Part shown: positions 1 through 34,612 of the stretch, piece by piece
How positions within the stretch are numbered: position 1 is the first letter of the stretch
How the letters are laid out: each line of letters begins with the position of its first letter
Virus record (IMG/VR): IMGVR_UViG_3300036651_000540
Coordinates: 1 to 34,612 of that record
Reading direction: 5' to 3' (one strand)
Length of the DNA stretch: 34,612 nucleotides
Origin: a virus
The notes under the pieces: generated by a model
What the model was told of the DNA's origin: nothing
What the model saw: the letters and a program-made list of their open reading frames with translations, nothing else
Database searches by the model: none
Made by a program: the position numbers and the translations under genes

Positions 1-1292
1 GCAGGCAAGCCATACTTAGATTCCAGCGAGGTCAAGCGCCCCTGTGCATCAGTCGGCGGCGCGGACGATGGTGAATTGGCAGCGGCCATCTCGGCAGCAG
101 TGCGCCCCTTGAGTCTGGCCGGCGTGTGCGATGCGCCTTTGTCGCCAAAGAACTCAAAGACCTTGCCAACCCATTCATCGATCTTTCCGCCCGACTTCTC
201 GTTCAGTGCGCGCACGCCCGCATAGGCAGCAGCAAAGCCAACGAGAGCCGCTGTAGCAGGCCCAAAGGCAAGCGCGATGCTTCCGGCCATGCTCACCAGC
301 GACAGGCCGAAGCTTGCCACCTTGAGGCCAATCAGCGTCACCAATACGTTCTTCCAGCCACCCAGCGATTCAGCAATGCGGTCGGCCCAGGTCACGAATT
401 CAGCAATGGCCGTGATAGCGCCATCGACCCACTTTGCAATGTCGTCCTTGTGCGCCGCGATCCAGTTCGCGCCTTCTTCCAGTCGCGCAAACACCTTCTC
501 GAGAGCCGGGGCCAATTGCAGGACAACGCGGGTAGCCGTGGTCGTCAAGCTGTCGCGCAGGTCAAGCATTTGATTCTTGAGCTTGAGCGCCGCTTCCGCA
601 TCCTTCATGGTCACGGCTGCATGGCGCTCTTGCGCCGCGATCAGGTCTTGAATCGCAGCAGGGCCAAGCTTGATGAAGTTGTATTGGCCCTCGCTGATAC
701 CCATCTGTTTAGCGATGAGCGTGGCCTTGGTCGGGTCGGTAGCCGCGAGTTCCTGAATGATCTTGGCGCGGGCAAGCAGGTAGGTATTTCCGTCCTCAAG
801 GTCTTTGGACGAGCCGCCCCAGCGGAAGAACGCCTGCATGCCAGCATTCGGGCCACCACCTGTTTTCAGTTCTGAGATTGCATCAACCGACTCTTTAAGC
901 TGCGCGGTCAAGCCCTCTTGCGAGCCGCCTGCACGCTCCGAGGCGAGTTGAAACGCCTTGATCTGCTGCGTTGACATGCCGAGGTTCTGAGACAAATAGC
1001 CCAGGTTGACGGCGCTGTTGATGGTGTTGGTGATGAAGTCTTTGATGCCCACGCCAGCCGTGAACACAGCAGCCAGTGCAAGCACCTCGTTGCGCACCTT
1101 GCGGTAGCCGTCAACGCTGCTCTTGATCGCCTTCTCACGGGCGGCAGAGTTCTTCTTTTCCGCTTCTGCGGTGCGGGTGCCTGCGTTTTGAATATCGCGC
1201 TGACCCCGCTCCACGCCGCGCACGCCAGCCTGGAAGTTCCTGCTATCCAGCCCCAGCGTGATAAGGAGCGATTCAATAACGGTGGTTGCCAC
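1..1292 (-). CDS. Tail tape-measure protein, N-terminal part (runs off window)
   Basis: Sets tail length and sits inside the tail tube. The GTG start at 1292 is chosen because it follows AAGGAG by seven bases and its G is the last base of the TAG stop of the frameshifted chaperone product (TAGTG coupling). About 430 codons are visible. The N-terminus (ESLLITLGLDSRNFQAGV) matches the opening of phage tape measures, followed by a charged helical stretch with 'RGVERGQRDIQ' and a hydrophobic glycine/alanine-rich segment near residues 335-370, usual for this family. The order chaperone then tape measure is the standard tail-gene order. The C-terminus lies outside the window, so the total length is unknown. 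Confidence 0.85.
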   Translation of the reverse strand, partial: MATTVIESLLITLGLDSRNFQAGVRGVERGQRDIQNAGTRTAEAEKKNSAAREKAIKSSVDGYRKVRNEVLALAAVFTAGVGIKDFITNTINSAVNLGYLSQNLGMSTQQIKAFQLASERAGGSQEGLTAQLKESVDAISELKTGGGPNAGMQAFFRWGGSSKDLEDGNTYLLARAKIIQELAATDPTKATLIAKQMGISEGQYNFIKLGPAAIQDLIAAQERHAAVTMKDAEAALKLKNQMLDLRDSLTTTATRVVLQLAPALEKVFARLEEGANWIAAHKDDIAKWVDGAITAIAEFVTWADRIAESLGGWKNVLVTLIGLKVASFGLSLVSMAGSIALAFGPATAALVGFAAAYAGVRALNEKSGGKIDEWVGKVFEFFGDKGASHTPARLKGRTAAEMAAANSPSSAPPTDAQGRLTSLESKYGLP

Positions 1293-1890
1293 TATCTCGG
1301 CTCCTTGGTCTGACGTTTGTTGTAGTCGTCCACAGCGATTATCTCAAGCATGTCATGCACGTCCTGAGTGCTGTAGACCGTATCCAATTCATGAAGGCTT
1401 GCCATCCCGCGAGAGACAACAAGCCCCATGATTTGGGGAACGTTGGCGTATTCGATTAGCCGGCCACTGCCTGATTCGGCGGGGCCGATGCCGAACTCTG
1501 GCCGCCGCCTGAAATAAAAGGCTGAATGTGCATGGTCAGGACAACGCGCTGCAAATCGAAGTACGTCACGGCTTCTTCGATATCGCCTTCGAACAGGTCG
1601 CGGGTCGTCAGTTCCTGCTTGATCAGCACGCAACCAAGCAGTTCTTCCAGCAGTGGCTCTGCAATCGCATGGGGAATCTTGGTGATCGAGCCCATGCCAG
1701 CCATCATCAGGCCCGCCATGCCCATCGACAGCGATTCATCTGCCAGCTCTACGCCAGCATTCATCACTGCAAACAGCGCCTTGGTAGCCCAGCGGTGAGC
1801 GTCACGCGCCGACATTTCGGTAATGACAAAGGTCTTGCCCTTGTCACGACCGGCCTTTTCTACGGTGTAGTTTTGGACGGTGCGTGCCAT
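1292..1890 (-). CDS. Tail assembly chaperone, -1 frameshift extended form
   Basis: The -1 frame stays open through the end of the short chaperone and down to 1292. It encodes a convincing protein segment (YANVPQIMGL ... DVHDMLEIIAVDDYNKRQ) with no ribosome-binding site of its own. A slip at CCT-TTT-ATT (1513-1521) would join 125 residues of the short form to about 74 residues of the -1 frame, giving roughly 199 aa, equivalent to lambda gpGT. Its TAG stop overlaps the GTG start of the tape measure, which supports this frame being translated. The slip site is a simple T TTT run rather than a perfect X XXY YYZ heptamer, so its exact position is inferred. Confidence 0.6.
1456..1890 (-). CDS. Tail assembly chaperone, short (unshifted) form
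   Basis: A 144-aa protein that by position (between tail tube and tape measure) is the short tail assembly chaperone, equivalent in role to lambda gpG; it would bind the tape measure during tail assembly and be absent from the virion. The start ATG at 1890 is three bases after the tube-gene stop; the nearest AAGG is about 17 bases upstream, so initiation probably relies on coupling. The last residues (GGGQSSASAPPNQAVAG) are low complexity, as expected of the tail end of a frame that is usually left by frameshifting. Family membership is inferred from size and context, not from a clear motif. Confidence 0.7.
   Translation of the reverse strand: MARTVQNYTVEKAGRDKGKTFVITEMSARDAHRWATKALFAVMNAGVELADESLSMGMAGLMMAGMGSITKIPHAIAEPLLEELLGCVLIKQELTTRDLFEGDIEEAVTYFDLQRVVLTMHIQPFISGGGQSSASAPPNQAVAG
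1513..1522 (-). promoter_or_regulatory. Candidate -1 ribosomal slip site in the tail chaperone gene
   Basis: On the minus strand the frame reads CAG CCT TTT ATT. The Phe tRNA on TTT can re-pair on TTT one base upstream, after which TAT is read in the -1 frame. No better slippery heptamer was found by eye in the overlap of the two frames (1456-1633). Confidence 0.4.
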
Positions 1891-1892
1891 GG

Positions 1893-2327
1893 TTAGATCG
1901 GAGCCTTATCGAAGTTCTGGAACATGAACGTGAACTTGCGGGGTTGCAGAACCTTCTTGCCGGTGTTGGCCGGGGTGAACGAGGTCAAGTAGCCCTTGGT
2001 CATCGCGTACTTCTCTTGCGTGCCTTGGATCAGGCCGGTGCCGTCGAAGATGACCGCCTCACGCTGCGCCTTCTGCTGCGCAATGATCGCGTCAAGGAAG
2101 TCGATGCTTGGCGACGTGGCCTGCAACATGAACGTGATGGTCGTCGCGTATGGCACATAGCCGCCATCAAGCTGACCGTCCACGCCCATTTGCGTTTCGA
2201 CTGGGTTCACGTCATCGGTCGCAAACGAATCGTCCGTGGCGTAGCCTTCCAGCTTGAACGGCACGGGGAAAATGCCGCGAGCAGCCAGGGTAAAGGCGCT
2301 GTTGGCGGTGGTGAGAGTTTTTGCCAT
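1893..2327 (-). CDS. Tail tube-like structural protein (DUF3277 family)
   Basis: A 144-aa protein with the DUF3277 pattern: short Ala/Thr-rich N-terminus, 'DDSFATDDVNPVETQMGVDG' region, 'PYATTITFMLQATSPSIDFLD' strand-helix, and a C-terminal 'PRKFTFMFQNFDKAPI'. In phages with DUF3383 the next gene is normally this one and is taken as the tail tube protein. The ATG at 2327 has AAGGGGC nine bases upstream. It lies 11 bases downstream of the sheath gene and just before the chaperone. Confidence 0.75.
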   Translation of the reverse strand: MAKTLTTANSAFTLAARGIFPVPFKLEGYATDDSFATDDVNPVETQMGVDGQLDGGYVPYATTITFMLQATSPSIDFLDAIIAQQKAQREAVIFDGTGLIQGTQEKYAMTKGYLTSFTPANTGKKVLQPRKFTFMFQNFDKAPI

Positions 2328-2338
2328 GATTCAGCCCC

Positions 2339-3868
2339 TTATTGAACGTTGATCGATGCGAGTTCGATCTTTTGGACCGAGCCACCATCGGCATAGAAGA
2401 AAGTCATATCCGGCGAACCGCGAGCCACGCGCACTGCCGCGCCCGGATCAGCGATGTTCAGATACCAGCCGCGAGTGCTCACCACGTCTGCAATCTTCTT
2501 GCCCACCGATGCGTTGATGGATGCGATCTGATCGCTGCCCAGCGTGACGCCTGCGCGGATCGCACCGAAGTTCAGCGCTGCGGCGATTGGATCGGCCAGA
2601 GATGATTCGATTTGCGAGTAGCCGAAGTTGTTGTACGGGATCGTGCCAGCGCCGGTCATCAGTACCATCAACGACTGCTGGAAGGCCGAGTTCATCCAGA
2701 TTTGGTTGTAGTAGCTGTCGGCCCATTTGAATGCGCCGCTGATCTGCCCAGGCTGCATGAAGCGGAACTGCTGCGCCGAGGTGGCATATGCGCCGTAGAA
2801 GTTGTAGCCGTTTGCAATCAGGGTATCGCCTGCGGTGGCGTCCATGACGGAAGGCGTCAGGCCACCTTGCGAGCGGAAGGCGAACGTTTGGCGACCGTTG
2901 GTAGTGGTGAAGTCCAGCGATGCAGCAATGCCCATGGCGAAGGCAGCGAGAGGCCGCACGATGCTTGCCAGCGATACGCCGAGCGCGGCAGCGACGGAAG
3001 CGTCACCAGTTACAGGCAGCGAACCGGAAAGTCCGACCGCCGCAACGCGTGCGCCGAAACTGGTCGTATTGCCCTGCACGAGCGCGTTGGGGTCGGTATC
3101 CCAGGCGACGTATGCAAACCGGTTGTTCTGCTGGCTGGTCCACGTAGCGAAGGCGATTTTCTCGTCGGTGGTCGGCTCAAAAGTGGTCATGAACGAAGCC
3201 CAGTTCAGGGCGCGAGCGGTCACGGCCAGTAGGGCAGGGGCCGGGGTCATCGCGGCGGAACCGGACGACAGTTGCGCGGCGGTGGCGGCGGTCAGGCGCA
3301 GGGCAGTAGCGAGCGCACCCGTGCCATACGAAACCAGACTCGTAGCGCCCGTGGTAGGCGATGCGAACACGAACGCTTGACGTTGCGCGTCGTAGGTAAC
3401 GACAGGTGCGCCGCCGCCCGTGAAGGCCGCCTGAATGATCGACGCTGCGTTGCTGAAACTGGTCGCGGTGGACAGGTTGATTGCCGTCGAGGTCTTGGGG
3501 GTGCTGTCAACCGAAACGGTCAGCGTGCCGGATGCAATGCCGGTGATGGTGGTCAGCGGCTCGCCCGCGAACGAACCCGAGCGCAGGTAACCAGCAACCG
3601 GCGCGGAGGCGTATTGCGAGAACAGCAGCGCGCCCGGTTTGGCGGTCGAGTTGTCGTAGCCCGCGAAGTACACGGCGGACAGGTTGTATTCGTCGGAGGT
3701 ATCACCGAAAAACTTGGCAACGTCAGCCGGGGAGGCGAACGACTGCACCGAGCCAATCGGGACGGCGGTATTGTTGGTCAGGGTCAGGCCCGACAAAGCC
3801 ACGGCTGCGCCACCAGCGGTAAGAACGCCGGGGAATACAGCAACGAGCTTGGATGCTGGAATGGTCAT
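2339..3868 (-). CDS. Tail sheath-like protein (DUF3383 family)
   Basis: A 509-aa protein with the DUF3383 layout: N-terminal 'VFPGVLTAGGAAVALSGL' , an early 'DVAKFFGDTSDEYNLSAVYFAGYDNS' motif in which the phage sheath signature (VxxFFG...E...A..YF) is clear, a variable Ig-like middle, 'YVAWDTDPNA' and a conserved C-terminal half with 'YNFYGAYATSAQQFRFMQPGQISG' and 'MNSAFQQSLMVLM'. The family is regarded as the contractile sheath of a group of myophages, so this gene is the main evidence for a contractile tail. The ATG follows AAGGTG by about six bases. Confidence 0.85.
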   Translation of the reverse strand: MTIPASKLVAVFPGVLTAGGAAVALSGLTLTNNTAVPIGSVQSFASPADVAKFFGDTSDEYNLSAVYFAGYDNSTAKPGALLFSQYASAPVAGYLRSGSFAGEPLTTITGIASGTLTVSVDSTPKTSTAINLSTATSFSNAASIIQAAFTGGGAPVVTYDAQRQAFVFASPTTGATSLVSYGTGALATALRLTAATAAQLSSGSAAMTPAPALLAVTARALNWASFMTTFEPTTDEKIAFATWTSQQNNRFAYVAWDTDPNALVQGNTTSFGARVAAVGLSGSLPVTGDASVAAALGVSLASIVRPLAAFAMGIAASLDFTTTNGRQTFAFRSQGGLTPSVMDATAGDTLIANGYNFYGAYATSAQQFRFMQPGQISGAFKWADSYYNQIWMNSAFQQSLMVLMTGAGTIPYNNFGYSQIESSLADPIAAALNFGAIRAGVTLGSDQIASINASVGKKIADVVSTRGWYLNIADPGAAVRVARGSPDMTFFYADGGSVQKIELASINVQ

Positions 3869-3877
3869 TGAAACACC

Positions 3878-4402
3878 TTATGGTGACGTTGGAAAAAGGT
3901 CTGCCGCAACACGTCCGACATTCAACACGTCTGCAAATTGCTGTGGCACTTCTACTACGGGGTTGTACTGCATGACAGCGGTGAAACGCCACCGTTGCTC
4001 ATATTGCTGTTCGCCGTTGACGAGGGGCATATTGATCGCGTCGTCTGCGTACAGCGGCGTGACCTCTGTGCCCATCTTGTCAATGGCATAGCCATCGTTA
4101 AACATCGTGATCAGGATCGCTGCCCAGTCGCTAGCAAGCGGCCCGTAGCAGTCAATCCCGATTTCATACTGCTTGGGCTGCAACACAAGCTTTGTGCCGG
4201 GGTTGTCGCCGGGATCATTATACGTGGCAATATTCGTTGATAGGCGGGATTGCTTGCCTTCCGTCATCAAAATGAAATCGCCTTTCGGCATTGGCACGTT
4301 GTTGACGTTACCCCGAATAACGGTGGTCGTGATCGTGCTTTCGATAAAGCCACCGAGAGCCGCGAAGATCGCGCCAAGTTGCGGCGTGATTGGTAAAGTC
4401 AT
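3878..4402 (-). CDS. Head-tail/tail terminator-region protein, hypothetical
   Basis: The open frame reaches further upstream, but the start ATG at 4402 (MTLPITPQL) overlaps the previous stop as ATGA and is preferred; this gives 174 aa. The protein has 'NVPMPKGDFILMT' and 'QYEIGIDCYGPLASDWAAIL', resembling small phage tail-completion proteins encoded directly before sheath genes (LIC_12616-like by appearance). It may form the tail terminator ring. No catalytic motif is seen. Confidence 0.6.
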   Translation of the reverse strand: MTLPITPQLGAIFAALGGFIESTITTTVIRGNVNNVPMPKGDFILMTEGKQSRLSTNIATYNDPGDNPGTKLVLQPKQYEIGIDCYGPLASDWAAILITMFNDGYAIDKMGTEVTPLYADDAINMPLVNGEQQYEQRWRFTAVMQYNPVVEVPQQFADVLNVGRVAADLFPTSP

Positions 4403-4791
4403 GGGGTCACCAGTTGTGTTTGAAGCTGAACGACGAGTGAACACCAATCGGGGAATGTCTCTTGAACGACGACCACTTTCCACGATTGCACTTCGCCCCC
4501 TGGCGATTGAGGGAAGTTCAGGATATCGCCGCCCGTGCCGTCGGCGCGCACCACGCCGGCAGTGTTGCCGTACATGTGAACTTGGCGCAGTACGCCTTGA
4601 ATGTTCAGCGCATCCATGTGCAGCAGCGTCGATGGCTTCACGCCCTGAACTTGAATGCGGACTGGTATTGACGCGTACGTCGGCACTTGGACATAGTTGA
4701 CACGGGTGTATCCCGTGCTTTTGATCAGGGTTGCGTCAATATCCGGGTTGACGGTCGTAATGGCTGCGCGTACCAAAGCATGCAAATTCAT
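4399..4791 (-). CDS. Conserved virion-assembly protein, hypothetical
   Basis: A 130-aa protein coupled by ATGA overlaps on both sides (4788-4791 and 4399-4402), so it is translated together with its neighbours in the head-tail connector region. It begins MNLHALVRAAITTVNPDIDA and has alternating hydrophobic strands around 'VRIQVQGVKP' and 'VQSWKVVVVQET', consistent with a beta-rich connector or collar protein. No named family is recognised with certainty; the position between a gp10-like protein and the tail terminator candidate suggests a connector role. Confidence 0.6.
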   Translation of the reverse strand: MNLHALVRAAITTVNPDIDATLIKSTGYTRVNYVQVPTYASIPVRIQVQGVKPSTLLHMDALNIQGVLRQVHMYGNTAGVVRADGTGGDILNFPQSPGGEVQSWKVVVVQETFPDWCSLVVQLQTQLVTP

Positions 4792-5315
4792 TCGTCATCC
4801 CCCACTACGCTCGTCAGCGTGGCAATCATCAGCCCGGTATCGTGCAAGGGCTGCGTGCGCGAACTGCCTTCCTCGCCTTCCTTGACGGCCTGAGCCGCCG
4901 CGCCAACCATCGTGCCGTTGACCTTAAAGCTTGAATCTTCGTCTTTCCACTTGCGCAGCATGAGAGTGATAGGGGAGAGCTTGAGGAAATCGCCGCTTGC
5001 AAGAACCGTGCGGATATCACCCGCTGCCTTTTGCCCCATGATTTCTAATACTTGCTCCGCAGTTACTGCACCGCGCACAACTGCTTTTGCGCCCTTGATA
5101 AATTGCTCCGTCCACTCTTCGCGCTTTGCCTCAACAGTGGGGCGAATAAACGGGCGAGCGGGAATGCTTGCGCCGGGTGCGCCCATTTCCTGAATGATGG
5201 CAACCTCTGCAACCTGCTTGCCATCGGGATAGCGCGCCGTCTCAAACCAGCCCACCTTGGCCTGACGCCCCTCAAATGCAGCCAGTCGCTTTGCCAGTTC
5301 ATCCATGGCGCTCAT
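4788..5315 (-). CDS. HK97 gp10-like / virion morphogenesis protein
   Basis: A 175-aa protein. Residues about 10-60 run 'RQAKVGWFETARYPDGKQVAEVAIIQEMGAPGASIPARPFIRPTV', the typical signature of gp10-like and Mu gpG-like head-closure or tail-completion proteins (isotropic E.G....IPARPF.RP). The start ATG at 5315 shares one base with the TGA of the DUF4054 gene (TGATG). It probably acts at the head-tail joint. Confidence 0.7.
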   Translation of the reverse strand: MSAMDELAKRLAAFEGRQAKVGWFETARYPDGKQVAEVAIIQEMGAPGASIPARPFIRPTVEAKREEWTEQFIKGAKAVVRGAVTAEQVLEIMGQKAAGDIRTVLASGDFLKLSPITLMLRKWKDEDSSFKVNGTMVGAAAQAVKEGEEGSSRTQPLHDTGLMIATLTSVVGDDE

Positions 5316-5758
5316 CAGAACACCCCATAGCTGCGGCGGAAGCTGCTGATTTCAGGGCGACCGCCGACAGTGAAGCCGCCAAGCACAAGAGATTTCAGCA
5401 GCGCCCACAGTTGCAGCCCGTAAGGCGTCGAGGAAAGCCAGAACTGCCATGCGGTCTTGGCTGGCGGTGGGGTCATGGAGATGCTCACGCTGCCCTCAGA
5501 CGCGGAAGTAACGAGGCCCGGTGTACCAGTGCCAGCGCCGCTATTGATAGCCGTGAAGGTCTGCGCGAGGTGCGCGGTCATCAGGTTGAGCGCGAATTGC
5601 AGCGTCTTGCCGCTGATCAGGCAGTTGTCGTACTCGTTGATGTAGTTGGTCGCCATTTCCCACCACGTCTCAAGCAGCACGTCCGGGAACTTGGTCTCAT
5701 CGGCAAAGGCCGGAAACAGCAGCCGGAATTGCGCAGGGTCGAGAACGTGGGGGTTCAT
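5315..5758 (-). CDS. DUF4054 head-tail adaptor protein
   Basis: A 147-aa protein with the DUF4054 pattern: 'FRLLFPAFADETKFPDVLLETWWEMATNYI' at the N-terminus, 'ALNLMTAHLAQT' in the middle and 'TAWQFWLSSTPYGLQLWALLK' near the C-terminus. This family is a head-completion adaptor placed between the capsid and tail genes, as here. ATG follows AAGGCATCGCC. Confidence 0.8.
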   Translation of the reverse strand: MNPHVLDPAQFRLLFPAFADETKFPDVLLETWWEMATNYINEYDNCLISGKTLQFALNLMTAHLAQTFTAINSGAGTGTPGLVTSASEGSVSISMTPPPAKTAWQFWLSSTPYGLQLWALLKSLVLGGFTVGGRPEISSFRRSYGVF

Positions 5759-5767
5759 GGCGATGCC

Positions 5768-6142
5768 TTAAATGCCGCCGACTTTTGGCGCGTCCACGTC
5801 CATCATGCCGCCTTTTTCGTAGTCGGCAGGGGTGAGCTGCGAGGACTTGTCGCGGCGCTTCATGTTGGCGATTGCCTTCTCAGGTTCGACCTTTTTCTGA
5901 TCGTAGCTGATGAAACCGTTGGCCTCGTGCTGCTTGAAAGCGTCAACCGTGCGCAGGAAGTCGAGTTCGTCGTCGGTGACTTCGGTGGCCACGCCCAGGG
6001 CGGTGATAAAGTTCTTGTCGATCAGGCCGTGACCGCCTTTGATCAGGACTTCGCGGACAACGTTCTGCTGCTCGCGGTCGCCTGCCTTGGCGTAGGCGGC
6101 ATAGATGTTATCAGCGGTCAGCGTGGAATATACGTAGGGCAT
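5768..6142 (-). CDS. Hypothetical protein between capsid and adaptor genes
   Basis: A 124-aa protein. The start ATG at 6142 (MPYVYSTL) is chosen because GGAGAAAAG lies directly upstream; a longer frame would run back through the terminator hairpin. The sequence is charged and helical, ends 'KGGMMDVDAPKVGGI' and is cytoplasmic by composition. In this phage type a small head-completion protein is expected here, but no family is recognised. Confidence 0.65.
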   Translation of the reverse strand: MPYVYSTLTADNIYAAYAKAGDREQQNVVREVLIKGGHGLIDKNFITALGVATEVTDDELDFLRTVDAFKQHEANGFISYDQKKVEPEKAIANMKRRDKSSQLTPADYEKGGMMDVDAPKVGGI

Positions 6143-6156
6143 TCTTTTCTCCGGTT

Positions 6157-6187
6157 GTAAAAATAGGGGCATTGCCTGCCCCTATTT
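6157..6187 (-). terminator. Intrinsic terminator directly after the major capsid gene
   Basis: A 10-bp perfect stem (6161-6170 with 6178-6187, arms AAATAGGGGC / GCCCCTATTT) with a 7-base loop. On the minus strand it is followed by a T-rich run, so it should stop part of the transcription leaving the capsid gene. Confidence 0.75.
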
Positions 6188-6219
6188 TATATTGCTTATG
6201 CTCTATTTCCTAGCAGCAG

Positions 6220-7356
6220 TTACACGCCGGAGCGGCGCACCACGGCCCAGGCGCGCTTGCACATCACGCCCGCAGTCGCGTTGCCGAAGTCTTCCTCGTA
6301 GCCCTTGGTCAACTGCATCGCGCCGATGGTGATGAACTTGGCCGGAACCATCTGCGAGAAGGTGCGGCCATCGTCGGTGCTTTCCTCGTTGAATTCCTCG
6401 GCGTACAGGTAGAACACGTTCGCTCCGCCGTTTGCAGCGTTCAGCTCGGGAGCCGATTCGATGCGCACGTTCGGGTAGTTCTCGTTCATCCACTGCTTGA
6501 CCGAGTAGCCCAGCGCGGTAGGGGTTGCGAGGTAGTCCACAGCCGACATGGCGACGGCCAGCGTGATAGCACGGGTCTTCGGGTCGATGCGGTTACCGGA
6601 CTGCACGCGCAGGGTCTGCAACGCGTTCAGAATGTCCGCGATGATTTCCAGCGTGGTCTTGGTCGCCCAAGTCGAGGAGCCGCCCACGCCGTTTGGCAGG
6701 TTGGTGTAGGCAGGCAGGCCAGGGGCGTTCAGGAAGCCGTAGGTGCGACCGTTGCCGGCGTTGTAGCCGTAGAAGCCGATGTAGTTCCGCTGAACTTCCA
6801 GCGAAATCGTGGCTTGCATACGCTTGTTCTCGGCGCTGTTGTAGTTCATCGCAGCGGCGCGAGCTTCTTCCAGACGGCCAACCATGAAGCCTTGTTCGAA
6901 GCGCACGATGCTGTAGCGCTCAAAGTTGGTGTTCCAGTTGGTCAGTGGGACGGTGGTGTTGTCCTGGTAGGGCAGGGCGTTACCGGCGCGCTCGCTGTAG
7001 CCTTGAACGATTTCCTCGTCTTCCCAGCGACCGATGGTCGAAACGCCGATCAGGTTGTCAATCTGGCGCGCTTGGGTGATGGCCTGCACGAAGCCGGGTG
7101 CCCAGGCTTGCAGGAACTGAATCGGCGTGCCGATGGATGCCGTCGAGAGCGGAGCGACCAGATTGCTGTCCATTGCGCCATTCAGCATTGCCGAACCGGC
7201 TTGCTGTGCGGCGTACATCTGGCCGATATCGCGCTGGTTCAGCGTGATACCGTAGTTGCTCAGCGCAGCCACGTCGGCCATGCTGTTGACGGTGTAACCC
7301 GATACCGGCTTGACCTTGCGTGCCGAGATATGGGAACGGAGTGGGGATTGTGCCAT
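6220..7356 (-). CDS. Major capsid protein (DUF2184 family)
   Basis: A 378-aa protein with DUF2184-type features: N-terminal 'YGITLNQRDIGQMY', central 'FERYSIVRFEQGFMVGRLEEARA', 'RNYIGFYGYN', and the conserved C-terminal part 'ESAPELNAANGGANVFYLYAEEFNEESTDDGRTFSQMVPAKF' ending in 'KRAWAVVRRSGV'. DUF2184 proteins are HK97-fold capsid subunits. Strong AAGGGAG site before the ATG, codon use very regular, and a terminator directly downstream, all fitting a highly expressed virion protein. Confidence 0.85.
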   Translation of the reverse strand: MAQSPLRSHISARKVKPVSGYTVNSMADVAALSNYGITLNQRDIGQMYAAQQAGSAMLNGAMDSNLVAPLSTASIGTPIQFLQAWAPGFVQAITQARQIDNLIGVSTIGRWEDEEIVQGYSERAGNALPYQDNTTVPLTNWNTNFERYSIVRFEQGFMVGRLEEARAAAMNYNSAENKRMQATISLEVQRNYIGFYGYNAGNGRTYGFLNAPGLPAYTNLPNGVGGSSTWATKTTLEIIADILNALQTLRVQSGNRIDPKTRAITLAVAMSAVDYLATPTALGYSVKQWMNENYPNVRIESAPELNAANGGANVFYLYAEEFNEESTDDGRTFSQMVPAKFITIGAMQLTKGYEEDFGNATAGVMCKRAWAVVRRSGV

Positions 7357-7369
7357 TGCTATTGCTCCC

Positions 7370-7873
7370 TTAGCTGTTCAGCAGTTGGATGATGCCGATG
7401 GTGCCGGCAGTGGTGATGTTGCGACGGATGAACGACGCGCCAGGAATCAACGTGTGCGATGCAGGCGGGGTGCCGCCCGGTGCCGCAGCGATGATGCCGG
7501 TAGCGTTCGCGTAAGCCACGCCGTCACCGATGTTTGCGGTGGTCGAGGTGATGACCGCGATGCCCGATGCAACGGTGGTGCCTTGCACTGGCAGCTCGTT
7601 CGGCAGCGTCAGGGTAGGCGACAGCGGGCCAGTAGCGCCGCCCAGCGAAGCGTATTGCTTGCTGTTGGTCAGGATGCCCGCAAAGGCTCCGGTGCCACCT
7701 GCGACGGCAACGCCATCGGTTGCAGCGAGTTGCGTCACGGCGCGGCCAATGACGTTGTTGGTCGGGTCGGTCGTGCGCAGCAGCAGTGGTTGCGAACGGA
7801 TCGGGCCGTCCAGAACGAAATCGCCCGGGAAAGCGTCGGTCGGGAATTGACGGATGGTGTTGAAGATGCTCAT
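7370..7873 (-). CDS. Capsid cement/decoration protein (Gp24-like)
   Basis: A 167-aa protein, mainly beta-strand, Ala/Gly/Thr-rich, with 'VGRAVTQLA' and 'GAFAGILTNSKQYASLGG' motifs typical of phage structural cement proteins that sit between protease and capsid genes. ATG at 7873 has AAGGAGCG upstream. It probably trims the capsid surface after expansion. Assignment rests on motif style and position. Confidence 0.7.
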   Translation of the reverse strand: MSIFNTIRQFPTDAFPGDFVLDGPIRSQPLLLRTTDPTNNVIGRAVTQLAATDGVAVAGGTGAFAGILTNSKQYASLGGATGPLSPTLTLPNELPVQGTTVASGIAVITSTTANIGDGVAYANATGIIAAAPGGTPPASHTLIPGASFIRRNITTAGTIGIIQLLNS

Positions 7874-7885
7874 TGTATGCGCTCC

Positions 7886-9025
7886 TTACGCGAAGTGTTT
7901 GGCGAGTTGGGCCGCGCCGTCCGACGCCTTGACGGTTTTGGCGTCCATGCCGTAAGCGGTGGTCGATGCAGGCTTTGCGGCCAGATACGACTCAACGCGG
8001 ATGGCGGCGTTGTCTTTTGGCAGGCCCAGCTTTTCGGCGGCGTATTCGGCAACCTGCTCATAGGTCTTGGAATCGCAGGCGAAGGTGCCGATGTGCGCGC
8101 TGACCTTGGCGACCAGTTCGTTTTTCTTGGCGATTTCAGCCATCAGAGCGCCCGAGTCGAGGGCGGCAGGTGCGGCGGCAAGCTGGCGAGTCACCTCGGC
8201 GGCAACGGCGCGCTTAAATGCTGCGGCGTCCATCGCGTCCTTCTTCTCGTCCTTCTTCTCGTCGTCTTCGTCCATGGCCTTTTTATCGTCCTTGTCCTCG
8301 TCGTCGGAGTCCTGAGCGCCTTTCGGCTCTTTGTCGTCCTTGTCCTTGTCATCCTCGTCCATCGCAGCCAGCTTGGCATTCACCGAGTCCATCGCGCCTT
8401 GGAAGGTGCTGATTTGAGCGGAGATTGCGGCGACGGACTTTACCAGTTCTGCCAGTTCCATTTGTTGCTCCTTGCTATTGAGATTAAACGTCATGCTGTC
8501 CATGACTGACACGTCCGGGCCGCTGCGACCCTCTTCCACTAATGCCCCGTGATTGCCGCGAATCTTGCGCTGCACGTATTCGTAGGCCACGCCTTCAAAC
8601 GATCCGCTTTCACGCGACCATTCGCAGGTGTAGCCCGCCGACAATTCTTCTTTACCCAAATCAATCGAATCGAGCGTTTGTGCGGAATATACACGCAAAT
8701 TGGCTTTCAGATATGGGTGTTCAAAATAAACTTTCTCTCCGAACACACCTTCAACGCGCTTGGCATCGGTGGCAACGAGGCCATCAACGTTGCCGAGCAG
8801 GGTCTTGGGATGCTCGTTGATGAATGGGGTAAGCTTGAATGACTCGATGGTTTCCGGGTTGTTCAACTCTTCCGCTGGGCGGTGGACCATGTACACGCGG
8901 TCAGGCTCAGGCGCGCCGATCTGCGAGCCGAGATAGGGGAACACGCCGACTTTCGTAATCGGGTTGTCCTCTACCGTGAGCCAACCAAACTCGTTGACTA
9001 CGCGCTTGTCCATCGCATAGGTCAT
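7886..9025 (-). CDS. Capsid maturation protease / scaffold (DUF2213 family)
   Basis: The start ATG at 9025 (MTYAMDKRVV) overlaps the stop of the 50-aa gene as ATGA and gives 379 aa. The first about 170 residues are the DUF2213 domain ('VYMVHRPAEELNNPETIESFKLTPFINEHP', 'GKEELSAGYTCEW'), a prohead protease-like domain. It is followed by a very acidic/lysine-rich linker and an Ala-rich coiled C-terminus (about residues 230-379) that looks like a scaffold. Protease-scaffold fusions in front of the cement and capsid genes are normal in this phage type. Confidence 0.8.
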   Translation of the reverse strand: MTYAMDKRVVNEFGWLTVEDNPITKVGVFPYLGSQIGAPEPDRVYMVHRPAEELNNPETIESFKLTPFINEHPKTLLGNVDGLVATDAKRVEGVFGEKVYFEHPYLKANLRVYSAQTLDSIDLGKEELSAGYTCEWSRESGSFEGVAYEYVQRKIRGNHGALVEEGRSGPDVSVMDSMTFNLNSKEQQMELAELVKSVAAISAQISTFQGAMDSVNAKLAAMDEDDKDKDDKEPKGAQDSDDEDKDDKKAMDEDDEKKDEKKDAMDAAAFKRAVAAEVTRQLAAAPAALDSGALMAEIAKKNELVAKVSAHIGTFACDSKTYEQVAEYAAEKLGLPKDNAAIRVESYLAAKPASTTAYGMDAKTVKASDGAAQLAKHFA

Positions 9026-9174
9026 GGGCGAATATCCCACGAGAGCAGAGGATGGCCCCATACGAGCAGCAGGCGACCGCATGGCTTGGAATTAACGAGC
9101 GTGGTAGCCAGAACGAGTACAGGCCCAAGCAAATACTTGAGCCGCATCGAAATCTCAACAGTGCACGTAGTCAT
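9022..9174 (-). CDS. 50-aa small protein between head and protease genes
   Basis: A 50-aa frame that exactly fills the gap: its ATG at 9174 shares the A of the upstream TGA (TGATG) and its own TGA overlaps the next ATG (ATGA). It begins MTTCTVEISMRLKYLLGPVLVLATTL, with one hydrophobic segment at about residues 11-27 behind two basic residues, so it may be membrane-inserted. Rich in Leu and with three Cys/Trp-containing turns. The function is unknown; translational coupling on both sides is the main evidence that it is real. Confidence 0.5.
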   Translation of the reverse strand: MTTCTVEISMRLKYLLGPVLVLATTLVNSKPCGRLLLVWGHPLLSWDIRP

Positions 9175-10001
9175 CACATATCCTCAAAGTCAACCACCGG
9201 AACCCATGTGCAGCGGCAATTAATTTCTTGCCCTGGCAACACATATTCGCCATTATCGCCCACTGGCGCACCTTTTGTCAGAAAGAATTCTTGCCCGTTG
9301 AAATCTTTATGGGCCTTGCGCGGCTCCCTGGTGCCGCCTGTGTGGACCCATACGGCTTTCTTGATGCCAGCGGCTTTGCTTTTCTCGATGTTGACGTTCT
9401 GGTATGCGCGCCGCGTCTCGTTCATGGCGATCATCTTGGCCTTGCGGTCAGTGATCCCCTCGTACTTCTGCAAGTCCTCAATCAGTTTGCCAATGCCCCC
9501 GCCGTTCGGGTCGGCAATCGAGCGCAGCACCGATCCGCTAACGTCTGTGAGGTAGCGCTCAGGGATGGACTTGATGAGCGTCACGTTGTTGGCGATGGTG
9601 GCCTCAAACAGGTCGCGTGGCATGTCCTTGACACTGAGTGTGACCTCGGCGCTCAATTTCTTGAACGACTGCATTAGCACGGCCTTGCTCTGGTCATCCA
9701 CTTGGCGAAGCATCCGGCGCGAAAGAATCTCGGCATGGCGCGAGTACAGGCGGTCAAACTTGGCGGTCAGCAGGTTGAGCATTTGCCGCGCCTGAATGGC
9801 AATGCTTGCGTCCTGCGCAAAGAACTCCTTGGCATCGGGCGAGCGGAACAGTTCCAAGACAGCCGCTCGCGTCTCCTTGGTCATTTCCTTGGCGAGAGCG
9901 CGCAAGTCCCGCGAGTACCGGTTTTCGATGCTCACGGGGTTGTACAGCGGGTTGCCCCGCAGTTGCTTATTCGGCTTCTTTGGCTGGTTGGTCTTCGCCA
10001 T
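9174..10001 (-). CDS. Minor head protein, phage Mu gpF-like
   Basis: A 275-aa minor head morphogenesis protein. The C-terminal about 120 residues carry the Mu_F domain signature: 'MIAMNETRRAYQNVNIEKSKAAGIKKAVWVHTGGTREPRKAHKDFNGQEF' and the closing 'CRCTWVPVVDF'. The basic N-terminus (KTNQPKKPNKQLRG) overlaps the portal gene by 35 bases. Such proteins enter the prohead with the portal and may be injected. Length and order (portal, Mu_F, protease) are standard. Confidence 0.8.
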   Translation of the reverse strand: MAKTNQPKKPNKQLRGNPLYNPVSIENRYSRDLRALAKEMTKETRAAVLELFRSPDAKEFFAQDASIAIQARQMLNLLTAKFDRLYSRHAEILSRRMLRQVDDQSKAVLMQSFKKLSAEVTLSVKDMPRDLFEATIANNVTLIKSIPERYLTDVSGSVLRSIADPNGGGIGKLIEDLQKYEGITDRKAKMIAMNETRRAYQNVNIEKSKAAGIKKAVWVHTGGTREPRKAHKDFNGQEFFLTKGAPVGDNGEYVLPGQEINCRCTWVPVVDFEDM

Positions 10002-11490
10002 CGCCCTCTTCCAGTTCGTCGCCTGTGTTCTCGCTGCCGAGGCTTGTCGCGCCAGAGAATCCCGATTGCGGGTCTTTCACCAGCACTTCCGCGATGTCAG
10101 TACCATCAATCGCGCCCGTGTTCTGCAACGCCACGTAGGTATCGGCCTTGGTCTTGTTGATTGCGGCCAGTTCGGTTTCGGTCGGCTCATCAAACGGATT
10201 CCACACAGGCTCGATGTGGTACTTGCCGCCCAGGTCCGAGCGGTTCATCAGCGCATAGTGGCGCTCAAGGAATGGCGTGCCGTCCGTGGTTTGCAGGCCG
10301 GCCAGGAACTCGTTATAGCTGGCGACCTCGTAATCACCGGATGCGCCGAAGCCCTTGGGGGAGGTGCCGAGAAGCTTAGTGCTTGGGACTTCCGCGATGG
10401 CTGACACAAGCTGGTACTGCGTCATGATCGTGGCATCCAGGTCGGCAAGGCTGGTTTCGTGCTGGGTGTATTCCTCGTCGGTGCCAATCAGGCGGGTGCC
10501 GTAGTTGTCACGCAATGCGGACTGCTCGGCCATGCGCTCCATGAAGCGTTCAGGGTTGGCAAAGACCTGATCCAATTCGGCCTTGATGACGTTCATGCGC
10601 TTCGTCATGGCAAGCAGCGGCGCTTCGTTGGCGGTGCGCTCTGCTGCATAGATGCGCTCGTAAATCTGTTGGGTGAGCGGCACGCCGCCGTACAGGTACG
10701 CGGGCTTGATGAGGTCGGCCAATTCGCCATGGCGCACGATGATCAGGTGCGAGCGGTGGTAGCGCTTGCCGCCGATCTGCCACCACGTAGGCTCGTAGAA
10801 GTTCATGCCGGCTGGGTTCTGGATCGAGTCCTCACCCATCAGCGGCGTCATCCAGTAGGGATCAACTTGGCTGATGCCCTTGTAGCTGCCTTCCGTGATG
10901 CCGTCGATGTTGAACGGCTTGAGGTAGTAGTCCTCATCATCCGAGTCCACTACAAAGATGGCTATGCGGATGCCGAACACGCGCTTTTTCGTAATCAACT
11001 CAACGAGGTTGAAATGCACCTTGTAGTGCTTGTCGAGCTGCTTGATCTTCTCCATCAACTCAACCGACTCTTCCTCGCCGTTGTTGATGGTCGCCTTCCA
11101 GCCGTTGCGCACGGCGTCCTTGGCGGGCATTGAGCAAGCCTTGCTCACCAACCACTGCTGCGCGAAGATGGCGCACGCCTGATAGCCAATGAAGCCTTGG
11201 TTGGCGTACCAGCTCATGAGCGAGTCCGGGAGTTGCTGCGTTGCCAGGGTGAATGCACCCTTGGCCGTGTACGGGTTGCCTGAGTCGCCCCACGTGTCCA
11301 TCGCGCCTACCACTGCGGCACTTTCCTTGTCCTTGAACACGGGCGCGGCGAACAGGTTAGCGAACAAGCCTTCTCGGTCAATCTTGCGCAGCGGCAAATC
11401 GGTGCTGAACTGCCGTGGCCGCTCGCGCTTCGGCTCGTCCTTTGCCACCTCCGCGCCGGTCTTGCCCCGCGCCCAATCGAAGAAACCCAT
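9967..11490 (-). CDS. Portal protein (DUF1073 family)
   Basis: A 507-aa dodecameric-portal candidate. The DUF1073 pattern is clear: 'YANQGFIGYQACAIFAQQWLVSKACSMPAKDAVRNGW' at about 93-130, 'VFGIRIAIFVVDSDDEDYYLKPFN', 'YRSHLIIVRHGE' style region, and 'STKLLGTSPKGFGASGDYEVASY'. It ends in an acidic low-complexity tail (GDELEEGDGEDQPAKEAE). Some members of this family carry a C-terminal Acb1 anti-CBASS domain; none is present here. Lies nine bases after terL. Confidence 0.85.
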   Translation of the reverse strand: MGFFDWARGKTGAEVAKDEPKRERPRQFSTDLPLRKIDREGLFANLFAAPVFKDKESAAVVGAMDTWGDSGNPYTAKGAFTLATQQLPDSLMSWYANQGFIGYQACAIFAQQWLVSKACSMPAKDAVRNGWKATINNGEEESVELMEKIKQLDKHYKVHFNLVELITKKRVFGIRIAIFVVDSDDEDYYLKPFNIDGITEGSYKGISQVDPYWMTPLMGEDSIQNPAGMNFYEPTWWQIGGKRYHRSHLIIVRHGELADLIKPAYLYGGVPLTQQIYERIYAAERTANEAPLLAMTKRMNVIKAELDQVFANPERFMERMAEQSALRDNYGTRLIGTDEEYTQHETSLADLDATIMTQYQLVSAIAEVPSTKLLGTSPKGFGASGDYEVASYNEFLAGLQTTDGTPFLERHYALMNRSDLGGKYHIEPVWNPFDEPTETELAAINKTKADTYVALQNTGAIDGTDIAEVLVKDPQSGFSGATSLGSENTGDELEEGDGEDQPAKEAE

Positions 11491-11499
11491 GTCAATCCT

Positions 11500-12954
11500 T
11501 TAATAGTCGTAGAAGCTTCTACCTTTGCGCTTGATAAGCTTGTCGAGCGCGTAACGTATTGCATCCCAGTGGTGATTGTGCTTATCGACAATATCGGGGA
11601 GTATATCACCCGTCAAACGGTCGGTTTTGTATTCGTAGGCGTTTGCCTCAAAGATAGTATTCTTGCAGCGTGGATGCAAAACGATCTGGTCGAACGAGCG
11701 CAGGAAGGTTATGCCGTCCTCCACGCTGCCTTGCCACTTCTCCGCGCCTTCAATGCGGAAGCCCTGGCGCTTGATGTGGCTGATCGTCTCAGGGCGTGCG
11801 CAGTCGGCCTTAATCATGTAGCGGCGTGCGTCGGGGATGCCTTCATACTTGCGCTCCGATGGCTTGCGCTTCTTGATGTACTCAAGCTGATCAGGCGTGG
11901 CCCCGTCATGCGCGGCATAGAACAAGAACATATCGTCAAGCTCAACGCCAATGCCGTTGGCCTCGTACTCAACGTACAGCTTGCGGTTGTTGATCCACAG
12001 CTTGTTGAGCGTGCTTGGGTCTTGCGAAAATCCGAAGTCAGCGCCGAAGTAGGGGCCATCCCAATTCTTCTGCGGCTCAAAGGCTTCAATGATCCACTTG
12101 CCGTTAAGCACCTTGACATCGCTGCGGCGGCGGAACTTGCCTTCCCAAATCCACATATAGCGGTCGGGGTCGTTGCGCGCCATGCGGTCCTTCTCGCCTC
12201 GCAGCTCATCGGTGAACCAAGGGTTGTGCTGCCAATTGCACTCGATGATGAGCGTTTCATCATCCTCGTAGATGCCATCCACCATCTGCGCGTAGTAAGG
12301 CTCCACGAGGTCTTTCCAAGTGGGGTCTGTTTCTTCGCGTGGATTAAAAGATATGACCACTTGCGAGCCTTTTTTACGCATCGTAGGGAACAGGGCATCC
12401 CATGCGTCACGGCTCACCGTCTCGGCCTCGTCCACCCATGCCTTGGTGCTGCCAGCCTTCGCCTTCAAGTTCTGGCTTGCGTTGGTGCGCATACCCTCAA
12501 ACTTGAACGTTGATTTTTTGTTAGGTACGCTGATTTTGTTGTTGATGCACCGGAACTCATCGGCCCAAGGCTTGCGGTTGATCTCGTCCACCAGTTCTTG
12601 ATAGCTGGAATCATCAATGCTTTTCAGCACCTCACGCAAGCACAGCACGCGCTCTGTCTGGTGCCGCGCCATCTCGGTAAGCCATGCGGTAATCGTGCGT
12701 GTCTTGCCCGATCCTCGCCCACCATAGATGATGATGCGGCGCTTGGGGAATAGCAGCTTCTCCAATCGCTCGGGAATCATGATCGTGGCGGGCAGGTCGG
12801 TTGGCTGTGGTGCGCCTTTGATGTACTGCCAGCCGCGAATGACTTCGCCCTGCATATCGCATACGCCGAACACAGCCGATACCGTTTCACTCCTGGCGGC
12901 GCGGTATCGGTCCTCTAGCTCCTGAATGACTTTGAGGCTTAGTCGCTTCCCCAT
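11500..12954 (-). CDS. terL: Terminase large subunit
   Basis: A 484-aa DNA-packaging motor. Walker A is GGRGSGKT at residues 78-85, Walker B plus catalytic Glu is WVDEAE at 173-178, and the RNase-H-like nuclease starts with GADFGF at about 304-309, followed by an acidic 'DKHNHHWDAIRYAL' helix near the C-terminus. This is a PBSX/Terminase_3-type large subunit with full usual length. It powers DNA entry through the portal and cuts the concatemer. The gene lies seven bases after terS. Confidence 0.93.
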   Translation of the reverse strand: MGKRLSLKVIQELEDRYRAARSETVSAVFGVCDMQGEVIRGWQYIKGAPQPTDLPATIMIPERLEKLLFPKRRIIIYGGRGSGKTRTITAWLTEMARHQTERVLCLREVLKSIDDSSYQELVDEINRKPWADEFRCINNKISVPNKKSTFKFEGMRTNASQNLKAKAGSTKAWVDEAETVSRDAWDALFPTMRKKGSQVVISFNPREETDPTWKDLVEPYYAQMVDGIYEDDETLIIECNWQHNPWFTDELRGEKDRMARNDPDRYMWIWEGKFRRRSDVKVLNGKWIIEAFEPQKNWDGPYFGADFGFSQDPSTLNKLWINNRKLYVEYEANGIGVELDDMFLFYAAHDGATPDQLEYIKKRKPSERKYEGIPDARRYMIKADCARPETISHIKRQGFRIEGAEKWQGSVEDGITFLRSFDQIVLHPRCKNTIFEANAYEYKTDRLTGDILPDIVDKHNHHWDAIRYALDKLIKRKGRSFYDY

Positions 12955-12961
12955 GCGCTAC

Positions 12962-13411
12962 TCAGTCGCCGTTATTCATGGCGGCAATCAGTGCCTCAAG
13001 CGCGGCAAGGCGCTCGGCAAGCTCTGTGACCTCGCGCACGTCAATGCCCGTCTTGATCATCGACACAAGCATGTTCGCAACGTCTGCGGGCATTTCCTCA
13101 TCGGCCACGGCCTTGATAATCGCGTCGATGCGGTCAGCCGGTGTGGCGTCGTATGGAATGTCCACCTTGTACAGCGGGAACACTGCGCGGCTCAGGGGCG
13201 ATAGGCGGTTGATGAGCATTTCCAACATGCGCGGCGATAGCTCGTCAGCCGGGTCGAATGCGCGCTTGCAGATGTAATCAATGAAGTCGTCTTCCGTCTT
13301 CCCTGCGCGCTCAAACGCCTCAAGGATTTTTCGACGCCAGCCAATGCCCCTTGGTGCGCGCCCTGGTGGCGGTGGATTCTCCGCGCTGAAACTGGTTATG
13401 CTCTTAGCCAT
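12962..13411 (-). CDS. terS: Terminase small subunit
   Basis: A 149-aa protein placed immediately before terL. It has a basic, proline-rich N-terminus (PPPPGRAPRGIGWRRKILEAF), a helical middle and a coiled C-terminus (VTELAERLAALEALIAAM) suited to ring formation. The small subunit would recognise the packaging site. The ATG at 13411 has no good Shine-Dalgarno sequence (only ATGGGCC), unusual among its neighbours. Assignment is from position and general form. Confidence 0.75.
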   Translation of the reverse strand: MAKSITSFSAENPPPPGRAPRGIGWRRKILEAFERAGKTEDDFIDYICKRAFDPADELSPRMLEMLINRLSPLSRAVFPLYKVDIPYDATPADRIDAIIKAVADEEMPADVANMLVSMIKTGIDVREVTELAERLAALEALIAAMNNGD

Positions 13412-13419
13412 GGCCCATT

Positions 13420-13443
13420 AAAAACCCATCTAATCTTGATGGG
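13420..13443 (-). terminator. Terminator-like hairpin in the terS leader
   Basis: On the minus strand CCCATC-AAGATTA-GATGGG followed by TTTTT, ending nine bases before the terS ATG. The stem is only 6 bp, so it may act as an attenuator. Confidence 0.5.
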
Positions 13444-13447
13444 ATGG

Positions 13448-13475
13448 ATCATATCATCTTTTCGGCGGGCAACAA
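13448..13475 (-). promoter_or_regulatory. Candidate late promoter for terS and the structural operon
   Basis: Minus-strand TTGTTG (13470-13475), 16-base spacer, TATGAT (13448-13453). It lies between two terminator hairpins and would start transcription inside the second. Confidence 0.5.
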
Positions 13476-13499
13476 AAAGCCCACCGGTTAGGGTGGGCT
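13473..13499 (-). terminator. Intrinsic terminator upstream of terS
   Basis: 8-bp stem AGCCCACC / GGTGGGCT (13478-13485 with 13492-13499) with a 6-base loop; on the minus strand it is followed by TTTTTGTTG. It would end leftward transcription coming from the tRNA-like region. Confidence 0.75.
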
Positions 13500-14014
13500 G
13501 GTTGGCGGTCTATCCCTGCCGTCATCAAGTCCCATGCGGGTACTCGGTTTGCCTCCCATGCTATCTGCGTGGTGAGACTGTCTTTCCCTGATACCGCAGT
13601 TTCCGAACTGTCAGGGGCAATTCCTCATAACGCATCAGCGGCTTTGCTCCAAGCGGCGGGGTTCCTCGTTTAAGCTACGCAAAACCGCATAGCCCGCTTG
13701 ATTGTGGTGCGCCGGGAATGAAGCCGGCTTTCTGAGACCCCGCAGCATCCAGGACTGCTAATGACACAGAATCGGTTGCGCATCATCACTGCGCATTGCA
13801 CCACACGGTTAAGCTTTGTGCCGCTGTTCGCTTTGCTTGTGTCGCGGTCAACCGGCTTCCAAATCCGGCCCGCAAAGCTTACCCGTGTAGTGGCTCGTTT
13901 CGTGAACCATCCGGCATATGAGCAGGTCGTCACCTGAACTATGCACCCTCTGTCTTCCTACGGTGATGAATGTAGGCACTCAATCATTTCGCATAAGCGA
14001 ATACATTGCAAACT
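13500..14014. other. Gene-free, structured stretch next to the tRNA-like genes
   Basis: No credible gene is seen. The one open frame (13670-13933, minus) has a GTG start, no ribosome-binding site and Arg/Cys/Ser-rich composition. The DNA is rich in short GC hairpins, such as CCGG-ATTTGGAAG-CCGG near 13848-13867 flanked by GCTTTGC/GCAAAGC, and GCAG-TCCTGGATG-CTGC near 13741-13760. It may be a non-coding RNA or decayed tRNAs. Confidence 0.4.
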
Positions 14015-14106
14015 TGGGGCGCATCCCAAGAATTGAACTTGGGTACCTGCCGCAAGCAAACGCAATCTGCGTTGCCCCGTGCCGCTCTATCCGTGAGCTA
14101 ATGCGC
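14015..14106 (-). tRNA. tRNA-like gene, class II length, anticodon unclear
   Basis: The 92-nt minus-strand element has acceptor arms GCGCATT and GATGCGC, an encoded CCA, a D-arm GCTC-ACGGATA-GAGC and a T-arm CCAAG-TTCAATT-CTTGG. The length fits a Leu/Ser-type tRNA with a long variable arm. The centre instead folds as one long hairpin (GCAACGCA-GAT-TGCGTTTGC), and no 5-bp stem with a 7-base anticodon loop and U33 is found. It is therefore either a highly diverged tRNA or a tRNA mimic. Confidence 0.5.
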
Positions 14107-14114
14107 TTTGAAAC

Positions 14115-14186
14115 TGGTTGCGGTCGCCGGAATCGAACCGGTCTGGTGGGTTATGAGCCGACCGTGCGCCATTACACTTCCCCGCA
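14115..14186 (-). tRNA. tRNA-Met(CAT)-like gene
   Basis: The 72-nt element has D-stem GTGT/GCAC, anticodon loop CTCATAA (anticodon CAT), T-loop TTCGATT and an encoded CCA end. The acceptor pairs TGCGGGG with GACCGCA at five of seven positions and the anticodon stem (GTCGG/CCCAC) has one mismatch, so it is either a diverged phage tRNA or decaying. Initiator, elongator or Ile2 identity cannot be told from the sequence alone. Confidence 0.65.
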
Positions 14187-14197
14187 ATTGAAACTGA

Positions 14198-14272
14198 GTC
14201 CACAGGCAGGAGTCGAACCTGCGCGCACGAGTTATTAATTCGCCGCTCTAACCACCTGAGCTGTACTGTAGA
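14198..14272 (-). tRNA. tRNA-like gene, possible anticodon AAT
   Basis: Acceptor TCTACAG pairs with CTGTGGA, D-arm GCTC-AGGTGGTTA-GAGC and T-arm GCAGG-TTCGACT-CCTGC are perfect. The anticodon arm GCGAA-TTAATAA-CTCGT has an A-C mismatch at its top and would give AAT (Ile), a rare bacterial anticodon. Four bases instead of two join acceptor and D-stem, and CCA is not encoded. The arm resembles a tRNA-Asn arm with a changed anticodon. Confidence 0.55.
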
Positions 14273-14273
14273 C

Positions 14274-14527
14274 ATTGATCTTAGACCGCGTTCGCCGGTC
14301 ACTGCGGAGCCTTTTGGCTCGGTACTACATGGTCGGCGGCTACGTGCTCTTTCAATCAGCGCCCTCCTGAAAGGTTCTTTGGCTGATGACCCGTTACAGA
14401 TTCAGTTCTAACCATTTACTGCCCTACGTGCCGCTTGCCGGTTTCAGCCTCTGCCGTAGCTTCGGGCTTATCGTCAATTCAGCGAATCAGGCGTTCATTC
14501 TGCCATTGAATTTTGAGTTTGGCAAGT
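14274..14527. other. Gene-free leader of the tRNA-like cluster
   Basis: No open frame with a ribosome-binding site is present. On the minus strand it shows short hairpins: GAGCC-AAAA-GGCTC (14308-14321), GACCG-GCGAACG-CGGTC (14284-14300) and ATCAGC...GCTGAT (around 14355-14388). The RNA would be transcribed by read-through from the 14528-14797 gene toward the tRNA-like genes. Confidence 0.4.
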
Positions 14528-14797
14528 TTAAACGGCCCAGGCGTCACCGGGATTTCCCGTAAATACAACATCGGTCAGCGCACCAAAGATGGCGTAGTTG
14601 ATCATGCCAGTAGTGGTGAGGTCAGGGGTGACAGGGATAGCAGCGGTAGCGAGGTTGTTAGTGCTGATGGCGATGGCGCGGCCAGCAGCGGCGCTGTTGA
14701 GCGTGGCAGTGATCGGAAGCGGGCGAGCGGCAACCTTGACCGAAATCGTGCCGCCAGCCGGGATTACGCCTTGTTGAAACGTGAAATTGGTCGGCAT
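14528..14797 (-). CDS. Hypothetical beta-rich protein, 89 aa
   Basis: A strong AAGGAGAGG site stands seven bases before the ATG. The protein is Ala/Thr/Ile-rich with alternating hydrophobic residues (VPTN...IPAGGTISVKVAARPLPITATL, TTTGMINYAIFGALTDVVF), suggesting a small beta-sandwich, possibly a virion or secreted accessory protein. It is the last gene of the leftward small-gene unit, just upstream of the tRNA-like region. No family is recognised. Confidence 0.65.
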   Translation of the reverse strand: MPTNFTFQQGVIPAGGTISVKVAARPLPITATLNSAAAGRAIAISTNNLATAAIPVTPDLTTTGMINYAIFGALTDVVFTGNPGDAWAV

Positions 14798-14858
14798 GTC
14801 GCCTCTCCTTGGTTGATTGATGGCATCATTTTACTATGCCAAGCGCGAAAGCAAAGAC

Positions 14859-14933
14859 TTAGCGCCCTGGTGTTTTTTTCTTGGGAGGGAAGCCCATCTC
14901 TCGGCGTGCGCGGTCGTGGTCTTCTTGGGTCAT
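14859..14933 (-). CDS. 24-aa basic microprotein
   Basis: ATGA overlap with the preceding gene's stop (14930-14933) and a TAA stop 24 codons on. The peptide is highly charged and ends FPPKKKTPGR. Coupling to the upstream gene is the only evidence that it is translated; function unknown. Confidence 0.4.
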   Translation of the reverse strand: MTQEDHDRARREMGFPPKKKTPGR

Positions 14934-15313
14934 GGCATGGCCTTTCCAACACGCTCAGCAGCACTCAGGATTGCAAATCGAGCGTTTTTAGCCCTATCTG
15001 GAAACGTCCCGCAATAATGCTCAGGATAGCGCCTCTCGCCGCCCTTGAGATACACCGCAACACAGTTAGGTAAGCCCGCATCGGCATAATCAAAATCGAC
15101 GGTCATTCCAAGTGCAACAGCAATACCCATAGCATCGCTATCATTTCTTTGCGGATCCCAATAGGTATGCATCGCCGCCATGATCACCCCCTCCCGCATA
15201 GGAAGACGAGGCCCAAAATAGAAATCGTGGCCTTCCCGCTCACAATAGTCAAAATCGAGCGGACCAATGCCAGCCGCCTTAGCCGCCAGTTCCAACAATT
15301 CACGGTCGTTCAT
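14930..15313 (-). CDS. Conserved phage hypothetical protein, 127 aa
   Basis: The start ATG at 15313 shares a base with the upstream TGA and follows GGAGG by seven bases; a GTG one codon earlier is less likely. The sequence 'ELLELAAKAAGIGPLDFD', 'WDPQRNDSDAMGIAVALGMTVDFD' and 'ERRYPEHYCGTFPDRAKNARFAILSAAERVGKAMP' is a very common phage layout, resembling DUF2591-type proteins (W.P..ND.DA..LA..L). These are small early or middle accessory proteins of unknown role. Confidence 0.8.
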   Translation of the reverse strand: MNDRELLELAAKAAGIGPLDFDYCEREGHDFYFGPRLPMREGVIMAAMHTYWDPQRNDSDAMGIAVALGMTVDFDYADAGLPNCVAVYLKGGERRYPEHYCGTFPDRAKNARFAILSAAERVGKAMP

Positions 15314-15600
15314 CACGCTACCTCCATCACTGGCTTAGGCTCAAACATCGAGCGGATTTTCTGCTCTCCGGTTGGTGGGTTCTTGGGGCGAAGATCGCCC
15401 TTGGAGGCCAGCACATATCCCAGAGTAACTGTTGGATTTCTTGACTTTGTTGCTGTCGGCTGACCCCATCGGGCATAGCCCAGACTCACTGAATGGGCCA
15501 GCTCTAATTGGTTGCTAAGAACCATAGTTTCCAAGCCATTAAGCCATGCCCGACCGCCCTGCTGATTCTGCCAGATGTACACCCTTCCTATTTCGTACAT
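15313..15600 (-). CDS. Hypothetical protein, 95 aa
   Basis: The ATG at 15600 (MYEIGRVYIWQNQQGG) follows AAGGAGGGC and lies one base after the previous stop; upstream extension of the frame is ignored. The protein has 'NGLETMVLSNQ', 'YARWGQPTATKS' and a basic C-terminus. The MYEIGRVYIWQN opening is seen in many small phage proteins of unknown function. Confidence 0.75.
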   Translation of the reverse strand: MYEIGRVYIWQNQQGGRAWLNGLETMVLSNQLELAHSVSLGYARWGQPTATKSRNPTVTLGYVLASKGDLRPKNPPTGEQKIRSMFEPKPVMEVA

Positions 15601-15601
15601 G

Positions 15602-15874
15602 CTATTGCCCTCCTTGAGCAGTGTAAAGAATGATCCAAGCTGTTCTGATGGCTTGCCAAACAGGGCGTGCAACCACGAAAACGAACGGGAAAGCGATGCA
15701 CAACGCAGTGAGTAGGAAGGTCACACGCGCCCATGAAAAGGGCGGCTCGACCTCCTTGACCGCTTGTCCGGTTTCCATGTTCTTGTATTCCTTGGCTGGC
15801 TTGAGGCGCTTGGCAAGCCAGAACATCAAGGCAACGAGCGCCACGTAGCCAAGGATTTCCATGATGTCACGCAC
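15602..15874 (-). CDS. Two-helix membrane protein, 90 aa
   Basis: A GTG start at 15874, seven bases after AAGGAG and overlapping the previous stop, is preferred; an ATG at 15862 is the alternative. Two hydrophobic segments are visible, at about residues 6-25 (ILGYVALVALMFWLAKRL) and 52-75 (VTFLLTALCIAFPFVFVV), separated by a charged loop. Size and topology would allow a holin-like or superinfection-exclusion function, but no endolysin gene adjoins it, so function is left open. Confidence 0.7.
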   Translation of the reverse strand: MRDIMEILGYVALVALMFWLAKRLKPAKEYKNMETGQAVKEVEPPFSWARVTFLLTALCIAFPFVFVVARPVWQAIRTAWIILYTAQGGQ

Positions 15875-16052
15875 GATGCTTCTCCTTCTTAATCTTTTTC
15901 CCGATGCAAATTTCTTGCATAAGGCGCTGTTTGAATGCTTGATAAAGGCGCTCGACTGGGATTGAGTATTCGCCAGAGTAGCCCACGAGTTGCACATGGT
16001 CTTCGCCTATGTCTCCAAAGACCTTTTCCCAATCTACTTTAGGATCGCTCAT
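15867..16052 (-). CDS. Hypothetical protein, 61 aa
   Basis: Starts in an ATGA overlap with the gene at 16049-16516 and ends inside the start of the membrane-protein gene. Acidic N-terminal half (VDWEKVFGDIGEDHVQL), basic lysine-rich end. Soluble, no recognised family. Confidence 0.65.
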   Translation of the reverse strand: MSDPKVDWEKVFGDIGEDHVQLVGYSGEYSIPVERLYQAFKQRLMQEICIGKKIKKEKHRA

Positions 16053-16516
16053 TCCGTCACCTTAATGGGTTCAGCGGACAGGCCGCGCCATTCGATGCCT
16101 TTTTTACTATCCCCACGGCTGGCCCGCATATGTGCCATCCTTGCACGATGCTCAATGCAGTCGCGATTTATATAATTCATCGACCATTTATCGCCGTCCC
16201 ACCAGCGCCTTGTATCATCGCGCTTAAATGCGCTTGCATTCCACTCACCCACCATAGGAGGCGGTCCGCTTTGCCAGTCGGTCAGGCCAATGGTGGCGTT
16301 GATTTCGTCGGCTACGCTTTGGAACGAGCGCGAAGCCGCAGTGAAATTTCCTTTTGGTTGCTGAGCAATTCTCGTCAAATAGAGATATCCATACATGTGG
16401 ATAACATCATTTGCAAACTCATTTTCGGCGATCCGAAGCCCGAAGTGATCCGCGATCCGCTGCGCAAAGCGCGTCTTGCCTCGTGGGACGCCGTACACGA
16501 TGATTGACTTAGCCAT
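16049..16516 (-). CDS. P-loop-like phage protein, 155 aa
   Basis: Start ATG at 16516 with GGAGGTGCGCA directly upstream; frames further upstream run through the neighbouring gene. The N-terminus 'MAKSIIVYGVPRGKTRFAQRIADHFGL' is a strand-loop-helix with GKT but only three residues between the first Gly and GKT, so it is a shortened Walker A. The C-terminal half has 'GPPPMVGEWNAS' and 'TRRWWDGDKWS', a motif common in small phage proteins. It may bind nucleotide; substrate unknown. Confidence 0.7.
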   Translation of the reverse strand: MAKSIIVYGVPRGKTRFAQRIADHFGLRIAENEFANDVIHMYGYLYLTRIAQQPKGNFTAASRSFQSVADEINATIGLTDWQSGPPPMVGEWNASAFKRDDTRRWWDGDKWSMNYINRDCIEHRARMAHMRASRGDSKKGIEWRGLSAEPIKVTE

Positions 16517-16730
16517 TGCGCACCTCCGCAGCATCAAGGGCGCGCTCGGCCTGCTTGAGGCAAATGAAACTGATGCCCACAATCCCATTGTTGTGCTGGT
16601 CAATCATCTTGCGCAACGCCTCCACCAGCGCCTCATGTGCCTCATAGCGCCGCTTGAGTTCTGCGACTGGGATGCCGTCTACGTACCATTCCATCGTTGT
16701 TTGGTCCTCTGTGAATACGTGGGAGGTCAT
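16509..16730 (-). CDS. Hypothetical helical protein, 73 aa
   Basis: Follows AAGGAAAACCC. 'MEWYVDGIPVAELKRRYEAHEALVEALRKMI' then a helical 'CLKQAERALDAAEV' end. Overlaps the P-loop gene by eight bases. No family recognised. Confidence 0.65.
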   Translation of the reverse strand: MTSHVFTEDQTTMEWYVDGIPVAELKRRYEAHEALVEALRKMIDQHNNGIVGISFICLKQAERALDAAEVRNG

Positions 16731-16739
16731 GGGTTTTCC

Positions 16740-16943
16740 TTAATCAGCACGGCGCAGATCGGCCAATGCGCGGGTTAGGTCCATCGAAGCGCGACGAACT
16801 GAGCCAGTCAACTTCGGTGCGCTAAAGTAGAACGCAGTACCGCTGCTAAGGCGCTCTGGCGAACGCTCATTCTCCAATGCATTGAGGGCCTTGAGCATAC
16901 GATCAAGCTCATTCCGCACCGCCTGAATTTTTTCCTGTTTCAT
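16740..16943 (-). CDS. Hypothetical coiled-coil protein, 67 aa, first gene of leftward unit
   Basis: GGAGAGAATA precedes the ATG at 16943. The first 25 residues are a likely coiled coil (QEKIQAVRNELDRMLKALNALE) and the end is a second helix (ASMDLTRALADLRR). It is the first gene behind the leftward promoter at 16989-17017. Confidence 0.7.
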   Translation of the reverse strand: MKQEKIQAVRNELDRMLKALNALENERSPERLSSGTAFYFSAPKLTGSVRRASMDLTRALADLRRAD

Positions 16944-16988
16944 TATTCTCTCCGAGGTTAGATTAGCGGCTCTTGACCGCTTGCAACA

Positions 16989-17017
16989 ATGCTACACGGT
17001 TGCGGCGCATAAATCAA
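16989..17017 (-). promoter_or_regulatory. Leftward promoter with GTTGC half-sites
   Basis: Minus-strand TTGATT (17012-17017), 17-base spacer, TAGCAT (16989-16994). The start region reads TTGTTGCAA (about 16982-16990) and the spacer contains GCAACC. The same TTGTTGCA lies behind the -10 box of the repressor promoter at 33586-33614. Confidence 0.6.
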
Positions 17018-17026
17018 TGGCTGTTG

Positions 17027-17073
17027 TTTATTTATCGAATAGTGTTGCGTTTTCTAAATTACCGTGGCATAGT
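17027..17073 (+). promoter_or_regulatory. Early promoter module P1
   Basis: TTTATTT (17027-17033), TTGCGT (17045-17050), 17-base spacer, CATAGT (17068-17073), then TCTTAC. It matches the modules at 33620-33666 and 29620-29666 in element order and exact spacing. It drives the plus-strand unit beginning at 17104. Confidence 0.75.
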
Positions 17074-17103
17074 TCTTACATCAAACACACCCCGGAGAAC
17101 ACC

Positions 17104-17244
17104 ATGCAAAAAATCTTCTGCTTCATCGACTTCCACCGCTGGAACACCAACGGCCAGAATCGCACCTGCAAGTGCTGCCAGCGCAAGGAAGTCCTGTTCG
17201 TGGACCTAGATTTTAACGAGAAGTTCTGGATCCGCGCAGATTAA
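17104..17244 (+). CDS. Small zinc-knuckle-like protein, 46 aa
   Basis: First gene of the plus-strand unit, ATG at 17104 after CGGAGAACACC. It has a central 'CKCCQRKEV' cysteine cluster after 'NGQNRTC', giving three or four cysteines close together, and ends 'NEKFWIRAD'. Too short for enzymatic work; perhaps a metal-stabilised regulatory or anti-host peptide. No family recognised. Confidence 0.6.
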   Translation: MQKIFCFIDFHRWNTNGQNRTCKCCQRKEVLFVDLDFNEKFWIRAD

Positions 17245-17287
17245 GCACAACCGGTCGGCGGTGCCGGCCATAACCAAGGAGAAGAAA

Positions 17288-17557
17288 ATGACATGCGAAT
17301 GCAAGCAAGATATTGAAAAACGGCTCTTGGAACGCTTCAAGGGGCAAGAACCGGATGCAAAAGATCACGGCGTTGAGTTGTCGGGCTACACTTTTGTAAT
17401 CATCGGCAACAAGATGGAATCACGCGGGTATATGCCGATCCATGTAACCGCAGAGCATCCCCTCAAAAAAGGCGGATTCAAATACAAAAAACAGACGCAG
17501 AACATGGTGTTCACGTACTGCCCGTTTTGCGGCGTGAAGTACGAGGCTGAAGCATGA
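17288..17557 (+). CDS. Hypothetical zinc-ribbon protein, 89 aa
   Basis: AAGGAGAAGAAA precedes the ATG. It carries CEC near the N-terminus and 'YCPFCGVKYEAEA' at the C-terminus, a half zinc ribbon; the middle is a basic strand-rich segment (KKGGFKYKKQTQNMVF). Coupled by ATGA to the next gene. Function unknown. Confidence 0.7.
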   Translation: MTCECKQDIEKRLLERFKGQEPDAKDHGVELSGYTFVIIGNKMESRGYMPIHVTAEHPLKKGGFKYKKQTQNMVFTYCPFCGVKYEAEA

Positions 17558-17844
17558 CCAGCCCGATCCCAACCCACGTACCGTTCTGGCGCACCGGCCC
17601 CGCCCGCTGCGTGTTGGTCATCGTTGTAGCGGTGGTGCTGGCGCAGATGGTGGGCTGCGAGAAACGCGAACTTTCCGTTTCTCAACGCCTGCGAGAACTT
17701 GAATCACCCGGTGGTATTTTGGAAGTCACTGTCGATGAAAAAACAGGGTGTCAATATCTTGTATTTACTGGGCCATCAGGTGGTATCACGCCGCGCATGG
17801 ACCGCGACGGCAAGCAGGTTTGTGCGATGGTGGGGGCAAAATGA
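17554..17844 (+). CDS. DUF6440-like protein with N-terminal membrane segment
   Basis: A 96-aa protein. Residues about 17-34 (ARCVLVIVVAVVLAQMVGC) form one hydrophobic stretch ending in Cys, either an anchor or a weak lipoprotein signal. The C-terminal part 'VTVDEKTGCQYLVF...GGITPRMDRDGKQVC' has the small DUF6440 pattern found in phage proteins. Overlaps both neighbours by ATGA. Probably inner-membrane attached; role unknown. Confidence 0.65.
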   Translation: MTSPIPTHVPFWRTGPARCVLVIVVAVVLAQMVGCEKRELSVSQRLRELESPGGILEVTVDEKTGCQYLVFTGPSGGITPRMDRDGKQVCAMVGAK

Positions 17845-18107
17845 GTGCCGTCCTGAATCTGCACGCTGACATCGCACGCGAGCTGTACCTCGAATACATG
17901 GTGCAGCAACCCGGCTCAGCACGCGAGGCGGCACGCGCTGCAATCGAAGGCGCGGATATCTTCGTTGAGGAATACGCCGCCCGTACGCCCGATGATCCGG
18001 CCAGCAAGAGCAAGAAGCTAAAAGGTTGCCGCGCTTGCTACGGCAGCGGCGGCAAGATCGGCGTGCCGTGCAAAGTATGCAAAGGCGTCGGCAAGGTCGC
18101 AGAATAA
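17841..18107 (+). CDS. Small protein with DnaJ-like CxxCxGxG knuckles, 88 aa
   Basis: The C-terminal part carries 'CRACYGSGG' and 'CKVCKGVGK', a pair of CxxCxGxG-type half-sites that together can bind one zinc as in the DnaJ central domain. The N-terminal 50 residues are helical and acidic. There is no J domain. Start overlaps the previous stop (ATGA). Likely a zinc-binding phage accessory protein. Confidence 0.7.
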   Translation: MSAVLNLHADIARELYLEYMVQQPGSAREAARAAIEGADIFVEEYAARTPDDPASKSKKLKGCRACYGSGGKIGVPCKVCKGVGKVAE

Positions 18108-18114
18108 CCCACTC

Positions 18115-18142
18115 CCTCCGCTCCTATTCCTAGTAGCGGAGG
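18115..18142 (+). other. Inverted repeat in the small-gene unit
   Basis: Arms CCTCCGCT and AGCGGAGG (8 bp) separated by 12 bases, in the 55-base gap before the gene at 18163. There is no T run behind it, so it is more likely an mRNA processing or translation-control hairpin than a terminator. Confidence 0.45.
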
Positions 18143-18162
18143 AACTATTAAAGGAGAAAGAT

Positions 18163-18402
18163 ATGAGCAAGTTTTACGAAGAGCGCGAGCGTGCGGCACA
18201 GGAAATTATGGACGCAGGCGAAAAGAAATATGCCGAGTTTGAAACGTGGGCAAAAAAACAGAAATCGCCACCGTACTATCTGGAACTGAACCCGTACCGC
18301 TGCAACGAGGGCAACCGTTGGTATAGGACTGAGCGCACCCAGCACACTGCCGAGGGGTTTATTGCAGCAATGGCGCTTGTTCGCTCTGAGGTGCCAGCAT
18401 GA
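18163..18402 (+). CDS. Hypothetical protein, 79 aa
   Basis: AAAGGAGAAAGAT precedes the ATG. Highly charged first 40 residues (YEERERAAQEIMDAGEKKYAEFETWAKKQ), then 'YYLELNPYRCNEGNRWYRTER' and a short helix. Ends in an ATGA overlap with the next gene. Unknown function. Confidence 0.65.
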   Translation: MSKFYEERERAAQEIMDAGEKKYAEFETWAKKQKSPPYYLELNPYRCNEGNRWYRTERTQHTAEGFIAAMALVRSEVPA

Positions 18403-19043
18403 CCGCCGCTGTAACGCCACTGGAAGCGCGCTGTGAGGTGTGCTTGGGAACCGGTAGCAAAGAGCGCGACCTGTACTCGGCGCTGGATTGCACGGCGTGT
18501 GAAGCCGCTACCGAGCGCGTGGCTTTGATGCGTGCCCTTAAAGGCACGGAAGACCTGCGAAACGTAGGCGCTTTGACGTGGCGCGCCTACCAGCTTGGCA
18601 AGGCTGCTGCCGCCCCTGTGGTGCCTGTAGCAGCACAGCCAGTAGCTTACATGCAGCGCCACATTAAAGTGTGGATGCGCATTGGTGGCTTCCAGCGCGA
18701 AAGTGCATGGCATCCTGTCACCCGGGAAGAGGCAGAAGGCAACATGGAAAACATGCGGCGCGGCCACCTTCTTCCGGGCCAGTTCGAGTTTCAGCCGCTC
18801 TACGCCGCCCCTTCACTCGAAGCACAGCCAGCGGGGGAGGTGGACGATACCAAACGCCTCGATTTCATGCTGCAAAAGGATGCTTTCACGGTTCTGACAG
18901 TGCGCGATGGCACGATCAGGCAGTATCAGTTGATGAATCAAGACGAGGACGAGGATTTCCACGTATTGAGCGGCGAACATCGGTATTTCAACTCGCCACG
19001 CGAAGCAATCGACGCCGCTATGGCACAGGGAGATAAAGCATGA
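18399..19043 (+). CDS. Hypothetical composite phage protein, 214 aa
   Basis: N-terminus has a CxxCxGxG half-site (CEVCLGTGSK) and CTAC, like the gene two places upstream. The middle 'VAYMQRHIKVWMRIGGFQRESAWHPVTREEAEGN...LYAAP' is a segment found in many mosaic phage ORFs. The C-terminal 'DDTKRLDFMLQKDAFTVLT...EAIDAAM' resembles another recurrent phage segment. It looks assembled from three common phage modules. Function unknown. Confidence 0.7.
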   Translation: MTAAVTPLEARCEVCLGTGSKERDLYSALDCTACEAATERVALMRALKGTEDLRNVGALTWRAYQLGKAAAAPVVPVAAQPVAYMQRHIKVWMRIGGFQRESAWHPVTREEAEGNMENMRRGHLLPGQFEFQPLYAAPSLEAQPAGEVDDTKRLDFMLQKDAFTVLTVRDGTIRQYQLMNQDEDEDFHVLSGEHRYFNSPREAIDAAMAQGDKA

Positions 19044-19780
19044 AAGACTACAAAGAGACAATGCAACAAGGTCGAGAATTTATCGCTGCCAATCTCGCGC
19101 AATGCTGCAAAGAAGAACTGGAGTGGCAGAATACTGCGCTGCTCTGCAATGGCAAGCTACGCGAAGCTGCGGCAATCTTCAACACCGTCGATGCTACGCA
19201 TTGCATGCCTATCGCTCAGTCGGAGGTGGCACGGCAGGCTATGGCCCTCGCTGCATCCGGTGGCAATGCTGCGCCAGGGCTGACGATCGAGAAGATCAAC
19301 GAACTGGCCGCGAAGCATATCCAGGACATTTGCGGCGTCGGCCGGCCACCTGCGCCGATGGGCGAGGATCACGAATTCGTCATCCTGTGCCGCGCCATCG
19401 AAGCTGCATCCGCTCCTAACGCGGCTCTGGTGGCGGCACTGGAAGAGTTGGCCTTGCTGATGAGCGATGTGATTCGCGGAGAGTACGAGCCTGATTCGTT
19501 CACTCTGCAACCAGCCGTGCATGCGTTGGCCGCTGTTGGCATCGAGTTCCACGATGATGACTACTTGCTGACGAAGCGCGAAAGCTGCAAGGTGGTACCG
19601 CTTCACCCTACCTCTTCCATGCTCAAGGCAATGGCCGAAAGCCGCGCAAGCGATGATGAAGGCGAGTACCCGGCAATGCTCGACCTTATGGATTTCAGCG
19701 GCGAAAACAAAACGCACACCGCATTGCGGGCTGCTTATGTTGCTGCTCTTTCCGCTGCTGGGCAAGAGGTGGGGAAATGA
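19040..19780 (+). CDS. Hypothetical composite phage protein, 246 aa
   Basis: Mostly helical, with 'LTIEKINELAAKHIQDICGVG' in the middle, 'NAALVAALEELALLM', and a C-terminal 'TALRAAYVAALSAAGQEVGK'. These segments recur in mosaic phage ORFs. Coupled by ATGA at both ends. There is no catalytic motif; likely soluble. Confidence 0.65.
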   Translation: MKDYKETMQQGREFIAANLAQCCKEELEWQNTALLCNGKLREAAAIFNTVDATHCMPIAQSEVARQAMALAASGGNAAPGLTIEKINELAAKHIQDICGVGRPPAPMGEDHEFVILCRAIEAASAPNAALVAALEELALLMSDVIRGEYEPDSFTLQPAVHALAAVGIEFHDDDYLLTKRESCKVVPLHPTSSMLKAMAESRASDDEGEYPAMLDLMDFSGENKTHTALRAAYVAALSAAGQEVGK

Positions 19781-20067
19781 GTCATCAAGAATACTGCGCC
19801 GGCCTGGATGAGGACCAGCTTCAAAACCTCATCGAGCACGCGCAATGTCGCATCAAATCCATCCAGTCCGAAGGCTGGGTTTTTGTGTGGGTAGTGGCCG
19901 ACTACTGCAACCGCGCCTGGTATCCGATTGACCAGCACGAAAAGGCGCTGGACAAGATGATTGAGCTGGCTCGCGCCGAGGCAAAGCCTGATCGCGGCTG
20001 CGAGTGGAGCATTGATCGCATCCGCATGCGCCCCAGCGAAGCCGATGAACTATTCAAGGGGAACTGA
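19777..20067 (+). CDS. Hypothetical protein, 96 aa, last of the plus unit
   Basis: Helical start (YCAGLDEDQLQNLIEHAQCRIKSI), an aromatic strand (EGWVFVWVVADYCNRAWYPIDQ) and a charged C-terminus. ATGA-coupled to the previous gene. An 11-codon frame follows (20069-20104) before the terminator and is not counted as a gene. Confidence 0.65.
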   Translation: MSHQEYCAGLDEDQLQNLIEHAQCRIKSIQSEGWVFVWVVADYCNRAWYPIDQHEKALDKMIELARAEAKPDRGCEWSIDRIRMRPSEADELFKGN

Positions 20068-20104
20068 GATGACCACCCACAAATCGCCGCAAGAGGTGGC
20101 ATAA

Positions 20105-20132
20105 AAAAAGCCCGGTTGATTCCGGGCTTTTT
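20105..20132. terminator. Bidirectional intrinsic terminator
   Basis: 11-bp stem AAAAAGCCCGG / CCGGGCTTTTT with a 6-base loop. It separates the convergent plus unit (ending 20067) and minus tail-fibre unit (ending 20135), and has T runs on both sides. Confidence 0.9.
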
Positions 20133-20134
20133 CT

Positions 20135-22900
20135 TTAGTTGTTGATTGGGTAAAGGTCGGCAACAAAGGCTGAACCAGCTTTCGGCGTCGTTCCTGCCCC
20201 CTTCCCTAGAACGGTTACGTTCTCAACGAATGCGCTGCGTGTTTTCAAGTCTTGTAAATTCGGGTACGTGAAAGCGTTTGGCGCATCGCCGTGCAGGTTG
20301 CTGTAGTTTGCGGATAGCGAAACGCGATCATCCACTACCACAAGGTTGTGCGTGTTGGCCGAGAGGTCAACCACCATAGCACCATATTTGCAAAGCGCTG
20401 CAAGGACCGCCAGATACTCATAGCTGCTGATCTTTGCCGTAGGCGCTTGCGTACGCCGCCACGTAAATTCGGCCTTGAGTGACGCCACCGTAAAGCGTGG
20501 ATCAGTGGAGTACGTCCCTGACATTGGGGTGCAGCCAGAATAATTGGTGGTGTAGCTGTTGTCTACGCTGGTTCCTGGGTACGTCCAAATCGAGTTGCGC
20601 CCGCTGTCAGGAAATGCCTGCGCCACGGTTGTTATCGTTGGATCGCCGGCCAAGGATATTACGTTCAGGATGCAGCCGGTGCCTGCACCGTTCGTCGTGG
20701 TAGTGATATTTGCGCCATCGTCTGGTGGTACTCGATACTGACCTACACTAGCAACCAAAACCGAAGTTACAGCTCCATTTGCTCCGATGGTCGCAACCTC
20801 AAAGCGCGCCGGCACTTCAAAGGTTCCCGGCGTGGCGTATAGAATATTCCCCACCGCATAGCCACTACCGCCATTCTGAATTGATGGGGTGTGCTTTTCA
20901 AACTGGGAAATGTAGCTCTTGTAGTTTATGCGCACCCCCGGCACCGCCGGGTCAGGGCAGTAGTCATACGACTTCAATTGCGCGCCGCCATAGACCATAG
21001 CCAAGCCATGCGGAATCGCATTCATGGCCTGATCAATCTTCGCAGATATCGTCGCGGGAGATTCTCCGGTCGTGCTGCTATCCGGGATATCGAGCCACTC
21101 TTCATAGCGCACGATGCCGCCAATCAAGCCGCCGCCCCACGCACGAGTGCCGTAAGATATTCCATCAAAACTGTTGTTGAAATTCAGGAACTCAGGCCGG
21201 TCAAGAATATATGGGATCGATGGGCCATTAGCATCCGTGACGACAGCCCGCGTGCAGCTTATCGCAAGGGTCGTCGGGTTGAACACCGCCTTGAACATTT
21301 CCACATCATAGCGCCCGTCCGCAGTTCGGATGCAAATGTTCTGGTCAGCATTGTTTCGATTGTTGATATATGCCGCGTCAACATAGCTTGGGATGTTCAT
21401 TTTCCAAGTCGCATTGGTGAATTGCTCACCACCAGCTGCCTGTGCATCTGTAACGCTGAACAGCCACCCATTAGGTGCCACCACACGCGCTGCCGTGCAT
21501 GAGCGCACAGGGTCAGTGACGGACGACGGAACTACGGGGAATGAATTAGGAAAGGCAACCGCCTTGTTCTCACCTCCCCTGGTCACGCCGGTCAATGGGT
21601 TGACCGTGATAGAGTTTGCCTGCTGGCCCATGTGTGCGCAAAACGTCTCGGCATTCGGGTAAAAGATCACTGCGTTCGTTGCGCCGAATTGGTTTTTACC
21701 GATCTGCGAAAGGTTCGCCACAAGCGGCTTTTCCATTGTGATCTGAGTTGCACTGTCAATCGTCTTGATTTTGTTACCCACGCCAAAGATATCACGCGTT
21801 GTTCCTGCGTTAATCCCATTTGCAGCGAAGATTGTTGCAGCATCGCTCGTCTCGTAGGTGTACGAGATATTTCCTATCATGGGAATCATGCCAACTTTTA
21901 AATTCGCGGTTCGAGCCACCGTTACTACCGCTGAATTGGCGGTGCCTACTGCGTTGACAGTACCAGTGGTAGTTGCCAAATCATGGCAAAAACCAACGCC
22001 AGGAACAACAGCATTGCTCAACATTGGGGAATTCCACATGTCGGGTCGCACGAATGGCTGGCGCGCTGTGCGGCGGTATGGGGTGCCTGCTATGTTCTGG
22101 AAACGCTTTGGTGGAGACAGTTGCAGAGTAGCGGTCATACCGTTAATCGCGCAAGTTGAGCTGCTGACGGTCTGCGTGAATTGGAAGAAGATTGGAATCT
22201 CCACATTGCCCAGCGTATTCATTTCGTTACGCATGGAGGCATATGGGTAAGAAGTCGGCGCAGTCGCTGCCGAGACTTGTGAATACTGAACCACAGATGC
22301 ATGTACAGGTACGATGCGCACTTGCTTTGTTACAGTGGTGCCTTGCGTGGTCGTGGACTCCCATACAACACGGTACTTAGCATCGGTGCGTAGTTTGGCC
22401 GGGGAAATTGAAACCTTATGCGGGGTTATCGCTGCGGTGGCAGTAAATGTGATCGTAATAAGAGCGCCATCACTTGACCAGCGCATTGCATCGCCAGGAG
22501 CCAAGATACTTCCTATTTTGAACTCATTTCCGTTGGAATTATTGAGTGTCCCGGAAGGAATATTCACGTTCTTGCATGGGATTGCCCGCACTCGGTCGAT
22601 GTAATAGCCAAATGCACTTTCATCATTATTGCCGATGAAAGTGCGCCGCATCAGAACCTCTTGCAGGGACACCTGGTCACCAAGCTCCAATGCCGGCGTC
22701 ACAAGCGTAGTTGGCGCTGCCACCGTCTCGAAAATTTCCGCGCCGCCAACAACTGGGGCTGCGGTTGCCAAGACACTTGCCACACCACCCGCATCAACAC
22801 CGACTGTCGGACTTGCTTTTACGCCGCCGAGGGTGGTATCAGTCGCAGGGGTAAGTGGCGTTCCGGTTCCGCCAGTAACACTAACATTGGGCCATGCCAT
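20135..22900 (-). CDS. Large tail fibre / receptor-binding protein, 921 aa
   Basis: Starts MAWPN; residues about 15-45 have the tail-fibre repeat phrase 'PLTPATDTTLGGVKASPTVGVDAGG'. The body is long, beta-rich and Thr/Asn/Gly-rich, with 'GGSGYAVGNILYATPGTFEVPARF' and 'QYRVPPDDGANITT' motifs near residues 660-730 that recur in phage adhesins. No chaperone gene follows. It probably recognises the host surface at the baseplate. AAAGGAAATACC precedes the ATG. The specific fold (trimeric spike, hydrolase) cannot be read from the sequence. Confidence 0.75.
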   Translation of the reverse strand: MAWPNVSVTGGTGTPLTPATDTTLGGVKASPTVGVDAGGVASVLATAAPVVGGAEIFETVAAPTTLVTPALELGDQVSLQEVLMRRTFIGNNDESAFGYYIDRVRAIPCKNVNIPSGTLNNSNGNEFKIGSILAPGDAMRWSSDGALITITFTATAAITPHKVSISPAKLRTDAKYRVVWESTTTQGTTVTKQVRIVPVHASVVQYSQVSAATAPTSYPYASMRNEMNTLGNVEIPIFFQFTQTVSSSTCAINGMTATLQLSPPKRFQNIAGTPYRRTARQPFVRPDMWNSPMLSNAVVPGVGFCHDLATTTGTVNAVGTANSAVVTVARTANLKVGMIPMIGNISYTYETSDAATIFAANGINAGTTRDIFGVGNKIKTIDSATQITMEKPLVANLSQIGKNQFGATNAVIFYPNAETFCAHMGQQANSITVNPLTGVTRGGENKAVAFPNSFPVVPSSVTDPVRSCTAARVVAPNGWLFSVTDAQAAGGEQFTNATWKMNIPSYVDAAYINNRNNADQNICIRTADGRYDVEMFKAVFNPTTLAISCTRAVVTDANGPSIPYILDRPEFLNFNNSFDGISYGTRAWGGGLIGGIVRYEEWLDIPDSSTTGESPATISAKIDQAMNAIPHGLAMVYGGAQLKSYDYCPDPAVPGVRINYKSYISQFEKHTPSIQNGGSGYAVGNILYATPGTFEVPARFEVATIGANGAVTSVLVASVGQYRVPPDDGANITTTTNGAGTGCILNVISLAGDPTITTVAQAFPDSGRNSIWTYPGTSVDNSYTTNYSGCTPMSGTYSTDPRFTVASLKAEFTWRRTQAPTAKISSYEYLAVLAALCKYGAMVVDLSANTHNLVVVDDRVSLSANYSNLHGDAPNAFTYPNLQDLKTRSAFVENVTVLGKGAGTTPKAGSAFVADLYPINN

Positions 22901-22910
22901 GGTATTTCCT

Positions 22911-23939
22911 TTAAGGGCAGATTGCGATCAGGTGCACGGTTTGCGCGCCTGCGGAGGTCTGGATGATCGGTATCGTCAGGCCCAAGAGGCCATTGAGCGT
23001 CAGTATCGCACGTGACATTGCAATGCTGACAGAGGTATTGCTGATTGCCGTGATTTTATGGTTGATCACCTCGTTAGCAACGCCATTCTCTGGCGTGACA
23101 CTCACCACTGGCAACTGACCAACAGCACAGGCAATCGGAAGTGTCCACACGTATGCGCCATCAGTTCCAGATGTTGCGCGAACGCGGTTGATCGTGGTGG
23201 CCGCAGGGATGATAGGGAACGTGGCAAGGGAGCCATCGCCGCGTAGGTATTGAGCGGTCGTTCCGCTGGGGGTTCCGAATTTCCCCACTAGCCCAGTAGT
23301 CAATGCGCTCTGTGTAGCATAGGTACTGGATGCGGTCGAAGTTGTCAGGTACGGCGTCAGGGCCGAGGCAGAAATGTAACCGGCAGGATTTGCGGCGCTA
23401 TATGGCGTGAACCCGATTGCCGCGTTGATCTGCGTGGGCGTCACAGAAGTCAGGTAGCCGGCTGGGTTGGTCGCAAGCGGGTAATATGCAGCGGAAGTTT
23501 CCATTGAGCTAGCAACGCCGAGTAGCGAGCGCATGGCAGAAGCATCGGTGGCAGTGAGGATTGATCGCCCAGCGCCGGTTGCATCGCTGATTTGCGCCGC
23601 TGTGTGCGTGTGCGTGATATTTGCCTTTGCTGCTAGTGCAGTGGTGAGCGCTGAGGCTGTCGCGTATGTTCCTGGGGTTACGCCAAGGTTCCCGCTTGCG
23701 TCAACGCCCAGTGTTGGGTTTAGCTTACGGCAACTCGCCAGAATGTAATCTGTGGTGCTTTCAAAAACCCCCTTTTCGCGTGCACTCAGGCAGAAAGGGC
23801 CGTCTGGCTCAAAAAAAACTGTGCGCCGACCTGAATGAATTTCGTCAGGGTCGTCCATATCGACGTATTCGCGAGTTGTTATTTGCGCCGAGCAAATCGC
23901 ACTGAATGCCAGCAGCCCCAGCAAGATAATTTTTTTCAT
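22911..23939 (-). CDS. Tail fibre protein with apparent Sec signal peptide
   Basis: The start ATG at 23939 gives 342 aa beginning MKKIILLGLLAFSAICSAQ, a textbook signal peptide. The frame also extends upstream through the 49-aa gene region, which is less likely. The middle contains repeated collagen-free fibre phrases: 'ALAAKANITHTHTAAQISDATGAGR', 'NPAGYLTSVTPTQINAAIGFTPYSAANPAGYI', which are typical of betaproteobacterial phage fibres, and the end is a compact beta domain. A signal peptide on a virion fibre is unusual. Confidence 0.7.
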   Translation of the reverse strand: MKKIILLGLLAFSAICSAQITTREYVDMDDPDEIHSGRRTVFFEPDGPFCLSAREKGVFESTTDYILASCRKLNPTLGVDASGNLGVTPGTYATASALTTALAAKANITHTHTAAQISDATGAGRSILTATDASAMRSLLGVASSMETSAAYYPLATNPAGYLTSVTPTQINAAIGFTPYSAANPAGYISASALTPYLTTSTASSTYATQSALTTGLVGKFGTPSGTTAQYLRGDGSLATFPIIPAATTINRVRATSGTDGAYVWTLPIACAVGQLPVVSVTPENGVANEVINHKITAISNTSVSIAMSRAILTLNGLLGLTIPIIQTSAGAQTVHLIAICP

Positions 23940-23946
23940 AACGGTC

Positions 23947-24096
23947 CTATGGTTCATCATCGACATGTGGAGGCGGCGGCATGTCATCACCGGTGCTAAC
24001 AACGATTCTGCTGATATCGCGCCACACATGCTTAGGGTCCGGGATAGCGTCAATTTGCTCTTCCGCATTTGCCATATCGGTAAGTATCTTAATCAT
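23947..24096 (-). CDS. 49-aa small protein in the fibre block
   Basis: ATG at 24096 overlaps the stop of the 263-aa gene (ATGA), and its TAG lies seven bases before the signal-peptide start. The peptide is acidic and ends in 'DDMPPPPHVDDEP'. Coupling supports translation; function unknown. Confidence 0.5.
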   Translation of the reverse strand: MIKILTDMANAEEQIDAIPDPKHVWRDISRIVVSTGDDMPPPPHVDDEP

Positions 24097-24884
24097 GCCG
24101 GCCATACCTCAATTTTCATGTACTCAATAACAAGATAGTCTGTGTCGCTGCTCAACTGCCCAGTGTAGGACATGACTTGACTCAAAGCAGTGTTGACATT
24201 GGTATTTGTCATGGATTGGGAGACGCCGACGCTCGGCCCAATTGCAGCCGCGCCCCCAGCGTTCTTTTGGAAGCTTACGCCTGAATTGACAACGTTCGTT
24301 TCAAATCGTGAGCAGGCAATTGTGCTGCCAGCGCTAGTAAGCAAGAGCTGCCCCGCGAGGCGCTGTCGGTATGTTTTTGTTGCTCCACCGCTAAATGAAG
24401 AAGTTACCCAAAGGGTCCGTAAATGACCCCACGGACCCATCGCATTTGCGGGAATACTGATCGCACAAAGTGTTATTTCAGAAAGGTCTTGCACATATGT
24501 GGAGCCAGCAGTGCCGGAGAATTGAATAGGGGTTGCCGGTGGAACTGGGGTGCCCGACGTATAAATATTGTTGTAGATTCGCCCCGCCGTAGTGGTGGTC
24601 ATAATGCACCAATATAAGCCTGCTGGAACTCCTGCGCCGATGGAATTGGCGGGGAAGTAAAGGTACAAGCCTTGGCTGTAAATCATTCCCATCTGGCGAC
24701 CAAGGGTAAGTACACCATCTGCGCCAATCGTGCCGCCAGACCCAATGCCGATAGTCGTACCCATCTGCATAAGCGCATATGGCATCTTGAGCGAAGCGCC
24801 AGCCGGGTCTTTTAACCCGCCGAATTCACCGCCTGGGAGCGTGACAATGCCAACGCCGCCACCGTTTTTGTTAGGCCAGCTCAT
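24093..24884 (-). CDS. Tail fibre-associated virion protein, 263 aa
   Basis: Starts MSWPN, like the 921-aa fibre. Glycine-rich N-terminus (NGGGVGIVTLPGGEFGG) followed by a beta-rich body with 'GLYLYFPANSIGAGVPAGLYWCIMTTTTAGRIYNN', a pattern seen in phage tail adhesins or head fibres. It is the first gene of the fibre block and presumably a virion surface protein; exact place unknown. No strong ribosome-binding site is visible. Confidence 0.65.
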   Translation of the reverse strand: MSWPNKNGGGVGIVTLPGGEFGGLKDPAGASLKMPYALMQMGTTIGIGSGGTIGADGVLTLGRQMGMIYSQGLYLYFPANSIGAGVPAGLYWCIMTTTTAGRIYNNIYTSGTPVPPATPIQFSGTAGSTYVQDLSEITLCAISIPANAMGPWGHLRTLWVTSSFSGGATKTYRQRLAGQLLLTSAGSTIACSRFETNVVNSGVSFQKNAGGAAAIGPSVGVSQSMTNTNVNTALSQVMSYTGQLSSDTDYLVIEYMKIEVWPA

Positions 24885-24920
24885 CGCATGCTCACCATAT
24901 AACCGCCCTTCGTTTCGGAA

Positions 24921-24958
24921 TAAAAAGAGCCGCCAGAAGTCCGAGACTGCTAGCGGCT
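24921..24958 (-). terminator. Intrinsic terminator after the replication unit
   Basis: 9-bp stem with one G-T pair (24928-24936 with 24950-24958) and, on the minus strand, CTTTTTATT behind it. It separates the replication genes from the fibre block. Confidence 0.75.
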
Positions 24959-25002
24959 AAGAAGCGGCGTGACGCGCCTGCCTCGGAGAAGATTCTATGA
25001 TA

Positions 25003-25494
25003 CTACAATTTTTCTTCCTCTCGATAAACATTCCCTTCGTCAATGCGCTTGCGCACAAGGACCATGGCTGCGACCAGTTCGCGCTTGCTCACAAGCTTTA
25101 TTTGGGCGTCGTGGCATTCCAAGGCGTACTTCACATCGCGCAGCGCTTCGCCGTCGAGCCGAAAATTTCCGCTCGTCTTGCTGCGGATTTTGGCGCGAAA
25201 CAGGCCGTCAAGCGCCCGAACGAAATCCTCTTCGTATTCCTCGCCAATGACCGTCTCGGATAGTGCCATGCCAATATTTAGCGCGCATACCACGCAGGAC
25301 CAATGCTCTTCATCGGCACTGCCGCGTGCGAGGTTTTCCAGCGACAGCCAGTAGGCAACGCCCAAATCGGTTTGCTGGTCGCCTCGCAGGCAGGCCGACG
25401 CCTCACCACGCGCCCCGATCTGCGCCAGGGCGACAAGCCCGCCGCCAGGATGCACCTGCTTGGGCCTGTACTTTTTCGAGCGCTTGGCTTTCAT
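25003..25494 (-). CDS. Hypothetical protein, 163 aa, end of replication unit
   Basis: Basic N-terminus (MKAKRSKKYRPKQVHPGGG) followed by a helical domain with 'AYWLSLENLARGSADEEHWSCVVCALNIGMAL' and a helical end. A common small phage protein layout next to replication genes; function unknown. ATGA overlap with the gene at 25491. Confidence 0.7.
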   Translation of the reverse strand: MKAKRSKKYRPKQVHPGGGLVALAQIGARGEASACLRGDQQTDLGVAYWLSLENLARGSADEEHWSCVVCALNIGMALSETVIGEEYEEDFVRALDGLFRAKIRSKTSGNFRLDGEALRDVKYALECHDAQIKLVSKRELVAAMVLVRKRIDEGNVYREEEKL

Positions 25495-25838
25495 ACGCCA
25501 TGCCTCGATGGGATCGCATCGCGCTCGGCCTTGAGCCGCGCATACAACTCTCGGCGGTGGTTGTCCACCTTGAGAGGCAGCGTTGCCTTCACTTCCTCAT
25601 TCATGCGGCGCTCGGCGTTGATCTGCGCTGCCGATGGGACGTAGAAGGCCACGGCCCGGTTGTTACGCTGCGGAGCGTGGCGAATCTTGCCCGAGTTCGC
25701 CATTTCATTCAAAAGCGCCGACATGGCCGCATCGCCTACCTTGAACTTCTTTGCCAGCGAACTGACAACGACGACCTCGCCGCCCTTGCTGCGCATCCAC
25801 GCCAAAATCTTTTCTTCGTATGAGGTCTGTTCTTGCAT
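25491..25838 (-). CDS. Winged-helix DNA-binding protein, 115 aa
   Basis: Residues about 8-70 form a winged helix: 'KILAWMRSKGGEVVVVSSLAKKFKVGDAAMSALLNEMANSGKIRHAPQRNNRAVAFYVP', with recognition helix in the middle and a basic wing. The C-terminus is a charged helix. Likely a small regulator or replication accessory. Confidence 0.7.
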   Translation of the reverse strand: MQEQTSYEEKILAWMRSKGGEVVVVSSLAKKFKVGDAAMSALLNEMANSGKIRHAPQRNNRAVAFYVPSAAQINAERRMNEEVKATLPLKVDNHRRELYARLKAERDAIPSRHGV

Positions 25839-25850
25839 TTTTATTACTCC

Positions 25851-26045
25851 TTAAATCGCGTCTGCACGCTTTGGTACTTCTCGGCCCATTGCCTCGTAGG
25901 CCAAGGGTATTTGAAATGGATGCAGGGTCTTATCGCCCTGCTCGTGCCGGTAAATTATCCGCTTGGCCCATGCCCGGAAATCATAGCCAGCGGTGGTGTT
26001 GAAAGGGTAGCGGGAATTTGCCTCATGGAATGCTGCGGCGCTCAT
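25851..26045 (-). CDS. Hypothetical protein, 64 aa
   Basis: ATGA overlap with the DnaC-like gene. 'YDFRAWAKRIIYRHEQGDKTLHPFQIPLAYEAMGREVPKR' is a small basic helical protein found next to helicase-loader genes in phages. It may be a helper of the loader; that is only inferred from position. Confidence 0.65.
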   Translation of the reverse strand: MSAAAFHEANSRYPFNTTAGYDFRAWAKRIIYRHEQGDKTLHPFQIPLAYEAMGREVPKRADAI

Positions 26046-26845
26046 TTTCGCGCCTTCTTGACGCGCCAGTCATCCCAAGAGAAAGTAACAAACGTTGCGC
26101 GCTCACTCAACCGGCTCATTACTCGCGGCCCCAACAGCTCCACCAATTCAAGGCCAGGAAGGTTGGTGAGCAAGATCGTAGGGCGCATGTCACGATAGCG
26201 TCGGTTGATGATGTCGGTCAGCGTCATTTGCTCATCCGCGGTGCCGCGCTGCACGCCGACTTCATCGATCACCAGCAGGTCAATGCTCGACAGCAGGTGC
26301 ATCATCGATTCTTCGGACCGCTCCGCGCTTTTGTGCCACGTACCGCGAACAGCGCGCAGCAGATCAGAGGTATCCATGTACATCGCCGTGCCACGCCTTA
26401 AAACGGCCTGTGCGACGGCCAAAGCAAGATGGCTCTTACCGGTGCCAGTCATGCCGCCGAAGACGAGGCAGCGGCCTTCTGGCGCTGTCTTGGACCAGAA
26501 TTCATCAGCAAAGCTCTTCGCTACATCATGGGCCCTCTGCATTTCTGCATTTTCGATAACGAACGTGTCGAATGAGCGGCCAGTGAAAGCAGCAGGGATG
26601 CCGGCAGCACTCAGCTTCTCTTCGATACGTTTCTGGCGCTTTACCTCTTCCGCTGCCCGGGCATTAGCATCTTCCTGCTCACGCACGGTCTTGTTGCACT
26701 TGGAGCAACCGAACCAGCGGATAGCATCCTCACGGCCAGTGAGCGAGCCGCCCATTTCCTGGTGCGCACCGTGCACATCGCACTGTGCAGCACGGTACTT
26801 CGTTACCGGCGTTGGCGTGTAATCTGAAAAGTTTTTGAAGGTCAT
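26042..26845 (-). CDS. DnaC/IstB-type helicase loader ATPase
   Basis: A 267-aa AAA+ protein. Two CxxC pairs in the first 60 residues (QC..H, GCSKCNKT) suggest a zinc finger; Walker A GGMTGTGKS at 130-138, Walker B LLVIDEVG at 190-197, then 'TDIINRRYRDMRPTILLTNL' (sensor 1) and 'RVMSRLSERA' (arginine box). It would load the replicative helicase at the phage origin. It immediately follows the initiator-like gene. Confidence 0.85.
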   Translation of the reverse strand: MTFKNFSDYTPTPVTKYRAAQCDVHGAHQEMGGSLTGREDAIRWFGCSKCNKTVREQEDANARAAEEVKRQKRIEEKLSAAGIPAAFTGRSFDTFVIENAEMQRAHDVAKSFADEFWSKTAPEGRCLVFGGMTGTGKSHLALAVAQAVLRRGTAMYMDTSDLLRAVRGTWHKSAERSEESMMHLLSSIDLLVIDEVGVQRGTADEQMTLTDIINRRYRDMRPTILLTNLPGLELVELLGPRVMSRLSERATFVTFSWDDWRVKKARK

Positions 26846-26848
26846 GGC

Positions 26849-27619
26849 CTAGCTCGCAAATGGGTCATCAAATTTTGGCGCGTTACCGCCAAGGTTGTTC
26901 ATCGAAGGTCTTGCAGGTGCCTTGGGGGCTGCGCGGTTCACGCTCAACTGGTCCCACTTCTCCCGCAGCTTGGAGGGCGAAAGAATGTTCCTGCACCAGA
27001 ACGTGTCTTTCGTGGCCCACTGCAGCAACTCGCAGATTTCGTGGTGCGTCCGCTTGTCCACCTCCCGCATCAGCCTTACATCGTCACCCCATGTGTTCCA
27101 GTTCGGAGGCTTGGCAGTCGGCAGGACGTTGAGGATTTGCCCGTACAGCCATCTTGCACACTTCTCATCCTCGTCCGAATGACGCCGGGTTTTTCGGCGC
27201 TCTTCGGACTCGTCTTTGGTTCTTGGTTCTTGGTTCTTGGTTAGTGGTTTATGGTTAGGTGGCGGTTCGTCCACGTCTGGTGCACGGTTCGTGCTCTTTT
27301 TCTTACGATTCGCCTCCCTTTCGATAGCGATTCGTTGATTGACCTCTGCTTTTTTGTGGTAGTCCTGTAGGTCTTCTTCGATCCGACTTTGAACATAAAT
27401 GCCATCACGGAGCGTGAAAAACTTCTTCAAAACGAACTCTACGGCCTCTATCTCTGCCGACGAAGACGCCCACGTCCATTCAATAGCCTCTTCCATCGTG
27501 GGAAATCGCTCACGGTCGTAGCACGCATCAATCAAGAGCGTGTACGAACCGTGCTGCAACATGGATAAGCGACCGGCCTTTTTCGCATAGTCACCAATGT
27601 TTCGTTTGTAGTAATGCAT
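26849..27619 (-). CDS. Replication initiator-like protein (DUF1376)
   Basis: The ATG at 27619 (MHYYKRNIGDYAKKAGRL) with GGAGCGGAA upstream is preferred over a TTG at 27640; 256 aa. Residues 1-95 are the DUF1376 domain ('SYTLLIDACYDRERFPT', 'IEAVEFVLKKFF'). A basic, Pro/Asn-rich linker encoded by heptamer repeats follows, then a C-terminal domain with 'WNTWGDDVRLMREVDKRTHHEICELLQWATKDTFW'. By neighbours (helicase loader directly behind) it acts at the origin, like lambda O in role. Confidence 0.75.
   Translation of the reverse strand: MHYYKRNIGDYAKKAGRLSMLQHGSYTLLIDACYDRERFPTMEEAIEWTWASSSAEIEAVEFVLKKFFTLRDGIYVQSRIEEDLQDYHKKAEVNQRIAIEREANRKKKSTNRAPDVDEPPPNHKPLTKNQEPRTKDESEERRKTRRHSDEDEKCARWLYGQILNVLPTAKPPNWNTWGDDVRLMREVDKRTHHEICELLQWATKDTFWCRNILSPSKLREKWDQLSVNRAAPKAPARPSMNNLGGNAPKFDDPFAS
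27216..27257 (+). repeat. Six tandem heptamers (TTGGTTC type), possible origin iterons
   Basis: Units TTGGTTC x3, TTGGTTA, GTGGTTT, ATGGTTA at an exact 7-base period, inside the initiator-like gene. Lambda-type initiator genes carry origin iterons at the same relative place. Confidence 0.7.
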
Positions 27620-27636
27620 TTCCGCTCCGAGACGAA

Positions 27637-28434
27637 TCAAATCCCGCTTGATGCGATGAGTTCGCTTAAATCAATTTTCCCGATGTTCTCGATGAACTTG
27701 GAAATGTCGCCAGAATGGCAACCGATGGCTGCGCCCTTAATCAACTCGGAAATCGCAAGATCGCGCTTGCTCGGGCCGGCCTTCTTCTTGATGATCTTGG
27801 CGGTAACCTTCTTGCCGCCAGATTCCTTCTTGAGTTCGGTGATTACCTTGCCGGTCTTGGTGCCGTGCTGCCTGAGAAGCTTTGCTGCCACCGTGCCGGA
27901 AATGTTCCCGGCGTTGATGTGGTCCTTTACATCGGTGTTTGCCTCTTGCAGCGCGAGGCACATTTTGATGTGGCCTACCGATAGGCCGCAGCGGTCCGCG
28001 ATCTTCTTTTCGTCCCAGCCCAAGCGCAGCAAGGATTGATAGTCGCGGCCCTGCTCGTGTGGAGGGATGCCGTTCTCATGAGCCGTGGTGATCTTGTGGC
28101 AGATGGCATCACCGTCATCGCCCCGGAACTGGATAGCGGACAGGTGCGGGATTTCGACGCCCTCGGCAATCAGTTCACGGGTGGCGATAAGGCGGTGTTC
28201 GCCATCGACCATCACGATACGGCCCACATCAACGCGCACGAAGATGGGAGGGATGATCGCGCCGTTACGCATCGAAATCTTGAACGACTCCACGCGATCA
28301 CGGTTAATCGGGCGATTGAACCCTGGCTCGACTTCGATCAAATGCGGCGCGACCTTGAATGCAGTCTCTTTGCCGATTTCTTCGCCGTGGATTTTCTTCT
28401 CAGCGGCTACTTTAAGGGATACAAACTTTTCCAT
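27637..28434 (-). CDS. ParB/Srx-fold DNA-binding protein
   Basis: Start ATG at 28434 (MEKFVSLKVAAEKK) after AAAGGATTG; 265 aa. The ParB N-terminal fold is shown by 'NRDRVESFKISMRNGAIIPPIFVRVD' and the conserved DGEHR box at 77-81. A KorB-like helix-turn-helix follows ('DYQSLLRLGWDEKKIADRCGLSVGHIKMCLAL'), then a lysine-rich linker and short C-terminal helix. No ParA is nearby, so a regulatory or replication role is more likely than partition. Confidence 0.8.
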   Translation of the reverse strand: MEKFVSLKVAAEKKIHGEEIGKETAFKVAPHLIEVEPGFNRPINRDRVESFKISMRNGAIIPPIFVRVDVGRIVMVDGEHRLIATRELIAEGVEIPHLSAIQFRGDDGDAICHKITTAHENGIPPHEQGRDYQSLLRLGWDEKKIADRCGLSVGHIKMCLALQEANTDVKDHINAGNISGTVAAKLLRQHGTKTGKVITELKKESGGKKVTAKIIKKKAGPSKRDLAISELIKGAAIGCHSGDISKFIENIGKIDLSELIASSGI

Positions 28435-28609
28435 GCGACAATCCTTTAGGCTGCACGCTAAACCGGGTCGCATTCCCTAGACAAGACGGCGAGCGCCATT
28501 GATGGGTCCGGTAAAACGTGCAGTCTGAAAGATTCATGTTGAAATTCTTGTCTAAATAGGCCGCGACAGCCTGAGCTTTTATTGTAGGTCAATTCCTACC
28601 TTGCCGCAA
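28435..28609 (-). promoter_or_regulatory. Promoter and structured leader of the ParB-like gene
   Basis: Promoter on the minus strand: TTGCGG (28604-28609), 17-base spacer, TACAAT (28581-28586). The leader then holds two interleaved inverted repeats: CTGCACG (28451-28457) with CGTGCAG (28517-28523), and TAGACAAGA (28478-28486) with TCTTGTCTA (28546-28554). Confidence 0.65.
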
Positions 28610-29065
28610 TTAAAGATTTATTCTCTCAACTTCCTCGGGGAAAGTTTTCGATAGCTGTGGCGGTGAGACAACAACGGTCAGAGGCAATGCCCATGCTGCG
28701 AGGCGCTGGCGGCGCTTTGCCATGACTTCTCGCTGGCGCTGCTCGTAGGCTGCGCGAATCTCTGCGCGGCGTCCGGGGTGGCGCTCATTGAAACGGCGCT
28801 GGTAGTCGGCCTCGTCAAGTGCTGGCGGGCGGGGCCGGTCTTTCTCCAATCCCGTGACCTTGAGCTTGTAGAGCGGCCGGCGAGCGCCGTTGCCCTTCTG
28901 TCTTCGCCACTGGCTGATGTAGAGCAAGCCCTCGTCGTGCAGGATCAGAAGCCATTTGCCCGCGCTAGAAACGGCCACGCCAGCGCGCTTTGCCACTTGG
29001 CTACGGATGCCAGGGAGCGCCGCTAAAACCTTGTCACGGTGCGATGGGCGGCCAATCTTAGCCAT
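28610..29065 (-). CDS. Winged-helix DNA-binding protein, 151 aa
   Basis: Start ATG at 29065 (MAKIGRPSHRDKVLAAL) with GGGAG upstream. Residues about 10-60 form a helix-turn-helix ('AALPGIRSQVAKRAGVAVSSAGKWLLILHDEGLLYISQW') and the rest is basic and arginine-rich, ending 'FPEEVERINL'. It lies upstream of the ParB-like gene, with its stop next to that gene's promoter. Probably a phage regulator or replication accessory. Confidence 0.75.
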   Translation of the reverse strand: MAKIGRPSHRDKVLAALPGIRSQVAKRAGVAVSSAGKWLLILHDEGLLYISQWRRQKGNGARRPLYKLKVTGLEKDRPRPPALDEADYQRRFNERHPGRRAEIRAAYEQRQREVMAKRRQRLAAWALPLTVVVSPPQLSKTFPEEVERINL

Positions 29066-29168
29066 TGGAGGCTCCCGCAACGCGCCAGATCACAGCCGCC
29101 CACAGCGCGCAGCACAGACCCAGCGCAATGACGACTTCCCACTTGATACGTTTAGCAAGGTTCAGCAT
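29058..29168 (-). CDS. 36-aa single-helix membrane peptide
   Basis: ATG at 29168 with AGGATTTACAA upstream, overlapping neighbours on both sides. A basic N-terminus (NLAKRIKWE) and one hydrophobic helix (VVIALGLCCALWAAVIW). Short phage membrane peptide of unknown role. Confidence 0.55.
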   Translation of the reverse strand: MLNLAKRIKWEVVIALGLCCALWAAVIWRVAGASNG

Positions 29169-29350
29169 TTGTAAATCCTGTTGAAAATGGTGAGGATGAG
29201 TTCGCATTGGCGCTGGGTCAGGTGGTAAGGCTTGAGGCCGTGGCAGGACTGCGTGTGCGCTACATGCACCGCCTCTCGCTCCCACGAGGCCATACCTGTC
29301 CGCTCGTTGCTCAAGGCCCGTACCATTTGGCTAACCGAAACTGCGCTCAT
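29162..29350 (-). CDS. Hypothetical protein, 62 aa
   Basis: AGGGAGTTCGAC precedes the ATG. It reads MSAVSVSQMVRALSNERTGM and has a helical C-terminus 'QRQCELILTIFNRIYKC'. It may be a small DNA-binding helical peptide; no family is recognised. Confidence 0.6.
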   Translation of the reverse strand: MSAVSVSQMVRALSNERTGMASWEREAVHVAHTQSCHGLKPYHLTQRQCELILTIFNRIYKC

Positions 29351-29399
29351 GTCGAACTCCCTAGAAAGTTATGTTGCCTGATGGAATACTAGCGCAAAT

Positions 29400-29582
29400 T
29401 CAGCCTTTTTCAATAATATGCGCCAACGGCATGTACTCGATGCAGGCGCGCAACTCGCTGAACGGCAGCGGGTGAGGCATGTTCAACAGCGTCATCACTG
29501 CGTCATGCACCAGCTTGGCAACCTGCAAATCTCGCTCGGTGGCGGTGCCAAGATTGGCACTTTTGGGAATGGTGAGGTTCAT
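29400..29582 (-). CDS. Hypothetical protein, 60 aa, first gene of the replication unit
   Basis: Start ATG at 29582 (MNLTIPKSANLGTATERDLQVAKLVH) with AAAGGAGAAAAGC upstream; the longer frame is rejected because it runs into the promoter. It has the phage-type 'ERDLQVAKLVHDAVMTLLNMPHPLPFSELRACIEYMPLA' helical region. It lies 37 bases downstream of promoter module P3. Confidence 0.65.
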   Translation of the reverse strand: MNLTIPKSANLGTATERDLQVAKLVHDAVMTLLNMPHPLPFSELRACIEYMPLAHIIEKG

Positions 29583-29619
29583 GCTTTTCTCCTTTGTGGT
29601 TTGCGCTGCTGACGTAAGA

Positions 29620-29666
29620 ACTATAGCACCGCGATTTACGAAACGCAATCATATTATGCAAATAAA
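29620..29666 (-). promoter_or_regulatory. Early promoter module P3
   Basis: Minus strand: TTTATTT (29660-29666), TTGCGT (29643-29648), 17-base spacer, TATAGT (29620-29625), then TCTTACGTCA. It is the third copy of the module found at 17027-17073 and 33620-33666, here driving the replication genes. Confidence 0.75.
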
Positions 29667-29676
29667 TCGCGCAGTT

Positions 29677-29704
29677 GTAAAAAAGCCCGCTCAGTGGCGG
29701 GCTT
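29677..29704 (-). terminator. Intrinsic terminator after the repressor operon
   Basis: 8-bp stem AAGCCCGC / GCGGGCTT with a 6-base loop; TTTTTTAC follows on the minus strand. It ends the leftward transcript from the repressor promoter just before promoter module P3. Confidence 0.85.
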
Positions 29705-29707
29705 CGG

Positions 29708-30001
29708 TCATTCTATGGTGAGCTGGCGCTCGTCTATCGGTATGGGTATGTAGATAAACGTCTTGTCAGATTCGGTGTCGCGCTCTTCGCAATCAGGAAA
29801 ACCAGCGAGGCACGCAAGCTGGCCGGCCTGAACGCAGACCTTGGATTTCTGGCCCTTGAATAAACAACCAGAACAAGCTCGCTCGGGCTTCTTATCGTTG
29901 CGTGCAATCCACACCTTTGCAGGCGTGGCACGGTACTGCATCGTGGATGGGTCTAGCGGCGGGGCTTGGCCTATCAGGTCGCCCAAATAAGTCATTTCCA
30001 T
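29708..30001 (-). CDS. Hypothetical cysteine-containing protein, 97 aa
   Basis: ATG at 30001 with AGGAGG upstream; upstream frame extension is rejected. It has a cysteine cluster 'CSGCLFKGQKSKVCVQAGQLACLAGFPDC' (two pairs, spaced CxxC and C..C) likely to bind metal, then 'DKTFIYIPI'. A common small phage protein of this kind appears in nin-like regions. Function unknown. Confidence 0.7.
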   Translation of the reverse strand: MEMTYLGDLIGQAPPLDPSTMQYRATPAKVWIARNDKKPERACSGCLFKGQKSKVCVQAGQLACLAGFPDCEERDTESDKTFIYIPIPIDERQLTIE

Positions 30002-30011
30002 GACTGGCCTC

Positions 30012-30263
30012 CTAGCTCTGCCCGATCCAGTGCCAGCAACGTTGTGCGCCAGTTCTGATAGCAACGTTGCCGGCCTTGCGCTGCTGCTGAATAATCCTGT
30101 CGGCGCAGCGCATGGCGCTTCCGTCTCGTGATGGAACGCCCGCATTAGCCGCGATGGCCTCAATTTCAAAAGCGCGAAAATGCATACCGCTTTTCATCCG
30201 TGCGAGACATAAATCAATCACAGATTGGTCAACTTCTTTGCCGTTTACGATCATTGGTTTCAT
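30012..30263 (-). CDS. Hypothetical HTH-like protein, 83 aa
   Basis: The ATG at 30263 overlaps the ninG stop as ATGA. Pattern 'DQSVIDLCLARMKSG' then 'FEIEAIAANAGVPSRDGSAMRCADRIIQQQRKAGNV' looks like a winged-helix half, ending 'RTGAQRCWHWIGQS'. Similar small proteins are found beside ninG in phages. Confidence 0.65.
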   Translation of the reverse strand: MKPMIVNGKEVDQSVIDLCLARMKSGMHFRAFEIEAIAANAGVPSRDGSAMRCADRIIQQQRKAGNVAIRTGAQRCWHWIGQS

Positions 30264-30871
30264 GCCATTTCCCTTTTTAAGTCACGCACGCGGCGCTGAT
30301 ATTCTTCCTTGATTGCCTGTATGCCGGGGATATCCAGCTTGAGGGGAGGGTGTTCCATTTCCAGCCACTCAACGCCCATGCGCCCGATTTTCTCCACCAG
30401 CCTGATACGGTACTCGATGATGTTGCCCCCCTTGTGCTGGTTGCATGGCACGCACTGCTTGTGCACGTTGGACTCATCGAAGCGCAAGGCCGGTTGCGCC
30501 CCCACGCTCCTGTAGTGGCCGGCATCATAGGAGCCAGTGTGAAACCTTCCGCAACTGATGCACGGCTGATCGTGGTCACGCGCCCGGATGAATGCGTTAA
30601 ACGCAGCCTGCGCCTCGCGTAGCCAATCCTGGCGAGTCTTGAGTGCTACGCGGCGATCTCGGTCTGACTTGCGGTCCTGCGCCTTCCTGATGGCCTCTGC
30701 ATGGGTGGCGGCGCATTCAGGGCCACAAACTTTTGCCCAGGTTGACCGTGGTGAAAAATCCTCTCTGCAAACAGTGCACTTTTTTTTACGTGGCTCACCT
30801 TTAACTATCTGCTTTCCTCGCTTTAGAGGGGTTTTTCGCATGAGGGACTTTTGCTTGTCTAATTTTTCCAT
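30260..30871 (-). CDS. ninG: NinG recombination-related nuclease-like protein
   Basis: A 203-aa NinG family protein. Zinc ligands: C32, C35, C49, C53 in the first knuckle and C104, C107 with H119 and 'CVPCNQHKGGN' (C140, C143, H146) in the HNH-like second half. The lambda family member (Rap) is a structure-specific endonuclease acting on recombination intermediates. Start ATG at 30871 after AGAGGA; an in-frame ATG at 30841 (MRKTPLKRG) is nearer to the family start. Confidence 0.85.
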   Translation of the reverse strand: MEKLDKQKSLMRKTPLKRGKQIVKGEPRKKKCTVCREDFSPRSTWAKVCGPECAATHAEAIRKAQDRKSDRDRRVALKTRQDWLREAQAAFNAFIRARDHDQPCISCGRFHTGSYDAGHYRSVGAQPALRFDESNVHKQCVPCNQHKGGNIIEYRIRLVEKIGRMGVEWLEMEHPPLKLDIPGIQAIKEEYQRRVRDLKREMA

Positions 30872-31424
30872 CTATTTTTGTTCCTCTAGAAATTCTACTT
30901 CTAAGGGTTTGATAATTAATGCCAAGCTTTTCGGACAATTGAGCTAGCGTAAATTTTTCGCCTTTATATTCGACAATTCTGTTTGACCTTTAATTGTTAG
31001 ACTGCTCTTTTGCCGTTGCCCAAACACAGTTGCTTGGATTGTAATCCCCATTAGTGTTTTTTCTTTCAAGACTCAACCCATTCGGCCTTTCGCCCATATC
31101 AGCAAGGAAGTTTTCAAAGCTATCCCATCTTTCGCAAATAGCTATGCCCCTTCCTCCATAGTGCCTGTACGCCTCATGGCGATTATTTAGGCATCGTTCC
31201 CGCATGGATGACCAGCTAACCCATGCTCTTAGATGGCTAAACCCATGAGTTTTATTTGCGCAAGATGCGCAAGCTGAACTTTTCCCAGACTTTAAGTGGC
31301 ATTGGTAGACCAGCTTTTTAATTCCGCATTTGCATATACAAAGCCAACGACGATGATTTTGATCTTTGTTTTCCTCTATGGTTGTCCATTCGCCAAATTT
31401 ATAACCAATTTTTACTAGGGTCAT
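30801..31424 (-). pseudogene. HNH homing-type endonuclease split by an in-frame TAA
   Basis: The intact frame (30990-31424) gives 144 aa: zinc-like cysteines at C29, C31, C33, C52, C55, and the 'RERCLNNRHEAYRHYGGRGIAICERW' and 'LSLERKNTNGDYNPSNCVWATAKEQSNN' blocks typical of these HNH endonucleases. A TAA at 30990-30992 follows. In the same frame the family's C-terminal helix-turn-helix continues (RSNRIVEYKGEKFTLAQLSE, KLGINYQTLRSRISRG) to a stop at 30801. DNA-binding and catalytic parts are thus separated by one nonsense codon. The gene is more AT-rich than its neighbours and overlaps ninG. Confidence 0.75.
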
Positions 31425-31606
31425 TTACCCTCCTGACACGCCTTACACGCGTAACTTACGCGCCTTCCGTCCTGCGCTACCTTTTTGCGGCCAGCGATTC
31501 CACGGCCTTTCTTGCAAACGCTACAGAGGAACGTATCAGCGACTGGCGCAGACATCGTGGCCGTCCTGGCACGGTAGGTGTCGGTCTTTTCCCATTCAAC
31601 TCGCAT
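31421..31606 (-). CDS. Small protein with cysteine ribbon, 61 aa
   Basis: The ATG at 31606 (MRVEWEKTDTYRARTATM) lies across the stop of the previous gene; the longer frame is less likely. CSVCKKG and 'YACKACQEGK' form a CxxC...CxxC ribbon. ATGA overlap with the HNH gene. Probably zinc-binding; role unknown. Confidence 0.65.
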   Translation of the reverse strand: MRVEWEKTDTYRARTATMSAPVADTFLCSVCKKGRGIAGRKKVAQDGRRVSYACKACQEGK

Positions 31607-32000
31607 TGGGCCGTCCTTCCAGCGTATCGCATGCGTCGAGGTAAGAAATGACACGGTTAGAAAACTCGGCCTGCAGCACTACCAAGTCGTCTTCGTCTTG
31701 CTTGATCACCTCGCGCAGCAGCGCACGGGCGGCGGCAAGTTCGGCTTGTGCTGCTGGAAGTCTTGCCATCGCGTCGCATGCGGCTTGCATGGTGCTGGTG
31801 CCGACAGTTGCCTCAACCATTTCAGTGCTGACGTTTTCAAACGCGTTCCAGCACGCGGCCAGGCGGCGGGAGTTCGCGGTGCATTCACTTTCTGAGCGCC
31901 GCACCGTATCAGTCGCAGCAACCCATGCCCCTGATTCATCGCGCAGCCGCTTATCGGAATGGCTGCATTGATGTAAGCGCCCCTTGGTATGCTCGCTCAT
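31596..32000 (-). CDS. Conserved phage protein of the 'ANARRLVACWNA' type, 134 aa
   Basis: 'TKGRLHQCSHSDKRLRDESGAWVAATDT' then 'TANSRRLAACWNAFENVSTEMVEA' and a C-terminal coiled coil ('QAELAAARALLREVIKQDEDDLVVLQAE'). This arrangement is found in many phage accessory proteins of unknown function. Coupled by ATGA to its upstream neighbour. Confidence 0.75.
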   Translation of the reverse strand: MSEHTKGRLHQCSHSDKRLRDESGAWVAATDTVRRSESECTANSRRLAACWNAFENVSTEMVEATVGTSTMQAACDAMARLPAAQAELAAARALLREVIKQDEDDLVVLQAEFSNRVISYLDACDTLEGRPNAS

Positions 32001-32275
32001 TTCCCCTCCGCTTTGTCGAGTGCTGCAATGCGCTTGTTCATGGTTTCGGTGCGCTTGGCGATGTCGGCGCGCAAGCGCTCGATTTCATAGCGCCCGGTGG
32101 CAATGGCTTGCTCCCGGGTTTCATGCATCGCTGCCACGGCGTAGCGTTTGCCTTTTGCAGTTACATCACCGTAGTCATAATATGACACGCCGTATGCGGA
32201 AACCACTTCAACAGCCATCGGCTTAAACGATGGCATCAGCACCCAAACGGTGCGCGGATATACTCGGTTGCTCAT
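31997..32275 (-). CDS. Hypothetical protein, 92 aa
   Basis: Strand-rich start (VYPRTVWVLMPSFKPMAVEVVSAYGVSYYDYG) then a coiled-coil end (RYEIERLRADIAKRTETMNKRIAALDKAEGK). ATGA overlaps at both ends. No recognised family. Confidence 0.65.
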   Translation of the reverse strand: MSNRVYPRTVWVLMPSFKPMAVEVVSAYGVSYYDYGDVTAKGKRYAVAAMHETREQAIATGRYEIERLRADIAKRTETMNKRIAALDKAEGK

Positions 32276-32664
32276 TTCCCCTCCTGCTGCGCCTGGATTT
32301 CAGCCGCGATTTTCATGTCGATATTAGCGAGCGATTCGGCGGTTTCGTTTTCTACTGCGTGGCGCAAGGCTTTCAGTGCCAGCAAGCGCGTGCTGTAGAG
32401 TGCAATTCCGCGCTGACTACCAGAAAGATAACCCTTCTTGCCGGCCGGGTTAGAGGTGTAGTGAAATATGCAACCGCTCCAATATTCGCGGGTAGATTTA
32501 TCATAAGTATTAAAGTCAAACCCATGGGTGTATTCCGTACGCCCGACAGGATCAGGCGGCGGCAAATCTTTCGCCACAGCAGGAGTCCGCACGAATGCGC
32601 TTGCTACCGCAAGCTTCCGCTTGAGCGCCGCCATTTCGGCTTGCTCTTTCTTGTTCATCGCCAT
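32272..32664 (-). CDS. Hypothetical protein, 130 aa
   Basis: N-terminal coiled helix (NKKEQAEMAALKRKLAVASAF), a middle part with 'GRTEYTHGFDFNTYDKSTREYWSGCIFHYTSN', and a helical end (LALKALRHAVENETAESLANIDMKIAAEI). Start ATG at 32664 shares a base with the upstream TAA. Function unknown. Confidence 0.65.
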   Translation of the reverse strand: MAMNKKEQAEMAALKRKLAVASAFVRTPAVAKDLPPPDPVGRTEYTHGFDFNTYDKSTREYWSGCIFHYTSNPAGKKGYLSGSQRGIALYSTRLLALKALRHAVENETAESLANIDMKIAAEIQAQQEGK

Positions 32665-32741
32665 TATTTTTGCTCCTGCTGCGCCTTGATGCGCTTGTAT
32701 GCTTCGATGGTCATTACTTGGCCTGGGTCGAGGTCAGTCAT
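32664..32741 (-). CDS. 25-aa microprotein
   Basis: Strong AAGGAGGAAAA site at the ATG (32741), overlapping the previous stop as ATGA, and its TAA overlaps the next ATG. It has the sequence MTDLDPGQVMTIEAYKRIKA followed by QQEQK. It is probably translated; role unknown. Confidence 0.5.
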   Translation of the reverse strand: MTDLDPGQVMTIEAYKRIKAQQEQK

Positions 32742-33058
32742 TTTTCCTCCTTGGTTTTTGCCCACAGGATGCACATTGCCAGCGCCAGCAGCGAGGCCAA
32801 AACGAACATTCCGAGATAGGCGATGATGAAGATGATTGCAGTCATTTTGACGCGGTTCCACAAGGCGATAACCTTGGGCTTTGGCTTGTCTTTCAGCGAA
32901 GCTCTTGGGGTAAACATCAGCAGAAGGCCGAGAATTGCCAGCGCCCACGCCATGAACAGAAAGATGTTTCCTGCGCCTTGACTTCCGTTGACTTGCCATG
33001 TGTACAGGGAGCCAAGGAAAACACCGTCAAGTGCGATTTGAATAAGGTAGCGGTTCAT
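32738..33058 (-). CDS. Membrane protein downstream of the repressor, 106 aa
   Basis: Three likely membrane segments: about residues 5-20 (LIQIALDGVFLGSLYTW), 31-48 (IFLFMAWALAILGLLLMF) and 74-98 (IIFIIAYLGMFVLASLLALAMCILW), with a lysine-rich loop between the second and third. It is coupled to the repressor by ATGA and so would be expressed in the lysogen, which would fit a superinfection-exclusion or lysogenic-conversion role; this is inference. Confidence 0.7.
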   Translation of the reverse strand: MNRYLIQIALDGVFLGSLYTWQVNGSQGAGNIFLFMAWALAILGLLLMFTPRASLKDKPKPKVIALWNRVKMTAIIFIIAYLGMFVLASLLALAMCILWAKTKEEK

Positions 33059-33552
33059 GGCTTCTCCCCGGCGATCAACTCGCGCATTTTCTTGATGCTG
33101 ATGCCGGTAGCGTTGTGGATGTGCATCAGGAACAGGTCGCCGGGTTCGCGCTTGCCACGGCGGATAAGGCTCACGTAGGGCAGCGAAACGCCAGCTTTGC
33201 GCGCCATGTCGGCATCGTTCTTTGCGCGCAGTTTATCGCGCAGGTAGTCGAACAGCTTGCCTGACTTGTCGTTCGTGCGGTCCTTTGCGCGGGTATGGGT
33301 GCGTGGCAGTGGCTGCGCATCACCGATGAGCTGGCTTTGCGTTTCAAACGGGGTGCCGGTAGTCTCAAAGATTTTGAGGCGCACCGCAGCCGACACGCCG
33401 AACCAGCCATTACGAATGCGGCTGATCGTGGTGAAAGCAACGCCGATCTTTGCCGACAGGTCGCGGCCATCTTGCGCGCCAGTCAGCTCGGCAAGATAGT
33501 CCAGCAGCTTGCCAGATGCATCGTAGGGGAATTTATTCTCAGGGTTTTGCAT
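33055..33552 (-). CDS. Phage repressor-like protein with two HTH domains
   Basis: Start ATG at 33552 (MQNPENKFPYDASGKLL) with AAGGAAGACAC upstream; 165 aa. Two copies of one unit are seen: SGKLLDYL at 13-20 with an HTH at about 28-49 ('RDLSAKIGVAFTTISRIRNGW'), and SGKLFDYL at 97-104 with an HTH at about 113-133 ('ADMARKAGVSLPYVSLIRRG'). No S24 protease domain is present. It lies next to a divergent operator-rich region, as expected of a CI-type regulator. Confidence 0.75.
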   Translation of the reverse strand: MQNPENKFPYDASGKLLDYLAELTGAQDGRDLSAKIGVAFTTISRIRNGWFGVSAAVRLKIFETTGTPFETQSQLIGDAQPLPRTHTRAKDRTNDKSGKLFDYLRDKLRAKNDADMARKAGVSLPYVSLIRRGKREPGDLFLMHIHNATGISIKKMRELIAGEKP

Positions 33553-33585
33553 GTGTCTTCCTTGTGTTGTTTGGGTACTGCAACA

Positions 33586-33614
33586 ATTATGCTTCAATAG
33601 GTGTTGCGCGTCAA
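33586..33614 (-). promoter_or_regulatory. Repressor promoter
   Basis: Minus strand TTGACG (33609-33614), exactly 17 bases, CATAAT (33586-33591), start region TTGTTGCAGT. The spacer contains GCAACAC. It is close to the E. coli sigma-70 consensus. Confidence 0.75.
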
Positions 33615-33619
33615 ATGTA

Positions 33620-33666
33620 TTTATTTTGCGAACACTGTTGCGTTGTTGTTTTTTGTATGGCATAGT
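33620..33666 (+). promoter_or_regulatory. Early promoter module P2 with operator dyad
   Basis: TTTATTT (33620-33626), TTGCGT (33638-33643), 17-base spacer, CATAGT (33661-33666). The imperfect dyad GCGAACA-C-TGTTGCG (33628-33642) overlaps the -35 box and is a likely repressor site. Confidence 0.75.
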
Positions 33667-33692
33667 TCGTTCATAAACAGGGAGGAAACAAC

Positions 33693-33995
33693 ATGATCGG
33701 AACAGCACTTGAGGTTGACGACCTCGCAGTATCAGTAAGCATCAATGGGATGACGGAAGTCACACTGTCTCAGGTTAGGCCAGCAGTGATTACGGTCACG
33801 GTGGAAGGAAGCGATGTGCAGAAGGCGTATGCGGACGAGGGGCTTGAACTGGTGAGTGAGGGCGGCGCGCTTCACCTCTGGTACTCGCCAGCGATGGAAA
33901 TCACAAGCATCTGCGACCGCAAGGAGTTGAGCAAGAAACTGCGCGCTCGTCAGGAAGAAAACGATGCGATGGCAATCCACACTCGGGGGCTTTGA
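33693..33995 (+). CDS. Hypothetical early protein, 100 aa
   Basis: First gene of the rightward early unit; GGGAGGAAACAAC precedes the ATG. Beta-rich (VDDLAVSVSINGMTEVTLSQ, PAVITVTVEGSDVQK, ALHLWYSPAMEITSI) with a basic helical end (CDRKELSKKLRARQEEN). Position opposite the repressor fits a Cro-like or other early regulator, but no HTH is recognised. Confidence 0.65.
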   Translation: MIGTALEVDDLAVSVSINGMTEVTLSQVRPAVITVTVEGSDVQKAYADEGLELVSEGGALHLWYSPAMEITSICDRKELSKKLRARQEENDAMAIHTRGL

Positions 33996-34192
33996 TGCGT
34001 AAAAACAACAGCACTATCCAAGCAGCACCGAATCAGGCTACACTAGAAACATGGCGCAACGATGAAACAAGAGCCGAATACATGGCGCGGACTGGTAGCG
34101 AAGGTCTCGGCGGTCAGGTTCCTTTCGTACTTGCCTGCATGATCCTTGGTGTTTGGGTCGTGTGGCTCGCGGTTCAGGTTGCAACGTCATAA
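33995..34192 (+). CDS. Small membrane protein, 65 aa
   Basis: ATG at 33995 shares a base with the previous TGA. The N-terminal 45 residues are polar (NQATLETWRNDETRAEYMARTG) and the C-terminus is one membrane helix (VPFVLACMILGVWVVWLAVQV). Role unknown. Confidence 0.6.
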   Translation: MRKNNSTIQAAPNQATLETWRNDETRAEYMARTGSEGLGGQVPFVLACMILGVWVVWLAVQVATS

Positions 34193-34345
34193 GCTGTACG
34201 GTCAAGGGTGTAACACCGTGCATCGCCTAGCCCTCGTAAGGGGCCATCGAATCCGATGGGGGACATCGACAAAGCCCCGATGCTGCCAGGTCTTGGCGCA
34301 TTCAGCGACCACGCTTCAAAAGGGGCCAGTGAGATTCTGGCATTT
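34193..34345. other. Short structured gap before tRNA-Arg
   Basis: No open frame. It holds the hairpins CCATCG-AATC-CGATGG (near 34242-34257) and GCCAG-TGAGATT-CTGGC (34325-34341). The second resembles a tRNA T-arm in size but lacks TTC, so no tRNA is called. Confidence 0.35.
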
Positions 34346-34421
34346 GCGACTTTGGCAGATTGGATTATGCAGCGGTGTTCTAGGCCGCTTTAGGCGGGTT
34401 CGATTCCTGCAAGTCGCTCCA
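34346..34421 (+). tRNA. tRNA-Arg(TCT)
   Basis: A complete 76-nt tRNA with acceptor GCGACTT/AAGTCGC, anticodon arm GCGGT-GTTCTAG-GCCGC (anticodon TCT, codon AGA), T-arm GCGGG-TTCGATT-CCTGC and encoded CCA. AGA is rare in GC-rich hosts, so it may serve the phage's AT-richer early genes. Confidence 0.85.
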
Positions 34422-34443
34422 AACATATACCCTCGGAGAAATC

Positions 34444-34612
34444 ATGACACAAGAATTAGAGTTGGTCACAGACCAAGTGCGCGCCGTTGCGCCTGTAGCA
34501 GATCAGTCGCAAGCCATCAATCCCTACGACAACATGCTGATGATCGCGGTTCAGGCCGGGAACATCGACACCATCGAACGCATGATGGCCCTCAAAGAGC
34601 GCCACGAGGTTC
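34444..34612 (+). CDS. ERF-family recombinase, N-terminal part (runs off window)
   Basis: CTCGGAGAAATC precedes the ATG. Only 56 codons are visible; the polar start, then 'PYDNMLMIAVQAGNIDTIERMMALKERHEV', is the usual N-terminus of phage ERF single-strand-annealing proteins (A...G.d...ie.lm.L.erwe). It would repair or circularise phage DNA early in infection. The catalytic core lies outside the window, so the call is provisional. Confidence 0.55.
   Translation, partial: MTQELELVTDQVRAVAPVADQSQAINPYDNMLMIAVQAGNIDTIERMMALKERHEV

Follow-up and report, generated by a model that had tools for sequence, protein, structure and literature searches.

The lambda cIII mRNA, an early phage transcript, can adopt either of two folds, which expose the Shine-Dalgarno (SD) sequence differently. 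The c4 antisense RNA is a phage RNA that pairs with the SD region of its own operon and has a separate target at the SD, while HK022 put and lambda nut are phage antitermination RNAs that act on RNA polymerase so that it passes terminators. To our knowledge, there are few known cases in which two competing helices both covary, one of which is the hok mRNA. In the MS2 maturation-gene leader, a transient fold permits translation before the stable structure of the start region has formed, and in the hok and aapA3 toxin mRNAs, successive alternative helices (metastable hairpins) govern hiding of the SD (PMC6733600). The manA and wcaG motifs of cyanophages are RNA domains that phages carry in what may be leaders, with varying genes behind them (PMC2864571).

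Here, we describe a leader element in a viral contig of 34,612 nt (IMG/VR record IMGVR_UViG_3300036651_000540; this whole stretch is referred to as the window). Among the titles and abstracts returned by literature searches, we found no description of the element; an unnamed motif in the supplement of a large survey is possible. Rfam 15 had no family at gathering score on the leader. At E values up to 10, the leader regions of the window and of the distantly related contig L009 matched only rteR, opuB, and HCV_SLVII, with E values of 4.3 to 7.5 and far below gathering scores.

Results

Interleaved repeats in the leader of a ParB-like gene

A sequence-only reading of this DNA had pointed to two perfect inverted repeats of 7 and 9 bp in the leader of a ParB-like gene, interleaved as A-B-A'-B', and had proposed that they form an RNA pseudoknot or serve as paired operators, perhaps for the ParB-like protein as an autoregulator. 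Both repeats are present, at 28451-28457/28517-28523 (CTGCACG/CGTGCAG) and 28478-28486/28546-28554 (TAGACAAGA/TCTTGTCTA), and they are interleaved as described. Taken alone, these perfect repeats are at chance level. Counting perfect 9-mer inverted repeats with arm starts at most 110 nt apart, we found 27 in the window and 19 to 27 in five Markov sequences; the same count for 7-mers gave 280 and 266 to 327, respectively, and A-B-A'-B' arrangements of this kind numbered 3 in the window and 0 to 10 in six Markov sequences. Because their frequency equals that expected by chance, the perfect repeats were rejected as a signal in themselves.

A longer, imperfect repeat of 27 nt (28440-28466/28508-28534; 78% complementary) has the 7-bp repeat as its core and spans the ribosome-binding site of the ParB-like gene. 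Over the range of spacings covered, this longer repeat is the sole case in the window with at least 21 of 27 Watson-Crick matches, and no such case was present in five Markov sequences. The 9-bp repeat belongs to a longer interrupted stem, in which 28546-28567 pairs with 28467-28486. Each of the two perfect repeats forms the core of a longer helix; these helices, here called X and Y, are interleaved as well, and their arms follow each other in the 137-nt leader in the order X-Y-X'-Y' (Table 1). What raises them above chance is conservation and compensatory change, not the repeats themselves.

Table 1. Features of the leader region, in window coordinates
Feature	Coordinates	Strand	Basis or remark
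Conserved RNA leader element, 137 nt	28440..28576	-	Reaches from just past the promoter-like site through the SD region
Helix X, 5' arm (outer GUCGCGGCC, inner UAGACAAGA)	28546..28567	-	Covariation
Helix X, 3' arm	28467..28486	-	Base 28486 is shared with hairpin H, as its outer base
Helix Y, 5' arm, 27 nt, with anti-SD AAUCUUU	28508..28534	-	27-nt repeat and covariation
Helix Y, 3' arm, contains the SD	28440..28466	-	Y pairs counted in alignment A10
Small hairpin H (AUGGC-GCUC-GCCGU), within X as well as Y	28486..28499	-	Pair counts
SD (AAAGGA) of the ParB-like gene, within the Y 3' arm	28442..28447	-	Read in sequence
Promoter-like site (TTGCGG 28604-28609, 17 nt, TACAAT 28581-28586)	28581..28609	-	Weak, 8/12
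Palindrome GTAGG-N6-CCTAC, overlaps the promoter-like site	28584..28599		Read in sequence
Upstream small gene, 150-156 aa	28610..29062	-	Protein relatives in L009 and L022
ParB-like gene	27637..28434	-	ATG at 28434; PF17762, E 7.7e-5; phrog_1033, E 7.4e-48
Small ORF MNLSDC..., overlaps the start of the ParB-like gene	28412-28537	-	Read in sequence

The element in other viral contigs

We identified the element in four further distinct viral contigs, of which L022, L173, and L215 carry versions ~93% alike with that of the window and L009 carries a distant one. The L022 element is 92% identical over positions 35 to 181 of a 191-nt query, and its flanks are unlike those of the window. L022 was found using a pattern for the loop/hairpin region, and L173 and L215 were found using gapped patterns. 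Because portions of the element were prescribed by the patterns (the hairpin region; the outer X arms plus hairpin; parts of both Y arms), the agreement of L022, L173, and L215 in these parts is partly due to selection. L009 was reached through its upstream protein, a relative of that in the window, and not through RNA, and its leader is interleaved at the same place as in the window. A covariance model built from the four close elements and describing only Y and H (R1) finds L009 with 36 bits (E 9.6e-8, a rough value), the second-best match in L009 having 8.1 bits. The same model gives 169 to 172 bits on its four source sequences, by construction, and 27.4 to 33.2 bits on their reverse complements, because the palindromic hairpin resembles its own complement; the L009 score is not far above the latter values.

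Identical copies were counted once (L002, L007, L008, and L157 as the twin contig of the window; L010, L025, and L034 together, L010 being the same as L009 over 268 nt). For the first pattern, L007 and L022 were kept out of 11 stretches, and 9 were dropped by reading; for the second, L007, L022, L025, and L034 were kept out of 17 (13 dropped). The third pattern contributed these four and L173 out of 61 (56 dropped), and the fourth contributed these five and L215 out of 8 (L216 and L217 dropped). A subsequent scan with R1 at E values up to 1 covered 82 sources, comprising the dropped viral loci plus L025 and L034, and only L025 and L034 matched. Stem score alone does not separate members of the family: L139, L156, and L090 scored 60 to 62, compared with 62 for the window and 55 for L022, and had no model match despite these high scores.

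In genome-contig DNA, the pattern scan returned at least 118 stretches, and none of the 118 listed loci matched the model at E values up to 1. Model searches found no match in five genomes drawn from loci and none in 399 genomes belonging to the same order as G005 (source genome of L112; titled Ideonella paludis), the latter being weak evidence with eight candidates scored per listed genome. The replication regions of 12 phage records (L218-L229) had no model match at E values up to 5. By DNA similarity, phage records had no match to window positions 27600-29200 at an E value of 1e-5 and only short matches, with E values of 0.9 or more, to the leaders of the window and L009; E. coli genomes had no blastn match to the leader. 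Matches of 26 to 29 bp in Salmonella plasmids (E 0.04-0.1), located between umuD and parM in the two inspected, were taken as chance. The element is rare, with five distinct copies in IMG/VR by the patterns used. Since these patterns reach close members only, the family may be wider than the known five.

Genes around the element

The five contigs carry the element before four different genes. In the window, the ParB-like gene is followed by O-like or DUF1376 and DnaC-like genes. The next gene in L022 and L215 is the same kind of small open reading frame (ORF) of ~40 codons, behind which are a replication protein O relative (Phage_rep_O) and a DnaB helicase by Pfam in L022, and a replication protein O relative by tblastn and a DnaB helicase by reading in L215. 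L173 has another small ORF of ~40 codons, followed by a 274-amino-acid (aa) protein that matches phage replication proteins (tblastn) and a DnaB-like ORF (read), while in L009, the next gene encodes a 132-aa protein without a Pfam match.

A related small gene lies just upstream of the element in the window, L009, and L022; other genes are at this place in L173 and L215. The window protein is about 51 to 52% identical to its L009 relative and 31% identical to its L022 relative (E 7e-10). It has no Pfam match at E values up to 1, and the helix-turn-helix matches of the L009 relative are all below Pfam cut-offs; based on these comparisons, the gene probably encodes a helix-turn-helix protein. The palindrome between this gene and the leader (Table 1) is a possible repressor operator. 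We also observed a different palindrome (TGACTCG...CGAGTCA) upstream of the leader in L022 and, in L009, a perfect inverted repeat of 8 bp (GCATAGTT/AACTATGC; positions 3504-3531) just before the leader, a candidate operator or extra hairpin. The promoter-like site of the window was not reported by a consensus promoter scan that needs 9/12 matches; promoter-like candidates were seen by eye at a like place in L022, L173, and L215.

Rfam matches in the window, L173, L215, and L022 were to tRNAs only and away from the leaders. L215 has three tRNA genes in a row at 642-880, and the window has a tRNA-Arg (tct) gene near the contig end (34346-34421) as well as a weak tRNA match of 32 bits on the minus strand (14202-14269), which was not reported by ARAGORN.

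The element and ParB-like genes

We found the ParB-like protein encoded in five viral loci. One of these, L002, represents the window's own phage (identity of 100% over 10.6 kb); in the remaining four (L003-L006), the proteins are 44 to 75% identical, and the leaders are unlike that of the window. At E values up to 5, the leader model had no match in L003-L006 or in the ParB-like region of Curvibacter phage PCA1 (L013). In genome contigs, 588 stretches fit the ParB-like peptide patterns, and none was a relative. Four of the five distinct elements stand before genes other than the ParB-like gene. The sequence-only reading had set conservation in phages with the same gene as the test of its proposal; the repeats are conserved before other genes instead. 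On this distribution, with four other neighborhoods and no model match in L003-L006 and L013, we rejected the proposal that the repeats are an autoregulatory operator of the ParB-like protein.

An exception to the absence of the element near ParB-like relatives is an 18-base stretch of the leader 5' end (GGCT-GTCGCGGCCTATT), which matched the opposite strand of L003 with an E value of 0.008 in a six-sequence comparison. This match is ~330 nt upstream of the L003 ParB-like gene (upstream of position 5001), and the rest of the element is absent; it is perhaps a common terminator-like stretch or a chance match. By reading, the L003 ParB-like gene stands directly behind a promoter-like stretch that resembles window positions ~29590-29690. 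The 1.1 kb between, including the leader, are therefore an insertion in the window phage or a loss in L003. We note that in the window, the small upstream gene and the RNA leader (28450-29590) look like one module gained or lost.

The L003 relative starts with nearly the same bases (ATGGAAAAGTT) as the window gene, which backs the ATG in Table 1, and a longer ORF start at 28473 therefore falls within the leader. The longest ParB-like ORF does start at 28473, inside the RNA element, and automatic annotation may pick this wrong start.

Covariation in both helices

The sequence-only reading had suggested looking for compensatory changes in relatives, and we found them in both helices. Among the four close elements, 97.6% of 164 cells were paired, with two-sided changes in 4 pairs (3 in X) and 7 cells. 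In the five-sequence alignment (A10; 44 pairs), 98.2% of 220 cells were paired, and 18 of the 44 pairs and 23 of the 220 cells had two-sided changes, compared with means of 5.4 and 6.6, respectively, in shuffles, none of 500 being as high. Sliding the partners by 1 to 3 columns lowered pairing to 44.4% or less. Helix X alone, which is absent from R1, had two-sided changes in 7 of 16 pairs and 11 cells (98.8% of 80 cells paired). Helix Y (23 pairs) had 99.1% of cells paired and 10 pairs with two-sided changes, and hairpin H (5 pairs) had 92% of cells paired and one such pair. These counts are from five distinct sequences, four of them ~93% alike, and L009 contributes 16 of the 23 two-sided cells. 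Fitting of A10 was to Y and H, with the X pairs placed by hand on the alignment. An alignment that contains opposite-strand self matches (A9) was left out of the counts.

On the sense strand, there were 18 G-U cells compared with 10 wobbling on the other strand, and within variable pairs, 13 compared with 10, a modest margin. As a single sequence, the sense-strand window leader (151 nt) was predicted to fold modestly better than shuffles (z -1.73), and a shorter stretch of the opposite strand (121 nt) did better (z -3.25). Because single-sequence folds do not favor the sense strand, the strand was chosen mainly by gene direction, the SD, and L009. At the level of comparative sequence analysis, a two-helix RNA structure is well supported.

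Folding of the leader and the SD

In all five contigs, the element ends on the SD (AAAGGATT or AAGGGAT), the distance from SD to ATG is 5 to 7 nt, and helix Y pairs the SD. Two alternative conserved helices, one of which pairs the SD, are one feature of a co-transcriptional SD switch of the MS2 or hok kind, and both are found here.

In folding calculations, Y was predicted to dominate the full-length leader (mean pair probability, 0.90-0.96), with X absent. In prefixes of 112 to 120 nt, X was the predicted dominant helix in the four close elements (mean pair probability, 0.95-0.98); in L009, the corresponding values were 0.28 at nt 112 and 0.62 to 0.65 at nt 116 to 128, and in all five, Y was favored from nt 124 to 132 on, the calculations being at equilibrium and without pseudoknots or kinetics, such that mutual replacement of X and Y is built in and not a result. 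The predicted probability that the SD is unpaired was 0.17 to 0.18 at equilibrium and, with X enforced, 0.77 to 0.95 in four elements and 0.42 in L009. The calculated barrier along a nested path from X to Y is very high (16.9-25.8 kcal/mol); X could therefore persist for a long time, except if a pseudoknot gives Y a route of invasion. By our estimate, a linker of 11 to 17 nt cannot span full Y, and full X and the SD end of Y should therefore exclude each other.

The compensatory changes support the suggestion that the repeats are parts of RNA helices. A single static pseudoknot fares less well, as alternation of X and Y is likelier by the linker estimate.

Discussion

Based on these data, we lean toward reading the leader as a conserved, cis-acting, co-transcriptional ON-then-OFF translation switch of a phage early operon. 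The leader would be transcribed from the promoter-like site. During transcription, X and hairpin H would fold first, because the 3' arm of X is transcribed before that of Y; the SD at the leader 3' end would then be mostly free (partly free in L009), making X the presumed ON state. Once Y' is complete, the more stable Y would form and displace X, the SD would be paired with the upstream anti-SD arm, and translation would be repressed. In this way, the leader could switch or time the translation of the first gene, through kinetics alone or through a factor that holds X or H.

The covariation of both helices would also be accounted for if X and part of Y formed a stable pseudoknot to which a small ligand or a protein of phage or host origin binds, with binding blocking or freeing the SD and the factor, not kinetics, as the signal. 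Unpaired bases that are invariant in all five elements (e.g., CCC in columns 78-80, CU in the hairpin loop, and G at 108) fit such a site, and by estimate, the loops are long enough if only the outer 7 bp of Y form. Nevertheless, full X and the full 23-pair Y look sterically incompatible given the estimated linker, and among the immediate neighbors inspected, no gene adjoins all five elements; we consider this explanation unlikely, though it deserves to be kept in view. We give little credence to a transcription antitermination RNA of the HK022 put or lambda nut kind, with RNA polymerase as its target. Provided that the promoter-like site is genuine, the element would sit close to where an early phage transcript starts, and this, like its occurrence in unlike operons, would suit such an RNA, but an antiterminator does not need an element that ends on the SD and a helix that pairs the SD in all five cases. 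Slightly less credence still goes to an element that acts as DNA (paired operators or a replication origin), marks a boundary of module recombination, or is an RNA of the opposite strand. Replication genes do follow in the window, L022, L173, and L215, the element hardly differs between phages whose flanks are unlike, and the opposite strand folds well (z -3.25) and matches R1 with 27 to 33 bits. The excess of sense-strand G-U cells (18 compared with 10) argues against these options by a modest margin, as do the near-fixed distance to the SD in all five elements and the geometry of the arms, which are interleaved and 59 nt (X) and 41 nt (Y) apart, odd for operators.

The anti-SD arm sits in the loop of X in predicted folds of ~112- to 120-nt prefixes, from where a processed 5' piece could silence SD regions elsewhere as a trans-acting antisense RNA of the c4 kind, and c4 is among the RNAs listed for phages (PMC2864571). 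However, a search of the window, which is a fragment, for CGTGCAGCCTAAAGGATT with up to three mismatches returned only the two arms of the element itself, and the c4 model RF01695 had no match in the leader regions of the window and L009 at E values up to 10; we consider this reading very improbable. The least probable explanation, in our assessment, is that conservation reflects a leader peptide or small gene starting MNLSDC. That frame is open in the window, L173, and L215 and, in the latter two contigs, coincides with the frame of the next gene; yet, it is shifted by a 1-nt insertion in L022, L009 has no ATG there, and no consistent SD precedes the ATG by reading. Moreover, compensatory changes link the coding stretch to the 5' arm of X, which lies upstream of this ATG.

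A translation switch with alternating helices X and Y remains the reading we prefer. Whether the five elements represent something broader is a more tentative matter: it is conceivable, but falls short of probable, that they belong to an undescribed family of exchangeable phage RNA switches before the first genes of early operons, in which the folding pathway, with a transient and a final helix, is selected. Such a timer or sensor would let early genes, most of them for replication, be translated only from nascent transcripts or only under a condition that the X/H domain senses. If this is true, it would give DNA phages a further level of early control, in addition to repressors and antiterminators. 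Covariation in two competing helices is direct evolutionary evidence for selected alternative folds, perhaps for a folding pathway, and a small phage leader that appears portable between genes offers a compact, testable case.

Among known systems, lambda cIII mRNA is alike by description, with alternative folds that differ in SD exposure. The leader differs from c4 RNA (RF01695), which had no model match in the window and L009 leaders, in that the pairing is within one element. It shares with manA and wcaG (PMC2864571) the placement of a phage RNA domain before changing genes; manA and wcaG are other families, and there is no Rfam match here. The remaining likenesses are of kind and concern the working principle. 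As in the MS2 maturation-gene leader (PMC6733600), folding over the start region would be delayed, although MS2 is an RNA phage, whereas the present leader is found in DNA phages and before different genes. As in hok and aapA3 (PMC6733600), successive alternative helices would control the SD; in those mRNAs, they prevent translation of a toxin, and remote or 3' portions of the mRNA take part, whereas in the present case, no toxin is involved and both helices are contained in the 5' leader.
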